Part shown: positions 1 through 64,000 of the stretch, piece after piece
Numbering within the stretch: the stretch's first letter is position 1
Layout of the letters: the number at the start of each line of letters is the position of its first letter
Source: Pusillimonas sp. TS35
GTDB lineage: Bacteria > Pseudomonadota > Gammaproteobacteria > Burkholderiales > Burkholderiaceae_B
Direction: 5' to 3'
NCBI RefSeq assembly: GCF_009857885.1
Contig: NZ_WWER01000004.1
Location: forward strand, 124,001-188,000
Length of the DNA: 64,000 bases
The notes under the pieces: generated by a model
What the model saw: only the letters and a program-made list of their open reading frames with translations
What the model was told of the DNA's origin: nothing
The model's database searches: none
Position numbers and translations under genes: made by a program

Positions 1-111
1 GGCGAGGCGTATACAGGAAAATCGCCGACGCACGCGGTGCGGGCTGCGGCAAAAACGGCGGGCGTATACTGGGCAACATAACGATCTATACATCAGTGAG
101 GAGTCCCGACT

Positions 112-1758
112 ATGCTGCCCTCCAACCCCGCCACGTATCAGGATACCTGTGAGCGCTTCAGGTGGAACATCCCGCCACGCTACAACATGGGGCACGATGC
201 CTGTGGCAAATGGGCCGAACGCGACCACGGGCGTCTAGCCCTGGTGTTCATCGATGCCCAGGGCGCCGCGCACAACTATTCTTTCGGCCAGATCAACGAG
301 CAGGCCAACCGTTTCGGCAATCTGCTGATGGCAAACGGCGTGCGGCCGGGCGACCGGGTCGGCATCCTGCTGCCCCAGGCGCCTGAAACTGCTTTCGCTC
401 ATATTGGCTGCTACAAAACAGGGTGTATTGCGATCCCGCTGTTTTCGTTGTTTGGTGCCGAGGCCCTGCAATACCGGCTGGGCGACAGCGGCGCGCGCGC
501 GGTGATCACCAACGCGGAAGGCGCTGCAAAGCTCGCCGGCATCCGCGATCAACTGCCCGAATTGGGTGTGATCTTCACGATTGACGGTGCGCAGGCAGGC
601 ACGCAGGATCTGCATCGCGAACTCGCGCGCCAGTCCGACGACCTGACGTTGGCTGCAACGACACCGGACGATCCCGCGTTGATCATCTATACGTCGGGCA
701 CGACGGGGCAGCCCAAAGGAGCCCTGCATGCGCAACGTGTATTGCTTGGGCATCTGCCCGGCGTGGAAATCTCGCACAATCTGTTTCCCCATGAAGGCGA
801 CCGCATGTGGACACCGGCAGACTGGGCCTGGATAGGCGGGCTGCTGGACGTGTTGATGCCGGCCTGGCATCACGGCATACCGGTGGTGGCGCACCGATTC
901 CAGAAATTCACGCCAGAAGCTGCGTTCCAGCTGTTGCAGGACTACGGCGTGCGCAATACATTTTTGCCGCCCACAGCGCTCAAGATGATGCGCAGCGTGG
1001 CCAATCCTGAGACGCGCTGGTCGTACCGCTTGCGTTCAGTGGCCAGCGGCGGCGAATCACTGGGTGCCGAGCTGCTGGATTGGGGGCGGCGCACGTTCGG
1101 GCTGACCATCAATGAGTTCTATGGCCAGACCGAATGCAATATGACGGTGTCGTCGTGTGCAGACCTGATGCCGGTGCGCCCTGGCGCGATCGGGCGGGCG
1201 GTGCCGGGGCACCGGCTTGCCATCATCGACGATGCGGGGCAGGTGCTGCCGACGGGTGAGAGCGGCCATATCGCGGTGCAGCGTCCCGATCCCGTCATGT
1301 TCTTGCGCTACTGGAACAATGAGAAGGCCACGGCTGGCAAGTTTATTGGCGACTGGCTGGTAACTGGCGACACGGGTCAGATCGACGCCGACGGCTACGT
1401 GCATTTCGTGGGTCGCGCTGACGATGTGATCACCTCAGCGGGCTACCGCATCGGCCCTGGGGAGATCGAAGACTGCATCCTGCAGCACGCGGCCGTGAAG
1501 ATGGTGGCAGTGGTAGGCGCGCCCGATGCGCAGCGCACCGAGGTCGTGGTGGCGATCGTTGTGCCGCAGGATGGGGTGCGCGGCAATGCTGCATTGCGCG
1601 AAGAGATCCAGAATCACGTCAAGACGCGCCTTGCTGCACACGAGTACCCGCGCGAAGTGTACTTTGTGGAAGAGCTGCCCATGACGACCACCGGCAAGGT
1701 GGTGCGGCGCGAACTGCGTCAGCTTGTCGCGCGATGGCGCGAACAGGCCGCAAAATAA
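112..1758 (+). CDS. AMP-forming acyl-CoA synthetase (medium-chain/acetyl-CoA synthetase-like)
   Basis: This 548-residue protein is a member of the ANL adenylating superfamily and should activate a carboxylic acid to its CoA thioester through an acyl-adenylate. The ATP-binding P-loop YTSGTTGQPKG lies at about residues 193-203. The hinge region GRADDVITSAGYRIGP and a C-terminal TTGKVVRREL with the catalytic Lys near residue 529 are also present. The GYRIGPGEIED form is typical of medium-chain acyl-CoA synthetases. The ATG is preceded by GAGGAG. The gene stands alone, ahead of a strong terminator, and the next gene is on the opposite strand. The acid substrate cannot be deduced; acetate, propionate or a medium-chain acid are all possible. 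Confidence 0.88.
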   Translation: MLPSNPATYQDTCERFRWNIPPRYNMGHDACGKWAERDHGRLALVFIDAQGAAHNYSFGQINEQANRFGNLLMANGVRPGDRVGILLPQAPETAFAHIGCYKTGCIAIPLFSLFGAEALQYRLGDSGARAVITNAEGAAKLAGIRDQLPELGVIFTIDGAQAGTQDLHRELARQSDDLTLAATTPDDPALIIYTSGTTGQPKGALHAQRVLLGHLPGVEISHNLFPHEGDRMWTPADWAWIGGLLDVLMPAWHHGIPVVAHRFQKFTPEAAFQLLQDYGVRNTFLPPTALKMMRSVANPETRWSYRLRSVASGGESLGAELLDWGRRTFGLTINEFYGQTECNMTVSSCADLMPVRPGAIGRAVPGHRLAIIDDAGQVLPTGESGHIAVQRPDPVMFLRYWNNEKATAGKFIGDWLVTGDTGQIDADGYVHFVGRADDVITSAGYRIGPGEIEDCILQHAAVKMVAVVGAPDAQRTEVVVAIVVPQDGVRGNAALREEIQNHVKTRLAAHEYPREVYFVEELPMTTTGKVVRRELRQLVARWREQAAK

Positions 1759-1773
1759 GGTTTGAGCTGAAGC

Positions 1774-1817
1774 GGCCTTTCGGGTGCCTGTGCGGCAGCC
1801 CGAAAGGCCCTTTTTTT
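1774..1817 (+). terminator. Rho-independent terminator of the acyl-CoA synthetase gene
   Basis: An 11-bp perfect stem, GGCCTTTCGGG (1774-1784) with CCCGAAAGGCC (1799-1809), is followed by a run of seven T. It begins 15 bases after the stop codon. Confidence 0.9.
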
Positions 1818-1921
1818 GTTTGCAGCCAACACGCCTGGCTGTACCAGCAGTGGCACCGGGCGTAACGCCCTTTGCGAAGGCGAAGGCGAAGCGGGCGCGG
1901 GCTTTGCCGCGCCTGCGTGTC

Positions 1922-3226
1922 TTACAGCGTTTGCAGCCTTGTCTTGCCGTACGGCGTCTTGCGGTTCATGGCTGCCGCGCTGATTGCCGAGATGACCCCG
2001 ACAATCACGGTGTACGCCGCGACGAGCCAGGGCTGGCCGTCGTTGGCGTGCATGAGCGCAGTGGCAATCATCGGCGTGATGCCCGAGGCGAAGATGCCCG
2101 AAAACTGGTACACGAACGAAATGCCGGTGTAGCGCACATCGGTGTCGAACAACTCGCAGAACAACGCAGCCTCAGGGCCGTACACCGATGCGTACAGGAT
2201 ACCGAACGGGATGATGATGGACAGCCAGATCACCATCATGTTGTCACTGTGCGTGGTGATGAGCCAGAACGCGGGCAGCGACGACAGCCCTGTGATCAGC
2301 GAGCCCCAGAAGTACACGCGAGTGCGGCCCAGGCGGTCTGACAGTGCGCCGAAGAAAGGGATGGTGAAGCACATGACGATCGCCGCCGCCATCACGCCCG
2401 TCAACGCCTCGGTGCGGGTCAGATGCAGTGTAGACGTCAGGTAGCTGATGATGAACACGCCGAAGATATTGAAGAACACGCCGTCGATATAGCGCGCGCC
2501 CATGCCTTTGAGGATGTTGGCGGGATAGCGCTTGATCATGTCGACGAAGGGGATCTTGCTTTCGGCATTCTTCTGCTTCACTTTCTCGAACTCGGGGCTT
2601 TCCTTGATTGTCAGGCGGATATACATGCCGACGAATACCAGCAGGGCGGAGAGCAGGAACGCCAGGCGCCAGCCCCAGGATAGGAACTGTTCGTCAGTGA
2701 GTGTGGCCGACAACAGCGCTACCACGCCCGAGGCCAGGCACAGGCCTGTGGCCAGGCCAACCTGCGGCCACGATGCAAAAAAGCCGCGCTTTTCCTTGGG
2801 GGCGTATTCGTAGGCCATCAGCACGGCACCGCCCCATTCGCCGCCCAGCCCGATGCCTTGCAGGATGCGAGCCAGCAACAGCAGGATGGGTGCCCAGATG
2901 CCAATGCTGTCGTAAGAGGGGATGAGGCCGATCGCTACCGTGGACGCGCCCATGATGATCAGCGTGAGCACCAGCATGCTCTTGCGCCCGATCTTGTCGC
3001 CGAAATGGCCGAAGATTACGCCGCCCAGCGGCCGCGCAACGAAGCCGACTGCGAAGGTGGCGTAGGCGAGCAGCGTGCCGACATAGGCGTCGTCACTCGG
3101 AAAGAAGAGGTGGTTGAAGACCAGGCCGGCAACGACCCCGTATAGAAAAAAATCGTACCATTCGATGGTCGCCCCGATAACGGAGGCGGTGACTACTCTT
3201 CTGACTGTTTTCGCATCTGCGCTCAT
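1922..3226 (-). CDS. MFS transporter, metabolite:H+ symporter (MHS) type
   Basis: A 434-residue inner-membrane transporter of the major facilitator superfamily. The N-terminus VVTASVIGATIEWYDFFLYG is the hallmark of the MHS group (ShiA, ProP, KgtP, CitA), and the loop 2-3 motif GGVIFGHFGDKIGRKS is intact. About twelve hydrophobic segments are visible. These carriers take up organic acids, shikimate or betaines with protons; the ligand here is unknown. I place the start at the ATG at 3226, with AGGAGA six bases upstream; a longer frame reaches 3349 without support. The neighbouring GMC oxidoreductase on the same strand could act on the imported compound, but that is inference. Confidence 0.88.
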   Translation of the reverse strand: MSADAKTVRRVVTASVIGATIEWYDFFLYGVVAGLVFNHLFFPSDDAYVGTLLAYATFAVGFVARPLGGVIFGHFGDKIGRKSMLVLTLIIMGASTVAIGLIPSYDSIGIWAPILLLLARILQGIGLGGEWGGAVLMAYEYAPKEKRGFFASWPQVGLATGLCLASGVVALLSATLTDEQFLSWGWRLAFLLSALLVFVGMYIRLTIKESPEFEKVKQKNAESKIPFVDMIKRYPANILKGMGARYIDGVFFNIFGVFIISYLTSTLHLTRTEALTGVMAAAIVMCFTIPFFGALSDRLGRTRVYFWGSLITGLSSLPAFWLITTHSDNMMVIWLSIIIPFGILYASVYGPEAALFCELFDTDVRYTGISFVYQFSGIFASGITPMIATALMHANDGQPWLVAAYTVIVGVISAISAAAMNRKTPYGKTRLQTL

Positions 3227-3372
3227 AATGTGTCTCCTGGAGTATGGGTTGGGGTCTTCGCCCCGTGTCTGAGATGGGGTATACCGCCGCTGCGCGCTCA
3301 TGTCATCATGGCGCCCGGCATGCGGCGAGCGTGTGGCGCGGCCCGCCAAAAAGGCCGCGCGGCGCAGCGTTG

Positions 3373-5040
3373 TCAGGCGGCCAGCTTCGAGGGTGGCTGC
3401 TTGGTGCGTACCACGGAAAGCGGGCGCACGACGTCTTGTTGCGCATCGTTGAGGATGAACTCGCTGGCGCGCTCGGCCACCATGACCACGGGCACGTTGG
3501 TGTTGCCCGACACCAGCGTGGGCATGACCGACGCATCGACCACGCGCAGCCCCGGCACGCCATGCACGCGCAGGCGTTCGTCCACCACGGCCAGGGGGTC
3601 GTTGGCCCTGCCCATGCGGGCGGTGCCGGTGGGGTGGAAAATCGTGGCGCCGAACTCGCGGCAGAAGTGCAGGATTTCGTCGTCGGTGTTTACGTCATGA
3701 CCGGGGCGGAACTCACGCTTCATCAACGTGGCCATGGGTTCAGTGGCGGCGATGCGGCGGGCGAACTTCACGCCCGCCACAGCGGTGCGGCGGTCCAGTT
3801 CGGTGGACAGGTAATTGGGCTGCATCGAAGGCGCTTCGAAAGGATCACGCGACTTGATGCGCACATAGCCGCGGGATTCGGGGCGCAACTGGCACACGGA
3901 ATATGTGCAGCCCGAGAAGTCGTGCACCTTGCCGCCCGCCAGGTCGGCCGACAGCGTGCCGAAGTGGAACTGGATATCCGGGGTTTCCGACTCGGGCAGG
4001 GCGCGGCAGAATGCGGCGCCCTGGTTGATGCCGATGGCCATGGGGCCGCCGCGGAAGAGCAGCCAGTGCAGGCCCATGCGCGCCTTGCCCCACATGGTGC
4101 GCAACTGGTCGTTGTTGGTGATGGGCTTGGTCACTTCGTAGATAAGCCGGTGCTGCAGGTGATCCTGAAGGTTCTCGCCGACGCCAGCCAAGTCGCGCAC
4201 GACAGGGATACCGAACTGGCGCAACAGGTTGGCGGGGCCGATGCCCGACAGCTGCATAAGCTGCGGCGACTGCAGCGCGCCAGCGGCGAGGATGACCTCG
4301 CGATTGGCGCGCAGGGTGCGCAGTGTGCCACCCTGGCGGAAGGTGACACCGACGGCGCGGCCTCCTTCCATCAGGATGTGGCTGGCTTGCGCCTCGGTTT
4401 CGATGCGCAGGTTGGGGCGATTGCGCGCCGGGTTCAGATAGGCGACGGCCGTGGAGCAGCGCTTGCCGTTGTGCGTGGTGAGCTGGTAATAGCCCGCGCC
4501 CTCTTGGTCGCCCGTGTTGAAATCGGACACGCGGCGCACGCCGTTGTTGCCTGCCGAGCCAATGAAGGCGTCCACCAGTTCGTGGCGTGTCTTGATTGAG
4601 GTTGCATGCAGCGGGCCTTCGGTGCCGCGGGTGGGGCCGGCGCCCAGGTCATTGGTTTCAAGCTTGCGAAAATACGGCAGGCACTCGTCCCAGCTCCAGC
4701 CTTTGTTGCCCAGCTCAGCCCAACGGTCGTAGTCTTGCTTCTGGCCGCGTACGTAGATCAGGCCATTGATGGAGCTGCAGCCGCCCAAGGTTTTGCCACG
4801 CGGCCAATAGATCTCGCGGTTGAGCATGTTGGGATCGGGGTCGGTGTAAAAGCCCCAGTTCAACTTCTCGTTGAACATCGTTTTGCCGTAGCCTATGGGG
4901 ATATGTATCCACATGTTCTTGTCGGCTGGGCCTGCCTCGAGCAGGCAAACTGTATGCTTGCCGTTTTCGCTCAGGCGGTTGGCCAGCACACATCCTGCCG
5001 AACCCGCGCCAACCACGATATAGTCTACTGTCTCTGCCAT
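3373..5040 (-). CDS. GMC-family FAD oxidoreductase (choline dehydrogenase-like)
   Basis: A 555-residue flavoprotein that should oxidise an alcohol to an aldehyde. The N-terminal FAD-binding motif DYIVVGAGSAGCVLANRLSE starts at residue 5. The GMC signatures PRGKTLGGCSSINGLIYVRG (about residues 80-100) and GALQSPQLMQLSGIGP (about 255-270) are both clear, and the C-terminus carries HPTGTARMG and DASVMPTLVSGNTNVP. The start is taken at 5040 because the FAD motif lies immediately downstream; the upstream frame has no family similarity. A weak GGAG lies further upstream. It is divergent from an IclR gene, which probably regulates it. Many GMC paralogues are annotated as choline dehydrogenase without proof, so the substrate is open. 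Confidence 0.9.
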   Translation of the reverse strand: MAETVDYIVVGAGSAGCVLANRLSENGKHTVCLLEAGPADKNMWIHIPIGYGKTMFNEKLNWGFYTDPDPNMLNREIYWPRGKTLGGCSSINGLIYVRGQKQDYDRWAELGNKGWSWDECLPYFRKLETNDLGAGPTRGTEGPLHATSIKTRHELVDAFIGSAGNNGVRRVSDFNTGDQEGAGYYQLTTHNGKRCSTAVAYLNPARNRPNLRIETEAQASHILMEGGRAVGVTFRQGGTLRTLRANREVILAAGALQSPQLMQLSGIGPANLLRQFGIPVVRDLAGVGENLQDHLQHRLIYEVTKPITNNDQLRTMWGKARMGLHWLLFRGGPMAIGINQGAAFCRALPESETPDIQFHFGTLSADLAGGKVHDFSGCTYSVCQLRPESRGYVRIKSRDPFEAPSMQPNYLSTELDRRTAVAGVKFARRIAATEPMATLMKREFRPGHDVNTDDEILHFCREFGATIFHPTGTARMGRANDPLAVVDERLRVHGVPGLRVVDASVMPTLVSGNTNVPVVMVAERASEFILNDAQQDVVRPLSVVRTKQPPSKLAA

Positions 5041-5193
5041 GATGCGCCACACTCCGATATTATGGGCCGCGCAGGCTGGCCGCCTTGCGTGGGCCCCGCT
5101 TTGCATGGCGCCTGTCTGTCGCGCCGTGCCGGTTTCTTTTGCAGGCAGTGTGTGCGTTTTGTGATGCTTCAACTATAGGGTTAACGCTAAAAA

Positions 5194-5224
5194 GTTCAGG
5201 TGTGGAACGGAAAATATGATTTTC
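5194..5224. promoter_or_regulatory. Candidate IclR operator between GMC oxidoreductase and IclR gene
   Basis: The divergent intergenic region holds a perfect 6-3-6 palindrome, GAAAAT-ATG-ATTTTC (5210-5224). Just beside it is a shorter inverted repeat, GTTC-N7-GAAC (5194-5208). The position between two divergent starts suits an operator for the adjacent IclR protein. No experimental support. Confidence 0.4.
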
Positions 5225-5261
5225 ATTTCAATGGCGGCTCACGGCGCAGGAGATACCCATC

Positions 5262-6041
5262 ATGGATGATGATGGCGCACGGCCGCTGCGTGTGCTGACG
5301 GTGCTGGAGCAGCTTGCCAACACGCAGTATCCGCAGACTTTGGCCCAACTGACTCAGCGCACCGGGCTGCCCAAGACCACGCTGATGCGTATGCTGCATT
5401 CGTTGGAAAAGGCGGCATACGTTGCGCGCATGCCCGGCGATATGGGCTATGCGCCGGGGCCGCGCATCAACCACCTTGCCGCCAGCGTTCTGCGGGCGCC
5501 GCATTTCCTGCGGGCCTGCCGGCATGTATTGGGCCGGCTGGTGGCGATCATCGGCGAGTCCTGTAACCTGACCGCGCCGATGGGCGACGCTGTGCACTAC
5601 CTGGCCCGGGTTGAAAGCGCCGAGCCGCTGCGCCTGCAGCTGCACATGGAAATTGGCTCGCATGTGCCGCTGCACTGCACGGCCAGCGGCAAGCTTTTTC
5701 TTGCGCTTGCGCCTGAGCTTCAGCGGCGCCAGATCCTTGACCGCATCGAACTGCCGCGCTATACGCCCAAAACCTTGTGCGATCGCCAGGCCCTTGAACG
5801 GGAACTGCGCCGCATACGCGGGCAGGGCATCGGTGTGGACGACGAAGAGTTCGTACGCGGCATGGTGGCCATCGCAGTGCCGGTGTACGACGACAATGAC
5901 CAGGTGCTGGCGGCAATCGCTTGCCATGCGCCCACCGCGCAGCGCACGATGGCCGAACTGCTCGGCTACATCGCGCCGATGCGCGAGGCGGCGCACGAGA
6001 TGTCGGCGGTGTTTCGCACCACCGCGCAGGTACGCGATTGA
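5262..6041 (+). CDS. IclR-family transcriptional regulator
   Basis: A 259-residue regulator. The N-terminal winged helix-turn-helix covers about residues 8-70 (LTVLEQLANTQYPQTLAQLT, then TGLPKTTLMRMLHSLEKAAY). The C-terminal IclR effector domain includes LHCTASGKLFLA and the late GIGVDDEEFVRGMVAIAVPV segment, both typical of the family. It is divergently transcribed from the GMC oxidoreductase, with a palindrome between them, so it most likely controls that gene and itself. The effector is unknown. Confidence 0.9.
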   Translation: MDDDGARPLRVLTVLEQLANTQYPQTLAQLTQRTGLPKTTLMRMLHSLEKAAYVARMPGDMGYAPGPRINHLAASVLRAPHFLRACRHVLGRLVAIIGESCNLTAPMGDAVHYLARVESAEPLRLQLHMEIGSHVPLHCTASGKLFLALAPELQRRQILDRIELPRYTPKTLCDRQALERELRRIRGQGIGVDDEEFVRGMVAIAVPVYDDNDQVLAAIACHAPTAQRTMAELLGYIAPMREAAHEMSAVFRTTAQVRD

Positions 6042-6164
6042 GAGGTTGGCGTTGACGAGGCATAGTGGTCGAGGTTAGGCTGGAAATTGAATGTGAACTG
6101 GCGGTCGAGCCAGGCGCCGTAAGGCATCCGCTAAGCGATTGTCACGATCTCACATGGGAAGCCT

Positions 6165-7352
6165 ATGCCGAACATATCCCAGACCGGTCGTTATCTCGTG
6201 CTCTTGCACCAAGACCATCCTCAGGAGGGCATCCAGGCGCTCGCTGATACGACTGGCGTGCGCGTTACCGAGGCAGCGGCGCACAAGGCAGGCGCAACCG
6301 TGCTTCCACCCGAGTGTGCCCTTGTCTTTTCCCGGATAGGTGTAGTGCTGGTACGGTGCGCGCAAGATCGACAGCCGGCGCTGGCTGGGTTGGCCGCGGC
6401 AGGCAGCAACATTCTGGCGATCGAAGCCGAACGCTTTGTGCATGCGTTGCCTGCCAGGTACCGGCCTGCAAAAGCCGCGCCCTCGTCCACGACTGCGGCT
6501 GACACGTGGGGCGTCCAGGCTGTCGGGGCGGGGCAGTCATCCTATACGGGAAAAGGCATTCGCATTGCCATCCTAGACACTGGATTCGACTTCTCGCACC
6601 CCGACTTTGCGGGCCGCGAAATTGTGTCGCGTTCGTTCGTGCAAGGTGAAGATGCGCAGGACGGCAATGGCCACGGTACACACTGCGCGGGCATCGCCGC
6701 CGGCCCGCGTGTGCCCATAAGTGGCCCGCGCTATGGCGTGGCGGGCGAAGCGCAGCTATACATCGGCAAGGTGCTGGGCAATGAGGGTGGCGGTGGCGAC
6801 GGCGGCGTACTCGAAGGCATCAACTGGGCCATTGAGAACAACTGCCAGGTCATCTCGATGTCGCTTGGTAGCGTGACTACGCCCGATCAACCCTATTCGC
6901 GTGTGTTCGAAGAAGTGGCGCGGCGCGCCATGGCGGCGGGCGCAGTGATTATCGCCGCTGCCGGAAACGACAGCGAGCGGCCCGACCACATCGCGCCGGT
7001 TGCGCACCCAGCCAACTGCCCCTCCATCATTGGGGTGGGCGCCATCGACGAGCTGCGCCGTGTGGCGCCATTTTCCAATGGCGGGCTGGTATCCGACGGC
7101 GGCAAGGTGGACATTGCCGCTCCGGGGGTCGCTGTGTTGTCCGCCTGGCCCGGGCCCCAAGGCTATAACAGCATCAGCGGCACCAGCATGGCCACACCGT
7201 TCGTGGCTGGCGTAGCAGCCCTCTATGCCCAGGCCGGTGCCGCCAACCGCGGCAAAGCCCTGGTTGATGTACTCAAAAACAATGCCACCAAGCTTGACCT
7301 CCCACCGCGCGACGTCGGCGCCGGTCTGGTGGCCGCACCTCACAAGGCCTGA
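6165..7352 (+). CDS. S8 subtilisin-like serine peptidase without signal peptide
   Basis: A 395-residue subtilase. The catalytic triad is complete: Asp138 (AILDTGFDF), His170 (NGHGTHCAG) and Ser341 (GTSMATPFVAG), with oxyanion Asn268 (AAAGND). Residues 1-95 precede the catalytic domain and have the look of an I9-type propeptide (strand YLVLLHQ, helix, strand GVVLVRC, helix, strand NILAIEAER). There is no signal peptide or membrane segment, so the enzyme may act in the cytoplasm or leave by a non-classical route. A small gene follows after 14 bases and encodes a protein that itself resembles an I9 propeptide/inhibitor, suggesting a protease-inhibitor pair. The substrate is unknown. Confidence 0.9.
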   Translation: MPNISQTGRYLVLLHQDHPQEGIQALADTTGVRVTEAAAHKAGATVLPPECALVFSRIGVVLVRCAQDRQPALAGLAAAGSNILAIEAERFVHALPARYRPAKAAPSSTTAADTWGVQAVGAGQSSYTGKGIRIAILDTGFDFSHPDFAGREIVSRSFVQGEDAQDGNGHGTHCAGIAAGPRVPISGPRYGVAGEAQLYIGKVLGNEGGGGDGGVLEGINWAIENNCQVISMSLGSVTTPDQPYSRVFEEVARRAMAAGAVIIAAAGNDSERPDHIAPVAHPANCPSIIGVGAIDELRRVAPFSNGGLVSDGGKVDIAAPGVAVLSAWPGPQGYNSISGTSMATPFVAGVAALYAQAGAANRGKALVDVLKNNATKLDLPPRDVGAGLVAAPHKA

Positions 7353-7366
7353 GCGAACCCGCCATC

Positions 7367-7615
7367 ATGTCTCGCGTCCACATCAACATCATCGTGCAGG
7401 AAGCCTGGCGTCCGCGTTTTCCTCAAGTTGTGGAAAACTGCCGCCGCGCGGGCATAGAGATAGAACACGAGCTGGTCGCCGTCGGCGTCATCACGGGCTC
7501 CATCGACAGCGGCAGGCTGGCTACACTCGCCGTGATCGAAGGCGTTGCCGCCATCGAGCCTGAACGGGATGTTACGGGGTTGCATGGCATCGGAAGCCCG
7601 AGGCGCCCTGTTTGA
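7367..7615 (+). CDS. Small protein resembling a stand-alone subtilisin propeptide / I9 inhibitor
   Basis: An 82-residue protein with no signal peptide, starting 14 bases after the subtilase stop and so probably co-transcribed and translationally coupled. The predicted pattern is strand (VHINIIVQ), helix (RFPQVVENCRRAG), two strands (EIEHELVAVGVITGSI), helix (GRLATLAVIEG), strand (VAAIEPERDV). This beta-alpha-beta-beta-alpha-beta order is that of subtilisin propeptides, and the ending LAVIEGVAAIEPER resembles the L-x-x-x-x-GV-x-x-V/I-EPD motif of that family. By analogy it could inhibit or help fold the adjacent protease. The assignment is inferred from pattern only. No strong ribosome-binding site is visible. 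Confidence 0.6.
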   Translation: MSRVHINIIVQEAWRPRFPQVVENCRRAGIEIEHELVAVGVITGSIDSGRLATLAVIEGVAAIEPERDVTGLHGIGSPRRPV

Positions 7616-7705
7616 GGGCATGGGCGAGAATGCGGTTGATTTGATGCCGTCTGTGCTGCGTGCACACAGCCGGATGTGATTTTTGGGAGAAGCCGTTTCC
7701 GTCAA

Positions 7706-7746
7706 TAAAAAACGGCTTTACGCAAGCTGCGGAAAGCCGTTTTTGA
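7706..7746. terminator. Bidirectional terminator between small protein gene and tRNA-Pro
   Basis: Inverted repeat AAAACGGCTTT / AAAGCCGTTTTT around an inner GCA/TGC pairing, with T runs readable in both directions. It can end the leftward tRNA-Pro transcript and the rightward subtilase transcript. Confidence 0.8.
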
Positions 7747-7751
7747 ATCAA

Positions 7752-7828
<77 letters not shown>

Positions 7829-7844
7829 ACTGAATAAGCGAAGA

Positions 7845-7853
7845 ACTATAACA
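7845..7853 (-). promoter_or_regulatory. Extended -10 promoter of tRNA-Pro
   Basis: The minus strand reads TGTTATAGT about 17 bases upstream of the tRNA. This is an extended -10 (TGn) hexamer; no clear -35 is seen. Confidence 0.5.
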
Positions 7854-7949
7854 CAGAACGAGAAAGCCTGAGTGCGGTATGCGTATGCTGCACGTGGCAT
7901 GCGGTATGCGGCAATTGCGCGCCCCCTATGTAGATAAAGCGGGGCTTTG

Positions 7950-7980
7950 CGACCCGTCTGGTTTGGGACCAGAGGGTCGC
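7950..7980. repeat. Hairpin carrying an inverted copy of the tRNA-Pro anticodon arm
   Basis: Bases 7957-7979 are a 23-bp perfect inverted copy of 7779-7801, the anticodon arm and variable loop of the neighbouring tRNA-Pro. The copy sits in a larger hairpin: GCGACCC (7950-7956) pairs with GGGTCGC (7974-7980), and inside it TCTGGT pairs with ACCAGA. It lies 17 bases past the stop of the TerC-CBS gene and upstream of the tRNA promoter. It could act as a 3'-end hairpin for that gene, although no T tract follows. Confidence 0.75.
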
Positions 7981-7996
7981 CTGCGCGCATGTGCCG

Positions 7997-9589
7997 TTAT
8001 TCGTGCAATCCGTCCGCGTCCTCGTATTCATCGGGTGGGCTCAGTTCGACAAGGATCTTGGCGATCCGGCGGCCATCGCGTTTGAGGATCTCGAAACGGA
8101 ACTCGCCCCTCGGGGTAGAGACAGTAATGTGGTCGCCGCTGTCGGGCAGGCGGCCGAATTGACTCAGCAGGTAGCCGGCCACAGTGCTGTATTCGTCGGA
8201 GTCGTCCATGAAGCCTTCGAACTGCACGGTTTGCTCGAATTGGTGCATGTCGGCGGCGCCTTCAACGATCCAGCGGTTTTCTTCGTCCACGATGATGTCG
8301 GGTGTTTCGTCTTCGTCGGGGAAGTCTCCGGCAATGGCCTCGAAGATGTCGATAGGGGTCACCAGGCCTTCGACGGCGCCGAATTCGTTGATGACGATCA
8401 CCAACTGCCCGCGTGCGCCCTTCAGCGTCTGCATCAGGTCGAGGATAGGGATGGTTTCATGCACGATGATGGGGCGGCGCAGGTGATCTTCGCGCAGCCG
8501 GTTTTCTGTGAGCAGGTCGGCGATCAGGTCTTTGGCGCGTCCGATGCCGACGATGTCGTCCAGCGAGCCGCGGCATACGGGAAAGAAGCCGTGCGGCGAG
8601 CCAGCGATTTCCCGGCGGACATCGTCGGGCGAGTCGTCCAGGTTGATCCAGGTGATATCGGTGCGCGGCGTCATGATCGAATGCACACTGCGATCGGCCA
8701 GACGCAGCACGCCGCTGACCATGTTGCGCTCTTCCTCGCCAAAGGGAATTTCAGCTTGGGAGGGCTCCATGGCGGGCTCGGGCTGCTCGGTATTCATGGG
8801 CCGCTTGCCCAGCATGCGCAGAATGCCTTCGGCGGTGCGTTCACGCATTGGGCGAGTGTTTTCCATGCTGAGCAGGTTGCGCCGCGCGAGCTGGTTCAGG
8901 GTCTCGATGGTGACAGCAAAGCCAATGGCCGCGTACAGATAGCCTTTGGGCACCTTGAAGCCGAAGCCTTCAGCCACCAAGGCGAAGCCAATCATGAGCA
9001 GGAAGCCCAGGCAAAGAATGACGACGGTGGGGTGCCGTCCCACAAAGGCCGTCAACGGTTTGGAGGCGACCAGCATAAGGGCAATGGCAATCACCACCGC
9101 AGTCATCATCACGGCGATATGGTCCACCATACCGACCGCTGTGATGACAGCATCGAGCGAGAACACTGCATCAAGCACGACGATCTGGGTGACCACCACC
9201 CAGAAGCTGGCATAGGCGGGCGAGCCGGATGAGGAGTGTGTCTTGCCTTCTACGCGCTCATGCATTTCCATGGTGCCCTTGAACACCAGGAAGAACCCGC
9301 CCAGGATCAGGATCAGGTCTCGCCCCGAGAAGGAGGCGTCGGCCACAGTGAACAGCGGCGCGGTCAACTGGAACATCCACGAGATGGCTGCGAGTAGGCC
9401 CAGACGCATCAGCAGGGCCAGCCCCAGCCCAATCACGCGTGCGCGGTCGCGTTGCGCGGGCGGCAGCTTGTCGGCCAGAATGGCAATAAAAATCAGGTTA
9501 TCGATGCCCAGCACAATCTCCAGCACGACCAGCGTCAGCAGGCCGATCCAGGCGGCGGGGTCAGTCAGCAGTTCCATCAGGCCTTCCAT
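7997..9589 (-). CDS. TerC-family membrane protein with CBS pair and CorC/HlyC domain (YoaE/YegH-like)
   Basis: A 530-residue protein with three parts. Residues 1-240 are a TerC-like membrane domain with about seven hydrophobic segments and the acidic motifs [17 protein letters not shown] and [16 protein letters not shown]. Residues from about 300 to 430 form a CBS-domain pair ([14 protein letters not shown]; the later [15 protein letters not shown]). The last 90 residues are the CorC_HlyC domain. E. coli YoaE and YegH share this layout. TerC proteins are linked to metal ion (Mn2+) export, and the CBS/CorC part may sense nucleotide or Mg2+. The start at 9589 follows AGGAGA by nine bases. Confidence 0.9.
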
Positions 9590-9740
9590 CAGGCCATTCT
9601 CCTTTCAGGGTTGTAAAAAACAGTGGGGTGCGCCGCGCCATAGCCGCGGGTGCGGCCGGCGGGGCGGTGCGGCTGCAGCCAAGCCGCAGTGCGGTCGACG
9701 CAGTGTTGTGTGGGGCGACTGGCCCCTTCGGGGTCGTCGT

Positions 9741-11624
9741 TCATCGACGCAGGTGAGGCAAGGTATATGCCTGCTTGCCATAGGCCCAATGTGGCCATAG
9801 CACGTGCGCCAAGGCTTCGCGTGCGAGTGCAGCGTCGACAGGCATCGGGTCATAGGTTTGCGGCGCGGTATAGCGCAGCTGGGTGGCGGGGCGATTAGGT
9901 TCCAGTACGAGCAGTTGGTCGCCCTTCATATAGCCGTAGTTGTCTTGGTATTGCATCATTACGCGGCCGCCACCCTGGCCGGTGAGGTCGTGGCCGATCA
10001 TGGGGTGTTCGCTGTCGATGCCCATGAGCGAGAGCAGCGTGACGGGCAGGTCGATCTGGCTGATCAGGCGATCGTCGCGCCGGGGCTCGATGCTGCCGCC
10101 CAGAATGACTGCCGGGATATGGAAATGGCGCATGGGTACCAGTGTGGCGCCCCCCACCCGCGAGTCGTGATCGGCCACGATGAGAAAAACGGTGTTGTCC
10201 CAGTAGGGTGACTGCTTGGCCTGCTCGAAGAACTGCCCGATGGCCCAGTCGGCATAGCGCACGGTGTTTTCAACGGTGCGTGGATCGCCCACGGGTTGGA
10301 TGCGGCCGTCGGGGTATTCCCAGGGCGAATGGTTGCTGACCGAGAATGCGAGCGTGAAGGTGGGTTGGCTGGCATTGTCGAGCAATAACTGGTGCAGCTT
10401 GTCGAACATGTCTTCATCGCTGGCGCCCCAGGTGCCCACGAACTTCGGGCTCTGGAACGACGGCAGGTCGTGCACCATATCGAAGCCATTGCCCAGAAAG
10501 AAGTTTTTCATGTTGTCGAAGTGGGCTTCGCCGCCATAGATGAAATGCGAACGGAAGCCCTGCGGCTTGAGCAACTGTGCCAGGGTGAAGAAATCGCGCT
10601 GGGCCCCCGAGAGCCGCAGCACGGCATCCGAGATGGTGGGCGGGAAACCGGCCGAGACGGCTTCCAGGCCGCGCACCGACCGCGTACCCGTGGCATAGCA
10701 GCGCGTGAAATTCCAGCTTTGCGCGGCCAAGGTGTCCAGGCGCGGCGTATAGCCGGCGCCGCCGAGGTTGGCCACGTATTGGGCGCCCAGGCTTTCTTCG
10801 ACGATCATTACCAGGTTGAGGGGGCGTTCGGTGCGCCGGAAGGCGGTCTGGCGATGCAGCGTCGGGATGTCGGCCGGCCCTTGCGGCAGGCCCGCGCCGG
10901 CACGGACAATGCTGATAATCTCGGTTTCGTCCATACTGCCGTACACACGCGTGGCCGAGCGCTCGTTCTTCATGCTGTAGATGGCGTACGCGACGCTATA
11001 CAGCGAATTGAGCGGCAGCGTATTGAGCATGCTGTCGTTGCAATATGCCACGGTCGAGGGATTGATGGGGCGGTGCTTGAGCGTGCCGCGTATCGCCAGG
11101 AACACCACAACCGCGGCCACCAGACTGAACAGGATGCCCTGCCACCAAACCATTGGCACGTCGGGTGCCGTAGGCGCGAGCAGCCATTTGATCAACCAGG
11201 TGAGGGCAATAATGCCCAGGATGCCGCCCAGCAACGCGGCCTTGTAGCCCTTCCAGAGCATGCCGAAGACTTCGCGCGGATGCTTCAGGTATTCGACATA
11301 CAGCCGGTTGGGCCGTGTATCGTATTCGTCGATGAACTGCGGGGTGGAGACTTCAGGCACGATGATCAGCAGCCAGGCCAGAATAAACCACGCTTCGGCG
11401 ATATTGATCGCCGGCTGGTAACCGCCCAACCAGGGGGATAGCATCAGGGGTATGCCGGCCAGCGTGGCGATCAAGTTGGCGTCGATGCGCAGGCCGCCCA
11501 GCATGATGGGCCGCAAACCGCCCGCTTGTTTGACGCGTTCCCATTGCCAAAGCGCCAGAAGCAGGCGGCTCGCGGTAAGCAGGGTAAAGCAGACGACAAT
11601 GAAAGTAAGGGTGAGGTCGCGCAT
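9741..11624 (-). CDS. LTA synthase/OpgB-like sulfatase-fold membrane phosphotransferase
   Basis: A 627-residue protein with about five N-terminal membrane helices (residues 1-215) and a large C-terminal sulfatase/alkaline-phosphatase-fold domain on the periplasmic side. Visible elements are LNLVMIVEESLGAQYV (metal-binding Glu), ATGTRSVRGLE (probable nucleophilic Thr) and FLIVADHDSR (Asp-His metal ligands). In Gram-negative bacteria these enzymes transfer phosphoglycerol or phosphoethanolamine onto glycans such as osmoregulated periplasmic glucans. The gene stands alone; the 151 bases before the TerC gene hold nothing recognisable. The acceptor is not known. Confidence 0.85.
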   Translation of the reverse strand: MRDLTLTFIVVCFTLLTASRLLLALWQWERVKQAGGLRPIMLGGLRIDANLIATLAGIPLMLSPWLGGYQPAINIAEAWFILAWLLIIVPEVSTPQFIDEYDTRPNRLYVEYLKHPREVFGMLWKGYKAALLGGILGIIALTWLIKWLLAPTAPDVPMVWWQGILFSLVAAVVVFLAIRGTLKHRPINPSTVAYCNDSMLNTLPLNSLYSVAYAIYSMKNERSATRVYGSMDETEIISIVRAGAGLPQGPADIPTLHRQTAFRRTERPLNLVMIVEESLGAQYVANLGGAGYTPRLDTLAAQSWNFTRCYATGTRSVRGLEAVSAGFPPTISDAVLRLSGAQRDFFTLAQLLKPQGFRSHFIYGGEAHFDNMKNFFLGNGFDMVHDLPSFQSPKFVGTWGASDEDMFDKLHQLLLDNASQPTFTLAFSVSNHSPWEYPDGRIQPVGDPRTVENTVRYADWAIGQFFEQAKQSPYWDNTVFLIVADHDSRVGGATLVPMRHFHIPAVILGGSIEPRRDDRLISQIDLPVTLLSLMGIDSEHPMIGHDLTGQGGGRVMMQYQDNYGYMKGDQLLVLEPNRPATQLRYTAPQTYDPMPVDAALAREALAHVLWPHWAYGKQAYTLPHLRR

Positions 11625-11712
11625 GGGGCGATTGCAGGATTTTCGAACTGACTAGTGTATATGGTTTGCACGTCTGCTTACTGAAAGTCATGCGAGGCCA
11701 GCGCTTGACGGC

Positions 11713-11739
11713 TAATTATGCTCACGGTTAGCATAATTA
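11713..11739. promoter_or_regulatory. Candidate operator ahead of the branched-chain-type ABC operon
   Basis: A perfect 9-bp inverted repeat, TAATTATGC (11713-11721) and GCATAATTA (11731-11739), separated by nine bases, ends 20 bases before the substrate-binding protein start. Spacing and AT-richness fit a dimeric repressor site. The regulator is unknown. Confidence 0.5.
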
Positions 11740-11758
11740 AAACTGCTGCGAGACTGCC

Positions 11759-12970
11759 ATGATTTTGTCTTCATTTTTCATCCGAATTGCCGCGGCGGCG
11801 GCTTGCTCCGCGGCGGCTTTCTGCGCCAGTGCGCAGGACGTCATCCGCATCGGCGAATTGAATAGCTACAAGGCCCAGCCTGCCTTCCTGGGCCCGTACA
11901 AACAGGGTATGGCGCTGGCGGTCGAGCAGATCAATCAGGCCGGCGGCGTCAATGGCAAGAAACTCGAACTTGTCATTCGGGACGATAACGCCAACCCGGG
12001 CGACGCCGTGCGCGCAGCCCAGGAGTTGATCGCGCGTGAACAGGTCGATGTGCTCACAGGCACGTTTCTCTCACACGTCGGCTTGGCGGTGTCCGATTTT
12101 GCCGCTCACAACAAGCGTTTCTTTTTGGCCAGCGAGCCGTTGACCGACAAAATCGTCTGGGCCGAAGGCAACCACTATACCTACCGCCTGCGCAATTCCA
12201 CGTATATGCAGGTGGCTATGCTGATACCGGCCGCAGTGAAGATGAACAAAAAGCGCTGGGCGCTGGTGTACCCCAATTACGAATACGGCCAGTCAGCCGT
12301 GGCTACCTTCAAGACTTTGCTGCGCCAGGCGCAGCCAGATGTGGAGTTTGTTGTTGAGCAGGCCGCGCCACTGGGCAAGATCGACGCAGGCAACGTCGTG
12401 CAAGCCTTGGCCGATGCGCGCCCCGAGGCTATGTTCAATGTGCTGTTCGCCACTGACCTCACCAAATTCGTGCGCGCGGGCACGCAGCGCAACCTTTTTG
12501 CGGGTCTGCCGGTGGTCAGCATGCTCACCGGCGAGCCCGAGTACCTGGACGCACTGGGCGCTGAAACGCCCACGGGCTGGGTGGTGACCGGCTATCCGTG
12601 GTATGCCATCGATACGCCGGAGCATCAAGCCTTCCTGACTGCCTACCAGAAGCGTTTCAACGACTATCCCCGTCTGGGCACCGTCGTGGGCTACAGCACC
12701 ATCAAGTCGCTGGCTGCGGGTATCGTCAAGGCGGGTTCCACTGACAGCGAGGCGTTGGTGCAGGCGTTCAAGGGGTTGCAGGTCGATACGCCGTTCGGCC
12801 CAGTCACCTATCGCGGCCTGGATCATCAATCGACCATGGGCGCGTACGTGGGCACGCTGGCCGTCAAGGACGGCAAGGGCATCATGACCGATATCAAGTA
12901 CGTGGACGGCGCCACGGTTCAACCAACCGACGAGCAGGTGCGCACGTGGCGGCCAGCGTCGGCCGACTAA
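11759..12970 (+). CDS. ABC transporter substrate-binding protein, branched-chain amino acid (LivK/type I) family
   Basis: A 403-residue periplasmic protein. Residues 1-25 are a signal peptide ending in CASAQD. The mature part opens with VIRIGELNSYKAQPAFLGPY and GMALAVEQINQAGGVNGKKL, the classic type I periplasmic-binding start seen in LivJ/LivK, urea and aromatic-acid binders. It is the first gene of an operon whose next two genes encode a fused permease and a fused ATPase. The ligand could be an amino acid, amide or aromatic acid; the next locus, an indolepyruvate oxidoreductase, hints at amino acids but is on the other strand. Confidence 0.9.
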   Translation: MILSSFFIRIAAAAACSAAAFCASAQDVIRIGELNSYKAQPAFLGPYKQGMALAVEQINQAGGVNGKKLELVIRDDNANPGDAVRAAQELIAREQVDVLTGTFLSHVGLAVSDFAAHNKRFFLASEPLTDKIVWAEGNHYTYRLRNSTYMQVAMLIPAAVKMNKKRWALVYPNYEYGQSAVATFKTLLRQAQPDVEFVVEQAAPLGKIDAGNVVQALADARPEAMFNVLFATDLTKFVRAGTQRNLFAGLPVVSMLTGEPEYLDALGAETPTGWVVTGYPWYAIDTPEHQAFLTAYQKRFNDYPRLGTVVGYSTIKSLAAGIVKAGSTDSEALVQAFKGLQVDTPFGPVTYRGLDHQSTMGAYVGTLAVKDGKGIMTDIKYVDGATVQPTDEQVRTWRPASAD

Positions 12971-13021
12971 AGGCTGCGAGCGCTCCGCGCGGCGGCCAGG
13001 CGGACGGATGAGTAGTTGGGC

Positions 13022-14878
13022 ATGAGTATCACGGGCCTGATCGTCCAGCTTCTGAACGGGCTGGCCGAGGCGTCGTCGCTGTTTTTGGTAGCGGCGGGGC
13101 TTTCGCTTATTTTCGGGGTGAGCCGCATCGTCAATTTTGCGCACGGCTCGCTGTATATGTTGGGCCTGTATCTGGCATACAGCCTGGTGCAGGCCTGGGG
13201 CGCGGGCGCGGCGGGGTTTTGGGGCGGCGTGCTTGTTGCGGCGCTGCTGGTCGGGGCGCTGGGTGCTGTGGTCGAGGTATTGTTGCTGCGGCGTATCTAT
13301 GCGGCGCCTGAGCTCTTTCAATTGCTTGCCACCTTTGCGCTGGTACTGGTGCTCAGCGACCTTGTGCTGTGGCTGTGGGGGCCTGACGATCTACTTGGTC
13401 CGCTTGCGCCTGGCATGGGCGGGGCGGTGCGGATATTCGGCCGCTACCTCCCGATCTATGACGTGTTTCTGATTGCCGTGGGCCCGCTGGTGCTGCTTAT
13501 GCTGTGGCTAGCCTTGACGCGTACGCGCGCCGGTATGTTGGTGCGTGCCGCCACACAGGACAGGGAAATGCTGTCTGCGCTGGGCGTCAACCAAGCCTGG
13601 CTGTTCACGGCCGTGTTCGCCTTCGGCGCTTTCCTGGCGGGGTTGGGCGGGGCGCTGCAACTGCCGCGCCAGCCCGCCACGCTGGGGCTGGATCTAGGCA
13701 TCATCGGTGATGTGTTCGTGGTGGTTGTGGTGGGCGGCATGGGTTCGCTGCCGGGCGCTTTTGTGGCGGCGCTGGCGATCGCCGAACTCAAGGCGTTGTG
13801 CATTGCGCTGGGCACGGTGGACATCGGTGGCGTTGCCATCGCCTTTCCCCGCCTGACGCTGGCGATCGAGTTCATTTTTATGGCGGTGGTGCTGATCTGG
13901 CGTCCGTGGGGCTTGTTCGGCAGGCCCATGGCCGTTGTGCGCCAGGGGGCGGGCCACGCCGTGCCGCTGCGGCCGATGCCCGTCGCGCGCGGCGCCGTGG
14001 CGCTGCTGGCTTGCCTGGGCATGGCGGCTTTGCCGCTGCTGGCGGGTGCATTTCCCTATGCAGCCATTCTGGCGCATGATGCGCTGATCGCCATTATCTT
14101 CGCCGTGGGCCTGCATTTCATGATGGGCCTTGGCGGCATGCCTTCTTTCGGTCATGCCGCATATTTCGGGCTGGGCGCTTACGGGGCCGCTTTGTTGTTC
14201 CAGTCGGCTGGGTTCGGCATGCTGCCGGCACTGGCGGTCGCGCCCCTGGCGGCCGCCCTGGCTGCGATGCTGTTCGGTTGGCTGGGCGCGCGTCTGAGTG
14301 GCGTCTATCTGGCCATGCTGACGCTGGCGTTCGCCCAGATCATCTGGTCCATCGCCTTTCAGTGGGATGCGGTCACGGGCGGATCCAATGGTTTGTTCGG
14401 TATCTGGCCGGCCGACTGGCTGGCGGGTGATCGTTTCTACTATGCCACGCTGGCCGTGACGATTGCGGTGGTGCTTTTCGCGCGTCGGGTGGCGTTCTCG
14501 CCCTTTGGGCTGGCGTTGCGCGCTACGCGTGATTCGGCGCTGCGCGCGGATGCGGCGGGCGTCAACGTGCGGCGCGTGCAATGGACGGCGTTTGTGGCGG
14601 CGGGTACGGCCGCCGGCCTTGCGGGCGCGCTGTATGTATTTGCCAAGGGTGGGGTCTCGCCCGAAGCGCTGGCGATCGGTAAATCTGTGGATGTCCTGAT
14701 TATGGTGCTGCTGGGGGGCGTGCAGACCCTTGCAGGTCCGGTGGCGGGTGCGGCGGCCTTCACTGGCTTGCATGATCTATTCCTGGGTGTCACAGAATAC
14801 TGGCGCGCCTTGTTCGGCATGGTAATTCTGCTGATCGTGCTGGTGTTTCCACGTGGGCTGGCGGGGGTGGCGCGATGA
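13022..14878 (+). CDS. Fused branched-chain-type ABC permease (LivH-LivM in one chain)
   Basis: A 618-residue inner-membrane protein joining two permeases that are usually separate. Residues 1-290 match LivH (GLSLIFGVSRIVNFAHGSLY near the start; GIIGDVFVVVVVGGMGSLPG). From about residue 330 the protein matches LivM (GMPSFGHAAYFGLGAYGA; SGVYLAMLTLAFAQIIWS; the late VLIMVLLGGVQTLAGPVAG). The linker is a short charged stretch around residues 298-325. The ATG at 13022 is preferred over an in-frame TTG at 13016; no strong ribosome-binding site is visible. Its stop overlaps the next start (ATGA). Confidence 0.88.
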   Translation: MSITGLIVQLLNGLAEASSLFLVAAGLSLIFGVSRIVNFAHGSLYMLGLYLAYSLVQAWGAGAAGFWGGVLVAALLVGALGAVVEVLLLRRIYAAPELFQLLATFALVLVLSDLVLWLWGPDDLLGPLAPGMGGAVRIFGRYLPIYDVFLIAVGPLVLLMLWLALTRTRAGMLVRAATQDREMLSALGVNQAWLFTAVFAFGAFLAGLGGALQLPRQPATLGLDLGIIGDVFVVVVVGGMGSLPGAFVAALAIAELKALCIALGTVDIGGVAIAFPRLTLAIEFIFMAVVLIWRPWGLFGRPMAVVRQGAGHAVPLRPMPVARGAVALLACLGMAALPLLAGAFPYAAILAHDALIAIIFAVGLHFMMGLGGMPSFGHAAYFGLGAYGAALLFQSAGFGMLPALAVAPLAAALAAMLFGWLGARLSGVYLAMLTLAFAQIIWSIAFQWDAVTGGSNGLFGIWPADWLAGDRFYYATLAVTIAVVLFARRVAFSPFGLALRATRDSALRADAAGVNVRRVQWTAFVAAGTAAGLAGALYVFAKGGVSPEALAIGKSVDVLIMVLLGGVQTLAGPVAGAAAFTGLHDLFLGVTEYWRALFGMVILLIVLVFPRGLAGVAR

Positions 14879-16515
14879 GCTTGCTGCAAGTGCGTCATCT
14901 GGTGCGCGATTTCGGCGGCAATCGGGCGGTTGACGATGTTTCCTTCGATCTTGCGCCCGGAGAGTTGCTGGCCATGATCGGACCCAACGGGGCGGGCAAG
15001 TCGACGGTGTTCAATATGCTGGGTGGGCAGTTGCAACCCACATCAGGTTCGGTGGTGTTCGATGGCAAGACCCTGCGCGGGCTGGCGTCGCACCGTATCG
15101 CCCGCCTGGGTGTGGGCCGCAGCTTTCAGGTGGCGGCCACGTTCGGGTCCATGACGGTGCTGGACAATGTGCGGGTGGCGCTGCTGGCGGCTCGACGACG
15201 CACCAGGGTGTTCTGGCGGCCGGCCAGCGCACTGTACGAGGCAGATGCCTTGGTGCTGCTGCGTGAAGTGGGCATGGTGGAGCAGGCAGGGCGACTGTGC
15301 AGCGAATTGGCCTATGGCGATGTGAAGCGGCTGGAGCTGGCGGTCAGCCTGGCTGGCGAGCCCCGGTTGTTGTTGATGGATGAGCCGACTGCCGGCATGG
15401 GGTCGGCGGAGCGCTATGCGTTGATGGCACTGGTCAAGCGCTTGGTGATGGAGCGCGGTATGGCGGTGCTGTTTACCGAGCATAGTATGGATGTGGTGTT
15501 CGAGTACGCCGGCCGTGTGCTAGTGCTGGCGCGCGGCAAAGTGATTGCCGAAGGCGCGCCGCAGGCCGTGCGCGACGATGCGCGGGTGCGGGAGGTGTAC
15601 TTTGGTACCGGCGCCACCTTTGAAGGAAGGGATGCGGTGGCGCATACCCCTGCGCCGCCGGACGCGTTGCACACGGTGCGCGCCGATCCGCAGCAGCGGC
15701 AGCCCTTGCTCACCGTGCGCGGCATGAACGCCTGGTATGGCGATGCGCATATTCTGCGCGATGTGTCGCTGCAGGCGAGGCGAGGCGAGGTAGTAGCGCT
15801 GATGGGGCGCAACGGTGCGGGCAAGTCGACGACGTTCAAGGCACTGATGGGCTTGCTGGCGCGCCGCGATGGCTTTGCCGAATTCATGGGCCGCGGCCTG
15901 GAGGGGTTGGCGCCGTATGAGATCGCGCGCCTGGGCATGGGCTATGTGCCGGAAGACCGGCGTATTTTTACCGACCTGACGGTCACCGAAAACCTGCTCG
16001 CCGGCCGGCGCCCTGCGCGCTCCTGGCCTGTGCGGTATGCGGGAGGGGATGCTACGAGCGGGGGCGCGGATGCGGGTGATGCCATGTCCTCTCGTACGGG
16101 CTCAGTGTTGCATGCGCGCGCGGATGCGGATGGGGCCCTGAACTGGACGGTGGACGCGATCTTCGACGCTTTCCCGCATCTGGCGAGCTTGCGTAACCGG
16201 CCCGCCGGCGCGATGAGCGGGGGCGAGCAGCAGATGCTGGCTGTAGCGAGGGCTTTGATGGGCAACCCTTATCTGCTGCTGCTGGACGAGCCTTCGGAAG
16301 GTGTGGCACCGGTGGTGGTGGAGCAGCTTGCGGCCATGATTCTGGCGCTCAAGCGGCGTGGCGCAAGTGTGCTGCTGTCTGAGCAGAATATTCATTTCGC
16401 TCGTCTGGTGGCGGATCGCGCTTATGTGCTGGAAAGGGGGGTGATCCGCTACGAGGGCGCGATGGATGATCTGGCGGCAGACGACGCGGTGCATCGGAAG
16501 TTTCTGGCGATTTAG
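14875..16515 (+). CDS. Fused branched-chain-type ABC ATPase (LivG-LivF in one chain)
   Basis: A 546-residue protein with two complete ATP-binding cassettes. Cassette 1 has Walker A GPNGAGKS (about residues 36-43) and Walker B LLLMDEPTAG; its signature is the LivG-like YGDVKRLELA. Cassette 2 has GRNGAGKS (about 312-319), signature SGGEQQMLA, Walker B LLLLDEPSEG and the LivF-like GYVPEDRRIF. A roughly 40-residue Ala/Gly/Asp-rich insertion lies between GYVPEDRRIF and the cassette 2 signature (about residues 380-420). The start overlaps the permease stop by four bases, so translation is coupled. Together with the fused permease this gives a three-gene transporter in place of the usual five. Confidence 0.9.
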   Translation: MSLLQVRHLVRDFGGNRAVDDVSFDLAPGELLAMIGPNGAGKSTVFNMLGGQLQPTSGSVVFDGKTLRGLASHRIARLGVGRSFQVAATFGSMTVLDNVRVALLAARRRTRVFWRPASALYEADALVLLREVGMVEQAGRLCSELAYGDVKRLELAVSLAGEPRLLLMDEPTAGMGSAERYALMALVKRLVMERGMAVLFTEHSMDVVFEYAGRVLVLARGKVIAEGAPQAVRDDARVREVYFGTGATFEGRDAVAHTPAPPDALHTVRADPQQRQPLLTVRGMNAWYGDAHILRDVSLQARRGEVVALMGRNGAGKSTTFKALMGLLARRDGFAEFMGRGLEGLAPYEIARLGMGYVPEDRRIFTDLTVTENLLAGRRPARSWPVRYAGGDATSGGADAGDAMSSRTGSVLHARADADGALNWTVDAIFDAFPHLASLRNRPAGAMSGGEQQMLAVARALMGNPYLLLLDEPSEGVAPVVVEQLAAMILALKRRGASVLLSEQNIHFARLVADRAYVLERGVIRYEGAMDDLAADDAVHRKFLAI

Positions 16516-16723
16516 GGGGGCTGGGCCGCGCACGGGCCAGGGCACGTTCGGCAAGCCGCAAAATGCTTGCCAGGCGTTGGCCCCGCAGGGTACCTCATGC
16601 CGCCAGGCCAGTGCCCCGTCGGCGGGCAGCCCCACAGGAATCAGCGGGTCCGTCCCGTGCGCGGCGACAGCGACGGGACGGATGGGCTGGTGGAGGCCCG
16701 TCTGGGGTGACGTTTGGGCTTTG

Positions 16724-19700
16724 TCAGGCTACGGCGCCTTTGGGTTGGCGGCCATGGCGGTAGTCCTCCAGCAGTTCGGCGCGGCGGGCCTGGGCGGTCG
16801 CGATGCTCCTGTCTTTGACGTGGCCGTAGCCGCGGATGTCGTCGGGCAGGTTGGCCAGCGCCAGTGCGGCATCCATGTTGCGCTCGTTGAGGCTGGCTGC
16901 AAGCTCTTCGACCAAGTTTAAGTAGTCTTGCACCAATTGCCGTTCCATGCGGCGTTCCGCCGTATGGCCGAATATGTCGAGGGCGGTGCCGCGAAGGCCT
17001 TTCATGCGGGCCAATACGCCGAAGGCGCGCATCATCCACGGTCCATAGCTGCGTTTGACCAGCTCGCCGCGCGTGTTGCGACGCGCGAGCAGGGGCGGAG
17101 CGAGGTGGAAGCGCAGGGTGTAGTCGCGCCCGGGTTCGCCTTCGAATTGTTCGCGCAACTGGGCCAGGAAGGCAGGGTCGGTGTACAGGCGCGCGACTTC
17201 GTATTCGTCTTTGTAGGCCATGAGCTTGGCCAGGTGCGTGGCCACCGCGCGCGTCACGCGGCCGGCGTGCCCGTTGGCCAGCCGGGATTCGCATTCGCGT
17301 ATGCGTGCGACCGCGCTTTGGTAGCGCGCCGCGTAGCGGCTGTTCTGATAGTTTTCGAGCCATTGGGTATTGCGGGCGACCAGTGCGTCCAGGCTTTCGG
17401 GCATGGCGATGACGCGTGCGGTGGCAAGAGTTTCCACCTTGGCTAGCGCCGCCCGTGGCTCGGCCTGCGCCAATTGAGGCGCGATAGCCGCAACGCCCAG
17501 GTGCGCAGCGGCACGGCCCCATTCAAAGGCGGTGGCGTTCTTGTCCACGGCCACGCCATTAAGCTTCATGGCCTGCAGCAGGCTTTCTTGCGAGAGCGGG
17601 ACCCAGCTCTTTTGCCAGGCATAGCCCAGCAGCAGCGGGTTGGCGTAGATGGCGTCGCCCAGCAGGGCAAGCGCCAGTGCGATGGCGTCTATGTATTCGC
17701 AGCCATCGCCCATCGCTTCGTTCAAGCGCGCGCTGGCCGCATCGCCCGGGAAGCGCCATTTTGGGTTGTGGATGATTTCGGCGGTGGGCACCGGGGCGCT
17801 GTTGACCACCGCCTTGGTGCGCCCTTTGAGCGCTTTGCCCAGCACATCGGGCATGGCCGTCACGATGGTGTCACAGCCGATAATCAGCCGCGCTTCGCCG
17901 GTGGCGATGCGGGTGGCGTGAAGGTCGTCGGCCCGCGGTGCAAGCTGAACGTGGCTGAGCACGGCGCCGCCTTTCTGCGCCAGGCCGGCCATGTCGAGTA
18001 CGCTGACCCCGCGCTGCTCGATGTGGGCCGCCATACCCAGCAGGCTGCCGATGGTGACCACGCCGGTGCCGCCGATGCCGGTGACCAGAATGCCGTAGGG
18101 TGCGGCCAGCGCGGGGACGTCTGGGGCGGGGACGTGCGGCGGCGCAGCGGGCGAGGTAGGCACTGTGGCTGTGGCGCTGGGGGCAGTGACGGAACCGGGA
18201 TGCCCGCCAGCCGCACCCGCACCGGATGTGACAGCCCCCGCAGGCCGCGGTTTTTTCATCTGGGCGCCTTCGGCCGTGACAAAGCTGGGGCAGAAGCCAT
18301 TGATACAGGAGAAATCTTTATTGCACGACGATTGGTTGATGCGCCGCTTGGTGCCGCGCGGTGTGTCCACGGGCTCGACTGACAGGCAGTTGGACTTGGT
18401 GGAGCAGTCGCCACAGCCCTCGCAGACAGCTTCGTTGATGAAGACGCGCCGGGCGGGATCGGGATAGGTGCCGCGCTTGCGGCGGCGGCGCTTTTCGGTG
18501 GCGCAGGTTTGGTCGTACACCAGCACCGTGGTGCCCTGGATCTCGCGCAGCATGCGCTGCACGTCGTCCAGTTCGTCTCGGTGATGGACAGCGGCGCCGC
18601 CCGCCAGAGCGACACCCTTGTATTTTTCGGGCTCGTCCGTCACCACGACGATCTTGCGCGCGCCCTCTGCATGCACTTGCGCGATCACATCGGTGACTTT
18701 GAGTACGCCATCCACGGGCTGCCCGCCCGTCATGGCAACGGCGTCGTTGTAGAGGATTTTGTAGGTGATATTGGCGCCTGAGGCGATGGCGGCCCGTATC
18801 GCAAGGATGCCGGAGTGGAAATACGTGCCATCGCCCAGATTGGCGAAGATATGTTTTTCGTTGGTGAAATGATGCTGGCCTATCCAGGCCGCGCCTTCGC
18901 CGCCCATATGACTGAAGGTGGCCGTGTCGCGGTCCATCCAGATCGCCATGTAGTGGCAGCCGATACCTGCCAGCGCACGCGAGCCTTCGGGCACGCGCGT
19001 TGACGTGTTGTGTGGGCAGCCCGAACAGAACCATGGCTTGCGCTCTGGCCCGCCGGCGGTGCCGGCCTGGTCGCGCTCTTTGGCATCGAGGATGGCCATG
19101 CGCGCGGCGATGCGCGCGCGCAGCCCTTCGGGCATGTTGGATTTGTCGAGGCGGCGGGCCAGGGCGCGCGCAATCAGGGCAGGCGACAGCTCGCCCTGCG
19201 CCGGCAGCAGCCAGGGGCCGCGCGGCACAGACCACTCGCCGCCCGCATTGTCTTTTTCGTCGAACTTGCCGAAGACGCGCGGGCGTACGTCCTCACGCCA
19301 GTTGTAGAGTTCTTCCTTGAGTGTGTACTCGAGAATTTGGCGCTTTTCTTCCACCACCAGGATCTCTTCGAGACCAGTGGCGAACTCGCGTGCGTCTTGC
19401 GCATTCAGCGGCCAGACACAACCGATTTTCATCAGACGTATGCCCAATTGCGCACAAGCCTCGTCGTCCAGCCCCAGCTCGACCAGTGCCTGGCGCGTAT
19501 CCAGGTACGCCTTGCCGGCCGCCATAATGCCAAAGCGTGGCTGGGGTGAATCGATGACAATGCGGTTCAGGCGATTGGCGCGCACATAGGCCAGCGCCGC
19601 ATACCACTTGTAGTTGAATAGCCGCGCCTCTTGGTCCAGCGGGGGATCGGGCCAGCGTATGCCGAGCCCGCCGGCCGGCAGGATGAAGTTGTCGGGCAAA

Positions 19701-20395
19701 ATGATGCGGACGCGATCAGGGTCGATGTCCACCGAGGCCGTGGACTCGACCACCTCGGTTACGCACTTCATGGCCACCCATAGGCCGGCGTAGCGACTCA
19801 TGGCCCATCCGTGCAGGCCGTAGTCCAGGTATTCCTGGACATTGGCAGGGTAGAGCACGGGGATGCCGGCGGAGATCAGGTCGTGCTCGGACTGGTGTGC
19901 CACGGTAGAGGACTTGGCACCGTGGTCGTCGCCCGCCAGCACCAGCACGCCGCCATGCGGCGAGGTGCCGGCGGAATTTGCGTGCTTGAACACGTCCATG
20001 GAGCGGTCTACGCCCGGCCCTTTGCCGTACCACATGGCGAACACGCCGTCGCGGTTTGCGTGCGGGGTGAGCGCAATCTGCTGGGTGCCCCAGACCGAAG
20101 TGGCCGCGAGGTCTTCATTCAGGCCCGGCTGGAAGACGATGTCGTGCGCGGCCAGATGTGGCTTTGCCTTCCAGATGGCTTGGTCGATTGCGCCCAGCGG
20201 CGAACCGCGGTAGCCGGAAATGAAGCCGGCGGTGTTCAAGCCCGCGGCGCGGTCTTGCGCCTTTTGCAGCATGGGCAGGCGCACCAGCGCCTGCGTGCCG
20301 CTCATGTAGGCGCGGCCCTTTTCCAGTGTGTATTTATCGTCCAGACTGACAGTGGCAAGCGCCGAAAGCGCCGCCTGATCAAGGGGGGCATTCAT
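16724..20395 (-). CDS. Fused indolepyruvate ferredoxin oxidoreductase (IorA-IorB)
   Basis: A 1223-residue 2-oxoacid:ferredoxin oxidoreductase that should decarboxylate aryl-pyruvates (from Trp, Phe, Tyr) or related 2-oxo acids to acyl-CoA. The N-terminal pyrimidine-binding domain begins with ALVRLPMLQKAQDRAAGLNT. A CSGCPHNTST motif is near residue 460, followed by the TPP site LGDGTYFHSG. A ferredoxin-like cysteine cluster (CEGCGDC, then CNKDFSC and CPSF) lies near 655-690. A Pro/Ala/Thr-rich linker at about 715-765 joins the gamma domain (GILVTGIGGTGVVTIGSLLG). The final 250 residues match the extension found in proteobacterial fused forms. AGGAG precedes the start. The LysR gene is divergent. 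Confidence 0.92.
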   Translation of the reverse strand: MNAPLDQAALSALATVSLDDKYTLEKGRAYMSGTQALVRLPMLQKAQDRAAGLNTAGFISGYRGSPLGAIDQAIWKAKPHLAAHDIVFQPGLNEDLAATSVWGTQQIALTPHANRDGVFAMWYGKGPGVDRSMDVFKHANSAGTSPHGGVLVLAGDDHGAKSSTVAHQSEHDLISAGIPVLYPANVQEYLDYGLHGWAMSRYAGLWVAMKCVTEVVESTASVDIDPDRVRIILPDNFILPAGGLGIRWPDPPLDQEARLFNYKWYAALAYVRANRLNRIVIDSPQPRFGIMAAGKAYLDTRQALVELGLDDEACAQLGIRLMKIGCVWPLNAQDAREFATGLEEILVVEEKRQILEYTLKEELYNWREDVRPRVFGKFDEKDNAGGEWSVPRGPWLLPAQGELSPALIARALARRLDKSNMPEGLRARIAARMAILDAKERDQAGTAGGPERKPWFCSGCPHNTSTRVPEGSRALAGIGCHYMAIWMDRDTATFSHMGGEGAAWIGQHHFTNEKHIFANLGDGTYFHSGILAIRAAIASGANITYKILYNDAVAMTGGQPVDGVLKVTDVIAQVHAEGARKIVVVTDEPEKYKGVALAGGAAVHHRDELDDVQRMLREIQGTTVLVYDQTCATEKRRRRKRGTYPDPARRVFINEAVCEGCGDCSTKSNCLSVEPVDTPRGTKRRINQSSCNKDFSCINGFCPSFVTAEGAQMKKPRPAGAVTSGAGAAGGHPGSVTAPSATATVPTSPAAPPHVPAPDVPALAAPYGILVTGIGGTGVVTIGSLLGMAAHIEQRGVSVLDMAGLAQKGGAVLSHVQLAPRADDLHATRIATGEARLIIGCDTIVTAMPDVLGKALKGRTKAVVNSAPVPTAEIIHNPKWRFPGDAASARLNEAMGDGCEYIDAIALALALLGDAIYANPLLLGYAWQKSWVPLSQESLLQAMKLNGVAVDKNATAFEWGRAAAHLGVAAIAPQLAQAEPRAALAKVETLATARVIAMPESLDALVARNTQWLENYQNSRYAARYQSAVARIRECESRLANGHAGRVTRAVATHLAKLMAYKDEYEVARLYTDPAFLAQLREQFEGEPGRDYTLRFHLAPPLLARRNTRGELVKRSYGPWMMRAFGVLARMKGLRGTALDIFGHTAERRMERQLVQDYLNLVEELAASLNERNMDAALALANLPDDIRGYGHVKDRSIATAQARRAELLEDYRHGRQPKGAVA

Positions 20396-20522
20396 TGCGG
20401 GGGAGTCTCCTGTGTTATGTGTATGGCGGCCGGGGTGTGGCCGCTTCCCTGCATTCCTAGTGTATGAGGCCTTCCCGGTATCGTAAAATTACATTTTCAG
20501 TTACCAGATATCAGCAAAACAG

Positions 20523-21446
20523 ATGAAGAGCGAAGTCACGCTGCGCCAGTTCCGGTATTTCATTGCGGCGGCGACAACAGGGCAGTTTTCGGCCGCAGCG
20601 GTGCAGGAACATGTCTCCCAGTCGGCAGTTACGAGCGCAGTGCAAAACCTTGAGCATCAGCTAAAGGTCAAGTTGTTCGATCGCCTGCCGCATGGCGTGG
20701 CCCTTACACCAGAGGGGCAGGTGTTCTTCCACCATGCGCGGCATGTCATGGACTCCGTTAACGATGCCATGCGGCACGCCAGCCTTGTGCCGCAAAGTGC
20801 GCAGGGAACGATACGCGTTGCGGCGACGTATACCGTACTAGGTTATTTTCTACCCGACTTGCTCAGCCGGTTCAAGCGAAGCTATCCGCAGGTGGAGATT
20901 GATCTGGTCGACATGGACAGGCGCGAACTTGAGGTTGCGCTGGACAGCGGCACCATCGATCTTGGCGTCGGGCTGTTGTCGAACATCAATGTTGCGTCGC
21001 GCCATGGGCGGCGGTTGTTGATTAGTTCACGGCGGCGCGTATGGGTAGGGGCGGAGCATCCCCTGGCGGGTGAATCTGTGGTGACGCTTGCTGATATCGC
21101 ACGCCATCCTTATATCCTGCTCACGGTGGACGATGCCGACACGGCGGCCATGCGGCATTGGCGCAAGGCCGCGCCGCTCACGATCGCCATGCGCACCAGC
21201 TCGCTGGAAGCGGTGCGCGGGCTGGTGGCATACGGGTTTGGCGTGTCCATTCTTTCCGACCTGGTGTACAGGCCATGGTCACTGGAAGGAAAAAAGATTG
21301 TCGCGATACCCATCGCCGATCCGATAGCGCCCATGGATGTGGGCCTGTTGTGGCCCGCGCGGCGCGAACCGGCCGGGTTGGCGGATGCCTTCCGGCAATT
21401 CCTGGTGCAGGCATGCGAGGCTCGCAGCGAAGGCGCGGCTGCCTAG
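20523..21446 (+). CDS. LysR-family transcriptional regulator
   Basis: A 307-residue regulator. Residues 5-65 form the LysR winged helix-turn-helix (LRQFRYFIAAATTGQFSAAA; SQSAVTSAVQNLEHQLKVKLF). The rest is the two-lobed effector-binding domain. It is divergent from the indolepyruvate ferredoxin oxidoreductase gene, 127 bases away, and the usual LysR arrangement suggests that gene as target. A weak imperfect dyad (GTAA-N2-TTAC, 20483-20492) lies between them. Confidence 0.9.
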   Translation: MKSEVTLRQFRYFIAAATTGQFSAAAVQEHVSQSAVTSAVQNLEHQLKVKLFDRLPHGVALTPEGQVFFHHARHVMDSVNDAMRHASLVPQSAQGTIRVAATYTVLGYFLPDLLSRFKRSYPQVEIDLVDMDRRELEVALDSGTIDLGVGLLSNINVASRHGRRLLISSRRRVWVGAEHPLAGESVVTLADIARHPYILLTVDDADTAAMRHWRKAAPLTIAMRTSSLEAVRGLVAYGFGVSILSDLVYRPWSLEGKKIVAIPIADPIAPMDVGLLWPARREPAGLADAFRQFLVQACEARSEGAAA

Positions 21447-21577
21447 GCGTGGCAGTCCTGCGCGAGGTTCACGCGCAGGAGCTTGGTCGCGGCTGCCGGT
21501 GCCGCAGTGTGCAATCAAGAGGAGTGGTGATGCGCCGTTGATGAACGGCCGTCGTGTGGCCCGCCGTACCCGATGCC

Positions 21578-22885
21578 TCACGGGATCAGCGCCAGCCCCA
21601 CCCGTACCTGCGACCCTGATTTCTGGTTGTAGTCCAGCAGAGTGGCGCCATACCCTTTGGTGTATTGCGCGTACAGATACCCATTCATGTTCAGGAAGGT
21701 GCGCTGCAGCGGCCATGCCGCCTCGAGTTGCGTAAAGTAGCGGCTTTCGGTGCCGCGCCTGTACAGGCCACTGAGTACCAGGCCGTTGTCCTGTGCCCAG
21801 CGCAGCTTCCAGTCGACGTAACCGAAGTGGTCGGCGTAGTCGCTGTTTTCTTTGACGGCGAAGTAATTCTTGAAACGGGGTGCAAAAGTGAGCGTGCTGC
21901 CGCCGCCGAAGCGATAGTTGAATTCGGGCTGCACGTAATAGAAATTGAGGGAACGCGATTCGTCGTCGCTTTTCCCGTTGGATTCATGCTCCACGCCGGC
22001 CTGCAGGCCCACGAACCAAGGCTCGCGCGCATCGCGCCACAAGGCATCCTTGCGCCAGAACACGCTGGGCTTGAAGGAGGTATCGACGAAAGGTGATGAA
22101 TCGGAGGATAAATCCCATAGCGCTGTTTGCGTATAACCGACGTAGAAGTGGTCTACGAAATCGGGCCGGGCGGGATCTTTCGGACGGAACAGGCGGTATT
22201 TCAGGCTGATCTGGTAGCGCGCGTAGCGCCCATTGTTGTCGCCCACGGCGAAGTACACCGGTTCGTAGGGTTGCAGCGCGTTGCGGAAATTTTCGAAGCC
22301 CGAAGCCAGCGTATTGGTTTGCGACGATACCGAGGTGGGGGCGGGCCCCACAACGGGTGACGCACCCGCCTCAAGCACCACACGGCTGGGCAGGGCAGGG
22401 TCTTGTACGCCGGGTGTGCCCGACTTGCCGGCATCCACCACCGGGCCCATGGCGGGTGCGGCGGCAATTGCTGTATCGCCGGGCAGGCGTGCGTCAAAAG
22501 CCAGCAGCGTTGCGTCGCCTTCCACGTTCACGGCCTGCAGGCCGCGCACGTTGCTGGGCACGATTGCCTTCCAGGAAATCTGGACGAAATTATTGACTGG
22601 CACGCTGTATGCGCCCTGGCCCTCGGTAAGGTAGGCAATGCTGCGCGTGGCCTGGCCATCTGGCCCGCGCCACTGAATGACCAGCTTGCGCGGCGCCGTC
22701 CAGTCTAGTGCGGAGGTGGTGTCGTTGAAGAGAATGCCGGTAATGTTGATCGTGTCGCCGGGCGCCGCCTGCGTTTGGGCAAGTTTATACGTGATGCCCG
22801 CAAGCGCGGCGGAACTGGCGAGCGCACTGCCCGCCAGCACCGCAACGCCCAGCAGGCGAACCGAAGAATATGTTGAAAAAGCCAT
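21578..22885 (-). CDS. pldA: Outer-membrane phospholipase A (OMPLA/PldA-like)
   Basis: A 435-residue outer-membrane protein. Residues 1-30 are a signal peptide (LLGVAVLAGSALASSAALAG). About 150 residues of extra N-terminal domain precede a 12-strand barrel of the phospholipase A1 family. The catalytic sequence GVEHESNGKS (around residue 298) keeps the His-x-Ser-Asn-Gly arrangement of E. coli OMPLA, and the chain ends in an aromatic-rich strand (VRVGLALIP). OMPLA hydrolyses misplaced phospholipids in the outer leaflet. The ATG at 22885 is preferred to an in-frame TTG at 22915; no clear ribosome-binding site is seen. The N-terminal part is longer than in E. coli PldA. Confidence 0.85.
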   Translation of the reverse strand: MAFSTYSSVRLLGVAVLAGSALASSAALAGITYKLAQTQAAPGDTINITGILFNDTTSALDWTAPRKLVIQWRGPDGQATRSIAYLTEGQGAYSVPVNNFVQISWKAIVPSNVRGLQAVNVEGDATLLAFDARLPGDTAIAAAPAMGPVVDAGKSGTPGVQDPALPSRVVLEAGASPVVGPAPTSVSSQTNTLASGFENFRNALQPYEPVYFAVGDNNGRYARYQISLKYRLFRPKDPARPDFVDHFYVGYTQTALWDLSSDSSPFVDTSFKPSVFWRKDALWRDAREPWFVGLQAGVEHESNGKSDDESRSLNFYYVQPEFNYRFGGGSTLTFAPRFKNYFAVKENSDYADHFGYVDWKLRWAQDNGLVLSGLYRRGTESRYFTQLEAAWPLQRTFLNMNGYLYAQYTKGYGATLLDYNQKSGSQVRVGLALIP

Positions 22886-22963
22886 GGGAAATCTGAATGG
22901 AAAGACCCAAGGCAATGTAACACCGCACGATGAAACCAGGGCAACCGGATGTAAAGAAACCTT

Positions 22964-22992
22964 TTTCCCTCATTGGTCGTGCGGGATATAAT
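22964..22992 (+). promoter_or_regulatory. Promoter of tRNA-Arg
   Basis: A perfect TATAAT (22987-22992) sits 28 bases before the tRNA and is followed by a GC-rich discriminator (GGGCCGCC), as in stable-RNA promoters. A weak -35 (TTTCCC, 22964-22969) lies 17 bases upstream. Confidence 0.6.
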
Positions 22993-23020
22993 GGGCCGCC
23001 TCGCCGATTGGCGGGCCTAT

Positions 23021-23094
<74 letters not shown>

Positions 23095-23251
23095 CACTTC
23101 ATATGTCGCACTAAAAAGCCTGCTTTCAAGTCTCCTTGGCCTGGCCCGCTGCGTATGGGTGGCACCGCCCGACCGTACCTTGCCATAGCCGCATCCCTCT
23201 GTCTTGAAAGGCCGCAACGCGTTTTATCTTCATACCATTATTTCGATTTAT

Positions 23252-23278
23252 GTATCGAATATCGAAACATAGATTGAT
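23252..23278. promoter_or_regulatory. Candidate IclR operator upstream of the Bug/CoA-transferase operon
   Basis: GTATCGA-ATA-TCGAAAC (23252-23268) is a near-perfect 7-3-7 palindrome, followed by AtAGATtGAT. The same element (GTTTTGA-TAT-TCGAAAC plus AaAGATaGAT) occurs at 28170-28196 next to the IclR gene. Two long matching sites at the heads of two operons around one regulator argue for a shared operator. Confidence 0.65.
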
Positions 23279-23340
23279 CGTGCGGCCAGTAAGTATAGAT
23301 TAGGCGATGCAGCATACTTATTACATGGAGACGCTTTTCT

Positions 23341-24324
23341 ATGCGTGTTTTATTTTCGGCCCTTCTCGGCTGTACCCTGTCGCTGTCGTTCGCTTCATAC
23401 GCAATAGCGAATACCGCCGACTATCCCAATAAGCCCATTCGTTTCGTCGTGCCGTATCCTCCTGGCGGCTTGGGAGACACTTTCTCCCGCGCGCTGGGGC
23501 GGGGCCTGGCTGAACAGTTGGGGCAGCCAGTCATCGTGGAAAACAAACCCGGCGCGAGCCAGGTCATCGGCGCGGAACAGGTTCTCCGGGCCCCTGCGGA
23601 TGGCTATACCCTGTTTTTGTCGTCGATGACGAGTTTGGCGACCAATCTGGGTTCGCATAGCCAGCTTTCCTACGATCCGATCAAAGACTTCGCCCCTGTC
23701 AGCAAGCTGTTTTCGTCAGCGTTGTATCTGGCCGTGAAGTCGGATTTGCCCATTAAAAGCGTGGCGGATCTGGTGAAGGAGGCCAAAGCGCAGCCAGGTA
23801 CGCTGTCTTACGCGTCGCTGGGGCTGGGCGGTAGTCTGCATTTGGCGGGCGAGCTGTTTTCCCAAGCTGCCGGCATTAATATGCTGCACGTTCCTTATAA
23901 GGGGAGTGTGCCTGCGCTTACTGATGTCATGGGCGGTGTCGTCACGATGATTTTTGATGGCGGATCGACAGTTGCTCCACAGGTAAAGGCAGGCAAACTG
24001 CGGGTGTTGGCCGTAACCGGCAAGCAGCGTTCGTCGATCGATGGGCTAGAGAATGTGCCCACCATGGCTGAGGAAGGTTTCCCAACTGTGGACGTTGGCG
24101 TGTGGTGGGGCCTGTCAGTGCGCGGCGGCACGTCCGACGCCATTGTTGAACGTCTGTCTAAAGCGGTGAATGTCGTCATCAACGAGCCGCAGTTCCGCAG
24201 TTCTCTGAGCGGCACCGGGATGGACATCCAGGGGAGCACACCCAAGGAATATGGCGAGTTCATCGAGAGCGAGGCCGTGCGCTGGCCGGCATTCATGAAG
24301 CAGATAGGTGTCGTGCCGCAATAA
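23341..24324 (+). CDS. Bug-family tripartite tricarboxylate transporter substrate-binding protein
   Basis: A 327-residue periplasmic protein with a signal peptide (residues 1-23). It carries the family motifs YPNKPIRFVVPYPPGGLGDT and QLGQPVIVENKPGA, and the later HVPYKGSVPALTDVMGG. Bug proteins bind carboxylates and are greatly expanded in Bordetella and relatives, mostly without dedicated membrane partners; none is encoded here. It is the first gene of an operon with CoA-transferase genes, so it probably captures the acid degraded by this cluster. The candidate IclR site is 72 bases upstream of the start. Confidence 0.93.
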   Translation: MRVLFSALLGCTLSLSFASYAIANTADYPNKPIRFVVPYPPGGLGDTFSRALGRGLAEQLGQPVIVENKPGASQVIGAEQVLRAPADGYTLFLSSMTSLATNLGSHSQLSYDPIKDFAPVSKLFSSALYLAVKSDLPIKSVADLVKEAKAQPGTLSYASLGLGGSLHLAGELFSQAAGINMLHVPYKGSVPALTDVMGGVVTMIFDGGSTVAPQVKAGKLRVLAVTGKQRSSIDGLENVPTMAEEGFPTVDVGVWWGLSVRGGTSDAIVERLSKAVNVVINEPQFRSSLSGTGMDIQGSTPKEYGEFIESEAVRWPAFMKQIGVVPQ

Positions 24325-24333
24325 GGGGCAGTC

Positions 24334-25023
24334 ATGCTAAACAAAGTACGCCAGTCGGTTCGGGAAGCGCTGGACGGGATCTTTGATGGTGCCACGATTC
24401 TGGTTGGCGGCTTTGGCGGTGCGGGCCTTCCGTACGAGCTTGTGCATGCGCTGATTGACCAGGGTGCCAGCGACCTCACCATTGTGAACAACAATTCGGG
24501 TACGGGCACCGATGGCCTCACGGCGCTGGTGGCTGCGGGCCGGGTCAGGAAAATGATTTGCTCCTTCCCCCGCGCCGCCGATCCTAGAAGTGATCCGAAT
24601 ATCTTTCAGTCGTGGTATCGGGCGGGAAAGGTGCAGCTCGAGGTTGTGCCGCAAGGCACCATCGTAGAGCGCCTGCGCGCCGCTGGCGCGGGGATAGGCG
24701 GGTTCTACACGAAGGTCGGTGCTGGAACCGTGATGGCCGAAGGCAAGGAAACCCGTGAGATCGATGGGTGTGAGCATGTGCTGGAGTACCCCCTGCAAGG
24801 GGACTTCGCACTGATCAAGGGCGACATGGCTGATCGGTGGGGCAATGTCACGTACCGCAAGGCCGCAAGAAACTTTAATCCCGTGATGGCCATGGCTGCG
24901 ACAACGACGATTGCGCAGGTGAGTGAAATCGTCGAGCTGGGAGAATTGAACCCAGAGCACGTTGCGACACCCGGTATTTTTGTACAGCGCGTGGTGAGAC
25001 TAATTCCTGAAGCAAGGGGCTGA
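24334..25023 (+). CDS. 3-oxoacid/3-oxoadipate CoA-transferase subunit A (PcaI/AtoD-like)
   Basis: A 229-residue alpha subunit of a class I CoA-transferase. The N-terminal motif TILVGGFGGAGLPYELVHAL and the later GAGIGGFYTKVGAGTVMAEG and ARNFNPVMAMAA are those of PcaI/AtoD. With the next gene it should move CoA from succinyl-CoA or acetyl-CoA to a free oxo- or dicarboxylic acid. It starts nine bases after the Bug stop behind AAGGGG, and the B subunit follows after two bases. No other beta-ketoadipate gene is nearby, so the acceptor may differ from 3-oxoadipate. Confidence 0.9.
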   Translation: MLNKVRQSVREALDGIFDGATILVGGFGGAGLPYELVHALIDQGASDLTIVNNNSGTGTDGLTALVAAGRVRKMICSFPRAADPRSDPNIFQSWYRAGKVQLEVVPQGTIVERLRAAGAGIGGFYTKVGAGTVMAEGKETREIDGCEHVLEYPLQGDFALIKGDMADRWGNVTYRKAARNFNPVMAMAATTTIAQVSEIVELGELNPEHVATPGIFVQRVVRLIPEARG

Positions 25024-25025
25024 TA

Positions 25026-25736
25026 ATGTCGTCCACACCTATTATGTCTTCCGTGCCAATCGCAGGCCTGGGCCGGGACCAGATTGCGGCCCGTGTAGCC
25101 CGCGATATTCAGGACGGCTGGTACGTCAATCTTGGGATTGGCGCACCGGAACGCGTGGCCAACTACATTCCGCACGACAAGGATGTCATTCTGCATAGCG
25201 AGAACGGCATTCTTGGCATGGGGGAAACCGTGCCGTCCGCTGAGGCCGACTGGGATTTGATCAATGCGGGCAAGCGTCCGATCAGCCTGTTGAACGGCGG
25301 TGCATTTTTTGATCATGTGGTTTCGTTCACCATGATGCGTGGCGGGCATCTCGACTTGTGTCTGCTCGGCGCGTACCAGGTGTCGCAGTGCGGCGATCTG
25401 GCAAATTGGTGGACGGGTGGTGAAGAGATGCCTGCTGTGGGCGGTGCAATGGATCTTGTGACTGGCGCGCGGCGCCTTTTCGTCATGATGGATCATGTCA
25501 GCAAGGCGGGTGAGCCCAAGATTGTCGGTGCGTGCACGTATCCCTTGACCGGCCGTAAGGTTGTTGACCGCATATACACCAATCTGGCCGTGATCGATGT
25601 GACCGATGAGGGGCTGTTGGTTCGCGAAATGGTGGAGTCCCTGACATTCGATGCGTTGCAGGCATTGACCGGTGCGCCGATACATCCGGCGGCCGATATG
25701 GGCGTCTTGTCGATGACAGAGGAGGCTGCGCGATGA
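25026..25736 (+). CDS. 3-oxoacid/3-oxoadipate CoA-transferase subunit B (PcaJ/AtoA-like)
   Basis: A 236-residue beta subunit carrying the catalytic Glu in the HSENGILGMG motif (about residues 57-66), which forms the glutamyl-CoA thioester. YVNLGIGAPERVANY, MMRGGHLDLCLLGAYQVS and AVGGAMDLVTGARR match PcaJ closely along the whole length. The family length is normal. It overlaps the next gene by four bases (ATGA). Confidence 0.9.
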   Translation: MSSTPIMSSVPIAGLGRDQIAARVARDIQDGWYVNLGIGAPERVANYIPHDKDVILHSENGILGMGETVPSAEADWDLINAGKRPISLLNGGAFFDHVVSFTMMRGGHLDLCLLGAYQVSQCGDLANWWTGGEEMPAVGGAMDLVTGARRLFVMMDHVSKAGEPKIVGACTYPLTGRKVVDRIYTNLAVIDVTDEGLLVREMVESLTFDALQALTGAPIHPAADMGVLSMTEEAAR

Positions 25737-26134
25737 ATGGTGCACACTCGTCCAGCCCTGAGGCGGGCGCGGAGCAACAGTATTTTGCGTTCATACGCGC
25801 CGGACAATGGAAAATCCAGCGCTGCCTATCCTGTAGCCGTCATGTTTTTTATCCCCGGCAGTATTGCCCTCACTGTCACAAAGATTCCTTCGAGTGGGTC
25901 GCGCCCAAGGGCGGCGGCACTGTGTACTCTCTGACCCAGGTGGCATCTCGCGATGGCGATGGCCCTGTGGTCCTGCTGGTGGATCTTGATGAAGGCGTTC
26001 GTGTCATGGGTGGTGCATGCGTCGATGATATGGCGCACATCCGCATAGGCTCACGCGTCACGGGCGGGCTTGCCGCCGGCGATGAACAGGGATACATCAT
26101 GTTTGAACCGGAGCATCCAGCGCATGACATCTAG
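25733..26134 (+). CDS. Zn-ribbon OB-fold (DUF35) acyl-CoA-associated protein
   Basis: A 133-residue protein with a rubredoxin-like zinc knuckle (CLSCSRHVFYPRQYCPHC, Cys pairs near residues 30-55) followed by an OB-fold. DUF35 proteins bind acyl-CoA and act as partners of thiolase or SCP2-like proteins encoded next to them, as seen here: the next gene overlaps it by 11 bases. In steroid and acetone pathways such pairs form aldolases, thiolases or HMG-like enzymes. The exact reaction is not predictable. Confidence 0.88.
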   Translation: MNGAHSSSPEAGAEQQYFAFIRAGQWKIQRCLSCSRHVFYPRQYCPHCHKDSFEWVAPKGGGTVYSLTQVASRDGDGPVVLLVDLDEGVRVMGGACVDDMAHIRIGSRVTGGLAAGDEQGYIMFEPEHPAHDI

Positions 26135-27290
26135 CAAAATCAGGGGCTCTGTTGCCGTATGCGGCGTGGGAACCGCAGGGCTTGGCGAAGCGGCCGGGTA
26201 TACGGAATTGGAGATTCTTGCGCAGGCCGCGCACCGGGCGGTCGAAGACGCCGGCCTCGAAATGGATGAGATTGATGGCTTGATGACGGCAAGCTTCAGC
26301 CGTTTCCTGCCAGGCCTCGCCGTAGCAGAGTACTTGGGCATCCGGCCGGCATTCATGGATAGCAGTAACGTGGGCGGGGCCTCCTACGTCAACTACTTGC
26401 TCAGTGCGGCGCTCGCGCTCAACGCGGGGCTTTGCAATGCTGTGCTCGTCTGTTACGGAAGCACCGCACGCACCCAACACGATTTTCGGGAGCATATTCA
26501 GGCCCGGGCGAAGCTCGAGCCTCAACCCTATGAGGCGCCTTACCGGCCATATAATCCGCCCTCATCATATGCGCTGGCGGCCGCGCGGCATATGCATGAG
26601 TTCGGCACCACGCGTGAAGACCTTGCTCACGTGGCGGTTGCGGCGCGCAAGTGGGCACAGATCAATCCCGATGCGTTCATGCAGGACCCGCTTTCGCTCA
26701 ACGATGTGCTTGCATCACGCATGGTCAGCACGCCCCTGTCCGTTCGGGATTGCTGCCTGTTGACCGATGGGGCCGGTGCTTTCGTCATGATGCGCGCTGA
26801 TCGGGCCCGATCAGCGCCTCGGGCACCCGCTTACTTGCTGGGTGCGGGGGCGTCGCAGTCTCACAGGCAAATATCAGCCATGGCCGACCTGACCACGACC
26901 TCGGCGGTCGAGTCGGGGCGCCAAGCCTACGCCATGGCTGGCCTGCGGCCTTCGGACATCGACATGCTGCAGCTTTACGATGCATTCACCATCAACGTGA
27001 TTCTGTTTCTGGAGGATCTGGGGTTTTGCAAGAAGGGTGAGGGCGGCGCGCTGGTGAGCAGCGGCGCCATTGCCCCCGGCGGCAGTCTGCCAGTCAATAC
27101 CAATGGCGGAGGATTGTCTTGCGTGCATCCAGGGATGTATGGTGTTTTCACGGTCATTGAAGCCGTGCGACAGATGCGTTCGGAGGCGGGGCAGCGGCAG
27201 GTACCGGGCGTGGAAACGGTTCTGTGCCATGGCAACGGCGGCGTATTAGCCAGCCAGGTGACCGCTATCCTGGGGGTTGCCCCCGACTGA
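26124..27290 (+). CDS. Thiolase-fold protein (SCP2/lipid-transfer-like), nucleophilic Cys absent
   Basis: A 388-residue thiolase-fold protein paired with the DUF35 gene it overlaps. The first half has VAVCGVGTAGLGEAAG and a second-site segment reading SNVGGASYVNYLLSAALALN, where a true thiolase would carry its acyl-accepting Cys; here it is Gly-Gly-Ala-Ser. The C-terminal half keeps a His (CVHPGMYGVFTVIEA) and the Cys of VLCHGNGGVLAS. The loss of the first Cys is typical of SCP2-type proteins that work with DUF35 partners as retro-aldolases rather than as thiolases. The start ATG at 26124 is chosen by overlap with the preceding gene. Confidence 0.82.
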   Translation: MTSSKIRGSVAVCGVGTAGLGEAAGYTELEILAQAAHRAVEDAGLEMDEIDGLMTASFSRFLPGLAVAEYLGIRPAFMDSSNVGGASYVNYLLSAALALNAGLCNAVLVCYGSTARTQHDFREHIQARAKLEPQPYEAPYRPYNPPSSYALAAARHMHEFGTTREDLAHVAVAARKWAQINPDAFMQDPLSLNDVLASRMVSTPLSVRDCCLLTDGAGAFVMMRADRARSAPRAPAYLLGAGASQSHRQISAMADLTTTSAVESGRQAYAMAGLRPSDIDMLQLYDAFTINVILFLEDLGFCKKGEGGALVSSGAIAPGGSLPVNTNGGGLSCVHPGMYGVFTVIEAVRQMRSEAGQRQVPGVETVLCHGNGGVLASQVTAILGVAPD

Positions 27291-27298
27291 AATCGGGC

Positions 27299-27320
27299 GT
27301 GCCTTGCGGCGGCAAGGCAC
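27299..27320. terminator. Hairpin between convergent thiolase-like and IclR genes
   Basis: A perfect 9-bp stem, GTGCCTTGC (27299-27307) and GCAAGGCAC (27312-27320), with a four-base loop, lies in the 40 bases between the two stop codons. No T run follows on either side, so factor-independent termination is uncertain. Confidence 0.5.
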
Positions 27321-27330
27321 CCGGCACTGC

Positions 27331-28155
27331 CTAGAAACGCTGGAACGGCGCCATGAATGCCTCGAGGTTTTTTACCAGCGAGAGCAGGCGTGGCCCGATG
27401 TCATTCTGGAGCGTGCCCTCCTGGCATTGAAAGGCGTGCACAACGCAGTTGAACACAATCAGTTCATCGCGTTTGCCGTGGAACGGCACGCCCACACCAT
27501 ATACATCGGGCAGGATTTCACCCTCTGACATGCAGAAGCCATAGCGGCGGTAGTCCTCAATGCTTTTCAGCACTGCTTTGTGGTGTTGTTCCCACTCCTT
27601 GGGCTGCTGGACTTTAAGCGTGTTGAGCAATGTCTCACGTGCGGGCGCCTGCAGGCCGCATAGATAAGCCCTGCCGATGGCGCTGCCAGCAAGTGAAACC
27701 GATAGCCCGATATCTGACATCCTGGTATTGAAAATGGAACGGTGGCGGCTGGTTTCGATATAGGTAATTCGCAAGCGATCCAAAACACCCATTGAAACCG
27801 ACCCCTGAATGGCCTCGGCCAGTTCGCTCATCATCGGGCGGGCAAATTGGCGTATCGCTATGTTTGCCAACAGGGGATAGCCAATTGACAAGACGGCTGT
27901 TCCCAATTGGAACTTGCCCGAGTGTTTATCGGCGGCCATGTAGCCAAGGCGCGTCAGCGTGTACGTGAACCTGGATACCGTCGATTTGGACATGCCCAGC
28001 ATGTCTGAAAGTTCTTTGTTGCTGAGGACGGGCCGATCGGGTGTGAAGGCAGACAACAGCTCCAGCCCCTTTGCGAGTGTCATGGCGAACTGAGGATCCC
28101 CGTCATAGTCTTCCAGCCGTTGGCTGCTTTGTTCTATCGCGGAAAGATAAGTCAT
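27331..28155 (-). CDS. IclR-family transcriptional regulator of the surrounding catabolic operons
   Basis: A 274-residue regulator. The helix-turn-helix is near residues 27-90 (LAKGLELLSAFTPDRPVLSN; MLGMSKSTVSRFTYTLTRLG), and the effector domain includes SVSMGVLDRLRITYIE and SLAGSAIGRAYLCGL. It lies between two operons that point away from and towards it. A 17-bp palindrome occurs 15 bases upstream of its start and again before the Bug gene, so it probably controls both operons and itself. The ATG at 28155 is preferred to a TTG at 28188, which would place the coding start over the palindrome. Confidence 0.9.
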   Translation of the reverse strand: MTYLSAIEQSSQRLEDYDGDPQFAMTLAKGLELLSAFTPDRPVLSNKELSDMLGMSKSTVSRFTYTLTRLGYMAADKHSGKFQLGTAVLSIGYPLLANIAIRQFARPMMSELAEAIQGSVSMGVLDRLRITYIETSRHRSIFNTRMSDIGLSVSLAGSAIGRAYLCGLQAPARETLLNTLKVQQPKEWEQHHKAVLKSIEDYRRYGFCMSEGEILPDVYGVGVPFHGKRDELIVFNCVVHAFQCQEGTLQNDIGPRLLSLVKNLEAFMAPFQRF

Positions 28156-28169
28156 ATATGTTGTACAGC

Positions 28170-28196
28170 GTTTTGATATTCGAAACAAAGATAGAT
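28170..28196. promoter_or_regulatory. Candidate IclR operator in the IclR / rubredoxin intergenic region
   Basis: GTTTTGA-TAT-TCGAAAC (28170-28186) followed by AaAGATaGAT. It matches the element at 23252-23278 over 27 positions with few differences. It lies between the divergent IclR and rubredoxin starts. Confidence 0.65.
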
Positions 28197-28267
28197 GTTT
28201 AAACCGACTATCGGTAGATTATCACGTATTCGAGCTTTAAAAAATATTCACTTGAACGATAGACGCC

Positions 28268-28558
28268 ATGCAGCCTACCGCCACCACAGCCACCATCGCC
28301 ACCGCAGCCGCAACCCCAGCCGCGACGGCAACCGCCACCGCAACCGCAACGATAGAGGCAGGTGTTATCGCCGGCACATCTCAGGGGACGGCCACGGTTA
28401 CGTGGATGTGCGTTTTGTGCGGTTGGATATATGACGAAGCGTACGGTGATCCGGCTGGTGGAGTGCCTGCGGGCACGCGCTGGGAAGATGTGCCCGATTC
28501 ATGGGTGTGCCCTGATTGTGGTGTGGGCAAAGACGAATTCATCATGGTTCAAGTCTGA
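28268..28558 (+). CDS. Rubredoxin with Thr/Ala-rich N-terminal extension
   Basis: A 96-residue protein. The C-terminal half is a normal rubredoxin with iron-binding pairs Cys48/Cys51 ([17 protein letters not shown]) and Cys81/Cys84 ([13 protein letters not shown]). It carries one electron at a time and resembles AlkG/RubA-type rubredoxins. Residues 3-28 are almost only Thr and Ala, coded by imperfect GCCACC/GCAACC repeats, and are not part of the family. No good ribosome-binding site precedes the ATG. An inner ATG at 28406 would begin one residue before the first Cys and is unlikely. It is the first gene of the Rieske oxygenase operon, which ends with a rubredoxin reductase gene. Confidence 0.88.
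28277..28352 (+). repeat. GCCACC/GCAACC low-complexity repeat in the rubredoxin 5' end
   Basis: About 75 bases of imperfect six-base units built from ACC, GCC and GCA triplets, read in frame as Thr/Ala. Slippage here could change length without harming the metal-binding domain as long as multiples of three are gained or lost. Confidence 0.7.
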
Positions 28559-28603
28559 CGCCCGGCACCGGACGCGGATATTTTGACGCAAGGAAAAATC
28601 ACA

Positions 28604-29956
28604 ATGCTAAGCAAGGAAGACAACGAGATCCTGACGCGCACGGGCGCATCAACCCCTATGGGCGAGTTGTTTCGCCGTTTCTGGATGCCGGTTATGTTGT
28701 CGCAGGAACTGGATGTTCCCGGCGGCACCCAGAAAAGGGTCACAGTATTGGGAGAGGATCTGCTCGCGTTTCGAGACACGACTGGCCGGGTCGGCCTGGT
28801 GGAGCCGGTTTGCCCACATCGTGGCGCAAACCTGTATTACGGGCGCAACGAAGAGGGCGGTCTGCGCTGCGTGTTCCACGGCTGGAAGTTCGACGTCGAT
28901 GGCAACTGCGTAGACCTGCCCACCGCTCCCTGTAATTCGTCGTACAAAGATCGCATCAAGATCAAGTCATATCCCACGCGTGAGGCGGGCGGCTTCGTCT
29001 GGGCATATCTGGGTTCGGCGGAAATACCGCCTGAGCTTCCGCAGATGGAGTTCACCCTTTTGCCCGCGTCGCATGTTTTCGTGTCCAAAAAGTGGCAGGA
29101 TTGCAACTGGGCCCAGTGTCTGGAAGGCGCTATTGATACCGCCCACTTCTCATTTCTGCACATGGTGGTTCCGCAAGTCGGCGAAGATGCGGCCAGCCTC
29201 ATGGCGCATGCCGCGATCGGTTCGCAGAGCGTGAAGAATGATCGGATCCGCTGGGTGCAGGAAGACCCGCGGCCTAGGTTTGAGATCAATGAATTTCCCG
29301 CAGGGCTGACAATCGGCGGAGCGCGCCTGGCGGGAGAACAGGATCGCTACTGGCGCATCGCACAGTTTCTGGCCCCCAACCACGCCCTTGTTCCAAGCGC
29401 CTTTCCAGGCGAGAACTACCATGGCCAGACATGGGTGCCAGCGAGCGACACGTCGTGCTGGATCTACAACTACACATGGAATCCCGATCGGCCGCTCACT
29501 GAAGAAGAGCGCGAGGCATGTCGCAAGGGCTTGACCGTGCATGCCGAAGTTGATGAAAACTATATCCCGCTGCGTGGGCCCCATAACGATTACTTGCTCG
29601 ATCGTGAAGCGCAGAGGCTTAACAGCTACACCGGCATCCAGGGTGTGTCCGAACAGGATGCGGCTATTCAGAATAGCCAGGGCCCCATCGTGGATCGCTC
29701 GCGCGAAAATCTGGGCGCCACGGATGTCGGGCTGCTGCGTTTTCGCGAATACATGCTCAAGCGAGCCAAAGCGCTGGCGAATGAGGGCAAAGAGCCTAAT
29801 GAGCCTGCTTGTTCCGAATACTATGCCGTGCGTTCGGGCGGCTGGGTCGCCCACGACAGTAAAAAGCTCGAACAGGTTATGGTTGAGCGGTTTGGCCACA
29901 AGTTTGGTCATGTCAATGCCCAGAGGCTGAAGGAAAATCAGGAGGCGTCGGCATGA
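28604..29956 (+). CDS. Rieske [2Fe-2S] oxygenase alpha subunit, phthalate-dioxygenase type
   Basis: A 450-residue oxygenase component. The Rieske cluster ligands are in CPHRGA (about residues 65-70) and CVFHGWKF (about 86-93). The mononuclear iron site includes the EGAIDTAHFSFLHM segment. The N-terminus (TPMGELFRRFWMPVMLSQEL) and the whole Rieske region follow phthalate 4,5-dioxygenase and its relatives. It should hydroxylate or O-demethylate an aromatic or other cyclic acid with O2 and two electrons. An in-frame TTG at 28583 exists, but ATG 28604 has AAGGA eight bases upstream. No ferredoxin/flavin reductase of the usual kind is nearby; rubredoxin and rubredoxin reductase genes flank it in the operon. 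Confidence 0.92.
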   Translation: MLSKEDNEILTRTGASTPMGELFRRFWMPVMLSQELDVPGGTQKRVTVLGEDLLAFRDTTGRVGLVEPVCPHRGANLYYGRNEEGGLRCVFHGWKFDVDGNCVDLPTAPCNSSYKDRIKIKSYPTREAGGFVWAYLGSAEIPPELPQMEFTLLPASHVFVSKKWQDCNWAQCLEGAIDTAHFSFLHMVVPQVGEDAASLMAHAAIGSQSVKNDRIRWVQEDPRPRFEINEFPAGLTIGGARLAGEQDRYWRIAQFLAPNHALVPSAFPGENYHGQTWVPASDTSCWIYNYTWNPDRPLTEEEREACRKGLTVHAEVDENYIPLRGPHNDYLLDREAQRLNSYTGIQGVSEQDAAIQNSQGPIVDRSRENLGATDVGLLRFREYMLKRAKALANEGKEPNEPACSEYYAVRSGGWVAHDSKKLEQVMVERFGHKFGHVNAQRLKENQEASA

Positions 29957-30729
29957 GGCTGGACAGGTTGCGTGCCAGTATGACGGAAAAAAGCCGGCTG
30001 TTTGGGCTGTTCTGCTGTTCGTATAGCGTGCAGGCTGTAGAGGCGATCGCAGACAGCGGGTATGAGTTTCTGATCTTCGATACAGAACATTGCCCCAACG
30101 ACTTCATCAATTTGCATGCACAGCTTCTGGCGCTTGCAGCCAGCCAGACTGCCGCAGTCGTGAGGACAAATGGCGTTGACAGCGCTCAGATCAAAAAGCT
30201 GCTGGATCTGGGCGTCCATGCCTTGATGGTGCCCAATATCGAGACGGCCGATCAGGCTCAAGCCGTGGTTGACTGCTGTCGCTATGCACCCGCCGGACGC
30301 CGTGGTGTTGCAGGCAGTGTACGCGCGTTGAGTTACGGCCGCGACAAGCTGTTGCCGGGGCAGGCGCCGGCAGGCCCAGTCATTATGGTTCAAGCCGAGA
30401 GCCGCAGTGCGCTGCGAGCTATCGATGCCATCGCGGAAGTCGACGGTGTTGATGTCGTATTCTTCGGCCCCAATGATTTGGCGGCCGATATGGGGTTGCT
30501 GGGCCAACCCGGTCACCCGGACGTAGTGAGCGCGATCACCAAAGGCATTTCGCAGGTGCGTTCCGCAGGCAAGTACGCGGGTGTGCTGGCAAGCGAACAT
30601 GCTTGCGGCCCGTATTTTGAGGCGGGCGCGAATATGGTCGCGCTGGGTTCTGAAATAGGGTTGCTAGTGGCAGGTGCAGACAGTTTGCGGCAACGCGTAA
30701 CGCGCTACGACGCGCTGTGCCTGTCATGA
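29953..30729 (+). CDS. HpcH/HpaI-family aldolase (metal-dependent)
   Basis: A 258-residue TIM-barrel enzyme of the HpcH/HpaI family that cleaves 2-oxo-hydroxy acids, usually to pyruvate plus an aldehyde. FLIFDTEHCPND, VRTNGVDSAQIKKLLDLGVH and MVPNIETADQA follow the family; metal ligands are the Glu in VMVQAESRSALRAI and the Asp of FFGPNDLAADMG. It overlaps the oxygenase stop by four bases (ATGA) behind AGGAGG, so it is translationally coupled and should act late in the same pathway. Confidence 0.9.
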   Translation: MRLDRLRASMTEKSRLFGLFCCSYSVQAVEAIADSGYEFLIFDTEHCPNDFINLHAQLLALAASQTAAVVRTNGVDSAQIKKLLDLGVHALMVPNIETADQAQAVVDCCRYAPAGRRGVAGSVRALSYGRDKLLPGQAPAGPVIMVQAESRSALRAIDAIAEVDGVDVVFFGPNDLAADMGLLGQPGHPDVVSAITKGISQVRSAGKYAGVLASEHACGPYFEAGANMVALGSEIGLLVAGADSLRQRVTRYDALCLS

Positions 30730-31499
30730 CCGCAGCTCGGCGTCATGCGTTGGTGTTGGCTTCCAGCACCGGTATTGGTCATGCCTGTGCGGCTTCGCTC
30801 GCGCAGGCGGGCCATTCCGTATGCCTGAATGGCCGCGATCCAGTGCGTCTCCTGGCGGCCGCGGATCAGATCAGACTCCGGTGTGCGGAGGCTGCCGTTT
30901 CGTATTGTGCGGCGGATCTGAACACGTGTGAAGATCGCGACAAGGTCGTGCAGCAGGCGGGGCACGCGGACATCCTGGTTCTGAATATGGGTGGACCGCC
31001 AGTAGGCAATCAGACGCTTTCGCTCGCCGAGTGGCAGGCGGCGTTCGATTCGATATTCATGCCGATGACTGACATTCTCGACCGGATTCTGCCCGGCATG
31101 ATTGCGCGCAGCTGGGGCCGGGTCGTCATGATATCTTCCGCCGCTGTGCGGCAGCCCATACCGAATCTCGTTGTGTCGGGCGTGTTTCGTACCGGGCTTG
31201 CCAGCCTGCTGTCAGTGCGGGCCGTCCAGGTGGCGCGCTATGGTGTCACCATCAATTCGCTGCTGCCCGGACGCATTCTGACGGACCGGCAGAACCGGGC
31301 CCTGGAGCGCGAGGCAGCGCAGGCGGGTATCACCAAAGATGCGCAGCTGGCAAAAGTATCGGAATCCATCCCTATGGGCCGGCTGGGTACGCCCGAAGAA
31401 ATGGGTAATGTCTGTGCATTCCTGTGCAGCGAGGGCGCCAGTTACGTGACCGGCCAAAACATCCTTGTCGATGGTGGCGCGTTCCGCGGCGTGTTCTGA
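30726..31499 (+). CDS. Short-chain dehydrogenase/reductase family protein with altered active site
   Basis: A 257-residue Rossmann-fold SDR. The cofactor segment is ALVLASSTGIGHACAASLAQ, followed by LNMGGPP and the end motif TGQNILVDGGAFRG. The usual Ser-(Tyr-x-x-x-Lys) is not kept: after VVMISSAAVRQPIPNLVVSG, the Tyr and Lys positions read Ser and Arg (SGVFR). A subgroup of SDRs with this S-x-x-x-R replacement exists. Whether the protein is a working dehydrogenase is unclear. The start at 30726 overlaps the aldolase stop (ATGA); an in-frame GTG lies nine bases upstream. Confidence 0.85.
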   Translation: MTAARRHALVLASSTGIGHACAASLAQAGHSVCLNGRDPVRLLAAADQIRLRCAEAAVSYCAADLNTCEDRDKVVQQAGHADILVLNMGGPPVGNQTLSLAEWQAAFDSIFMPMTDILDRILPGMIARSWGRVVMISSAAVRQPIPNLVVSGVFRTGLASLLSVRAVQVARYGVTINSLLPGRILTDRQNRALEREAAQAGITKDAQLAKVSESIPMGRLGTPEEMGNVCAFLCSEGASYVTGQNILVDGGAFRGVF

Positions 31500-31544
31500 A
31501 GCGGGCGCGCAATAGTTCAACAGTTTTTCGAGAAAGAGGTCGCT

Positions 31545-32519
31545 ATGACTGTCAGTGATTTACCTATTGAAGATATCGAGTCCGCAATTGCAGGGCTCGA
31601 AATGATGTACAGCATTCGATTCCTGGAGGAGAAGATTACGGAGCTGCGCAAGCAGCAAATCATCCAGGGTTCGGTGCATCTTTGCATTGGCCAGGAGTCG
31701 ATCTATACCGGTGCGCTGCAAGCCTTGCGGCAGGGCGATCAGGTATTTTCAACATACCGCGGCCATGGCTGGGCCATGGCTTGCGGCGTGCCTGCCAGCG
31801 CCATCCTGGCGGAGCTTCTCGGACGCCAGACGGGCGTCAATCAAGGCCGTGGCGGATCCGCATACTTCAGTGCGGCGGATTGGGGATTCTATGGTGAAAA
31901 CTCGATCGTCGGCGCTGGTGCTCCGATTGCCTGTGGCGCGGGCCTGACCAACAAACTGCGCGGCAGCGGCGCAGTTGCGCTGACTGCTTTTGGCGATGGC
32001 GCCATGAACCAGGGTGGGATTCATGAGGCAATGAACTTTGCCGCATACCTGAACCTGCCGGTGATATTCGTATGCGAAAACAACATCTATTCGGAACTGA
32101 CGCCGATTGCCGACATGACGCGAGACGCCAATCTGTATAAGCGCGCAGCCGCCTACGGGATTCCGGGCGTGCGTATTGACGGAAATGATCTTCAGGCTGT
32201 GCGCAATTGCGTATCGGAGCATGCGCAGGCCGCTCGCGAAGGAAAGGGCCCGGTGCTGATAGAAATGATGACGCAGCGGTTGGTTGGGCATTACTACGGG
32301 GACATGCAAAGTTACCGCCCCCGCGGCGAGCTGACCGAAGCCAAAAAGCGCGAACCCATTTTGCGCCTTCGCGAAAAGCTTGCGTCGGCCGGCATCCCCG
32401 TGGAGCGCCTGGCGAAAATCGAAGCCGATGCCCGTGAGGCTATAGAATCCGCCGCCCGCACCGCGCTTGACGCGCCGCTGGCCGACACCAATACCGTTCT
32501 GGAGCACCTTTATGCGTAA
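31545..32519 (+). CDS. Thiamine-dependent 2-oxoacid dehydrogenase E1 alpha subunit (acetoin/pyruvate type)
   Basis: A 324-residue alpha subunit. The TPP-Mg2+ motif is GDGAMNQGGIHEAMNFAAY to ENN (about residues 147-178), and TYRGHGWAMACGVP carries the family's phosphorylation-loop-like region. Similar proteins are AcoA of acetoin dehydrogenase and PdhA. With the next gene it forms an alpha2beta2 E1 that decarboxylates a 2-oxo acid or cleaves a diketone. No E2 or E3 gene is present in the window, so acyl acceptor subunits must come from elsewhere or the enzyme works differently. Confidence 0.9.
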   Translation: MTVSDLPIEDIESAIAGLEMMYSIRFLEEKITELRKQQIIQGSVHLCIGQESIYTGALQALRQGDQVFSTYRGHGWAMACGVPASAILAELLGRQTGVNQGRGGSAYFSAADWGFYGENSIVGAGAPIACGAGLTNKLRGSGAVALTAFGDGAMNQGGIHEAMNFAAYLNLPVIFVCENNIYSELTPIADMTRDANLYKRAAAYGIPGVRIDGNDLQAVRNCVSEHAQAAREGKGPVLIEMMTQRLVGHYYGDMQSYRPRGELTEAKKREPILRLREKLASAGIPVERLAKIEADAREAIESAARTALDAPLADTNTVLEHLYA

Positions 32520-33522
32520 CGATATTCAGAATTCCGTCGTTGAACTGAACTATGGCAAGGCAATCAACGCAGCGCTGCGTCGCGCCATGTCCGAGTTTCC
32601 CGACACGGTGCTTTTCGGCGAAGATGCGGGCAAGCCCGGCGGTGTATTCGGCATCACGAAAGACCTTCAGGCTGCATTCGGTCAGGATCGTGTGTTCGAT
32701 ACGCCGATCTCCGAGACGGCGATGCTGGGCACAGCGGTTGGCGCTGCCATGACGGGCCTGCGGCCCATTGTGGAAATCATGTGGATCGACTTCAGCCTCG
32801 TTGCGATGGATCAGATCGTCAATCAAGCGGCCAACGTCCGGTACGTCTCCGCTGGAAGGCTTGGGGCGCCGCTCACGATCCGTACGCAACAGGGTGCGCT
32901 TCCGGGCTCATGTGCCCAGCATTCCCAGAACCTCGAAGCCTTCTACGCGCATGTGCCAGGATTGCGCGTTGGCATTCCAGCCACCGCTCAGGACGCTTAC
33001 TCGATGACGCTCGCCGCCATCAAGAGTGATGATCCAACGTTGGTGATAGAGAACCGGGGGCTATACCATGGCGCCAGCCAAACGGTTGAAATTGATGGTG
33101 ATATCGAAGCTGCGGAAGGCGCCCGCATTGCGCGCGAGGGTAGCGACATCACCATTGTGACGTGGGGCGCCATGCTCGGGCAGGCGCTGGCCGCCGCCGA
33201 GGAGCTGGCGGCTACCCACGGGATTTCCGCGGAAGTCGTAAATGCCCGTTGGGTTGCGCCTTTCGACTGGCAGGCGCTGGACAAGAGTGTGGCGAAAACT
33301 CATCGCCTGCTGATTGTCCACGAGGCCAATGTGACGGGCGGATTTGGCGCCGAGATCGCGGCGCGTGTCCAGGAGAAGCACTTCCGCAATCTGTCGGTGC
33401 CAGTGCGCCGTCTGGGTGCGCCCGATGTGCGTATGCCGGCCGCGCCGCATTTGCAGCAAGTGCTCATTCCGGGTGCTGCGCAGATTCGCGACGCCGCGGT
33501 CAGTATGACGCAACCTGAGTAA
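32512..33522 (+). CDS. Thiamine-dependent 2-oxoacid dehydrogenase E1 beta subunit
   Basis: A 336-residue beta subunit (PdhB/AcoB type). VLFGEDAGKPGGVFGITKDL, DTPISETAMLGTAVGAAMTG and the C-terminal swivel domain (IVTWGAMLGQALAAAEEL; LLIVHEANVTGGFGAEIA) are all normal. The start ATG overlaps the alpha-subunit stop by eight bases, an arrangement typical of stoichiometric co-translation. It should take part in TPP binding together with the alpha subunit. Confidence 0.9.
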   Translation: MRNDIQNSVVELNYGKAINAALRRAMSEFPDTVLFGEDAGKPGGVFGITKDLQAAFGQDRVFDTPISETAMLGTAVGAAMTGLRPIVEIMWIDFSLVAMDQIVNQAANVRYVSAGRLGAPLTIRTQQGALPGSCAQHSQNLEAFYAHVPGLRVGIPATAQDAYSMTLAAIKSDDPTLVIENRGLYHGASQTVEIDGDIEAAEGARIAREGSDITIVTWGAMLGQALAAAEELAATHGISAEVVNARWVAPFDWQALDKSVAKTHRLLIVHEANVTGGFGAEIAARVQEKHFRNLSVPVRRLGAPDVRMPAAPHLQQVLIPGAAQIRDAAVSMTQPE

Positions 33523-33555
33523 CAGCGTAGTTCGCCCGCGCTCGGCCAGTGGCCC

Positions 33556-33609
33556 TTGGCCATTGACGAGTGGCCATTGACCATTGACTATTGAGCATTG
33601 ACAATTGGC
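33556..33609 (+). repeat. CCATTGAC short repeat cluster between E1 beta and rubredoxin reductase
   Basis: GGCCATTGAC occurs twice (about 33558 and 33572), followed by CCATTGAC, TATTGAG and CATTGAC, all within 54 bases. It lies in the 161-base gap inside the operon. No function is assigned. Confidence 0.6.
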
Positions 33610-33683
33610 CGCTGAGCGCGGGTTGTCGGGGCATCCATTGTTGGATGCCTTGCATGGAGCATGTATCCACATAAGGCATATTA

Positions 33684-34891
33684 TGAGCGTCGCACCTGTC
33701 GCAATAGTGGGAACGGGACTCGCAGGCTATACCATCGCGCGGGAGCTGCGTCGCCTGGATAGCCAGGTTCCCATTTCCCTGTTCACGCTGGACGAGGGGC
33801 ATTTTTATTCGAAGCCCATGCTGTCTAACGGTATATCAGCGGGCAAGGACGCTGCCTCGTTGCTCGGCAAGGTTGTCGGAAACATGCGTGAACAATTGGG
33901 GGTGCAGGTTCATGCCCGCTCTGTCGTGCAGTCCATTCGGCCTGACAAACACGAACTCGTCGTCAACGATGCGGTGTTCTCCTACAGCAAATTGGTGCTG
34001 GCGGTTGGCGCGGATCCAGTGCGGCTTTCGCTGGGTGGCGACGCATGCGACCGCATTGTGTCCATCAACAATCTGACGGATTACGGCCAGTTGCATGCGC
34101 AGTTGAATCAGGCGCGACGCGTCGTTATCCTTGGCGCGGGGTTGATAGGCTGCGAATTTGCCAATGACCTGGCACGCGCAGGCCACCATATAACGCTTGT
34201 TGAGCCCGCTTCCTGGCCACTCAATCGGCTGCTGCCCGCCGACATTGGCGCTCAATTGAAGGCAGCGCTCACGAGCGCTGGCGTTGATGTGCGCTGCGGC
34301 GCATCCTGCGATTCGGTGGACAGCGTAGACACGGCATTGCTCGTGCGCCTGTCGGATGGCTGCCAATTGCAGGCGGATGTTGTCATTAGTGCCGTGGGCT
34401 TGCGCCCCAACGTCGCGCTTGCGCAGGCGGCCGGCCTTGCGGTGGACAAAGGCATTGTTGCAGACCGCTTTCTCCAGACCAGTGCACCTGATATCTACGC
34501 GCTGGGTGATTGCGCACAAGTCGATGGCGCATTGTTGCCGTACGTTATGCCGATCATGCAGTGCGCTCGGGCACTTGCCGCGACACTGGCCGGAAATCCG
34601 ACGGCCGTTAATTACCCTGCGATGCCCATTGTCGTGAAAACGCCCGCACTCCCCTTGGCCATCGCGCCGCCCATGGTGAATGATGGCCAGTGGAAGACGG
34701 AAGCGGTCGGCGAAGGCGCGATCAGGGCAACATATCTGAATGCCAAAGGACAGCCCACGGGATTCATTGTGGGCGGAAACATGCTGGCTGAGTATCGCAA
34801 GCTGGCTCCAACAGTGCCGCACTGGCTGGAGCCCTTGGAACCAGGTATGGATAACCAGCGGGCGGCAGTTCAGCCGGTGTTGGCTCAGTAG
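33684..34891 (+). CDS. Rubredoxin-NAD(+) reductase-like FAD-dependent oxidoreductase
   Basis: A 402-residue two-dinucleotide-domain flavoprotein. The FAD motif is VAIVGTGLAGYTIARELRRL at the start, the NAD motif VVILGAGLIGCEFANDLARA lies about a third of the way in, and the second FAD motif ends with DIYALGDCAQVDG. The phrases YSKLVLAVGADPVRLSLGGD and AGLIGCEFANDLARAGH resemble Acinetobacter/Pseudomonas rubredoxin reductase (RubB/RubR), not the ferredoxin reductases of most Rieske systems. It should pass electrons from NADH to the rubredoxin at the head of this operon. The start at 33684 is the ATG just before the FAD motif. The gene ends seven bases inside the tail of the convergent aldolase gene. 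Confidence 0.88.
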
Positions 34892-35706
34892 CCGCCACCT
34901 TGTGTCTCGGGGGCCGGCTGTGTGTTGTTTTGCCCGGTCATCCGCCGGAAGTCTTTTACGCTGGCGGCCGCTGCGGTCGCCAGTAATCGCACGTCGTTCG
35001 ATACGGTGACGATGTCAAACCCCCATTCGACAGCCTTGGCGGCATAGGTGGGCGATCCACAGTGCAAGCCTGCGCGGATGCCCGCCTTGTGGGCGGTTGC
35101 CAGGATGCGCTGAATAACCTCGACCATCTCTGGCTCGGTGCGGTCAAAACCGACGGGCAAGCGTTTGCCCGCCAGCGCGAGGGTGAGGTCGACCGGCCCG
35201 ATATAGACACCGTCCAGGCCGGGGGTGGCAACGATTTCTTCCAGGTTCTCGACAGCTTCGCGGGTTTCGATCATGGCCAGGCAGATGAGCTGCTCGTCGG
35301 CTTCGGCACCGTAGTTGGCGCCCGACACCACGCCCGCGCGCGTAGGGCCGGAGCTGCGCGCGCCCTGGGGCGGATAACGCATGTACGAGACCAACGCCTC
35401 GGCCTGTTCACGGTTGCTGATCATGGGGCAGATGATGCCATAGGCGCCAGCATCGAGCGCCTTCATGATGTGGGCGGGATCCAGCCAAGGCACGCGCACA
35501 AGCGGCACGACCTGGCTGGCACGCATCGCCTGCAGCATGTGGAGCGAATCCGCATAGCCGATCAGGCCGTGCTGCATGTCTATGCAGAGGGAATCGTAGC
35601 CTTGCTCTGCCATGAGTTCGGCGGTGAAGGGGCTGGCAGTGGACAGCCAGCCGTTCAGGGCAGGCTTGCCGTTGTTCCACAACTGCTTCAGGCGGTTTGC
35701 GTGCAT
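34885..35706 (-). CDS. HpcH/HpaI-family aldolase, second copy
   Basis: A 273-residue aldolase of the same family as the protein encoded at 29953, but clearly different in sequence. It resembles 4-hydroxy-2-oxoheptanedioate aldolase (GYDSLCIDMQHGLIGYADSL; LVRVPWLDPAHIMKALDAGA; metal ligands in MIETREAV and YIGPVDLTLAL). Its start at 35706 follows GGAG, and the mmsA-like gene ends 17 bases upstream on the same strand, so the two form an operon. It converges on the rubredoxin reductase gene with a seven-base tail overlap. Confidence 0.9.
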   Translation of the reverse strand: MHANRLKQLWNNGKPALNGWLSTASPFTAELMAEQGYDSLCIDMQHGLIGYADSLHMLQAMRASQVVPLVRVPWLDPAHIMKALDAGAYGIICPMISNREQAEALVSYMRYPPQGARSSGPTRAGVVSGANYGAEADEQLICLAMIETREAVENLEEIVATPGLDGVYIGPVDLTLALAGKRLPVGFDRTEPEMVEVIQRILATAHKAGIRAGLHCGSPTYAAKAVEWGFDIVTVSNDVRLLATAAAASVKDFRRMTGQNNTQPAPETQGGGY

Positions 35707-35723
35707 GGATGCTCCGTGGTTGC

Positions 35724-37271
35724 TTACTTGGCGGTGGGCATGGCGAACTCGGCACCTTTGCCTATGCTGGAAGACCAGCGCTGCATGATGCTTTTCTGTT
35801 TGGTATAGAAGCGTACACCTTCTTCGCCATACGCATGCATATCGCCGAACATGGAGTTCTTCCAGCCGCCGAAGCCATGCCAGGCCATGGGGACGGGGAT
35901 GGGCACGTTGATGCCCACCATGCCAACCTGGATGCGGCGGCTGAATTCGCGCGCGATGTTGCCGTCGTTGGTAAAGCAGCTTACGCCATTGCCGAACTCG
36001 TGTGCGTTGATCAGATCGACGGCTGCGCCGAAGTCGGCTACGCGGACACAACTCAGCACGGGGCCGAAGATTTCTTCCTTGTAGATGCGCATGTCAGGGG
36101 TGACATGGTCGAACAGCGTACCGCCCAGCCAGAAGCCTTGCTCGCAGCCCGAACCGGCGCTGGCGGGGTCGAACTGGCGGCCATCCACCAACAGTTGCGC
36201 GCCTTCCTGCTCGCCAATACCGATGTAGCCGGTGATGCGCTCGCGCGCGGCGGCATGGACGATGGGGCCCATTTCTGCTTCGCTGTCCAGGCCATTTCGT
36301 ACGCGCACGGCGCGCGTGCGCTCGGCCAACATGGGCACCAGCCGCTCGGCCACATTACCCACCAGCACGGCCACCGAAACTGCCATGCAGCGCTCGCCGG
36401 CGGAACCGTAGCCAGCGCCGATCAGCGCATCGACGGCGCGATCCAGATCGGCATCGGGCATGACCACCATGTGATTTTTGGCCCCGCCCAGCGCCTGCAC
36501 GCGCTTGCCATGGCGAGCGCCGGTTTCATAGATCTTGCGCGCAATGGGTGTGGAACCTACAAAAGAGATGGCGGCAACGCCGGGGTGTGTCACCAGCGCC
36601 TCCACAGCTTCTTGATCGCCCTGGATGACGTTAAAGACGCCGTCGGGCAGGCCGGCCTGCTTGAGCAGCTCGGCGATCAGCAGCGAGGCACTGGGATCGA
36701 TGGGGCTGGGCTTGAGGATGAAGGAGTTGCCCGCCGCGATTGCGACCGGGAACATCCACATGGGCACCATGGCGGGAAAGTTGAACGGAGTGATGCCGGC
36801 GACAACACCCAGCGGCTGGCGCATGGTCCAGTTGTCCATGCCGCTCGATACTTGGTCGGTGTACTGGCTCTTGAGCAGCTGGGGGATGCCGCAGGCGAAC
36901 TCAACGATATCGATGCCGCGCTCAACTTCGCCCTGAGCGTCGCTCAGCACTTTGCCGTGCTCGGCGGTGATGGCGCGCGCCAAGTCTGTCTTGTGGAGGT
37001 TCAGCAGTTCCAGGAAGCGGAACATGACGCGTGCGCGCCGGATGGGGGGCGTGTCGGCCCAGGCGGGGAAGGCGGCGGCGGCGGCCGCTACAGCGCGGTC
37101 TACGTCTTCGGCAGTGCCCAGCGTCACTTGGCGCGCCACAGCGCCCGTGGCGGGGTTGTAGACGGGCGCTAGCCGGCGGCCTTCGGCGGCGGCCGGTGCG
37201 CCGTCGATCCAATGCTGGACGAGGGCGTCAGAGAGTGTGTCGAAGGTGGAAGCGGGAACCGGGCCGGTCAT
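35724..37271 (-). CDS. mmsA: CoA-acylating methylmalonate-semialdehyde dehydrogenase
   Basis: A 515-residue aldehyde dehydrogenase of the MmsA group, which converts malonate or methylmalonate semialdehyde plus CoA and NAD+ to acetyl-CoA or propionyl-CoA and CO2. [40 protein letters not shown] and the catalytic Cys in [17 protein letters not shown] (about residue 293) are typical. It heads a two-gene operon with an HpaI-type aldolase; such an aldolase makes pyruvate and an aldehyde (for example a semialdehyde) that this enzyme could take. A LysR gene is divergent, with a palindrome between. Confidence 0.92.
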
Positions 37272-37451
37272 GGAAGTCTCCTGGTGGATGAGAGGGTTGG
37301 CAGTAGTGTGGATACCGGTTCTTGATCAGGCGGTGCACTGTTGTGCAGCAGCGCTGGTCGAACGAGGAAGAGGCACCCACAGGCCTTGTATCGATGCAGT
37401 AAGTCTAGGCTGATCCCGCGCGTTGGATAAGCCGGGTAAAATCAATAAGAG

Positions 37452-37469
37452 TGTTCAGAATAATGAACA
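37452..37469. promoter_or_regulatory. LysR-type operator candidate between mmsA and the LysR gene
   Basis: Perfect inverted repeat TGTTCA (37452-37457), six-base spacer, TGAACA (37464-37469). It contains the T-N11-A form of LysR boxes and lies about 90 bases upstream of the LysR start and 180 bases upstream of mmsA. Confidence 0.6.
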
Positions 37470-37559
37470 ATCCGAGGCTGCTTCGATCGTAGTGATGCAT
37501 AGGGTGTGGCCATATACCGTAAAGGGCCTGTTTTTTTTAACCGATGCCAGGAGTACCAG

Positions 37560-38498
37560 ATGTCCGCTGATGACATCGCGCCGTTGATGGCCGACATCTA
37601 CCTGCTGACCGTGCTGTCACAGACACACAGCTTCACACAGGCCGCGCGCCGGATGGGCGTCTCCAAGGCCTCGGTCAGCATGCGCATCACCGCCCTCGAA
37701 AAAGCCGCGGGCCTGCCGCTGGTACGGCGCACCACGCGTGCGGTGCACCTGACAGAGGCTGGGCAGGCGCTCGTTTCCAGCGCAGGGCCCGCATTCGAGC
37801 GTATCGGCGCGGGTTTCACCTCGGTCAAGGATCTTACCGGTGAGCCGCGCGGCACGGTAAGGGTGACGGCGCCCGTCGCGCTCGGGCGCCAGCACGTGGC
37901 GCCCGCGCTATCGCTTTTTCTGCGCAAATTTCCGGATATCACTGTCCATCTGGCGCTGACCGATCGTTTCGTCAACCTCGCGCACGAGGGCTTCGACCTG
38001 GCTATACGTCACACTTCGGTGGCGCCCGACAGCTATGTGGCGTGGCCGCTGTGCACCACGCGGTCGGTGCTGGTGGCTTCGCCGGCCTATCTCCGGCGCC
38101 GCGGCATGCCCGCGCATCCTCGGGATCTGGCCGGCCACGATTGCCTGCTTTACTTGGGCGACAGCAGCAACGATACGTGGTCGTTCATGCCCGTCGACGG
38201 CGATGACGAAGCGGATGCCGTATCCGTTCCAGTGAATGGGCAACTCAAGGCTAACAACAGCGAGGTGCTCAGGCAGGCCGCCATCGATGGCTTGGGTATC
38301 GGCCTGCTGCCCGATTTCAGTGCAAGCGCCCCGCCGCGTGCGCGGCTGGCCCCCGTGCTGCCGGGCTGGCGCGTTCGAGGCTTCTTTGGCGATCAGGTCT
38401 ATGCATTGCGGCCTTGGGCCCCGCACGTGCCCAGGGCCGTTCAGTGCTTCGTGGACCACCTGCGCGCCACCTTCAGCGGCGGTTTTCAGGTGCGGTAA
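37560..38498 (+). CDS. LysR-family transcriptional regulator
   Basis: A 312-residue regulator. The helix-turn-helix is at about residues 12-70 (YLLTVLSQTHSFTQAARRMG; VSKASVSMRITALEKAAGLP). The effector domain resembles the DsdC/AmpR-like and PecT-like groups. The ATG at 37560 is preceded by CAGGAG. It is divergent from mmsA and an aldolase gene, its likely targets. Its 3' end overlaps the convergent sulfurtransferase gene by 26 bases. Confidence 0.88.
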   Translation: MSADDIAPLMADIYLLTVLSQTHSFTQAARRMGVSKASVSMRITALEKAAGLPLVRRTTRAVHLTEAGQALVSSAGPAFERIGAGFTSVKDLTGEPRGTVRVTAPVALGRQHVAPALSLFLRKFPDITVHLALTDRFVNLAHEGFDLAIRHTSVAPDSYVAWPLCTTRSVLVASPAYLRRRGMPAHPRDLAGHDCLLYLGDSSNDTWSFMPVDGDDEADAVSVPVNGQLKANNSEVLRQAAIDGLGIGLLPDFSASAPPRARLAPVLPGWRVRGFFGDQVYALRPWAPHVPRAVQCFVDHLRATFSGGFQVR

Positions 38499-39363
38499 AG
38501 TTGGCGTCGCCCGTTGCGACAGGCGCGTTGTCCTGCTGGCTCCATTCGCTCCATGACCCAGGATAGAGCGCGCTGCCGCTCAACCCCGCCAACTCCATGG
38601 CCAGCAGGTTATGGCACGCGGTGACGCCCGATCCGCATTGGTTGACGACGTTTTCAGGCTTGACGTCACCGAGTAAAGCCGAATATTCCTCGTGCAATAT
38701 GCCAGGCTGCTTGTAGCGTCCGTCGGCCTGCAGGTTCTGCATGAAGAAACGATTGCGCGCGCCCGGGATATGGCCAGCCTTCTTGTCCAGGGTTTCGTTC
38801 TGCCCTCGAAAGCGTTCATTATTGCGGGCGTCGATCAACTGGCGTTCGCCCCGCGTCAGGTTGGCCTGAACGGTGGCGTAATCAACCATGGTGTGCAGCG
38901 CGGGGCGTAAGCTGAAACTGCCTGCGGATTTCTTGGGCGAGGGGCCGCTGGCCAGCGGCAGGTGCGCCGCTTTCCAGGCGTTCAGATTGCCATCGAGCAC
39001 CCGGCGCCGGCTGTGGCCGGCCCAGCCCAGCATCCACCACAGGCGCGCGGCATACATGCCGCTGGCGTTGTCATACGCCACGATCAGCGTGTCATCGCTG
39101 GCGCCAAGCTGTGCCATGCGGGCGGCGAACCATTGTGCATCGGGAAGTGGATGGCGCCCATTTTTCCCGGTACGCGGCGCGCTCAAGTCCTCTTCCAGGC
39201 CCACATAAACCGCTCCGGGGATGTGTTCCGCCTCGTGGGCACGCCGTCCCGCCGCGGGATCGGCAAGGTCGAAACTGCAGTCGCACACCAGAATGTCGCC
39301 GTTTTTCTCGCTGGCCAGCAAGGCATTCAGTTCAGCGGCTTGTACAAGAATGGGTTCGCTCAT
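38473..39363 (-). CDS. sseA: 3-mercaptopyruvate/thiosulfate sulfurtransferase (two-domain rhodanese)
   Basis: A 296-residue protein with two rhodanese domains. The active Cys243 is in CGSGVTACHN; the CGSGVTA loop is typical of 3-mercaptopyruvate sulfurtransferases, while CRKGVTA marks thiosulfate sulfurtransferases. DNASGMYAARLWWMLGWAGH and the second-domain QLIDARNNERFRG follow the family. GGAG precedes the ATG by eight bases. It transfers sulfur from mercaptopyruvate to a thiol or cyanide. No link to the neighbours is evident. Confidence 0.9.
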   Translation of the reverse strand: MSEPILVQAAELNALLASEKNGDILVCDCSFDLADPAAGRRAHEAEHIPGAVYVGLEEDLSAPRTGKNGRHPLPDAQWFAARMAQLGASDDTLIVAYDNASGMYAARLWWMLGWAGHSRRRVLDGNLNAWKAAHLPLASGPSPKKSAGSFSLRPALHTMVDYATVQANLTRGERQLIDARNNERFRGQNETLDKKAGHIPGARNRFFMQNLQADGRYKQPGILHEEYSALLGDVKPENVVNQCGSGVTACHNLLAMELAGLSGSALYPGSWSEWSQQDNAPVATGDANFTAPENRR

Positions 39364-39551
39364 TGATGCTCCGTATGGGTAAATGCCGGGGCGGCCCGGC
39401 GCGGATGACTATCTGTGCAGTGTACCCAACCGCCCCAGCTCGTTCGCAGAGCCATTAACGTTTCGCTACACCTGGACATCCGGCGTGAGGCACGCTCAGG
39501 CGTCCACATGTTACGACTATACGTGCAACCACACAGCCTCGGAGTTTTCGT

Positions 39552-40739
39552 ATGCGGGAGGGCGATACCTCTTTGTTCACCAGCGCCAGCGCCGGCACCA
39601 ACACCCACACCAGCACCAACACCAACACCGGCAATAGCGCTCATACCGGCACCAGTATCGACGCCGTCCCGAGCCCGCTGGAGGGCTGCCCGGCGACGGC
39701 ACGGGTGGGCGCGCGTCTGCGCTTCAGCGCCGCGATGGACACCGCTCGCGTGGCGGCCTGTTTTATGGTGGTGCTGTTGCACGTCGCAGCGCGTAATTTC
39801 AGTGTGTTCGACGATAGGTGGTGGGCCAGCAATTTCTATGATTCGATCACCCGCAGCTGCGTGCCGCTCTTTCTGATGCTGACGGGCGTGCTGCTGCTGA
39901 ACAAGCAGGAAGCCTTGCGTGACTTCTTCCGCAAGCGATTTGTGCGCGTGCTGCCACCGCTGCTGTTCTGGTCGCTGTTCTATATGGCGTGGAATGCATG
40001 GCATGGCGAAGGCTACGGGCCGTGGTACGGGTGGCTGCGCGCCGTGGCCAATGGGCCGGTTACTTTCCACCTCTGGTATCTCTATGCCATTGTCGGTATC
40101 TATTTGTTTGTGCCGTTCCTGCGCAAGATCTGGCACGCTACCGGGCCAGCCGAGAAGAAGATCTACCTGGGCTTGTGGGTGGCCGTGTCGTGCTGGCCTA
40201 CCGTGCGTACGCTGCTGGGGATCGAGACAGACCTGCTCGAGGTATACGGAGCTGGCAATTTCTTTGGCTTGGCCGGCTACCTGTTTCTAGGTGCGTATGT
40301 GTACGAATGCTTCCAGCGCCAGGGCGACAAACGTCGCTACGTGCTGGTCAACGCCGGCCTGTTCGCCGTGTTTGCCGTGCTGACCATGTTGGCAACCTAC
40401 GCGTACTCGCTGCGCGAAGGCGCTCCCGATCCGCTGTTCTACGATTATCTTTCACCGTTTGTATTGGCGTCGTCGGTCTGCGCCTTCAACGTCCTGTACG
40501 GGTTGGGCTCGAAAAGCGTCAGCCTGGCCGTGCCGCTGCGGCGCGCGTCCGCCTGCACCTTGGGCGTCTACTGCATCCACATCTTCGTCCTGCAACGCAT
40601 GGATGATGCGACGAGCCTGCTGTCGGGCGCCCGCTCGCAATGGTGGTCCATCCCCTTCATGGCGGCCTGTGTGTTTGGCCTTTCGATGCTGGCCATCATG
40701 GCATTGCGCCGCTTCAGGCCGTTTACCTATGTGACTTAG
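39552..40739 (+). CDS. Acyltransferase family 3 membrane protein (O-acetyltransferase-like)
   Basis: A 395-residue integral membrane protein of the acyltransferase-3 family with about ten helices. The catalytic-type His lies in FMVVLLHVAARNF (the family's Arg/His motif), with RSCVPLFLMLTGVLLLNK following. WecH of E. coli and OatA-like proteins have the same core; they O-acetylate surface sugars. Residues 10-36 are a Thr/Asn/Ser/Ala-rich stretch coded by ACCAACACC-type repeats and not part of the family. ATG 39552 has GGAG eight bases upstream; a second ATG at 39735 would remove the repeat and start just before the first helix. Confidence 0.85.
   Translation: MREGDTSLFTSASAGTNTHTSTNTNTGNSAHTGTSIDAVPSPLEGCPATARVGARLRFSAAMDTARVAACFMVVLLHVAARNFSVFDDRWWASNFYDSITRSCVPLFLMLTGVLLLNKQEALRDFFRKRFVRVLPPLLFWSLFYMAWNAWHGEGYGPWYGWLRAVANGPVTFHLWYLYAIVGIYLFVPFLRKIWHATGPAEKKIYLGLWVAVSCWPTVRTLLGIETDLLEVYGAGNFFGLAGYLFLGAYVYECFQRQGDKRRYVLVNAGLFAVFAVLTMLATYAYSLREGAPDPLFYDYLSPFVLASSVCAFNVLYGLGSKSVSLAVPLRRASACTLGVYCIHIFVLQRMDDATSLLSGARSQWWSIPFMAACVFGLSMLAIMALRRFRPFTYVT
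39580..39660 (+). repeat. ACCAACACC/AGCGCC low-complexity repeat in the acyltransferase 5' end
   Basis: About 80 bases of imperfect ACC, AAC and GCC triplets, in frame, encode Thr/Asn/Ser/Ala. It is similar in kind to the repeat in the rubredoxin gene at 28277-28352. Confidence 0.65.
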
Positions 40740-40756
40740 ACTGCAGGGGGCTCCGC

Positions 40757-41317
40757 TTAGCTGCCGTGGGTGACCTGGATGATCCGAGAAACGAGCTCGG
40801 CCGTGTTCTTGGCGTTGAGCTTGCGCATCAGGCGTCCGCGGTGCACTTCGACAGTGCGGTGTGAAATGCCGAGTTCGGCGGCGGTTTCTTTGCACGTGAG
40901 GCCGTTGACGATGAAGCCGGCGATTTCTTGTTCGCGCGGGGTGAGTGATGCGGTTTTGCTGGGACGGTGCTGGATGCGTTCGAAATTCCACACCATCAGG
41001 CTGAATGGGTCTTGCGGGGTAAGCGTGATGCCGCGCGCGCGGGCCCAGAAAATTTCTTTGCTGCGATGCTGCATGAAGCGTTCGTCTTCATACGTGGTGT
41101 TGTGCCGCAGCGCCTGAAGGCAGCGCTCGCCGATTTCGTAGTAATCGGCACTGCATGGATAGAGCTTGAGAATGAGCTCATCTGCCAGCTCTTCGACCGA
41201 ATAACCGAACAAAGAAGCGAATGCCTTGTTGCAACGCAATATGCGCCGATGTTCAGTGATGATCAGCGGTGAGGGCGATTCGCGAAAAGCGAGTTCTTCC
41301 AACTGCGTGTCGGTCAT
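40757..41317 (-). CDS. PAS-domain LuxR-type transcriptional regulator
   Basis: A 186-residue regulator with an N-terminal PAS domain (residues 5-110: ESPSPLIITEHRRILRCNKA, FGYSVEELADELILKLYP) and a C-terminal LuxR helix-turn-helix (SLTPREQEIAGFIVNGLTCK, then ELGISHRTVEVHRGRLMRKL). There is no receiver domain. The PAS domain may bind a small ligand directly, and the divergent thiolase-ligase-TRAP operon is its obvious target. I place the start at the ATG at 41317; an in-frame GTG at 41353 would run across the palindromic promoter region. No strong ribosome-binding site is visible. Confidence 0.86.
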   Translation of the reverse strand: MTDTQLEELAFRESPSPLIITEHRRILRCNKAFASLFGYSVEELADELILKLYPCSADYYEIGERCLQALRHNTTYEDERFMQHRSKEIFWARARGITLTPQDPFSLMVWNFERIQHRPSKTASLTPREQEIAGFIVNGLTCKETAAELGISHRTVEVHRGRLMRKLNAKNTAELVSRIIQVTHGS

Positions 41318-41327
41318 ATTCGTAAAA

Positions 41328-41368
41328 CTACGTACGTAGATAAGTGGGTGCACGTATAGACCTACGTA
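41328..41368. promoter_or_regulatory. Candidate operator for the PAS-LuxR regulator (CTACGTA boxes)
   Basis: A perfect 12-bp palindrome CTACGTACGTAG (41328-41339) and a further CTACGTA (41362-41368) lie in the short region between the divergent regulator and thiolase genes. Spacing between the centres is about 31 bases. Confidence 0.55.
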
Positions 41369-41415
41369 TCTTAAGCCTCCATCATTAGAAAAACAACATT
41401 CAGTGGAGGCGCATC

Positions 41416-42594
41416 ATGCAAACGCACACGGTCTCGCTTGTAGGCAGCGGGCATACCAAATTCGGCCGGCTTGACGCATTGCGGCTGGAGGATCTCATCG
41501 TATCGGCCGCGCGCGAAGCGCTGGAAGATGCCGCAGTGCCGGCCAGCGAGGTCGATGCGGTATTCCTGGGCCATTTCAATTCGGGCATGGTCAGTGATGG
41601 CTTCGCGTCGTCGCTGATTCACCAGGCTTCGCCCGATCTGCGCTTCACGCCGGCAACGCGCTGCGAGAATGCGTGTGCGTCGGGTGCCGCGGCCATTGCC
41701 GCCGGTGTGGCGGCGATACAGGCGGGGCAGGCCGAGGTTGTGCTGGTTGTGGGTGCAGAGAAGATGACGCACAACAGCACTGCCGATGTCACGCGCGCGC
41801 TGGCCGGTGCGGGCTACCAGAACGACGCGAAGGAAGCCGCGCTCAGCTTTCCGCAGGTGTTCGGCCTTGCAGCGCAGACATACACCCGCCGCTATCAGGA
41901 TCCGCTGGCTGCCATGGCAGCCATCGCAGCCAAGAATCACGCCAATGCCATGCGCAACCCATTGGCGCAAATGCACAGAGAGCTTGATGTAGAGGCATGC
42001 AACACAGTGTCGGATCGCAACCCGCTGATTGCGCCGCCGCTGCGGCTTACCGATTGCTCGCTGGTTTCCGATGGCGCGGCCGCAGTGGTGCTGGTCAGCG
42101 CCCAGCGCGCTCATGAATTCCCGCGCGAGGTGGCCTTGCGCAGCATGGTGCATGTCAGCGATCTGCTGCCGATGTCGTCGCGCGATTTTCTGGCGTTCGA
42201 AGGCCCGCGCAAGGCGATCGGCGATGCGCTGAATCTTGCCGGCATCCAACTTGGCGACTTGAATTTCGCGGAAGTGCACGATTGTTTCACGATAGCTGAG
42301 CTGCTGATCTATGAAGCGATGGGGCTGGCGCCCGCGGGCCAGGGGCACCGGGCGCTGGATGAGGGGACGGTGTTTCGCGGCGGGTCGCTTCCCGTGAATT
42401 TATCTGGCGGCCTCAAGGCCAAGGGCCACCCAGTGGGCGCCACCGGCGTGTCCATGCACGCCATCGCATTCCGGCAACTGACGGGGCAGGCCGGAGACAT
42501 GCAGATTGACAGCCCCTCGTTGGGCCTGGTGTTCAATATGGGCGGTGCGGCGGTCGCCAACTATGCGTCGGTGCTCGAGGCAAAGCGGGTGTGA
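41416..42594 (+). CDS. Thiolase (acetyl-CoA acetyltransferase family)
   Basis: A 392-residue thiolase. The acyl-accepting Cys is present in RCENACASGAAAIAAGV, unlike the thiolase-like protein at 26124. KAKGHPVGATGVSMHA carries the catalytic His. The C-terminal Cys region reads GLVFNMGGAAVANY, with Asn where the second Cys usually stands, so claisen condensation or cleavage may be altered. It is the first gene of a five- to six-gene operon with an acyl-CoA ligase and a TRAP transporter. The start lies behind GGAGG. Confidence 0.88.
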   Translation: MQTHTVSLVGSGHTKFGRLDALRLEDLIVSAAREALEDAAVPASEVDAVFLGHFNSGMVSDGFASSLIHQASPDLRFTPATRCENACASGAAAIAAGVAAIQAGQAEVVLVVGAEKMTHNSTADVTRALAGAGYQNDAKEAALSFPQVFGLAAQTYTRRYQDPLAAMAAIAAKNHANAMRNPLAQMHRELDVEACNTVSDRNPLIAPPLRLTDCSLVSDGAAAVVLVSAQRAHEFPREVALRSMVHVSDLLPMSSRDFLAFEGPRKAIGDALNLAGIQLGDLNFAEVHDCFTIAELLIYEAMGLAPAGQGHRALDEGTVFRGGSLPVNLSGGLKAKGHPVGATGVSMHAIAFRQLTGQAGDMQIDSPSLGLVFNMGGAAVANYASVLEAKRV

Positions 42595-42597
42595 CGC

Positions 42598-44136
42598 ATG
42601 AACATCGCCAATTGGCTTTATCAGCGGGCGCGGCAAACACCAGAAGCCCCCGCGCTGTTCGCGGGTGCCGAATGCCGCGCCGATTACCGCGCGTTCGCCG
42701 CGCATGCGGCCGCACTGTCTGCAGTGCTGTCGGGCGATTACGGCATTCGCGCCGGCGACCGCATTGCACTGTATATGCCCAACCGCATCGAATATCTGGT
42801 GATGCTGTATGCGGCATGGTGGATAGGTGCGGTGGTGGTGCCAATCAATTACAAGCTGCATCTCAAAGAAGCTGCATGGATCGCAGCCAATGCCGAGGCC
42901 GGTGTGCTGGTCACGGATACCGGCGAGCAGTTCGAGGCGGCCGCGCTGCCTGCGGGCTGCCGGGAGCTGGGTGTCGATGCCGCTGTGTACGCGCAGGCCG
43001 TGGCGAACGCGGATGAGGACAGCTTCCCCGCGCCGTGCGTCGCAGCGCCGGAAGCGTTGGCCTGGCTGTTCTACACCTCGGGCACTACGGGTCGCCCCAA
43101 GGGTGTGATGCTCAGTCACGGCAATCTTATGGCGATGGCACTCTGCTATCCCTACGATGTGGATAGCGTGTCGGCCAGCGACGCCTGGCTGTATGCGGCA
43201 CCGATGTCGCATGGGGCGGGCCTGTACAACTTCATGTCGGTGCGGGCAGGAGGGCGCCATGTGGTGCCAGTGTCCCGCGGTTTCGACGGTGCCGAGATCT
43301 TCGCACTGGCGCGCGAACTGGGCGGTATCTGCATGTTTGCTGCGCCAACTATGGTCAAGCGTATGGTCCGGGAGGCGCCTGACTGCGTGGAGGGGTTGCG
43401 CACGATTGTGTGTGGGGGCGCGCCCATGTATGCCGCCGATATGATTGAGGCGCTCGATGTGCTGGGCCCCGTTGTGGCGCAGATATATGGCCAGGGTGAA
43501 AGCCCCATGACGATCACAGCCATGCGAAGGGAGACGATCGCCGATCGCGGTCAGCCGCGCTGGGAAGCGCGCATCGCATCCGTGGGCACCGCGCAGTCCT
43601 GCATGGAAGTGCGGGTGGTGGATGACGCATACAACGATGTGCCGCCGGGAGAATGTGGTGAAGTGTTGGCGCGCGGCCCGGCGGTCATGAGCGGATATTG
43701 GCGCAACGAGGAGGCTACCCGGCAGACGCTGGTGGACGGCTGGCTGCGCACGGGCGATATCGGCTTTCTGAGCGCGGACGGGTTTCTGACGCTTACTGAT
43801 CGCTCGAAAGATGTGATTATTTCTGGCGGCACCAATATCTATCCGCGCGAAGTTGAGGAGGTGATTGCCCGCCATCCTGATGTATTCGAGGTGGCGGTGG
43901 TCGGCGCACCGCATCCAGAATGGGGCGAAGAGGTCGTGGCCTTTGTGGTGCTGCGCGCGGGCGCCGCGCATGTTGACGCGACGGTGCTCGAGGCCTGGTG
44001 CCGCGCCGAGATGGCCTCGTTCAAAAAGCCGCGGCGCTATGTGTTCCGCGTCGAGCTGCCCAAGAACAGCTACGGCAAGATCCTGAAGACAGAACTGCGG
44101 AGCCTTGCCAGGCAGCCGGGAGGCATCCCGGATTAG
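42598..44136 (+). CDS. AMP-forming acyl-CoA ligase
   Basis: A 512-residue ANL-superfamily enzyme. The P-loop YTSGTTGRPKGVMLSHGN and the hinge TDRSKDVIISGGTNIYPREV are clear, and LPKNSYGKILKTELR carries the catalytic Lys. It is three bases downstream of the thiolase and in one operon with a TRAP transporter, so it probably activates the imported carboxylic acid to its CoA ester for thiolytic cleavage. The chain type (fatty, aromatic or dicarboxylic acid) cannot be told from sequence. Confidence 0.88.
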   Translation: MNIANWLYQRARQTPEAPALFAGAECRADYRAFAAHAAALSAVLSGDYGIRAGDRIALYMPNRIEYLVMLYAAWWIGAVVVPINYKLHLKEAAWIAANAEAGVLVTDTGEQFEAAALPAGCRELGVDAAVYAQAVANADEDSFPAPCVAAPEALAWLFYTSGTTGRPKGVMLSHGNLMAMALCYPYDVDSVSASDAWLYAAPMSHGAGLYNFMSVRAGGRHVVPVSRGFDGAEIFALARELGGICMFAAPTMVKRMVREAPDCVEGLRTIVCGGAPMYAADMIEALDVLGPVVAQIYGQGESPMTITAMRRETIADRGQPRWEARIASVGTAQSCMEVRVVDDAYNDVPPGECGEVLARGPAVMSGYWRNEEATRQTLVDGWLRTGDIGFLSADGFLTLTDRSKDVIISGGTNIYPREVEEVIARHPDVFEVAVVGAPHPEWGEEVVAFVVLRAGAAHVDATVLEAWCRAEMASFKKPRRYVFRVELPKNSYGKILKTELRSLARQPGGIPD

Positions 44137-44191
44137 ACCGGCCCGTGGGGCCATATATAGCGCATCACCGCGCACATAATGAGGAGGAGTC

Positions 44192-45283
44192 ATGAAACGT
44201 CGTGAGTTCATCAGGGCTACTGGCTTGTTGGCCGGGGCCGGCGCATTGGGCGGCTTGTCGCTGCCGCTTTCCGCGAAAGAAAAGATCTCGTTCAAGTTCG
44301 ACAGTTATGTATCGGAGACCGCAGGTCCATCGTGGCTGGATCGGTGGTTCCTGAGCGAGCTGGAGAAACGCTCGGGCGGTATAGTCAAAGTGCGGCGCTA
44401 TTGGTCTGCATCCCTGAATAAAGTGGGTGAGCATCTGCCTGCTGTACGCGACAAGACATCGGAGATGAGTCTGATCTCGCCGGGGTACTATCAGGCCGAT
44501 CTGCCCGTCACGCGCGGGCTGGAGTGGTACTTCCGCATGAACCGCGCCGATGCACTGCTACAGGTATGCCGGGATGTGTACGGGCAGTTCGAGCCGCTGC
44601 GCGATGAGTGGGAGAAACGCCACCGCGCCAAGGTAATGTACTGGACCAACTGGAACTACGCGCCGCTGATCACGCGCACGCCCATCAAGTCGCTGGAAGA
44701 CATCAAGGGCAAACGTATCCGCGGCTATGGCGTGGCCACGGATGTGATTGAGAGGCTTGGCGGAACGGCGGTGCCGATGGCCGCACCCGAGGTCTACACG
44801 GCGCTTGAACGCGGTGTGCTGGACGGTGTGTATGGTTTCGACTTCATCACAGCAGTTGCCTACAAGCTGCATGAGATTGCCCCGCACTTTACCGATATCG
44901 GTGATGGCCCCCATGCACCGGCGGCGACGGTTATCAATATCGACACCTGGCAATCGTTTCCCGCCGGGATCCAGGCGGCATGCAATGAAATTGTCGATGA
45001 AATATATGGCGGCCAGTACTCCAGCATCATGAACAAGGTGTTGCACGATTATGTGCAGAAGGCGCGCAAGGAAGGCGTCAAGTTCCATGTGCTGGATGAC
45101 GCGCAGAAGAAGACCGCCAAGGCGTTAATTCAGCCAGCTCAGGTGAATAAGTGGTCGGAGACCGTGGCCAAGCCAGCGGGGATTGATGCCGCACGCATGC
45201 AAGCCCTGATCGATCAGGCGATTGCCAAGCATGACCCCAAGGGCACCTTGCTACGGCCTTCGGAGATCGCGGCACAGGCGTAA
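44192..45283 (+). CDS. TRAP transporter substrate-binding protein (DctP family), Tat signal
   Basis: A 363-residue periplasmic protein. The start MKRREFIRATGLLAGAGALG has the twin-arginine motif followed by a hydrophobic stretch, so it is likely exported folded by the Tat route. The mature part follows the DctP family (KGKRIRGYGVATDVIERLGG; VYTALERGVLDGVYGFDFI). AGGAGG precedes the start. It delivers an organic acid to the two membrane subunits encoded next. Confidence 0.88.
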   Translation: MKRREFIRATGLLAGAGALGGLSLPLSAKEKISFKFDSYVSETAGPSWLDRWFLSELEKRSGGIVKVRRYWSASLNKVGEHLPAVRDKTSEMSLISPGYYQADLPVTRGLEWYFRMNRADALLQVCRDVYGQFEPLRDEWEKRHRAKVMYWTNWNYAPLITRTPIKSLEDIKGKRIRGYGVATDVIERLGGTAVPMAAPEVYTALERGVLDGVYGFDFITAVAYKLHEIAPHFTDIGDGPHAPAATVINIDTWQSFPAGIQAACNEIVDEIYGGQYSSIMNKVLHDYVQKARKEGVKFHVLDDAQKKTAKALIQPAQVNKWSETVAKPAGIDAARMQALIDQAIAKHDPKGTLLRPSEIAAQA

Positions 45284-45375
45284 TCCCGGCGGTTTCGGCC
45301 GCGTCGGCGTTCGCAGGCTGTCGGGGCCTTGAAGGCTCGTCGAGCGGGTCATGCGAAATTCTGAAGGAGGGCCCT

Positions 45376-45939
45376 ATGCGGCTACTCGAAAATTTCTTCA
45401 AAGCGGTATCGGATTTCCTGGGGGCAATCGCCCTGGTTTTTCTGATGTTTCTGATGTTGGGCACGACAGCGGATGCTGTGTTCAGAAGCATATGGGGGCG
45501 CTCGCTTTCAGGCGTCTTTGAGCTCGCAGAACTGAGCATGGTGCTGGTGGTGTTTCTGGGGTTGGGGTGGACCCGTCTGGACAACGCGCACATACGCGTC
45601 ACCATGCTGGTGGATCGCGCGTCACCGCGCATGGCGCGGGTGGCCGAGACCCTCTCCTGGGCATTCGCCGCGCTGCTGCTGCTCTTCCTGGCTGTACCGT
45701 CCACGCAAGAGGCTGCCCACTCCTTCTCCATCCGCGAGTTTCGTTGGGGCTATATCGAGTTTCCGATCTGGTGGGCCAAGATCGTTCTGGCGGTGGGCCT
45801 TTGGTTCGGTTTCCTACAGATGGCTTTTCATGCTGTGTATGTCGCGGTGCGGGGCGTCCCGGGGCGGTCCGTCTCTCACGCCAGCGCTGTGCCATCCTGC
45901 GATGACGCGCAGGCCGGTCGTGCGCATGCCAATCCCTGA
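45376..45939 (+). CDS. TRAP transporter small permease (DctQ family)
   Basis: A 187-residue protein with four membrane segments (ALVFLMFLMLGTTADAVFRS; ELSMVLVVFLGLGW; two more near the C-terminus). AAGGAGG lies five bases upstream. It is the small subunit that links the binding protein to the large permease encoded 18 bases further on. The C-terminal 30 residues extend past the last helix and are not conserved in the family. Confidence 0.87.
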   Translation: MRLLENFFKAVSDFLGAIALVFLMFLMLGTTADAVFRSIWGRSLSGVFELAELSMVLVVFLGLGWTRLDNAHIRVTMLVDRASPRMARVAETLSWAFAALLLLFLAVPSTQEAAHSFSIREFRWGYIEFPIWWAKIVLAVGLWFGFLQMAFHAVYVAVRGVPGRSVSHASAVPSCDDAQAGRAHANP

Positions 45940-45957
45940 CAAAGAACAGGAAATATC

Positions 45958-47277
45958 ATGGATGATTTCGTCGTGGCGACGACCGTCGCAACCTGCCTGA
46001 TCTTTTTGTTGATGGCGATTGGTACGCCAGTGTTCGCTGCGCTCGGCCTGGCAGGCGTGGCTGGCATCGTGATGATCGAGGATCTGGATTTCGTGCTGAA
46101 TCGCCTCAAGGCGTTTTCCTATCATCAGTCGGCGTCCTATCTTCTGACCGTGATCCCTTTGTTTATCCTCATGGGGGCGTTTGCACATCATGCGGGCGTG
46201 GGGCAGAAGCTGTTCGGTGTGGCGCGCAAGTGGGTGGGGCACCGTCCCGGTGGCCTTGCCATGGCCAGTATTCTCACCTGTGCCGGTTTCGCCGCAACCT
46301 CGGGCTCGAGTGTGGCCACGGCCGCCACAGTGGGCGCCGTAGCGATCCCCGAGATGCGCAAGGCGGGTTACGATCCGCGCCTCTCGGCGGGCGCCGTAGC
46401 GGCGGGCGGCGTGCTGGGCGTTCTTATACCGCCCAGCGTACTGCTTATATTCTATGCGGCGCTGACTGAAGTCTCCGCCGGAAAAATGCTGGTGGCGGGC
46501 GTTTTGCCAGGCATTCTCTCCACGGCTGTGTTCATCGCGGGCATTTGGGTCATTACGCACAAAGCAGGCGCCTCCGGCGATCTGCCACAGCCTGAAAGCT
46601 GGGGCAGGCGCGTGGGGGCGTTGGGCGATGCGTGGCAGATTCTGGTGTTGTTTGCGGCAGTGCTGGGCGGCATCTACCTGGGGTTCGTCACGCCAACCGA
46701 GGCGGGCGCGGTTGGGGCGTTCATGGCCTTTTTGATGCTGCTTTTTTCGCGCCAGACGCACGCCACACTCAAGACACGCCTGTTGGAAAGCTGCCGGTCT
46801 TCGATCACCACGACGGTGATGATCTTGCTGACCATGATAGGCGCAGGCATCTTCAGTTACTTCCTGAGTTTGGCGCAGATTCCGCAGATGATTGCGAGCT
46901 CGGTGGTGGAAGCGGACGTTCCGCCGTTGGCTGTGATTTTCCTGCTGCTGGCAATCTATTTTCCGCTGGGCATGTTTCTGGATGCCTTCTCGATGCTGGT
47001 CATTACCTTGCCCATCATGTTTCCGACCGTCGTGTCGCTGGGTTATGACCCGATCTGGTTCGGCATCCTGGCCGTGAAGATGTGCGAGATCGGCTTGATT
47101 ACCCCGCCGATGGGTCTGAACGTATATGTGATCGCGGGCATCGACCGCGACACCCCCTTGACGCAGATTTTTCGTGGTGCGTGGTGGTTCGTGGTGATGG
47201 AAATCGTGACCACGCTGATACTGTTCTTTTTTCCCATCATCGTCACCTGGCTGCCCGACAACATGCTGGGCAAGTAG
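45958..47277 (+). CDS. TRAP transporter large permease (DctM family)
   Basis: A 439-residue protein with about twelve membrane segments. Family motifs GSSVATAATVGAVAIPEMRK, AAGGVLGVLIPPSVLLIFYA and ITPPMGLNVYVIAGI are intact. It is the Na+-coupled carrier of the TRAP system. Its position between the small permease and an SDR gene fits a single operon from the thiolase onwards. Confidence 0.9.
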   Translation: MDDFVVATTVATCLIFLLMAIGTPVFAALGLAGVAGIVMIEDLDFVLNRLKAFSYHQSASYLLTVIPLFILMGAFAHHAGVGQKLFGVARKWVGHRPGGLAMASILTCAGFAATSGSSVATAATVGAVAIPEMRKAGYDPRLSAGAVAAGGVLGVLIPPSVLLIFYAALTEVSAGKMLVAGVLPGILSTAVFIAGIWVITHKAGASGDLPQPESWGRRVGALGDAWQILVLFAAVLGGIYLGFVTPTEAGAVGAFMAFLMLLFSRQTHATLKTRLLESCRSSITTTVMILLTMIGAGIFSYFLSLAQIPQMIASSVVEADVPPLAVIFLLLAIYFPLGMFLDAFSMLVITLPIMFPTVVSLGYDPIWFGILAVKMCEIGLITPPMGLNVYVIAGIDRDTPLTQIFRGAWWFVVMEIVTTLILFFFPIIVTWLPDNMLGK

Positions 47278-47352
47278 CGCCCGCGCCGCCGCGGCGCGAT
47301 GTACGCAGCACGCAGTGTATGCGTGCATTGAAACAAAGATGAGGAGGCTGGT

Positions 47353-48156
47353 ATGGCAGGGCGTCTGGAAGGTAAAACAGCCGTAGTAATGGGCGCCGGC
47401 TCCGCCGGCCCCGGCTGGGGCAATGGCAAAGCCGCCGCCGTATTATTCGCACGCGAGGGAGCGCACGTTGTATGCGCAGACCGCAACGTGGATGCGGCGG
47501 CGGAAACTGCACGTATTATTGTCGGCGAGGGCGGGCATGCGTTCGCGGTGCAGGCGGATGTCACGCGGCTGGACGATATTGCCGCAGTGCAGCGGCAGGC
47601 GTTTGCTCGTTTCGGCAAGGTCGATATCTTGAACAACAACGTCGGTATTGTGAGCGTTGGTGGTGTGGTTGAGCTCGATGAAAGCGAGTGGGATCGCGTG
47701 TACGCGATCAACCTGAAAAGCTGTTATCTGGCCATGAAACAGTTTATCCCCGCCATGCGGGAGCAGGGTGGGGGCTCTATCATCAATATTTCATCTATCG
47801 CATCGTTGCGCTATACCGGCGTATCGTATGTCACATATTCGACTACAAAAGCGGCAATGAATCACATGACTCGTATGACAGCCGTCGAGTACGCCAAAGA
47901 CAAGGTGCGCGTCAACGCGATTCTGCCTGGCCTCATGAAGACGCCTATGGTCGAGAATGCAGCCAGCCTTGCCGTCGAATACGCGGGGGGCGACGTGGCG
48001 AAAATGTGGCGCGAGCGGGATAACCAGGTACCAATGGGGCATATGGGCGATGCCTGGGATGTTGCACATGCAGCCGTGTTCCTGGCCTCCGACGAGTCCA
48101 GGTATGTGACAGGCATCGAGTTAGTGGTGGACGGCGGCATTACGCTCAAATACTGA
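47353..48156 (+). CDS. Short-chain dehydrogenase/reductase
   Basis: A 267-residue SDR. The cofactor motif is TAVVMGAGSAGPGWGNGKAA (longer than the usual TGxxxGIG), followed by NNVGIVSVGG, the catalytic Ser (INISSIASLRYTG), the Tyr-x-x-x-Lys in SYVTYSTTKAA, and the VDGGITLKY end. It is likely NAD(P)-dependent. GAGGAGG precedes the start. It is probably the last gene of the TRAP/thiolase operon, 75 bases after the large permease, and could act on a hydroxy or oxo group of the imported acid. Confidence 0.88.
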   Translation: MAGRLEGKTAVVMGAGSAGPGWGNGKAAAVLFAREGAHVVCADRNVDAAAETARIIVGEGGHAFAVQADVTRLDDIAAVQRQAFARFGKVDILNNNVGIVSVGGVVELDESEWDRVYAINLKSCYLAMKQFIPAMREQGGGSIINISSIASLRYTGVSYVTYSTTKAAMNHMTRMTAVEYAKDKVRVNAILPGLMKTPMVENAASLAVEYAGGDVAKMWRERDNQVPMGHMGDAWDVAHAAVFLASDESRYVTGIELVVDGGITLKY

Positions 48157-48229
48157 CATCGCATCATCGTCGATACCGCTTTCATGCGCTCGGGCGCCGC
48201 GGGTCTCGCAACGTCCTGCATTGATGCTG

Positions 48230-49477
48230 TTATGCCGTGCCAGCCGTCCCAGCGGCTCGCAGCGCCTGATGCAGGTCGGTTTTCAGGTCGTCGATATGCT
48301 CGATGCCCACCGACATGCGTACGAAGTTGGGTTCTATGCCCGCGGTTCGCATCTGCGCCTCGGTCATGGTGCTGGCCCACATGGCTGCCGTATGTACAGC
48401 CAAGGTTTCGACGCCGCCCAAGCTTACCGCGTGGGTGGCCAGGCGCAGCGCCGACACGAAGCGTTGTGTGGCGCAATACCCGCCTTTCAGCGCGAAAGCA
48501 ATCACCGCGCCATAGCCCTTCATCTGCCGTGTAGCCAGTTCGTGCTGGGGGTGGCTCTGCAGGCCGGGGTAGTACACGTGCTCAATCTGTGGTTGCTGTT
48601 CAAGCCATTGGGCGACTCCCAGCGCATTGGCGTTGATCCGCTCCATGCGCAGCGGCAGCGTGCGCAGGCCGCGCAATAGCAGCCAGCTATCCATGGGCGA
48701 TAGTACAGCGCCCAGCGTGATGTGTATGGCCCAGATTCTTTCGGCCAGCTCGTCGCTGCAACACACTGCGCCGGCGGTGATATCGTGATGGCCGCCAAAA
48801 TACTTGGTGGCGCTATGCACGACGATGTCGATGCCCAGATCGTGCGGCCGTTGATTCAATGGCGTGGCGAAGGTGTTGTCAGCCACCGTCAGGATGCCGC
48901 GCGGGCGCGCGAGCGCGGCAACGGCCTCCAGGTCTGTGAGCGACAAAGTGGGGTTGACCGGCGTCTCCACCATAATGAGACGCGTATTGGGGCGAATCGC
49001 GGCGGCCAGTGCCGCTGTATCCGTCTGGTCGACCAGTGTCGATTCGACGCCGAAGCGGGGCAGCACTTCCTCGAACAACTTGGCAGTGCTCATGTAGTGC
49101 TTGCGCTGTGCAATCACATGATCGCCCTTGCCAACCAGTGCCAGCACAGTGGTGCTGACCGCGCCCATGCCTGACGCCATCAGCAATGCTGTTTCGGTAC
49201 CCTCCAGGCTGGCCAGAATGGTCTCGACATGTTTGTAGCCGGGGTTGCCGTAGCGCGAATAGAACGCCGGATGGCGGGGCGTGGTTGTCATGTCGGCGAA
49301 CTCCTCGGGCGAGTCCGCGCGGTACGTGGCGCTGTAATAGATGGGCGGTACGACAGCAGAGCTGCCCGACAGGCCGGCATCGGCGTGCAACACGGCGGTT
49401 CCATCGTGCCAGGCGGGCCCCTCGCAGCCGAGGGATTGAGGATTGTCGGAGGGAAGGGGCGCGTCGGCGGATGTCAT
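48230..49477 (-). CDS. metC: Cys/Met-metabolism PLP-dependent enzyme (cystathionine beta-lyase-like)
   Basis: A 415-residue PLP enzyme of the Cys/Met metabolism family. YSRYGNPGYKHVETILASLE, LLMASGMGAVSTT and the Schiff-base Lys in VVHSATKYFGGHHDITAGAV (about residue 223) fit the family. The C-terminal SLGGVETLAVHTAAM is also typical. It is most likely cystathionine beta-lyase, but gamma-lyase or gamma-synthase activities cannot be told apart by eye. The ATG at 49477 has GGAG seven bases upstream; an in-frame ATG at 49579 would lie in the intergenic palindrome. Confidence 0.86.
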   Translation of the reverse strand: MTSADAPLPSDNPQSLGCEGPAWHDGTAVLHADAGLSGSSAVVPPIYYSATYRADSPEEFADMTTTPRHPAFYSRYGNPGYKHVETILASLEGTETALLMASGMGAVSTTVLALVGKGDHVIAQRKHYMSTAKLFEEVLPRFGVESTLVDQTDTAALAAAIRPNTRLIMVETPVNPTLSLTDLEAVAALARPRGILTVADNTFATPLNQRPHDLGIDIVVHSATKYFGGHHDITAGAVCCSDELAERIWAIHITLGAVLSPMDSWLLLRGLRTLPLRMERINANALGVAQWLEQQPQIEHVYYPGLQSHPQHELATRQMKGYGAVIAFALKGGYCATQRFVSALRLATHAVSLGGVETLAVHTAAMWASTMTEAQMRTAGIEPNFVRMSVGIEHIDDLKTDLHQALRAAGTAGTA

Positions 49478-49577
49478 GCAAGGGCTCCAGAGTGCGTGAA
49501 GAATGACGGGCCAGGCAGGCAATGCGGGGCGGGAAAAGCGGGTGGGAAAACCCTGGTGCCTCACGCTGGTTGTCTCC

Positions 49578-49592
49578 ATAATTATGAATTAT
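49578..49592. promoter_or_regulatory. Candidate GntR/FCD operator upstream of the malonate operon
   Basis: A perfect palindrome ATAATT-ATG-AATTAT lies about 67 bases before the GntR start and between it and the divergent metC-like gene. FCD-type regulators bind short AT-rich palindromes of this sort. Confidence 0.55.
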
Positions 49593-49658
49593 TATCGACC
49601 TATGCATTGGTGACGGCAAATAGCCGCACCTTGCAATTCCGGTCTGATGGAGGCGGCG

Positions 49659-50363
49659 ATGGCTTCTCGCATCATCCAGCAAGTGCTCTACCAAGAGGTC
49701 GCAGATCGCCTGCGGGCAATGATCCAGGCCGGCGAATTGCAGGCCGGCGAATGGATAGATGAGGTGCGCCTCACTGCGTCGCTAGGCATCTCTCGTACGC
49801 CGCTGCGCGAAGCGCTCAAAGTACTGGTGGCCGAGGGTCTGTTGCGGTTGGAGCCGCGCCGAGGCTGTTTCGTCAACCAGTTGTCCGCCCGTGACCTGGA
49901 TCATATTTTTCCGCTGATGGCGATGCTGGAAGGGCGCTGCGCCTTCGAGGCCGCGCGCACGCTCACCGACGATGATCTGGCCCGCCTAGAACCGCTGCAT
50001 CAGCGGCTGTGCGAGATGGCGGCGGCGGGAGACATTGACCAGTACTACGCCGCCAATGCGGTGATCCATGAGGCTGTGCAGGCCCTGGCTGACAATCCCT
50101 GGCTATCGGACCTGATCGACAATCTGCGCAAGGTGCTGAGTCTGTCGCGTCACAAAAGCCTGGCTTGGCCGGGCCGCATCAATGAGTCCTGCGCAGAGCA
50201 TATGGCGATATTCGCCGCGCTCAAGGCGCGCGACCCGGAAGGAGCCGAAGCGCTGACGCGCAAACATCTTATGCGCCAGCTCGATGTGCTGCACTGCCTT
50301 GCCCGACGGGATGGTGAGCGGGCTGCGGATGGGGCGTTGGCGCCCCTGGAAACCGGAGGATGA
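49659..50363 (+). CDS. matR: GntR/FCD-family regulator of malonate metabolism
   Basis: A 234-residue regulator with an N-terminal GntR winged helix (VADRLRAMIQAGELQAGEWI; GISRTPLREALKVLVAEGLL) and a C-terminal FCD ligand domain with helical DDDLARLEPLHQRL and the later HMAIFAALKARDPEGAEALT. GGAGG lies five bases before the ATG at 49659, while an in-frame ATG twelve bases upstream lacks it. It starts the operon of malonyl-CoA decarboxylase and malonyl-CoA synthetase, matching the MatR-MatA-MatB gene order in rhizobia. Malonate or malonyl-CoA is its likely effector, by analogy. Confidence 0.88.
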   Translation: MASRIIQQVLYQEVADRLRAMIQAGELQAGEWIDEVRLTASLGISRTPLREALKVLVAEGLLRLEPRRGCFVNQLSARDLDHIFPLMAMLEGRCAFEAARTLTDDDLARLEPLHQRLCEMAAAGDIDQYYAANAVIHEAVQALADNPWLSDLIDNLRKVLSLSRHKSLAWPGRINESCAEHMAIFAALKARDPEGAEALTRKHLMRQLDVLHCLARRDGERAADGALAPLETGG

Positions 50364-50366
50364 GCC

Positions 50367-51752
50367 ATGGTTTTGCAAGACAAGGATAAGCCCGGCACCA
50401 TATCTGCCGAACCCGGCGCCCTGGTGCCGATGGCGGCAGCCCAGCCTGAAAACGCGGCGTCCAACGGCACGGCGGATGCGGAAGCGGCGGCAGCGACGAC
50501 TGGCGTACTGGGCAAGACGGAGAAGGCCGCCCAGAATCTGTTGGCGCGCCTGGGCCGTTGGTTCGACCGCGATCATGCGCCTGCGCCCGAAGATCTGGCG
50601 CCGCTGTTCACCGCCCGATTGACTGATGGTGCCGCCAACAAGTTGGCCAAGCAATGGGCGGCTCGCTATGCGGTCGCCGACGGCAAGGTGCGCCGCGCGC
50701 TGCTGGCGGCGTTGGCTCAGGCGAGCGCCACACTCGAACCGCGCGATGATTTGGGGCAGCGCCTGTTCAAGCGTCTGTATGCGCAAGCCGAAAACCTGCG
50801 GCTGCTGGTTGAGTTGCGGGCCGATATGCTGCGCTGGCGCAATCAGGTGGCGGGGTTGGCTGTCATGGAGCGCGAGCTGGAGAGCCTGCTGTCCAGTTGG
50901 TTCGATGTCGGCATGCTGGAACTGCGGCCCATCACTTGGGATTCGCCGGCGTCCCTGCTTGAAAAACTGATCCAGTATGAGGCCGTGCATGAGATCCATT
51001 CATGGGACGAGCTCAAGCATCGCGTAGCCGCTGACCGCCGATGCTACGCCTTCTTCCATCCCCGCATGAACGACGTGCCGTTGATTTTTGTTGAAGTGGC
51101 GTTCGCCCCCCATATGGCTGGCAACGTACAGTTGCTGCTGGATCCGCACGTACCGGCCGATAGCCCCGATAAGGCGCGCTGGGCGATTTTCTATTCGATT
51201 TCAAATACACAGCCGGGCTTGCGCGGCATTAGTTTTGGCAATTTTTTGCTTAAGCGTGTCATCGAGGCGCTGGTGGCAGAGCTGCCGCGCCTGAAAAACT
51301 TTGCCACGCTGTCACCCATACCGGGCTTCGTAGACTGGCTGAGCAAGCTGGATGGCAAGGCTATGCAGGCTTTGCTGAACGACAAGGCCGAAAAGCTGCG
51401 CGCCCAGGATGATCCGCAGGCGGGTGCGACTTGGGTGCAGCGTCTGCAGGCGGCTGCCGCAGCGGGCCAGGGCAGCGACGGCAGCCTGCAGAAAGCGGGC
51501 ATGCGGTTGGCGGCGCATTACCTCAAAACCATGAAGAACGGCCAACCGATTGACCCAGTGGCGCGCTTCCATTTGGGCAACGGCGCCCGTATCGAGCGCA
51601 TCAACTGGGCGGCCGACTGCTCCGCCAAAGGCATGTCGCAGTCGTGCGGGCTGATGGTCAACTACCAATACGTGCCGGACGAGCTGGACGAAAACCTCGC
51701 CCAGTTGGCTGCCGGAAAACCCAGAACCGGGATGAACCTGCGATGGCTGTAG
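50367..51752 (+). CDS. matA: Malonyl-CoA decarboxylase
   Basis: A 461-residue malonyl-CoA decarboxylase that turns malonyl-CoA into acetyl-CoA and CO2. The C-terminal GNAT-like domain has LSPIPGFVDWLSKL (Ser and Pro motif of the family), FHLGNGARIERINWAADCSA with the conserved His, and ISNTQPGLRGISFGNFLLKR. The N-terminal 70 residues are Ala/Glu-rich and variable; the first 50 may not be structured. It starts three bases after matR and overlaps the next start by 10 bases. With MatB it allows growth on malonate. Confidence 0.92.
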   Translation: MVLQDKDKPGTISAEPGALVPMAAAQPENAASNGTADAEAAAATTGVLGKTEKAAQNLLARLGRWFDRDHAPAPEDLAPLFTARLTDGAANKLAKQWAARYAVADGKVRRALLAALAQASATLEPRDDLGQRLFKRLYAQAENLRLLVELRADMLRWRNQVAGLAVMERELESLLSSWFDVGMLELRPITWDSPASLLEKLIQYEAVHEIHSWDELKHRVAADRRCYAFFHPRMNDVPLIFVEVAFAPHMAGNVQLLLDPHVPADSPDKARWAIFYSISNTQPGLRGISFGNFLLKRVIEALVAELPRLKNFATLSPIPGFVDWLSKLDGKAMQALLNDKAEKLRAQDDPQAGATWVQRLQAAAAAGQGSDGSLQKAGMRLAAHYLKTMKNGQPIDPVARFHLGNGARIERINWAADCSAKGMSQSCGLMVNYQYVPDELDENLAQLAAGKPRTGMNLRWL

Positions 51753-52552
51753 AGACTCATCCCGCATCGCCGTCAGGTCGAGTTCTGCTTGAGCGCGAGG
51801 GCGCGGTTGCTACCGTGACGCTTAGCCATCCGGGCCGTCTCAATGCTATTACCGTGGCCATGTGGCACGCCGTGCGCGATGTGTTCACCCGCCTGGATGC
51901 CGACGAGTCGCTGCGCTGCGTCGTGCTGCGCGGCGCCGACGGACAATTTGCAGCGGGCGCGGACATCAGCGAATTTCCACGCGAACGCGGCACCCTGGCT
52001 GGTGTGATGCATTATCACGAAGGCATCCTCGCCCCCGCCCTGCACGCCGTCGCCGCCTGCCGGCACCCCGTTCTGGCCCAGATTGAGGGCGTGTGCGTGG
52101 GCGGCGGGCTGGAGCTCGCCAGCCAGTGCGACATGCGTTACGCTGCGGCATCGTCGCGCTTCGGTGTGCCGATCAATCGCCTGGGTTTCCCCATGGCGCC
52201 CGGCGAGATGCGCGGCCTGCTGGCGCTGGTCGGGCGTGCGGTCACCCTGGAAATTCTGCTCGAAGGCAGGGTGTTTGGCGCAGAGGAGGCCAAGGACAAG
52301 GGCTTGGTCAATCGCATTATGGCTGACGGCGAGGTGGCCACCGAAACACTGCGTGTGGCGCACCGTATTGCACGCGGCGCGCCGTTGGCGGCCCGCATCA
52401 ACAAGCGTACTGCGGCGAGGCTGTCGAGCTCGGCCGAGGCGTTGGGCCGTGCGGAGCTTGAACAATTTTTTATGTATGCCGAAAGCCACGATCATCGTGA
52501 AGGCGTGGCGGCATTTCTGGCCGGTCGCGAGCCGGTCTTTACAGGAGAATAA
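51743..52552 (+). CDS. Enoyl-CoA hydratase/isomerase family protein
   Basis: A 269-residue crotonase-fold protein. GQFAAGADISEFP (oxyanion-hole segment) and the second-half LEILLEGRVFGAEEAKDKGL are family features. The catalytic Glu pair of hydratases is not obvious: GGGLELASQCDMRYAAASSR carries only the first, so the reaction may differ. It overlaps malonyl-CoA decarboxylase by ten bases and sits between it and malonyl-CoA synthetase, an arrangement not part of the classical three-gene mat operon. Confidence 0.85.
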   Translation: MAVETHPASPSGRVLLEREGAVATVTLSHPGRLNAITVAMWHAVRDVFTRLDADESLRCVVLRGADGQFAAGADISEFPRERGTLAGVMHYHEGILAPALHAVAACRHPVLAQIEGVCVGGGLELASQCDMRYAAASSRFGVPINRLGFPMAPGEMRGLLALVGRAVTLEILLEGRVFGAEEAKDKGLVNRIMADGEVATETLRVAHRIARGAPLAARINKRTAARLSSSAEALGRAELEQFFMYAESHDHREGVAAFLAGREPVFTGE

Positions 52553-52555
52553 ACG

Positions 52556-54088
52556 TTGGAAGGCAACGCCAATTTGTACGCACTGCTGGCTTCGGGGTTC
52601 CCGGCGGATCGCACGGCGGTCGCGATCGAAACACCCGACCGCGTCTATACCTGGCACGATATCGATGACATCAGCGGGCGGTTGGCGGCATTGTTGCATG
52701 CACTGCATCTGCCGGCTGGCGCGCGCGTGGCCGTGCAGGTCGAAAAATCGCCGGAAGCGCTGATGCTGTATCTGGCCACGCTGCGGGCCGGCCTGGTTTA
52801 TCTGCCGCTCAATACGGCATATCGGGCTGCCGAGGTCGAGTACTTTCTGACAGACGCCGAACCATCGGTAGTGGTGTGCGACAGCGCCAGCCAGGTGTGG
52901 ATCAGCGAGCTGGCCGCCAAGGCTGGTACGCCGCATGTGTATACGCTGGACGCCGACGGCAGCGGCAGCCTGGCCGTGGCCGCCGCAAGCCAAGCGCCTG
53001 GTTTTGAAACCGTGCACCGCGCGCCGGATGACTTGGCGGCCATTCTGTACACATCGGGTACCACCGGGCGCAGCAAGGGTGCCATGCTGTCGCATGCCAA
53101 CCTGGCCTCCAACGCCCAGGTACTGCATCAGTACTGGGGCTGGCGATCTGATGACGTTTTGCTGCATATGCTGCCCATCTTCCATGTGCATGGCCTGTTC
53201 GTGGCGTCGCACGGCGCACTGCTGGCGGGGGCGCGCATGATCTGGTTGCCCAAACTGGACGTCGCCAAGGCGCTGGAGTACCTGCCGCGCAGCACCGTGA
53301 TGATGGGTGTGCCCACGTATTATGTGCGCCTGCTGGCCGACCCGCGTTTCGGCAAAGATGTGTGCGCCAATATGCGACTGTTCATTTCCGGTTCGGCGCC
53401 ACTCCTGGCTGAAACCTTCACCCAGTTCCAGCAGCGCACCGGCCACACGATCCTTGAACGCTATGGCATGAGCGAGACCGTTATGCTGACGTCCAACCCC
53501 TACGAGCGTGCCCAAGGGCCGCGCATTGCGGGCACCGTCGGCAAGCCCTTGCCGGGCGTATCGGTGCGCGTTGTGGACGACGCGCTCCAGCCCCTGCCCG
53601 CGGGCGAGATTGGCAACGTACAGGTCCGCGGGCCCAATGTGTTCTCGGGCTACTGGCGCATGCCCGAAAAGACCCGCGAAGAATTCACCCCGGATGGCTG
53701 GTTCAAGACGGGTGATGTGGGGCAGTGGGGCGGCAAAGACGTCCCTGTCGACTACCTCAGCATCGTGGGGCGCAGCAAAGACTTGATTATTTCCGGCGGC
53801 TACAACGTCTACCCCAAGGAGATCGAGTTGTTGATTGACACCTTGCCGGGTGTCAATGAATCGGCTGTCATCGGCGTTCCTCACCCTGATTTCGGCGAGG
53901 CGGTGGTGGCGGTCATCGTGCCGCGTCCCGGCGAAACACCGGATGCGGAAGTTATATGGGCGGGGCTCAAGCAAAACCTGGCCAACTTTAAAGTGCCCAA
54001 GCGTATCCACTTCATCGACCAGCTTCCACGCAATACCATGGGCAAGGTGCAGAAGAACGTACTCAGGGAGCAATTCAAGGCGCTTTAG
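52556..54088 (+). CDS. matB: Malonyl-CoA synthetase (MatB-like)
   Basis: A 510-residue ANL ligase that should join malonate and CoA. The P-loop YTSGTTGRSKGAMLSHANL and the hinge GRSKDLIISGGYNVYPKEIE are as in MatB, and the C-terminal Lys lies in NTMGKVQKNVLRE. The start codon is TTG, supported by AGGAGA eight bases upstream (52543-52548) and by the short distance from the previous stop. Together with MatA it converts malonate to acetyl-CoA. TRAP genes follow. Confidence 0.92.
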   Translation: MEGNANLYALLASGFPADRTAVAIETPDRVYTWHDIDDISGRLAALLHALHLPAGARVAVQVEKSPEALMLYLATLRAGLVYLPLNTAYRAAEVEYFLTDAEPSVVVCDSASQVWISELAAKAGTPHVYTLDADGSGSLAVAAASQAPGFETVHRAPDDLAAILYTSGTTGRSKGAMLSHANLASNAQVLHQYWGWRSDDVLLHMLPIFHVHGLFVASHGALLAGARMIWLPKLDVAKALEYLPRSTVMMGVPTYYVRLLADPRFGKDVCANMRLFISGSAPLLAETFTQFQQRTGHTILERYGMSETVMLTSNPYERAQGPRIAGTVGKPLPGVSVRVVDDALQPLPAGEIGNVQVRGPNVFSGYWRMPEKTREEFTPDGWFKTGDVGQWGGKDVPVDYLSIVGRSKDLIISGGYNVYPKEIELLIDTLPGVNESAVIGVPHPDFGEAVVAVIVPRPGETPDAEVIWAGLKQNLANFKVPKRIHFIDQLPRNTMGKVQKNVLREQFKAL

Positions 54089-54161
54089 GAGGGCGCCGGC
54101 GGCTTTACCACGCGCAGTACCTCAATCACGTGGCAACAACCATAATTCGAGGAGACAAATC

Positions 54162-55157
54162 ATGCACACGGTATTTCGCTATGCAGCCACAGCTGCGATC
54201 CTGGCCGCCGCCACCGGCGTGGCGTCGGCCGAAACCACATTGCGGGCATCGCACCAGTTTCCCGGCGGGCAGGGTGATCCTCGCGACGAGATGGTGCAGA
54301 TCATCGCCCGTGAGGTGGGCAATGCCAACGTGGGGCTGAAGATACAGGTATTCCCTTCTTCATCGCTCTACAAGGCCACCGAGCAGTGGGGCGCGCTCAC
54401 GCGAGGCCAGCTCGATATGTCGTCCTTCCCGCTTGACTATGCCTCGGGGCGCGTACCACAGTTCTCAGCCACACTCATGCCAGGCCTGGTGCGCAACTAC
54501 GACCACGCGCAGCGGCTGAACAAGTCGGATTTCATGAAGGAAATCAAAGATATCCTCGAAGAGAAAGGCGCGGTGGTGATTGCGGATGCCTGGCTGGCGG
54601 GTGGTTTTGCCTCCAAGAAAACGTGTATCACCAGTCCCGATACCATCAAGGGGCAGGTGGTGCGCGCGGCCGGCCCTGCATTTGAGCAGATGCTGGCCGC
54701 CGCCGGCGCCAGCATCTCATCCATGCCCTCCTCGGAAATCTACACCGCCATGCAGACCGGCGTGCTGGATGCCACCAATACTTCCAACGACAGTTTTGTG
54801 TCGTACCGCATCTACGAGCAAGTGAAGTGCTTGACCGCGCCCGGCGAGAACGCGCTGTGGTTCATGTACGAACCGGTCATCATGTCCAAGAAAGTGTTCG
54901 ACAAGCTTACCCCGCAGCAGCGCGATGTCATCCTGGCGGCCGGCAAGAAAGCCGAGACCTACTTTGTCGGCGAGTCCCGCAAGGGCGAGCAGAAGATGGT
55001 CGACACCTTCAAAAAGGCGGGCGTGGAGGTGGTGACAATGTCGCCGCAAGACTATGACGCGTGGATGAAGATCGCCAAGGAGTCTTCCTACAAAAATTTC
55101 GCAGAGAAAGTGAAGGGCGGCAAGGAGTTGCTGGACAAGGCGCTGGCCGTGAAGTGA
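54162..55157 (+). CDS. TRAP transporter substrate-binding protein (DctP family), malonate candidate
   Basis: A 331-residue periplasmic protein with a Sec signal peptide (residues 1-22). The family motif VVRAAGPAFEQMLAAAGASI and the following SEIYTAMQTGVLDATNTSND are present. GAGGAGA precedes the ATG. It is in the mat operon and likely binds malonate, in line with the MatPQM TRAP system of Sinorhizobium; classical MatC of Rhizobium is absent. Confidence 0.88.
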   Translation: MHTVFRYAATAAILAAATGVASAETTLRASHQFPGGQGDPRDEMVQIIAREVGNANVGLKIQVFPSSSLYKATEQWGALTRGQLDMSSFPLDYASGRVPQFSATLMPGLVRNYDHAQRLNKSDFMKEIKDILEEKGAVVIADAWLAGGFASKKTCITSPDTIKGQVVRAAGPAFEQMLAAAGASISSMPSSEIYTAMQTGVLDATNTSNDSFVSYRIYEQVKCLTAPGENALWFMYEPVIMSKKVFDKLTPQQRDVILAAGKKAETYFVGESRKGEQKMVDTFKKAGVEVVTMSPQDYDAWMKIAKESSYKNFAEKVKGGKELLDKALAVK

Positions 55158-55375
55158 GCCGCATCGGCGGCCGCTGAGCGCCTCCAGCAGCAACGGTAGT
55201 CAAAGCAGCCAAGCAGCCAAAGTGGCCACGGCGCCTACGGCGGCAACGGGGCAGCATCGGCCGCTGGCAGATGCTGGGGGCTGGGCGGCCGCGCGGTGCG
55301 GTCTGGTTGGGGCCACCAGCGCAGCCGCCTGCGGACGTCGCCTTTCGTTTCTTGAACAGTGGAAGAACCCTCTCT

Positions 55376-55864
55376 ATGTCTCAGACCTTTATCGCGGTCA
55401 TCGAGCGTATCTCCCGCCTGTGCGGTGTTTTGTCGGCCCTGCTGCTGACCTTCGCCATGCTGGTGGTTTGCGAGATGATCGTCATCCGTTATTTCCTTCG
55501 CGCGGCGACTGTGTGGCAGACCGAAGCCGTCGTCTTCAGCGCGACTGCGGCAATTTTCCTTGGCGCGCCGTATGTGCTGCTTACCCGCGGCCACGTTGGC
55601 GTCGACGTCATCCAATTGTTGGTCAAGCCACCCGTGCGCCGTCGTATGGAGCAGGGCGGCGCACTGTGCGGGCTGGTGTTCTGCCTTGTCATGGCAGCCG
55701 CCACCGGCCTGCATCTATACGAGGCTGTAGAAGGCGGATGGACTACCCCCAGCGTCGCGGCCGTGCCGCTGTGGATGCCGCTGGCGCCTATGTTTGCGGG
55801 CTTTATGCTGCTGTGCCTGCAGTACATCGCTGAACTCATCAAGCTGGCCGGAGATCAAGCATGA
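55376..55864 (+). CDS. TRAP transporter small permease (DctQ family)
   Basis: A 162-residue membrane protein with four helices (LCGVLSALLLTFAMLVVCEM; VVFSATAAIFLGAPYVLL; two more). It starts 218 bases after the binding-protein stop, a larger gap than usual inside such an operon; the gap has no recognisable gene. Its stop overlaps the next start by four bases. Confidence 0.85.
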   Translation: MSQTFIAVIERISRLCGVLSALLLTFAMLVVCEMIVIRYFLRAATVWQTEAVVFSATAAIFLGAPYVLLTRGHVGVDVIQLLVKPPVRRRMEQGGALCGLVFCLVMAAATGLHLYEAVEGGWTTPSVAAVPLWMPLAPMFAGFMLLCLQYIAELIKLAGDQA

Positions 55865-57177
55865 CGCCTACCCTCGCTGGAATTCTGCTCGTTGCCTTTC
55901 TATGCGTGCTGCTATGCTCGGGCATGCCCATCGCCTTCGCGCTCGGGCTGGCGGCCATCGCCGGCTTGTTCTTCGACATGGGGCCGGATGTCATCTATGT
56001 CATTACTGAAACCATGTTTGCAGGCATTGCCAACCTGGCTTACGTGGCGATACCGATGTTCGTATTGATGGGGGCCATTGTTGCAGGCACCCCTGCGGGA
56101 GGCGACCTTTACAAGGCGCTGGACCGCTGGCTCTACAAAGTGCCCGGCGGACTGGTGCTCTCCAATATCGGTGCCTGCGCGATCTTTTCAGGCATGACGG
56201 GGTCAAGCCCCGCCACCTGTGCCGCGATTGGAAAAATGGGCATTCCTGAAATGCGAAAACGCGGTTATCCCAATTCCGTTGCCACGGGTTCCATCGCCGC
56301 AGGCGGCACACTTGGCATATTGATCCCGCCTTCCGTCACCATGATTGTCTATGGCATTGCCACCCAGACATCGATCGGCAGGCTGTTTTTGGCGGGCGTG
56401 ATGCCGGGCCTGCTGCTTACCGCGATGTTCATGGCCTGGGCCTTGATCGACGCGCGCAACAAGGGCTTTCATTTCCGACTGGAGAATGTGCGGTATTCGC
56501 TGCGTGAGCGCCTGGAAACCGTGCCGCGCGTATTGCCCATATTGGTCATCATCGCTGGCATGATGTTCGTGCTGTATGGCGGCGTGGCAACGCCCTCCGA
56601 AGCCGCCGGGGCGGGCGCCATGCTGACGCTGGTGGTTGTGGTGGTGACCTACCGGCTGTTCCGCATGCGCGATTTCACGGGGATTTTCGGTTCAGCGATG
56701 CGCGAAAGCGTCATGATCATGATGATCATGGCGTCGGCCGAGCTGTTCGCATTTGCCCTGTCCTCGCTGTACATCACGCAATCGCTGGCAGCCACGATCG
56801 CAGCGCTGGAAATCAATCGCTGGGCGCTGATGGCGATCATCAACGTGTTCCTGCTTGTATCGGGCATGTTTCTGCCGCCAGTTGCCATTATCGTGATGTC
56901 GGCGCCGCTGCTGTTTCCCATCATCACTCAGGCGGGCTTCGATCCTTATTGGTTTGCGGTGGTGTTGACCATCAATATGGAAATTGGCCTGATTTCGCCG
57001 CCTGTGGGGTTGAACCTGTTTGTACTCAACGCAATTGCGCCCGACGTGCCCACCCGCGACATTCTCTGGGGTGCGCTGCCTTACGTGCTGGTGATGATGC
57101 TGGCTATCGTCATTCTGTGCATCTTTCCGGGCATCGTAACGTGGTTGCCCGATACCCTGATGGGGCCAGCGTTGTAG
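55861..57177 (+). CDS. TRAP transporter large permease (DctM family)
   Basis: A 438-residue protein with about twelve membrane helices. IFSGMTGSSPATCAAIGKMG, GSIAAGGTLGILIPPSVTMI and LISPPVGLNLFVLNAI are family features. It overlaps the small permease (ATGA) and is the last gene of the mat operon. It should import malonate with Na+. Confidence 0.9.
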   Translation: MTPTLAGILLVAFLCVLLCSGMPIAFALGLAAIAGLFFDMGPDVIYVITETMFAGIANLAYVAIPMFVLMGAIVAGTPAGGDLYKALDRWLYKVPGGLVLSNIGACAIFSGMTGSSPATCAAIGKMGIPEMRKRGYPNSVATGSIAAGGTLGILIPPSVTMIVYGIATQTSIGRLFLAGVMPGLLLTAMFMAWALIDARNKGFHFRLENVRYSLRERLETVPRVLPILVIIAGMMFVLYGGVATPSEAAGAGAMLTLVVVVVTYRLFRMRDFTGIFGSAMRESVMIMMIMASAELFAFALSSLYITQSLAATIAALEINRWALMAIINVFLLVSGMFLPPVAIIVMSAPLLFPIITQAGFDPYWFAVVLTINMEIGLISPPVGLNLFVLNAIAPDVPTRDILWGALPYVLVMMLAIVILCIFPGIVTWLPDTLMGPAL

Positions 57178-57360
57178 GCTGCGGGCCTGGGCGCGGCGAC
57201 CGTGTGCAGGCGGGCTGGCGCTCCCATGCATGCTGCATGACGCGTGTCGGCCTGCTTTCGGTACCAGGCCTCATTCGTGCTTCCATGCGCGCGACGGTGA
57301 AGTACCGCCTCTCGCGCCGTGGAAACTGACGCAGCCGCGCGTGCCGTGCCGCCTTCCGCG

Positions 57361-57386
57361 AAGGCTCAGAGAGAAGGCTCAGAGAT
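57361..57386. repeat. 13-bp tandem duplication across the cardiolipin synthase stop codon
   Basis: AAGGCTCAGAGAG (57361-57373) is followed by AAGGCTCAGAGAT (57374-57386), 12 of 13 bases identical. On the minus strand the second unit contains the stop codon of the cardiolipin synthase gene. Confidence 0.7.
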
Positions 57387-58845
57387 ATGGGCTGGCCAGC
57401 CAGATGATGCGGTTGCGCAACTGCTTGCGAAAAGGGATCTGCGCCAGCGATGGCAGCGTTACCTCGTCGGCGTGCGCAATCTCTTGATCGATGATGTGTT
57501 CGATGCGCGCAGCCATCTCGCGGCTGTAGATTTCCATGTCGAGTTCAAAGTTGAGCCGCAGGCTGCGCGGATCCAGATTTGACGACCCGACATACGACCA
57601 GGCGCCGTCGATGGTGATCAGCTTCGAGTGATCGAAATTACCCCGGGCGCGCCACACCCGCGCGCCGCTGCGTATCACCTGGTCGAGCTGCGCCGTCATT
57701 GCATAATTGACCAGGCGCAGGTTATTGCGGCCCGGAATCACAATATCCACGGTAATGCCGCGCCGGGCTGCGGTATTGATCGCGCCCAGCAGCACCTGGT
57801 CGGGCAGAAAGTAGGGCGACTGGATGCGGATATGGTGTTGCGCGGCCGAGAACGCGGCCAACAGCATATTGTGCGTGCGGACAATGTAGCGGTCGGGCCC
57901 AGAGCGGATGCAGCGCGCCGCCATCATCTGGCCGTTTGTCGGCCAAACACTGCACGACCACAGCTCAAGCGGGAGCTCTTCCCGGGTCGTGAATGCCCAG
58001 TCGTGCGCAAACACTGACATCAGCTGCAGCACAACCGGCCCCTCGATGCGAAAGTGCGTATCCATGCACACCTCTGCGCCCGCCGCTTCGGTGGCGAATT
58101 CATTGCGGATATTCATGCCGCCAGTAAACGCGGTACAACCGTCGATCACCAGAATTTTTCGGTGGCTGCGCAAATTGGCGTAGGGCATGCGCATGCCCCA
58201 GGGGTTGGTCATGAACAGCGCGCAGGGCACGTCCATGCGGCGCAGCAGGCGGATGATGGGCGGGCGCGAATAACGCGACCCCACTGCATCGATCAGTACC
58301 CGCACTTTGACGCCGCGTGCATGGGCGCGCGCCAGCGCCTCAGCAATCTTGCGGCCCTCGGTGTCGTTATCGAATATATATGTCTGCAGAGCAATGGATC
58401 GCTGTGCTGCATCGATGGCCGCGGTCATGGCCGGATACGTCTCATCGCCGCCGCGCAGCAGTGTGATCTGATTACCGGCACGCAAGGGAAATTGGCTGAT
58501 GCGGTCGCCCGCCACCCGCAGCGATTCGAGTTGCGGCGCATCCAGCTCGTCGGTTCGCGCAATGGGCAGTACAGGGTTGCTGGCCCAATCCTTCAGATAG
58601 CGATTTTGCTGGTCAGAGATATGCTCCTGGCGCACCCGATTGATGCCTGCAATCAGATAAAGCAAGGGCCCCAGCAGGGGCGACATAATGATGACCCCCA
58701 CCCAGGCGATCGCTGCCCGCACATCGTTCTTGGTCATTGCAGCGTGCACCGCCGCCGTGCCGCCCACCACAAGGCTCAGCAGGAACACGGCATGAGGCCA
58801 GTACTCATTGAACAGGTATTGGAGCGTAACCCAGCTGATGACCAT
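57379..58845 (-). CDS. cls: Cardiolipin synthase (phospholipase D family)
   Basis: A 488-residue membrane enzyme that condenses phosphatidylglycerol to cardiolipin. Two N-terminal helices (YWPHAVFLLSLVVGGTAAVH; AAIAWVGVIIMSPLLGPLLY) anchor it. Two HKD motifs form the active site: HRKILVIDGCTAFTGGMN (about residues 225-242) and HSKLITIDGAWSYVGSSNLD (about residues 410-430). The overall length matches ClsA-type enzymes. It is monocistronic and followed by a tandem repeat at its stop codon. Confidence 0.92.
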   Translation of the reverse strand: MVISWVTLQYLFNEYWPHAVFLLSLVVGGTAAVHAAMTKNDVRAAIAWVGVIIMSPLLGPLLYLIAGINRVRQEHISDQQNRYLKDWASNPVLPIARTDELDAPQLESLRVAGDRISQFPLRAGNQITLLRGGDETYPAMTAAIDAAQRSIALQTYIFDNDTEGRKIAEALARAHARGVKVRVLIDAVGSRYSRPPIIRLLRRMDVPCALFMTNPWGMRMPYANLRSHRKILVIDGCTAFTGGMNIRNEFATEAAGAEVCMDTHFRIEGPVVLQLMSVFAHDWAFTTREELPLELWSCSVWPTNGQMMAARCIRSGPDRYIVRTHNMLLAAFSAAQHHIRIQSPYFLPDQVLLGAINTAARRGITVDIVIPGRNNLRLVNYAMTAQLDQVIRSGARVWRARGNFDHSKLITIDGAWSYVGSSNLDPRSLRLNFELDMEIYSREMAARIEHIIDQEIAHADEVTLPSLAQIPFRKQLRNRIIWLASPYL

Positions 58846-59233
58846 GGCAGTGGAAGAGGGCGTGCGGGCGGCAGCGGCCGTGCCGCCGCCACGCGGGATT
58901 AGGAGTCAACGCTGAGTATATCGGGTATCCCGCGCTTGAGTGGTTGGAACGTCTGGCAGCAGCCCGAAAGCACGCCCGGGATCACTGCGCATGGGCGCGC
59001 ACGTGCATCGGCATGCAATAGCGGATTGGGCCTGAAATCTGCCTTAATTCAACGGCTTGAAACAGCGCAAGCATGCTACAAGCTATAACGATCACCGGTG
59101 CCGCACTGGCCCTCGTGCAAATCATACAAGTGGATATCGCGCTGGATATGATTCTGGGTGGTGTCGAGGCTGACGGGGCCGGGCACTGAATGTTGCCATT
59201 CATGTAACAAAAATAACTTAAAAGATACTTTGT
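58846..59233. other. 388-base intergenic region, no gene seen
   Basis: The region lies between the divergent cardiolipin synthase and zinc-ribbon protein genes. It probably holds both promoters. The short open frames in it have no family features and no ribosome-binding sites. Confidence 0.5.
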
Positions 59234-59644
59234 ATGGACGGAGCACAAACGAATTTAGAGAAGAGCTGCCCGTACTGTCGGGAAACGATTGATGCGGACG
59301 CCATGCGGTGCCGTTTCTGTTTCTCGAGCCTGGACGACGACGTGTCGGACGGATTGGCCGCGTCGGGCAATGCCAACGTCAAGGCGAGGTCTTTGTCCGC
59401 GCTCTTGAAAATCTCGATCGCGCTTGTTGGCTTAGCCGCGTTTTTGGCCTGGCGCTTCGGCCTGCTCAATGAATCCAGCAGCAATGAAATGGCGCAACAC
59501 CGCGCGGCGATCGAAGTATGCTGGAAGGACTTTAACCTCAGGTCTGCTGCAGTGAGCGAGAACGCACCCAACGCCGCTGCGTGCAATGAGATGGAAATGC
59601 GCTTTAAGGCCAAATGGGGCAGGGAGGCGTATAGCGCCAGGTGA
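59234..59644 (+). CDS. Zinc-ribbon single-pass membrane protein, function unknown
   Basis: A 136-residue protein I do not recognise by name. Residues 12-30 hold two CxxC pairs (SCPYCRETIDADAMRCRFC), a double-zinc-ribbon-like knuckle. Residues 53-77 are a hydrophobic helix (LSALLKISIALVGLAAFLAW). The remaining 60 residues face the other side of the membrane and have two Cys. The gene stands alone and ends before a strong terminator. It may anchor a protein or sense redox or metal, but nothing in the sequence proves it. Confidence 0.7.
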   Translation: MDGAQTNLEKSCPYCRETIDADAMRCRFCFSSLDDDVSDGLAASGNANVKARSLSALLKISIALVGLAAFLAWRFGLLNESSSNEMAQHRAAIEVCWKDFNLRSAAVSENAPNAAACNEMEMRFKAKWGREAYSAR

Positions 59645-59695
59645 GTGTGCGTATTTGAGCGCCGCAATACTGTGCCTTTACAGTATTTGAAACAC

Positions 59696-59725
59696 AAAAA
59701 AGCCCGCAATTATGGCGGGCTTTTT
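59696..59725. terminator. Terminator after the zinc-ribbon gene
   Basis: AAAAAGCCCGC and GCGGGCTTTTT with a seven-base loop. T runs on both sides mean it can also serve the leftward tRNA-His transcript. Confidence 0.9.
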
Positions 59726-59800
59726 ACTGGTGTTGTCACCAAGTTGATGACTTTTCACCATTTGCGGATTTCATGAAACTACCGAAACCCGCATGAATTC

Positions 59801-59877
59801 TGGGGTGACCGATGGGGCTCGAACCCACGACAACCGGAATCACAATCCGGGACTCTACCAACTGAGCTACGGTCACC
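59801..59877 (-). tRNA. tRNA-His (anticodon GTG)
   Basis: The minus strand folds as a cloverleaf with acceptor GTGACCG/CGGTCAC, the extra 5' G opposite C73 typical of tRNA-His, anticodon loop TTGTGAT, T-arm GGGTTCGAGCCCC, and an encoded CCA. Confidence 0.97.
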
Positions 59878-60199
59878 ATTGCGGTTTGTAGGTGTGGCCA
59901 ATAAAGCAGGCCGGATGACAGACAAACCGTAAGAGAATCGAGATTCTAGCACGAATTTAGCTGTATGCAAGCCGCGCGATGAGACTGATCGGGCGCGCAT
60001 TGGGTTCGGGTGTGACGCCGTGCAATATTGAGCGGTGGCAGGGTGTGCCGCGGCGATCCGGCTCGTCAGGCATGTCATTTGCTTGCGCAGTCATTGCCCG
60101 ATGCCGCCGTCACATCGGTCGATGTTACGCGAGTGGTGAAGCGGATGCGGGCACCGATATATAACTTATGTGGGATTTCGTTTTCAAGGAGCAGCTACT
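59878..60199. other. 322-base intergenic region holding the tRNA-His promoter
   Basis: Apart from the tRNA-His promoter and the AAGGAG of the next gene (60187-60192), no gene is seen. A 61-codon open frame starting at 59979 has no supporting features. Confidence 0.5.
59943..59970 (-). promoter_or_regulatory. Promoter of tRNA-His
   Basis: On the minus strand TTGCAT (59970-59965) and TAGAAT (59948-59943) are separated by 16 bases, about 65 bases upstream of the tRNA. Confidence 0.6.
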
Positions 60200-60577
60200 G
60201 TGAAGAAAATGCACAAGACGCTTTTGATTGCCGCCCTGATGGCGGTGCCGTTTGCGGCCGCCAACGCGCACGATGATTCGGCTCGGCATCGGGCGTGGAT
60301 CGAGGCGCAGAAAATCGACATTAAGCCCACGCTTACCATTAAAGAAACCACTGTCCCGGCGGATCAGGTTGGCAACAGCACCAGTACGCCCGCCACGGGA
60401 ACGCCCTCGGGCGCGATGCCGTCCTCGAACATGCCCTCGTCCAATATGCCGTCTTCGAACATGCCTTCAGGCCAAATGCCTTCGGGCCAGATGCCTTCGG
60501 GCCAGATGCCTTCAGGCCAGATGCCTTCGGGGGGCGGGTATGGCGGCTCATCATCCAGCCAGCCGGGCATGAAGTAG
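60200..60577 (+). CDS. Small secreted protein with MPSSN/MPSGQ repeats
   Basis: A 125-residue protein. The GTG at 60200 has AAGGAG seven bases upstream; the next ATG (60209) is too far from it. A signal peptide (VKKMHKTLLIAALMAVPFAA, cut after ANA) leads to a short charged region. Then come three MPSSN and four MPSGQ five-residue repeats and a Gly/Ser-rich tail. I do not recognise a family. Repeats of this sort are variable in length and often surface-exposed; the repeat part is flexible. Confidence 0.75.
   Translation: MKKMHKTLLIAALMAVPFAAANAHDDSARHRAWIEAQKIDIKPTLTIKETTVPADQVGNSTSTPATGTPSGAMPSSNMPSSNMPSSNMPSGQMPSGQMPSGQMPSGQMPSGGGYGGSSSSQPGMK
60417..60535 (+). repeat. 15-bp tandem repeats inside the small secreted protein gene
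   Basis: Eight or so in-frame 15-base units starting with ATGCCNTC, first coding MPSSN, then MPSGQ. The later four units are nearly identical to one another, so recent expansion is likely. Confidence 0.85.
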
Positions 60578-60600
60578 CATGCTGCCGCGGTGCAGCCCGC

Positions 60601-61458
60601 TTATAGGGCAGAGGCGTTGAAGGTATCGCACACGTCTGGGTCACCCGACTTGAATCCGCGTGTGAACCACCGCACACGCTGGGCCGAGCTGCCGTGCGTG
60701 AAAGAATCAGGCACAACATAACCCTGGCCCCTCCTTTGCAGACGGTCGTCGCCGATCTGGCTGGCTGCGTTCAGCGCTTCTTTGATGTCGCCTTCTTCGA
60801 GCGTATTGCGTTGGGTGGCGCTATGCCGCCCCCATACACCCGCGAGGCAATCAGCCTGCAGTTCGGTGCGTACCGACATCTGGTTGGCGGTTTCGGGGTT
60901 GCGGAGGCGCGCGAGCTCGACCTGGCTGCTGATGCCGAGTTGATTCTGCACATGGTGCGCGACTTCATGCGCGATCACGTAGGCTTGCGCGAAATCGCCC
61001 GCTGCGCCGAGTTCTTGTTCCATCTGGCTGAAGAAGGAAAGATCGAGGTAAACCTTGCTGTCAGCGGGGCAATAGAATGGCCCCATGGCGGCCTGGCCGG
61101 TGCCGCAGGCGGTGGGCGTGGCACCCGAAAACAGCACGAGCGTCGGTTCGCGATAAGTGCCCCAGCCCTGCTGCTGGAACAGCGCGCCCCAGGTGTCTTC
61201 CGTGTCGGCCAGCACGCGCGACACAAACAGGGTTTGCGGGGTGGGCGCCGGGGTAGAGCCAGGCTGCATGTCGTAGGTGGATTCCTCAGGCGCACCGGCA
61301 TTTTGCAGGACGACACCGGGATCGATGCCGAAGTACATGGCGATCAGCGCCAGCACGATCGTGCCGATGCCGATTTTGCCACCGCGCCCCCCAAGCCGGA
61401 TGCGCTGCCCGCGGCGGTCTTCTATGTTTTCGCTTTGGCGTGAGTTGTCCAGACGCAT
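60601..61458 (-). CDS. Neutral zinc metallopeptidase (YpfJ family)
   Basis: A 285-residue membrane-anchored protein of the putative neutral zinc metallopeptidase family (E. coli YpfJ). A charged N-terminus is followed by one helix (IGIGTIVLALIAMYFGIDPG). The zinc motif is in AYVIAHEVAHHVQNQLG, and CPADSKVYLDLSFFSQMEQE and RTELQADCLAGVWGRHSA are typical. I place the start at ATG 61458; a longer frame to 61554 is not supported. It is convergent with the repeat protein, 23 bases apart. Its substrate is unknown. Confidence 0.87.
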   Translation of the reverse strand: MRLDNSRQSENIEDRRGQRIRLGGRGGKIGIGTIVLALIAMYFGIDPGVVLQNAGAPEESTYDMQPGSTPAPTPQTLFVSRVLADTEDTWGALFQQQGWGTYREPTLVLFSGATPTACGTGQAAMGPFYCPADSKVYLDLSFFSQMEQELGAAGDFAQAYVIAHEVAHHVQNQLGISSQVELARLRNPETANQMSVRTELQADCLAGVWGRHSATQRNTLEEGDIKEALNAASQIGDDRLQRRGQGYVVPDSFTHGSSAQRVRWFTRGFKSGDPDVCDTFNASAL

Positions 61459-61580
61459 GGCGGAGCTTCCCGATAATGGAGCCGCGGCGCGGCTCCGGTA
61501 TACTGGCTGTGGGTTGATTTTATTGCCCGCAGCGACGTTGATCACTACACTCACTCTTCGAGAGTGTTAGGATAAGTTAA

Positions 61581-62207
61581 ATGGCACAATTATTCGTCGT
61601 TCACCCAGAAAATCCACAATCCCGCCTGCTTAAACAGGCTGGCGATCTTCTCGCAAAAGGCGGCCTCGTCGCTGTCCCCACCGATTCCAGTTATGCCGTT
61701 GTCGCCCGGCTTGACGACCCCCAGGCTGCCCAGGCCTTACGGCGGCTGCGGGGGCTTGACGAACGCCACCATCTTACGCTGCTATGCCGCGATCTGGCCG
61801 AGATCAGCCACTTTGCGCGCGTCGACAACAAACAGTACCGCTTTCTTAAAATGGCCACGCCCGGCCCCTGGACGTTCATCCTCGAAGCCACGCGCGAAGT
61901 GCCGCGCCGGGTATCGCATCCATCGCGCAAAACCATCGGCATCCGCGTGCCCGATCATCGGATCACATTGGCGCTTGTCGAGGCAGCCGGCTCTGCACTG
62001 ATGTCCACGACGCTGATTCCAGAGGGCGAAACCGAGCCCCTTAACGACGCCCAGATCATTTTTGACCGCTACGGCAACCAGCTTGCCGCGGTCATCGATG
62101 GCGGCGCCTGCCCGCTGTCCCACACTACTGTGATTGATCTGAGCGGTCCCGCGCCCGAGGTGACACGCCAGGGGCGGGGCGATCCCGCCACCCTGGGGCT
62201 GGCCTGA
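61581..62207 (+). CDS. Sua5/YciO/YrdC-family protein, YciO type
   Basis: A 208-residue protein of the Sua5/YciO/YrdC fold. KGGLVAVPTDSSYAVVARLD, HHLTLLCRDLAEISHFARVD and TPGPWTFILEATREVPRRVS show the YciO subgroup, in which the tRNA-threonylcarbamoyl transfer activity of YrdC/Sua5 is weak or absent in some members. The KTIGIRVPDH and STTLIPEGE segments keep the nucleotide site. Whether it makes threonylcarbamoyl-AMP here is not certain. Confidence 0.85.
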   Translation: MAQLFVVHPENPQSRLLKQAGDLLAKGGLVAVPTDSSYAVVARLDDPQAAQALRRLRGLDERHHLTLLCRDLAEISHFARVDNKQYRFLKMATPGPWTFILEATREVPRRVSHPSRKTIGIRVPDHRITLALVEAAGSALMSTTLIPEGETEPLNDAQIIFDRYGNQLAAVIDGGACPLSHTTVIDLSGPAPEVTRQGRGDPATLGLA

Positions 62208-62288
62208 AAGCCGGGCGAACTTTTTCCTTTTTCTCATGCCATACTCCGGTAGGCCGCCGGCCTGTACGGCGGCACACTCCCGGACTCC

Positions 62289-62939
62289 ATGGATTCCCTG
62301 ATACAGATCATTACGGTTTACGCCTTGCCGGTGCTGTTCGGCATCACCTTGCACGAGGCGGCCCACGGCTACGTCGCGCGCTTGTTCGGCGACCCTACCG
62401 CCTGGCAGATGGGGCGGGTCACGCTCAATCCCATCAAGCACATCGATCCGGTCGGCACCATTATTGTGCCGCTCGTGCTGTTATTCACCACCAAGTTGTT
62501 GGGCGGTGGCGGGCTATTGTTCGGCTGGGCCAAGCCCGTGCCGGTAGACTGGGGCAAGCTGCGCCGCCCCAAGCGCGACATGCTCTGGGTGGCGCTGGCG
62601 GGCCCCGCATCCAACCTCGTCATGGCGGTCGTCTGGGCAATCAGCTTGCGCTTGTTGGCCGAATCAGGCGCCACGCACGACAACTTCTGGGTGCAGATGT
62701 GTATTGCAGGCATACAGGTGAACCTGGTGCTAATGGCTCTGAACCTGTTTCCCCTTCCGCCGCTGGATGGGGGGCGCATCCTGTTCAGCCTGCTGCCGTC
62801 CAAAGCTGCATGGCACTACTCGCGCATCGAGCCCTATGGTTTGCTGATTGTCGTTATCCTGATGTTCACCGGTATTCTGTGGGCGCTGCTCCAGCCGTTT
62901 CTGGCCCTTGGGCAGGCGATCGTCAGCTGGTTTTTGTAG
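62289..62939 (+). CDS. Site-2 protease-type M50 membrane metallopeptidase
   Basis: A 216-residue inner-membrane zinc peptidase with about six helices. The zinc site is in GITLHEAAHGYVARLFGDPT and the second metal ligand in LNLFPLPPLDGGRILF, the two signatures of M50. It lacks PDZ or CBS domains, like the small rhomboid-neighbouring M50 of many proteobacteria. The substrate is not known. In Bordetella relatives it lies just upstream of dapA, as here. Confidence 0.88.
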   Translation: MDSLIQIITVYALPVLFGITLHEAAHGYVARLFGDPTAWQMGRVTLNPIKHIDPVGTIIVPLVLLFTTKLLGGGGLLFGWAKPVPVDWGKLRRPKRDMLWVALAGPASNLVMAVVWAISLRLLAESGATHDNFWVQMCIAGIQVNLVLMALNLFPLPPLDGGRILFSLLPSKAAWHYSRIEPYGLLIVVILMFTGILWALLQPFLALGQAIVSWFL

Positions 62940-63053
62940 ATTTGCGGCGCCAATCCGGTAAACTTGTCGATTTAGGGCTGCGATAGCGTCCCATTCGTTT
63001 TTCGTTACAGGCACATGCCCGCTTTGGCGGGCCCCAAGGAGATACTTCCTATC

Positions 63054-63959
63054 ATGGCAACAAGCACGGATTCGCCGGCCCCCCTGTTCGGGGGCAGCAT
63101 GGTGGCACTGATTACGCCCATGCATCCTGACGGCAGTCTCGATTTCGACGCCTATCGAAAACTGATCGACTGGCATATCGCTGAAGGCACCGATGCGCTG
63201 GTCGTTGTGGGTACGTCCGGCGAATCACCTACGGTCGACGTCGACGAACACGCAGAACTGATCAGCGCTGCGGTTGCGCACTCGGCCGGGCGCATTCCCG
63301 TCATTGCGGGCACCGGCGGCAACTCCACCTCCGAAGGTGTCGAACTGTCGCGCCACGCTGCCAAGGTAGGCGCGCAGGCTGGCCTGTCCGTGGTGCCTTA
63401 CTACAACAAGCCCAGCCAGGAAGGGCTCTACCAGCACTTCCGCACCATTGCCGAAGCGGTTGATCTGCCAATGGTGCTGTATAACGTCCCCGGCCGTACG
63501 GTAGCCGATCTGGCTCACGAAACCGTGGTGCGTCTGGCGCAGGTGCCAGGTATTATCGGCATCAAAGACGCCACGGGCGATATCGGCCGCGGCGCCTTGC
63601 TGCTGCGCGACGTCCCCGCGTCATTTCAGGTGTTCAGCGGCGACGACGCCACAGCTGCCGCCCTGATGCTGCTGGGCGGCCATGGCAACATCTCCGTGAC
63701 GGCCAACGTGGCGCCGCGCCTGATGCACGAACTTTGCATGGCGGCCATCGCGGGTGACGGCATCCGTACACGCGAGCTTAACGGCGTCCTGGCACGGCTC
63801 AACAAAGTGTTGTTTGTCGAAGCCAACCCCATCCCCGTCAAATGGGCGGTGGCACAGCTTGGGCTCACCCAGCTCGGCTACCGCTTGCCCATGACTCCCC
63901 TGAATGCCCAGCATCACGATGTTGTGCGCAATGCAATGAAAGAAGCGGGCCTGATTTAA
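63054..63959 (+). CDS. dapA: 4-hydroxy-tetrahydrodipicolinate synthase
   Basis: A 301-residue TIM-barrel aldolase of the lysine/diaminopimelate pathway that condenses pyruvate with aspartate semialdehyde. Schiff-base Lys171 (GIKDATGD) and Tyr143 (YNVPGRT) are in place, as is [10 protein letters not shown] at 51-60. AAGGAGA precedes ATG 63054; a longer frame starts at 63015. The gene after it overlaps its stop. Confidence 0.95.
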
Positions 63960-64000
63960 TGATGAACATGCGTATCAGCAAACGCGCCGGGCTTGCGGTT
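63959..64000 (+). CDS. Start of next gene, probably bamC (outer-membrane lipoprotein), truncated by window end
   Basis: The ATG overlaps the dapA stop (TAATG). The 14 codons visible ([14 protein letters not shown]) have the basic start and hydrophobic turn of a signal peptide. The assignment to bamC rests on the dapA-bamC order of Bordetella and relatives. Confidence 0.5.
   Translation, partial: MMNMRISKRAGLAV

Follow-up and report, generated by a model that had tools for sequence, protein, structure and literature searches.

Rieske oxygenases are classed by their electron-transfer partners, and finding these partners is a bottleneck in the use of the enzymes. Rubredoxin together with rubredoxin reductase usually serves AlkB or stress proteins. 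The available portions of three reports (PMC5209329, PMC9361823, PMC4591350) describe rubredoxin as a carrier or required component of the naphthalene (Nar) and o-xylene dioxygenases of Rhodococcus (Rub1/Rub2; strain TKN14); the preliminary description of the present locus, which matched its combination of a Rieske oxygenase and a rubredoxin chain to no described system, therefore went too far. According to the available part of PMC12445078, isophthalate dioxygenase (IPDO) of Comamonas testosteroni KF1 is a two-component enzyme with its own reductase, and according to that of PMC12997858, LigX is a three-component enzyme comprising LigXa (the oxygenase of DDVA O-demethylation), the ferredoxin LigXc and the reductase LigXd.

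The window (the whole 64,000-nucleotide stretch of DNA that was analysed, from the Allopusillimonas-like bacterium Pusillimonas sp. TS35) contains an operon encoding a rubredoxin (Rd), a phthalate/LigXa-type Rieske oxygenase (RO) and a rubredoxin reductase (RdR) (Table 1), and we think it likely that this is a catabolic operon in which a dedicated rubredoxin chain supplies the alpha-only oxygenase with electrons. The locus shares with the Rhodococcus systems, compared by oxygenase type and rubredoxin alone, the pairing of a Rieske oxygenase with a rubredoxin; it differs in its oxygenase, which is alpha-only, phthalate/LigXa-type and proteobacterial, whereas the Rhodococcus enzymes, as the available accounts describe them, consist of a large and a small subunit, and it may also differ in carrying RdR in the operon. 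Rd and RdR stand where IPDO has its own reductase, and they lie within the operon, whereas the ferredoxin and ferredoxin reductase of LigX lie at other loci. Both are of the same kind as those of the AlkB-rubredoxin-rubredoxin reductase systems (P. aeruginosa 2v3b/2v3a), but the client here is presumably the soluble RO. Our search of the open-access literature found no alpha-only phthalate/LigXa-type oxygenase with a rubredoxin, or with RdR in its operon; as far as that search reaches, these are the new elements of the locus.

Table 1. Features of the locus (positions are those of the window).
Feature	Position	Strand	Evidence
Upstream block: tctC-like solute-binding protein, CoA-transferase A/B, ChsH2-like OB-fold protein, thiolase-like protein	23341..27290	+	
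IclR-family regulator (PcaR/PobR-like), divergent to operon	27331..28188	-	PF09339/PF01614; TIGR02431 below cut-off
Rubredoxin (Rd), AlkG2-like	28268..28558	+	PF00301 E 6e-22; two CxxCG
Phthalate/LigXa-type Rieske oxygenase (RO), 450 aa	28604..29956	+	PF00355 E 6e-19; PF19301 LigXa_C E 4e-40
HpcH/HpaI-type aldolase	29953..30729	+	PF03328 E 2e-40
Short-chain dehydrogenase/reductase (SDR)	30717..31499	+	PF13561 E 1e-35
2-oxoacid dehydrogenase E1 alpha-like (E1alpha)	31545..32519	+	PF00676 E 2e-74
2-oxoacid dehydrogenase E1 beta-like (E1beta)	32512..33522	+	PF02779/PF02780; start = ATG common to relatives
Rubredoxin reductase (RdR), two-dinucleotide flavoprotein with Rbx_binding domain	33680..34891	+	PF07992; PF18113 E 3e-19; 2v3a E 8e-94

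Matches to PF00301, PF00355/PF19301 and PF18113 bear out the rubredoxin, oxygenase and reductase genes first recognised in the sequence. RO had been placed between the other two; it does adjoin Rd, but between it and RdR lie the genes for the aldolase, the SDR, E1alpha and E1beta. The start of the aldolase gene overlaps the RO stop by 4 bp, and the E1-like genes have no E2 or E3 partner gene in the operon. Given that RdR starts 157 bp past E1beta, beyond a repeat with a promoter-like match, it may be transcribed separately, although promoter-like matches in the scan did not exceed those in shuffled sequence (terminator-like matches, 12 vs. 7.2 in shuffles, sd 2.6). The upstream block and the operon probably form one catabolic locus: the block is present upstream at both Allopusillimonas ginsengisoli loci, and the Pollutimonas harenae locus retains tctC alone of it. 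Beside RO, a divergent IclR gene recurs at the loci with the full operon and at L098-L104. G+C content is 58-62% in the operon genes and 61% in the window; it is 52.8% in the P. harenae operon (flanks 56.4 and 53.1%) and 58.7% in that of A. ginsengisoli KCTC 22046 vs. 54.0 and 53.1% in its flanks, a gap that transfer could explain.

RO has the cofactor residues expected of a phthalate-type Rieske oxygenase. The listed reading frame begins at TTG 28583, and relatives favour ATG 28604. The Rieske ligands C70, H72, C89 and H92 (C-x-H...C-x2-H) are invariant in both alignments; the iron site H181, H186 and D352 and the bridging D178 align, as read by hand, with H177, H182, D337 and D174 of IPDO. 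The same Rieske and iron ligands occur in the isophthalate and phthalate dioxygenases of C. testosteroni KF1 (9ina/9ioy, 7fjl); 9ina/9ioy is the nearest solved fold (39-41% identity), and 9ina is also the best Foldseek match of the RO model (E 1e-37; pLDDT 76.6, two weak segments). The LigXa_C domain is common to RO and LigXa, and the Pfam matches of the operon genes include no beta-subunit family. RO probably acts on an aromatic carboxylate. The substrate-binding Arg234 and Thr175 of IPDO correspond to its Arg251 and Thr179, but His257 is replaced by Gln275, so that the substrate may differ from that of IPDO.

The iron-binding pairs of Rd are, by alignment, CVLCG and CPDCG; two CxxCG pairs are a trait of AlkG2 in the available portion of PMC8918992. 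Its best PDB match is P. aeruginosa rubredoxin 2 (2v3b chain B), and an 18-bp/6-bp repeat at 28277-28350 lengthens its N-terminal extension in the window. Rd is not the housekeeping rubredoxin of the genome, which is a 54-aa protein encoded at C22:232406; its gene adjoins that of a phosphomethylpyrimidine kinase (PF08543), and the 20-kb stretch around it contains no RdR match. Rd and RdR are both under purifying selection (dN 0.18-0.43; dS, where computable, 2.4-3.9 and saturated).

The likely start of RdR is ATG 33680 within a reading frame of 33605-34891. RdR has two dinucleotide folds (PF07992) and a C-terminal rubredoxin-binding domain (PF18113), and its best solved relative is the rubredoxin reductase of P. 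aeruginosa (2v3a), with 318 bits over residues 29-397, vs. 122 bits for putidaredoxin reductase and 116 bits for dioxygenase ferredoxin reductases; against NCBIfam NorW it scores 345.6 bits, under the 392-bit cut-off. The domain and the score gap led us to reject a BphA4/TodA-like ferredoxin reductase, and they support the original reading of the gene, namely that RdR belongs with rubredoxin reductases rather than with ordinary ferredoxin reductases.

The gene row Rd-RO-aldolase-SDR-E1alpha-E1beta-RdR is found in four records: the window, A. ginsengisoli KCTC 22046, A. ginsengisoli SBSA and P. harenae. As the arrangement recurs, gene by gene, in three further genomes, and a rubredoxin beside a phthalate-type RO is otherwise rare, we rejected a chance neighbourhood. 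Rd adjoins such an RO at four of 80 contig loci (35 of them shorter than 21 kb) and at four of 59 short-flank loci, these four being the window and the three organisms of the full-row records; among 30 rubredoxin loci (best matches in 369 genomes of the class; 5 loci shorter), a Rieske protein lies within 1.5 kb at the window's alone. Rubredoxin-pattern matches in Bradyrhizobium and related loci and in L089, and two Rieske-pattern matches in L244, were judged false by eye. The co-occurrence that the preliminary description proposed to look for is present: RO orthologs occur in four of 268 genomes of the family (100, 85, 84 and 76% identity), and the same genomes hold the four best RdR matches (100, 63, 60 and 54%; next 46%). 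The chance of this coincidence is 4.8e-9 if genomes are assumed independent, which these, from two genera, are not. The two other genomes of the genus have neither RO nor RdR at E 1e-60, and a plasmid search returned 91 records with homologs, all below 60% identity. Among the full-operon records conservation is lower in RdR (54-64%) than in RO (77-86%).

The pairing of Rd with RO recurs beyond the four full-operon records, in Comamonadaceae bacterium G21597-S1 (G510; L101), where Rd lies 18 bp before an RO of 64% identity; the core of this Rd shares 57-71% identity with the operon rubredoxins and 55% with the housekeeping rubredoxin of the window genome. Because the best RdR match in G21597-S1 is only 30% identical, i.e. 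no recognisable RdR, Rd appears to go with RO rather than with RdR. Rd is thus the gene immediately before RO in all five cases found. This bears on a reading to which we give very little weight, that RdR directly reduces RO, or a ferredoxin encoded elsewhere, and Rd is not a carrier: G446 encodes an RdR-type protein (PF18113 E 2e-22) next to a Rieske ferredoxin and a Rieske oxygenase other than RO, and no rubredoxin was seen in that 20-kb stretch, but the constant position of Rd, in one case without a recognisable RdR, argues for Rd as the carrier.

In the closest sister operons, those of Variovorax and Pigmentiphaga, no Rd is linked, so that this type of RO has no general need of one; Rd and RdR seem to have joined at a later stage an operon which, in sister genomes, runs without them. 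On the tree (stop positions set to X in L102 (1) and L156 (4)), Rd requires two label changes, which would fit either a single gain followed by losses or two separate gains.

The sister operons also favour the view that RO, like its relatives, is supplied by a VanB/PDR-type flavin/[2Fe-2S] reductase whose gene lies elsewhere, Rd and RdR being passengers or an auxiliary pair. Its nearest solved relative, IPDO, is two-component with its reductase in the available account (PMC12445078). For the rubredoxin chain, on the other hand, speak two relatives (RO 53-54%) in which the second gene after RO encodes a VanB-like reductase (NAD-binding and [2Fe-2S] domains); such a reductase also lies within 1.5 kb at L032, L044 and L074, which are more distant, and in part at L033. 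Near the operon in the window, as the preliminary description had it, there is no match to an FMN/[2Fe-2S] reductase and no further Rieske protein, and so no two-component phthalate dioxygenase arrangement. Elsewhere in the window genome are two free-standing VanB-type reductases, at C1:17226 and C22:7205, either of which could serve RO; the former adjoins its own LigXa_C-type RO, and the latter a MOSC protein and tctC. In P. harenae we recognised no such reductase, the sole match of the reductase search above 31% identity being fused to a P450, but this absence is weaker evidence than it appears because that genome has, in addition, a VanA-type RO that lacks a reductase within 1.5 kb. Since Rd and RdR stand at opposite ends of the operon in four records, and Rd stays with RO in a fifth genome that has no recognisable RdR, we regard a separate reductase as an unlikely source and continue to favour the rubredoxin chain.

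Less likely still is that Rd and RdR serve some other enzyme (an AlkB-type hydroxylase, peroxide or oxygen detoxification, another pathway step) and are merely co-regulated with RO. AlkB and stress proteins are the usual clients, and at nine of the 30 control rubredoxin loci an RdR, but no Rieske protein, lies nearby. G21597-S1 encodes an AlkB protein with all four AlkB motifs, with no rubredoxin pattern within 1.5 kb, so its Rd has another possible client. However, the four genomes with the full operon have six desaturase-family matches, and these motifs are absent from all of them, including the single FA_desaturase-family match of the window genome, and we recognised no other rubredoxin client in the operon.

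In the chain that we favour, NAD(P)H would reduce the FAD of RdR, which would hand electrons one at a time to the Rd FeS4 centre; Rd would dock on RO and reduce the Rieske cluster; and electrons would pass via Asp178 to the mononuclear iron of the neighbouring subunit, where O2 would be activated for the hydroxylation of a substrate that is carboxylated and probably aromatic. Rubredoxin potentials are somewhat higher than those of Rieske clusters, so that transfer from Rd to the Rieske cluster could be uphill. Whether this lineage of alpha-only phthalate-type ROs swapped a flavin/[2Fe-2S] donor for an obligate Rd-RdR chain, with the N-terminally extended Rd co-evolving to dock, we judge to be an even question.

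If RO is indeed fed in this way, the range of partners of the Rieske class would widen to include a rubredoxin chain that serves a phthalate-type oxygenase, and the redox set of three proteins is small and directly reconstitutable. The arrangement of the operon suggests that phthalate-type ROs can switch their electron-donor protein; the sister operons, with the same pathway without Rd, offer a ready comparison for the surface features that set partner choice. Were the donor swap true, the locus would represent a natural exchange of redox partners in an otherwise constant catabolic operon.

The Rieske oxygenase operon is on contig C20; the genome, 4.10 Mb in size, shares its genus with the two Allopusillimonas ginsengisoli genomes (KCTC 22046 and SBSA). 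Rightward from a divergent IclR gene, the order is rubredoxin, Rieske oxygenase, HpcH/HpaI aldolase, short-chain dehydrogenase/reductase (SDR), E1alpha, E1beta and rubredoxin reductase (RdR): the oxygenase and aldolase genes overlap by 4 bp; the aldolase and SDR genes also overlap; the genes from SDR to E1beta lie nearly end to end or overlap; and 157 bp, spanning a 7/21-bp repeat, separate E1beta from the RdR start. Genes for TctC, CoA-transferase A/B and two proteins resembling ChsH2 and thiolase, respectively, lie 5' of the operon. The E1alpha/E1beta-like pair is retained with the oxygenase across several genera, and neither an E2 nor an E3 gene was seen among the operon genes. Elsewhere, the window carries a subtilase-family protease gene (PF00082, E 2e-52).

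Features of the window and of the genomes compared with it
Feature	Position	Strand
Subtilase-family protease gene	6165-7349	
IclR regulator	27331-28188	-
Rubredoxin	28268-28558	+
CGCAAC-type tandem repeat, 18-bp period	28277-28350	
Rieske oxygenase	28604-29956	+
E1alpha/E1beta-like pair	31545-33522	
RdR	33680-34891	+
CACCAA-type tandem repeat, 18-bp period	39595-39633	
RdR-type reductase, Rieske oxygenase and Rieske ferredoxin, genome G446	L199:9239-12534 (G446:C4)	
ORF with rubredoxin domain, genome G348	L201:10419-11345	
AlkB-type protein, Comamonadaceae bacterium G21597-S1	G510:C68:22195-22830 (L262)	
VanB-like reductase domain in a long frame, window genome	G000:C20:233296-234243	
VanB-like reductase domain in a long frame, Pollutimonas harenae	G449:C2:127946-128896	

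The window RdR contains the rubredoxin-binding domain PF18113 and scores 318 bits against the P. aeruginosa rubredoxin reductase, versus 122 against putidaredoxin reductase and 116 against dioxygenase ferredoxin reductases. The window rubredoxin has two CxxCG pairs, like AlkG2 types. All five oxygenase-linked rubredoxins carry 20–45 residues, counted from predicted starts, ahead of the conserved W-x-C (20 in G21597-S1, 25–27 in three other records and 45 in the window, where the CGCAAC-type repeat lengthens the extension); the second rubredoxin of the window genome has just 3. Rubredoxin and RdR are evolving under constraint. The CACCAA-type repeat lies within an ORF further right.

The oxygenase comprises Rieske and LigXa_C domains (Pfam). 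Closest to it among proteins with solved structures are the isophthalate dioxygenase from C. testosteroni KF1, a Rieske oxygenase from Cupriavidus metallidurans, and phthalate dioxygenase. In a hand-read alignment with isophthalate dioxygenase, it retains the Rieske ligands, the iron ligands and the bridging Asp. According to the cited part of PMC12445078, from which the residue names are taken, Arg234 and Thr175 of isophthalate dioxygenase bind the carboxylates of isophthalate; in the same hand-read alignment both are retained (Arg251 and Thr179), whereas His257 is replaced by Gln275. These residues suggest that the substrate is carboxylated, though it need not be isophthalate itself. In the AlphaFold model, pLDDT is 76.6, and residues 179–220 and 316–361 form weak segments.

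An oxygenase homolog (E 1e-60) occurs in 54 of 268 family genomes, four of them (window included) at 76% identity or above, and in each of the four the gene row is complete. RdR matches at E 1e-60 occur in 25 of the 268, and the four best come from the same four genomes; the two other same-genus genomes have neither match at that threshold. In the named-genome scan, rubredoxin precedes the oxygenase in 4 of 80 loci: both A. ginsengisoli strains, P. harenae and G21597-S1. The G21597-S1 oxygenase is 64% identical to that of the window, begins 18 bp after the rubredoxin stop and belongs to an IclR/rubredoxin-oxygenase-tctC-aldolase-E1alpha-E1beta operon; the best RdR match in that whole genome is 30% identical. 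A sample of 399 genomes of its family yielded five with oxygenase homologs at E 1e-120, and no additional rubredoxin-linked case among them. Variovorax and Pigmentiphaga relatives have a similar operon without rubredoxin, and two loci (L086 and L088; oxygenases 53–54% identical) have, two genes 3' of the oxygenase, a reductase that combines NAD-binding and [2Fe-2S] domains and is termed VanB-like here. In a 30-row oxygenase tree, all five rubredoxin-linked oxygenases fall in a supported group of 11 (97/96), and every member assigned to a named family belongs to Alcaligenaceae or Comamonadaceae; rubredoxin linkage requires two changes on the tree. Many loci of Reyranella, Enhydrobacter and relatives (L105–L138) have two oxygenase ORFs, each ~60% identical to the window oxygenase.

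Among the 30 best-match rubredoxin loci listed from 369 class genomes, the window's is the only one with a Rieske protein no more than 1.5 kb away, and nine have RdR nearby. In G446, an RdR-type reductase (Rbx_binding E 2e-22) lies directly 5' of genes for another Rieske oxygenase, of family PF00848, and for a Rieske ferredoxin. No rubredoxin was seen near it, and the locus is perhaps a second recruitment of such a reductase. The G348 ORF (309 aa; C-terminal PF00301, E 1e-17) adjoins an RdR gene.

Our analysis establishes the identity of rubredoxin, oxygenase and RdR, their residues and their linkage. For protein contact, direction and chemistry, we infer that electrons most likely follow a chain in which NAD(P)H would reduce the FAD of RdR, which would pass electrons to the FeS4 site of rubredoxin, then to the Rieske [2Fe-2S] cluster and, across the oxygenase subunit interface, to the mononuclear Fe. 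The main rival is that a VanB-type reductase encoded elsewhere in the genome reduces the oxygenase, and the window genome has two such reductases. A second oxygenase of the same kind, on contig C1, is adjoined by a VanB-like reductase, so the window operon is distinctive even within its own genome. In P. harenae, the sole match above 31% identity to the VanB-like query is a P450 fusion; this genome also holds a VanA-type oxygenase with no reductase within 1.5 kb, which limits the argument from a missing VanB-like reductase. VanB-like domains occur in 771–809 aa frames of the window genome, both A. ginsengisoli genomes and P. harenae; both long frames inspected have a P450 heme motif, and that of P. 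harenae matches Pfam p450. AlkB, a possible alternative client of rubredoxin, was sought by its motifs: none of the desaturase-family matches from the four genomes with the complete operon showed them, and the same test detected one AlkB in G21597-S1, which has rubredoxin beside the oxygenase and no recognisable RdR. This AlkB-type protein (560-aa frame) has all four AlkB motifs; no rubredoxin pattern lies within 1.5 kb of it.

Rubredoxin is a known Rieske-oxygenase carrier in Rhodococcus: in the cited passages, Rub1 is listed alongside naphthalene dioxygenase and rubredoxin is crucial for o-xylene oxidation in TKN14 (PMC5209329), rub1 and rub2 are listed with nar genes (PMC4591350), and rubredoxin-containing three-component systems are named (PMC9361823). 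In searches of an open-access library, we found no report that pairs rubredoxin with a phthalate/LigXa-type oxygenase of the alpha-only kind, or that places RdR in the operon of such an oxygenase.
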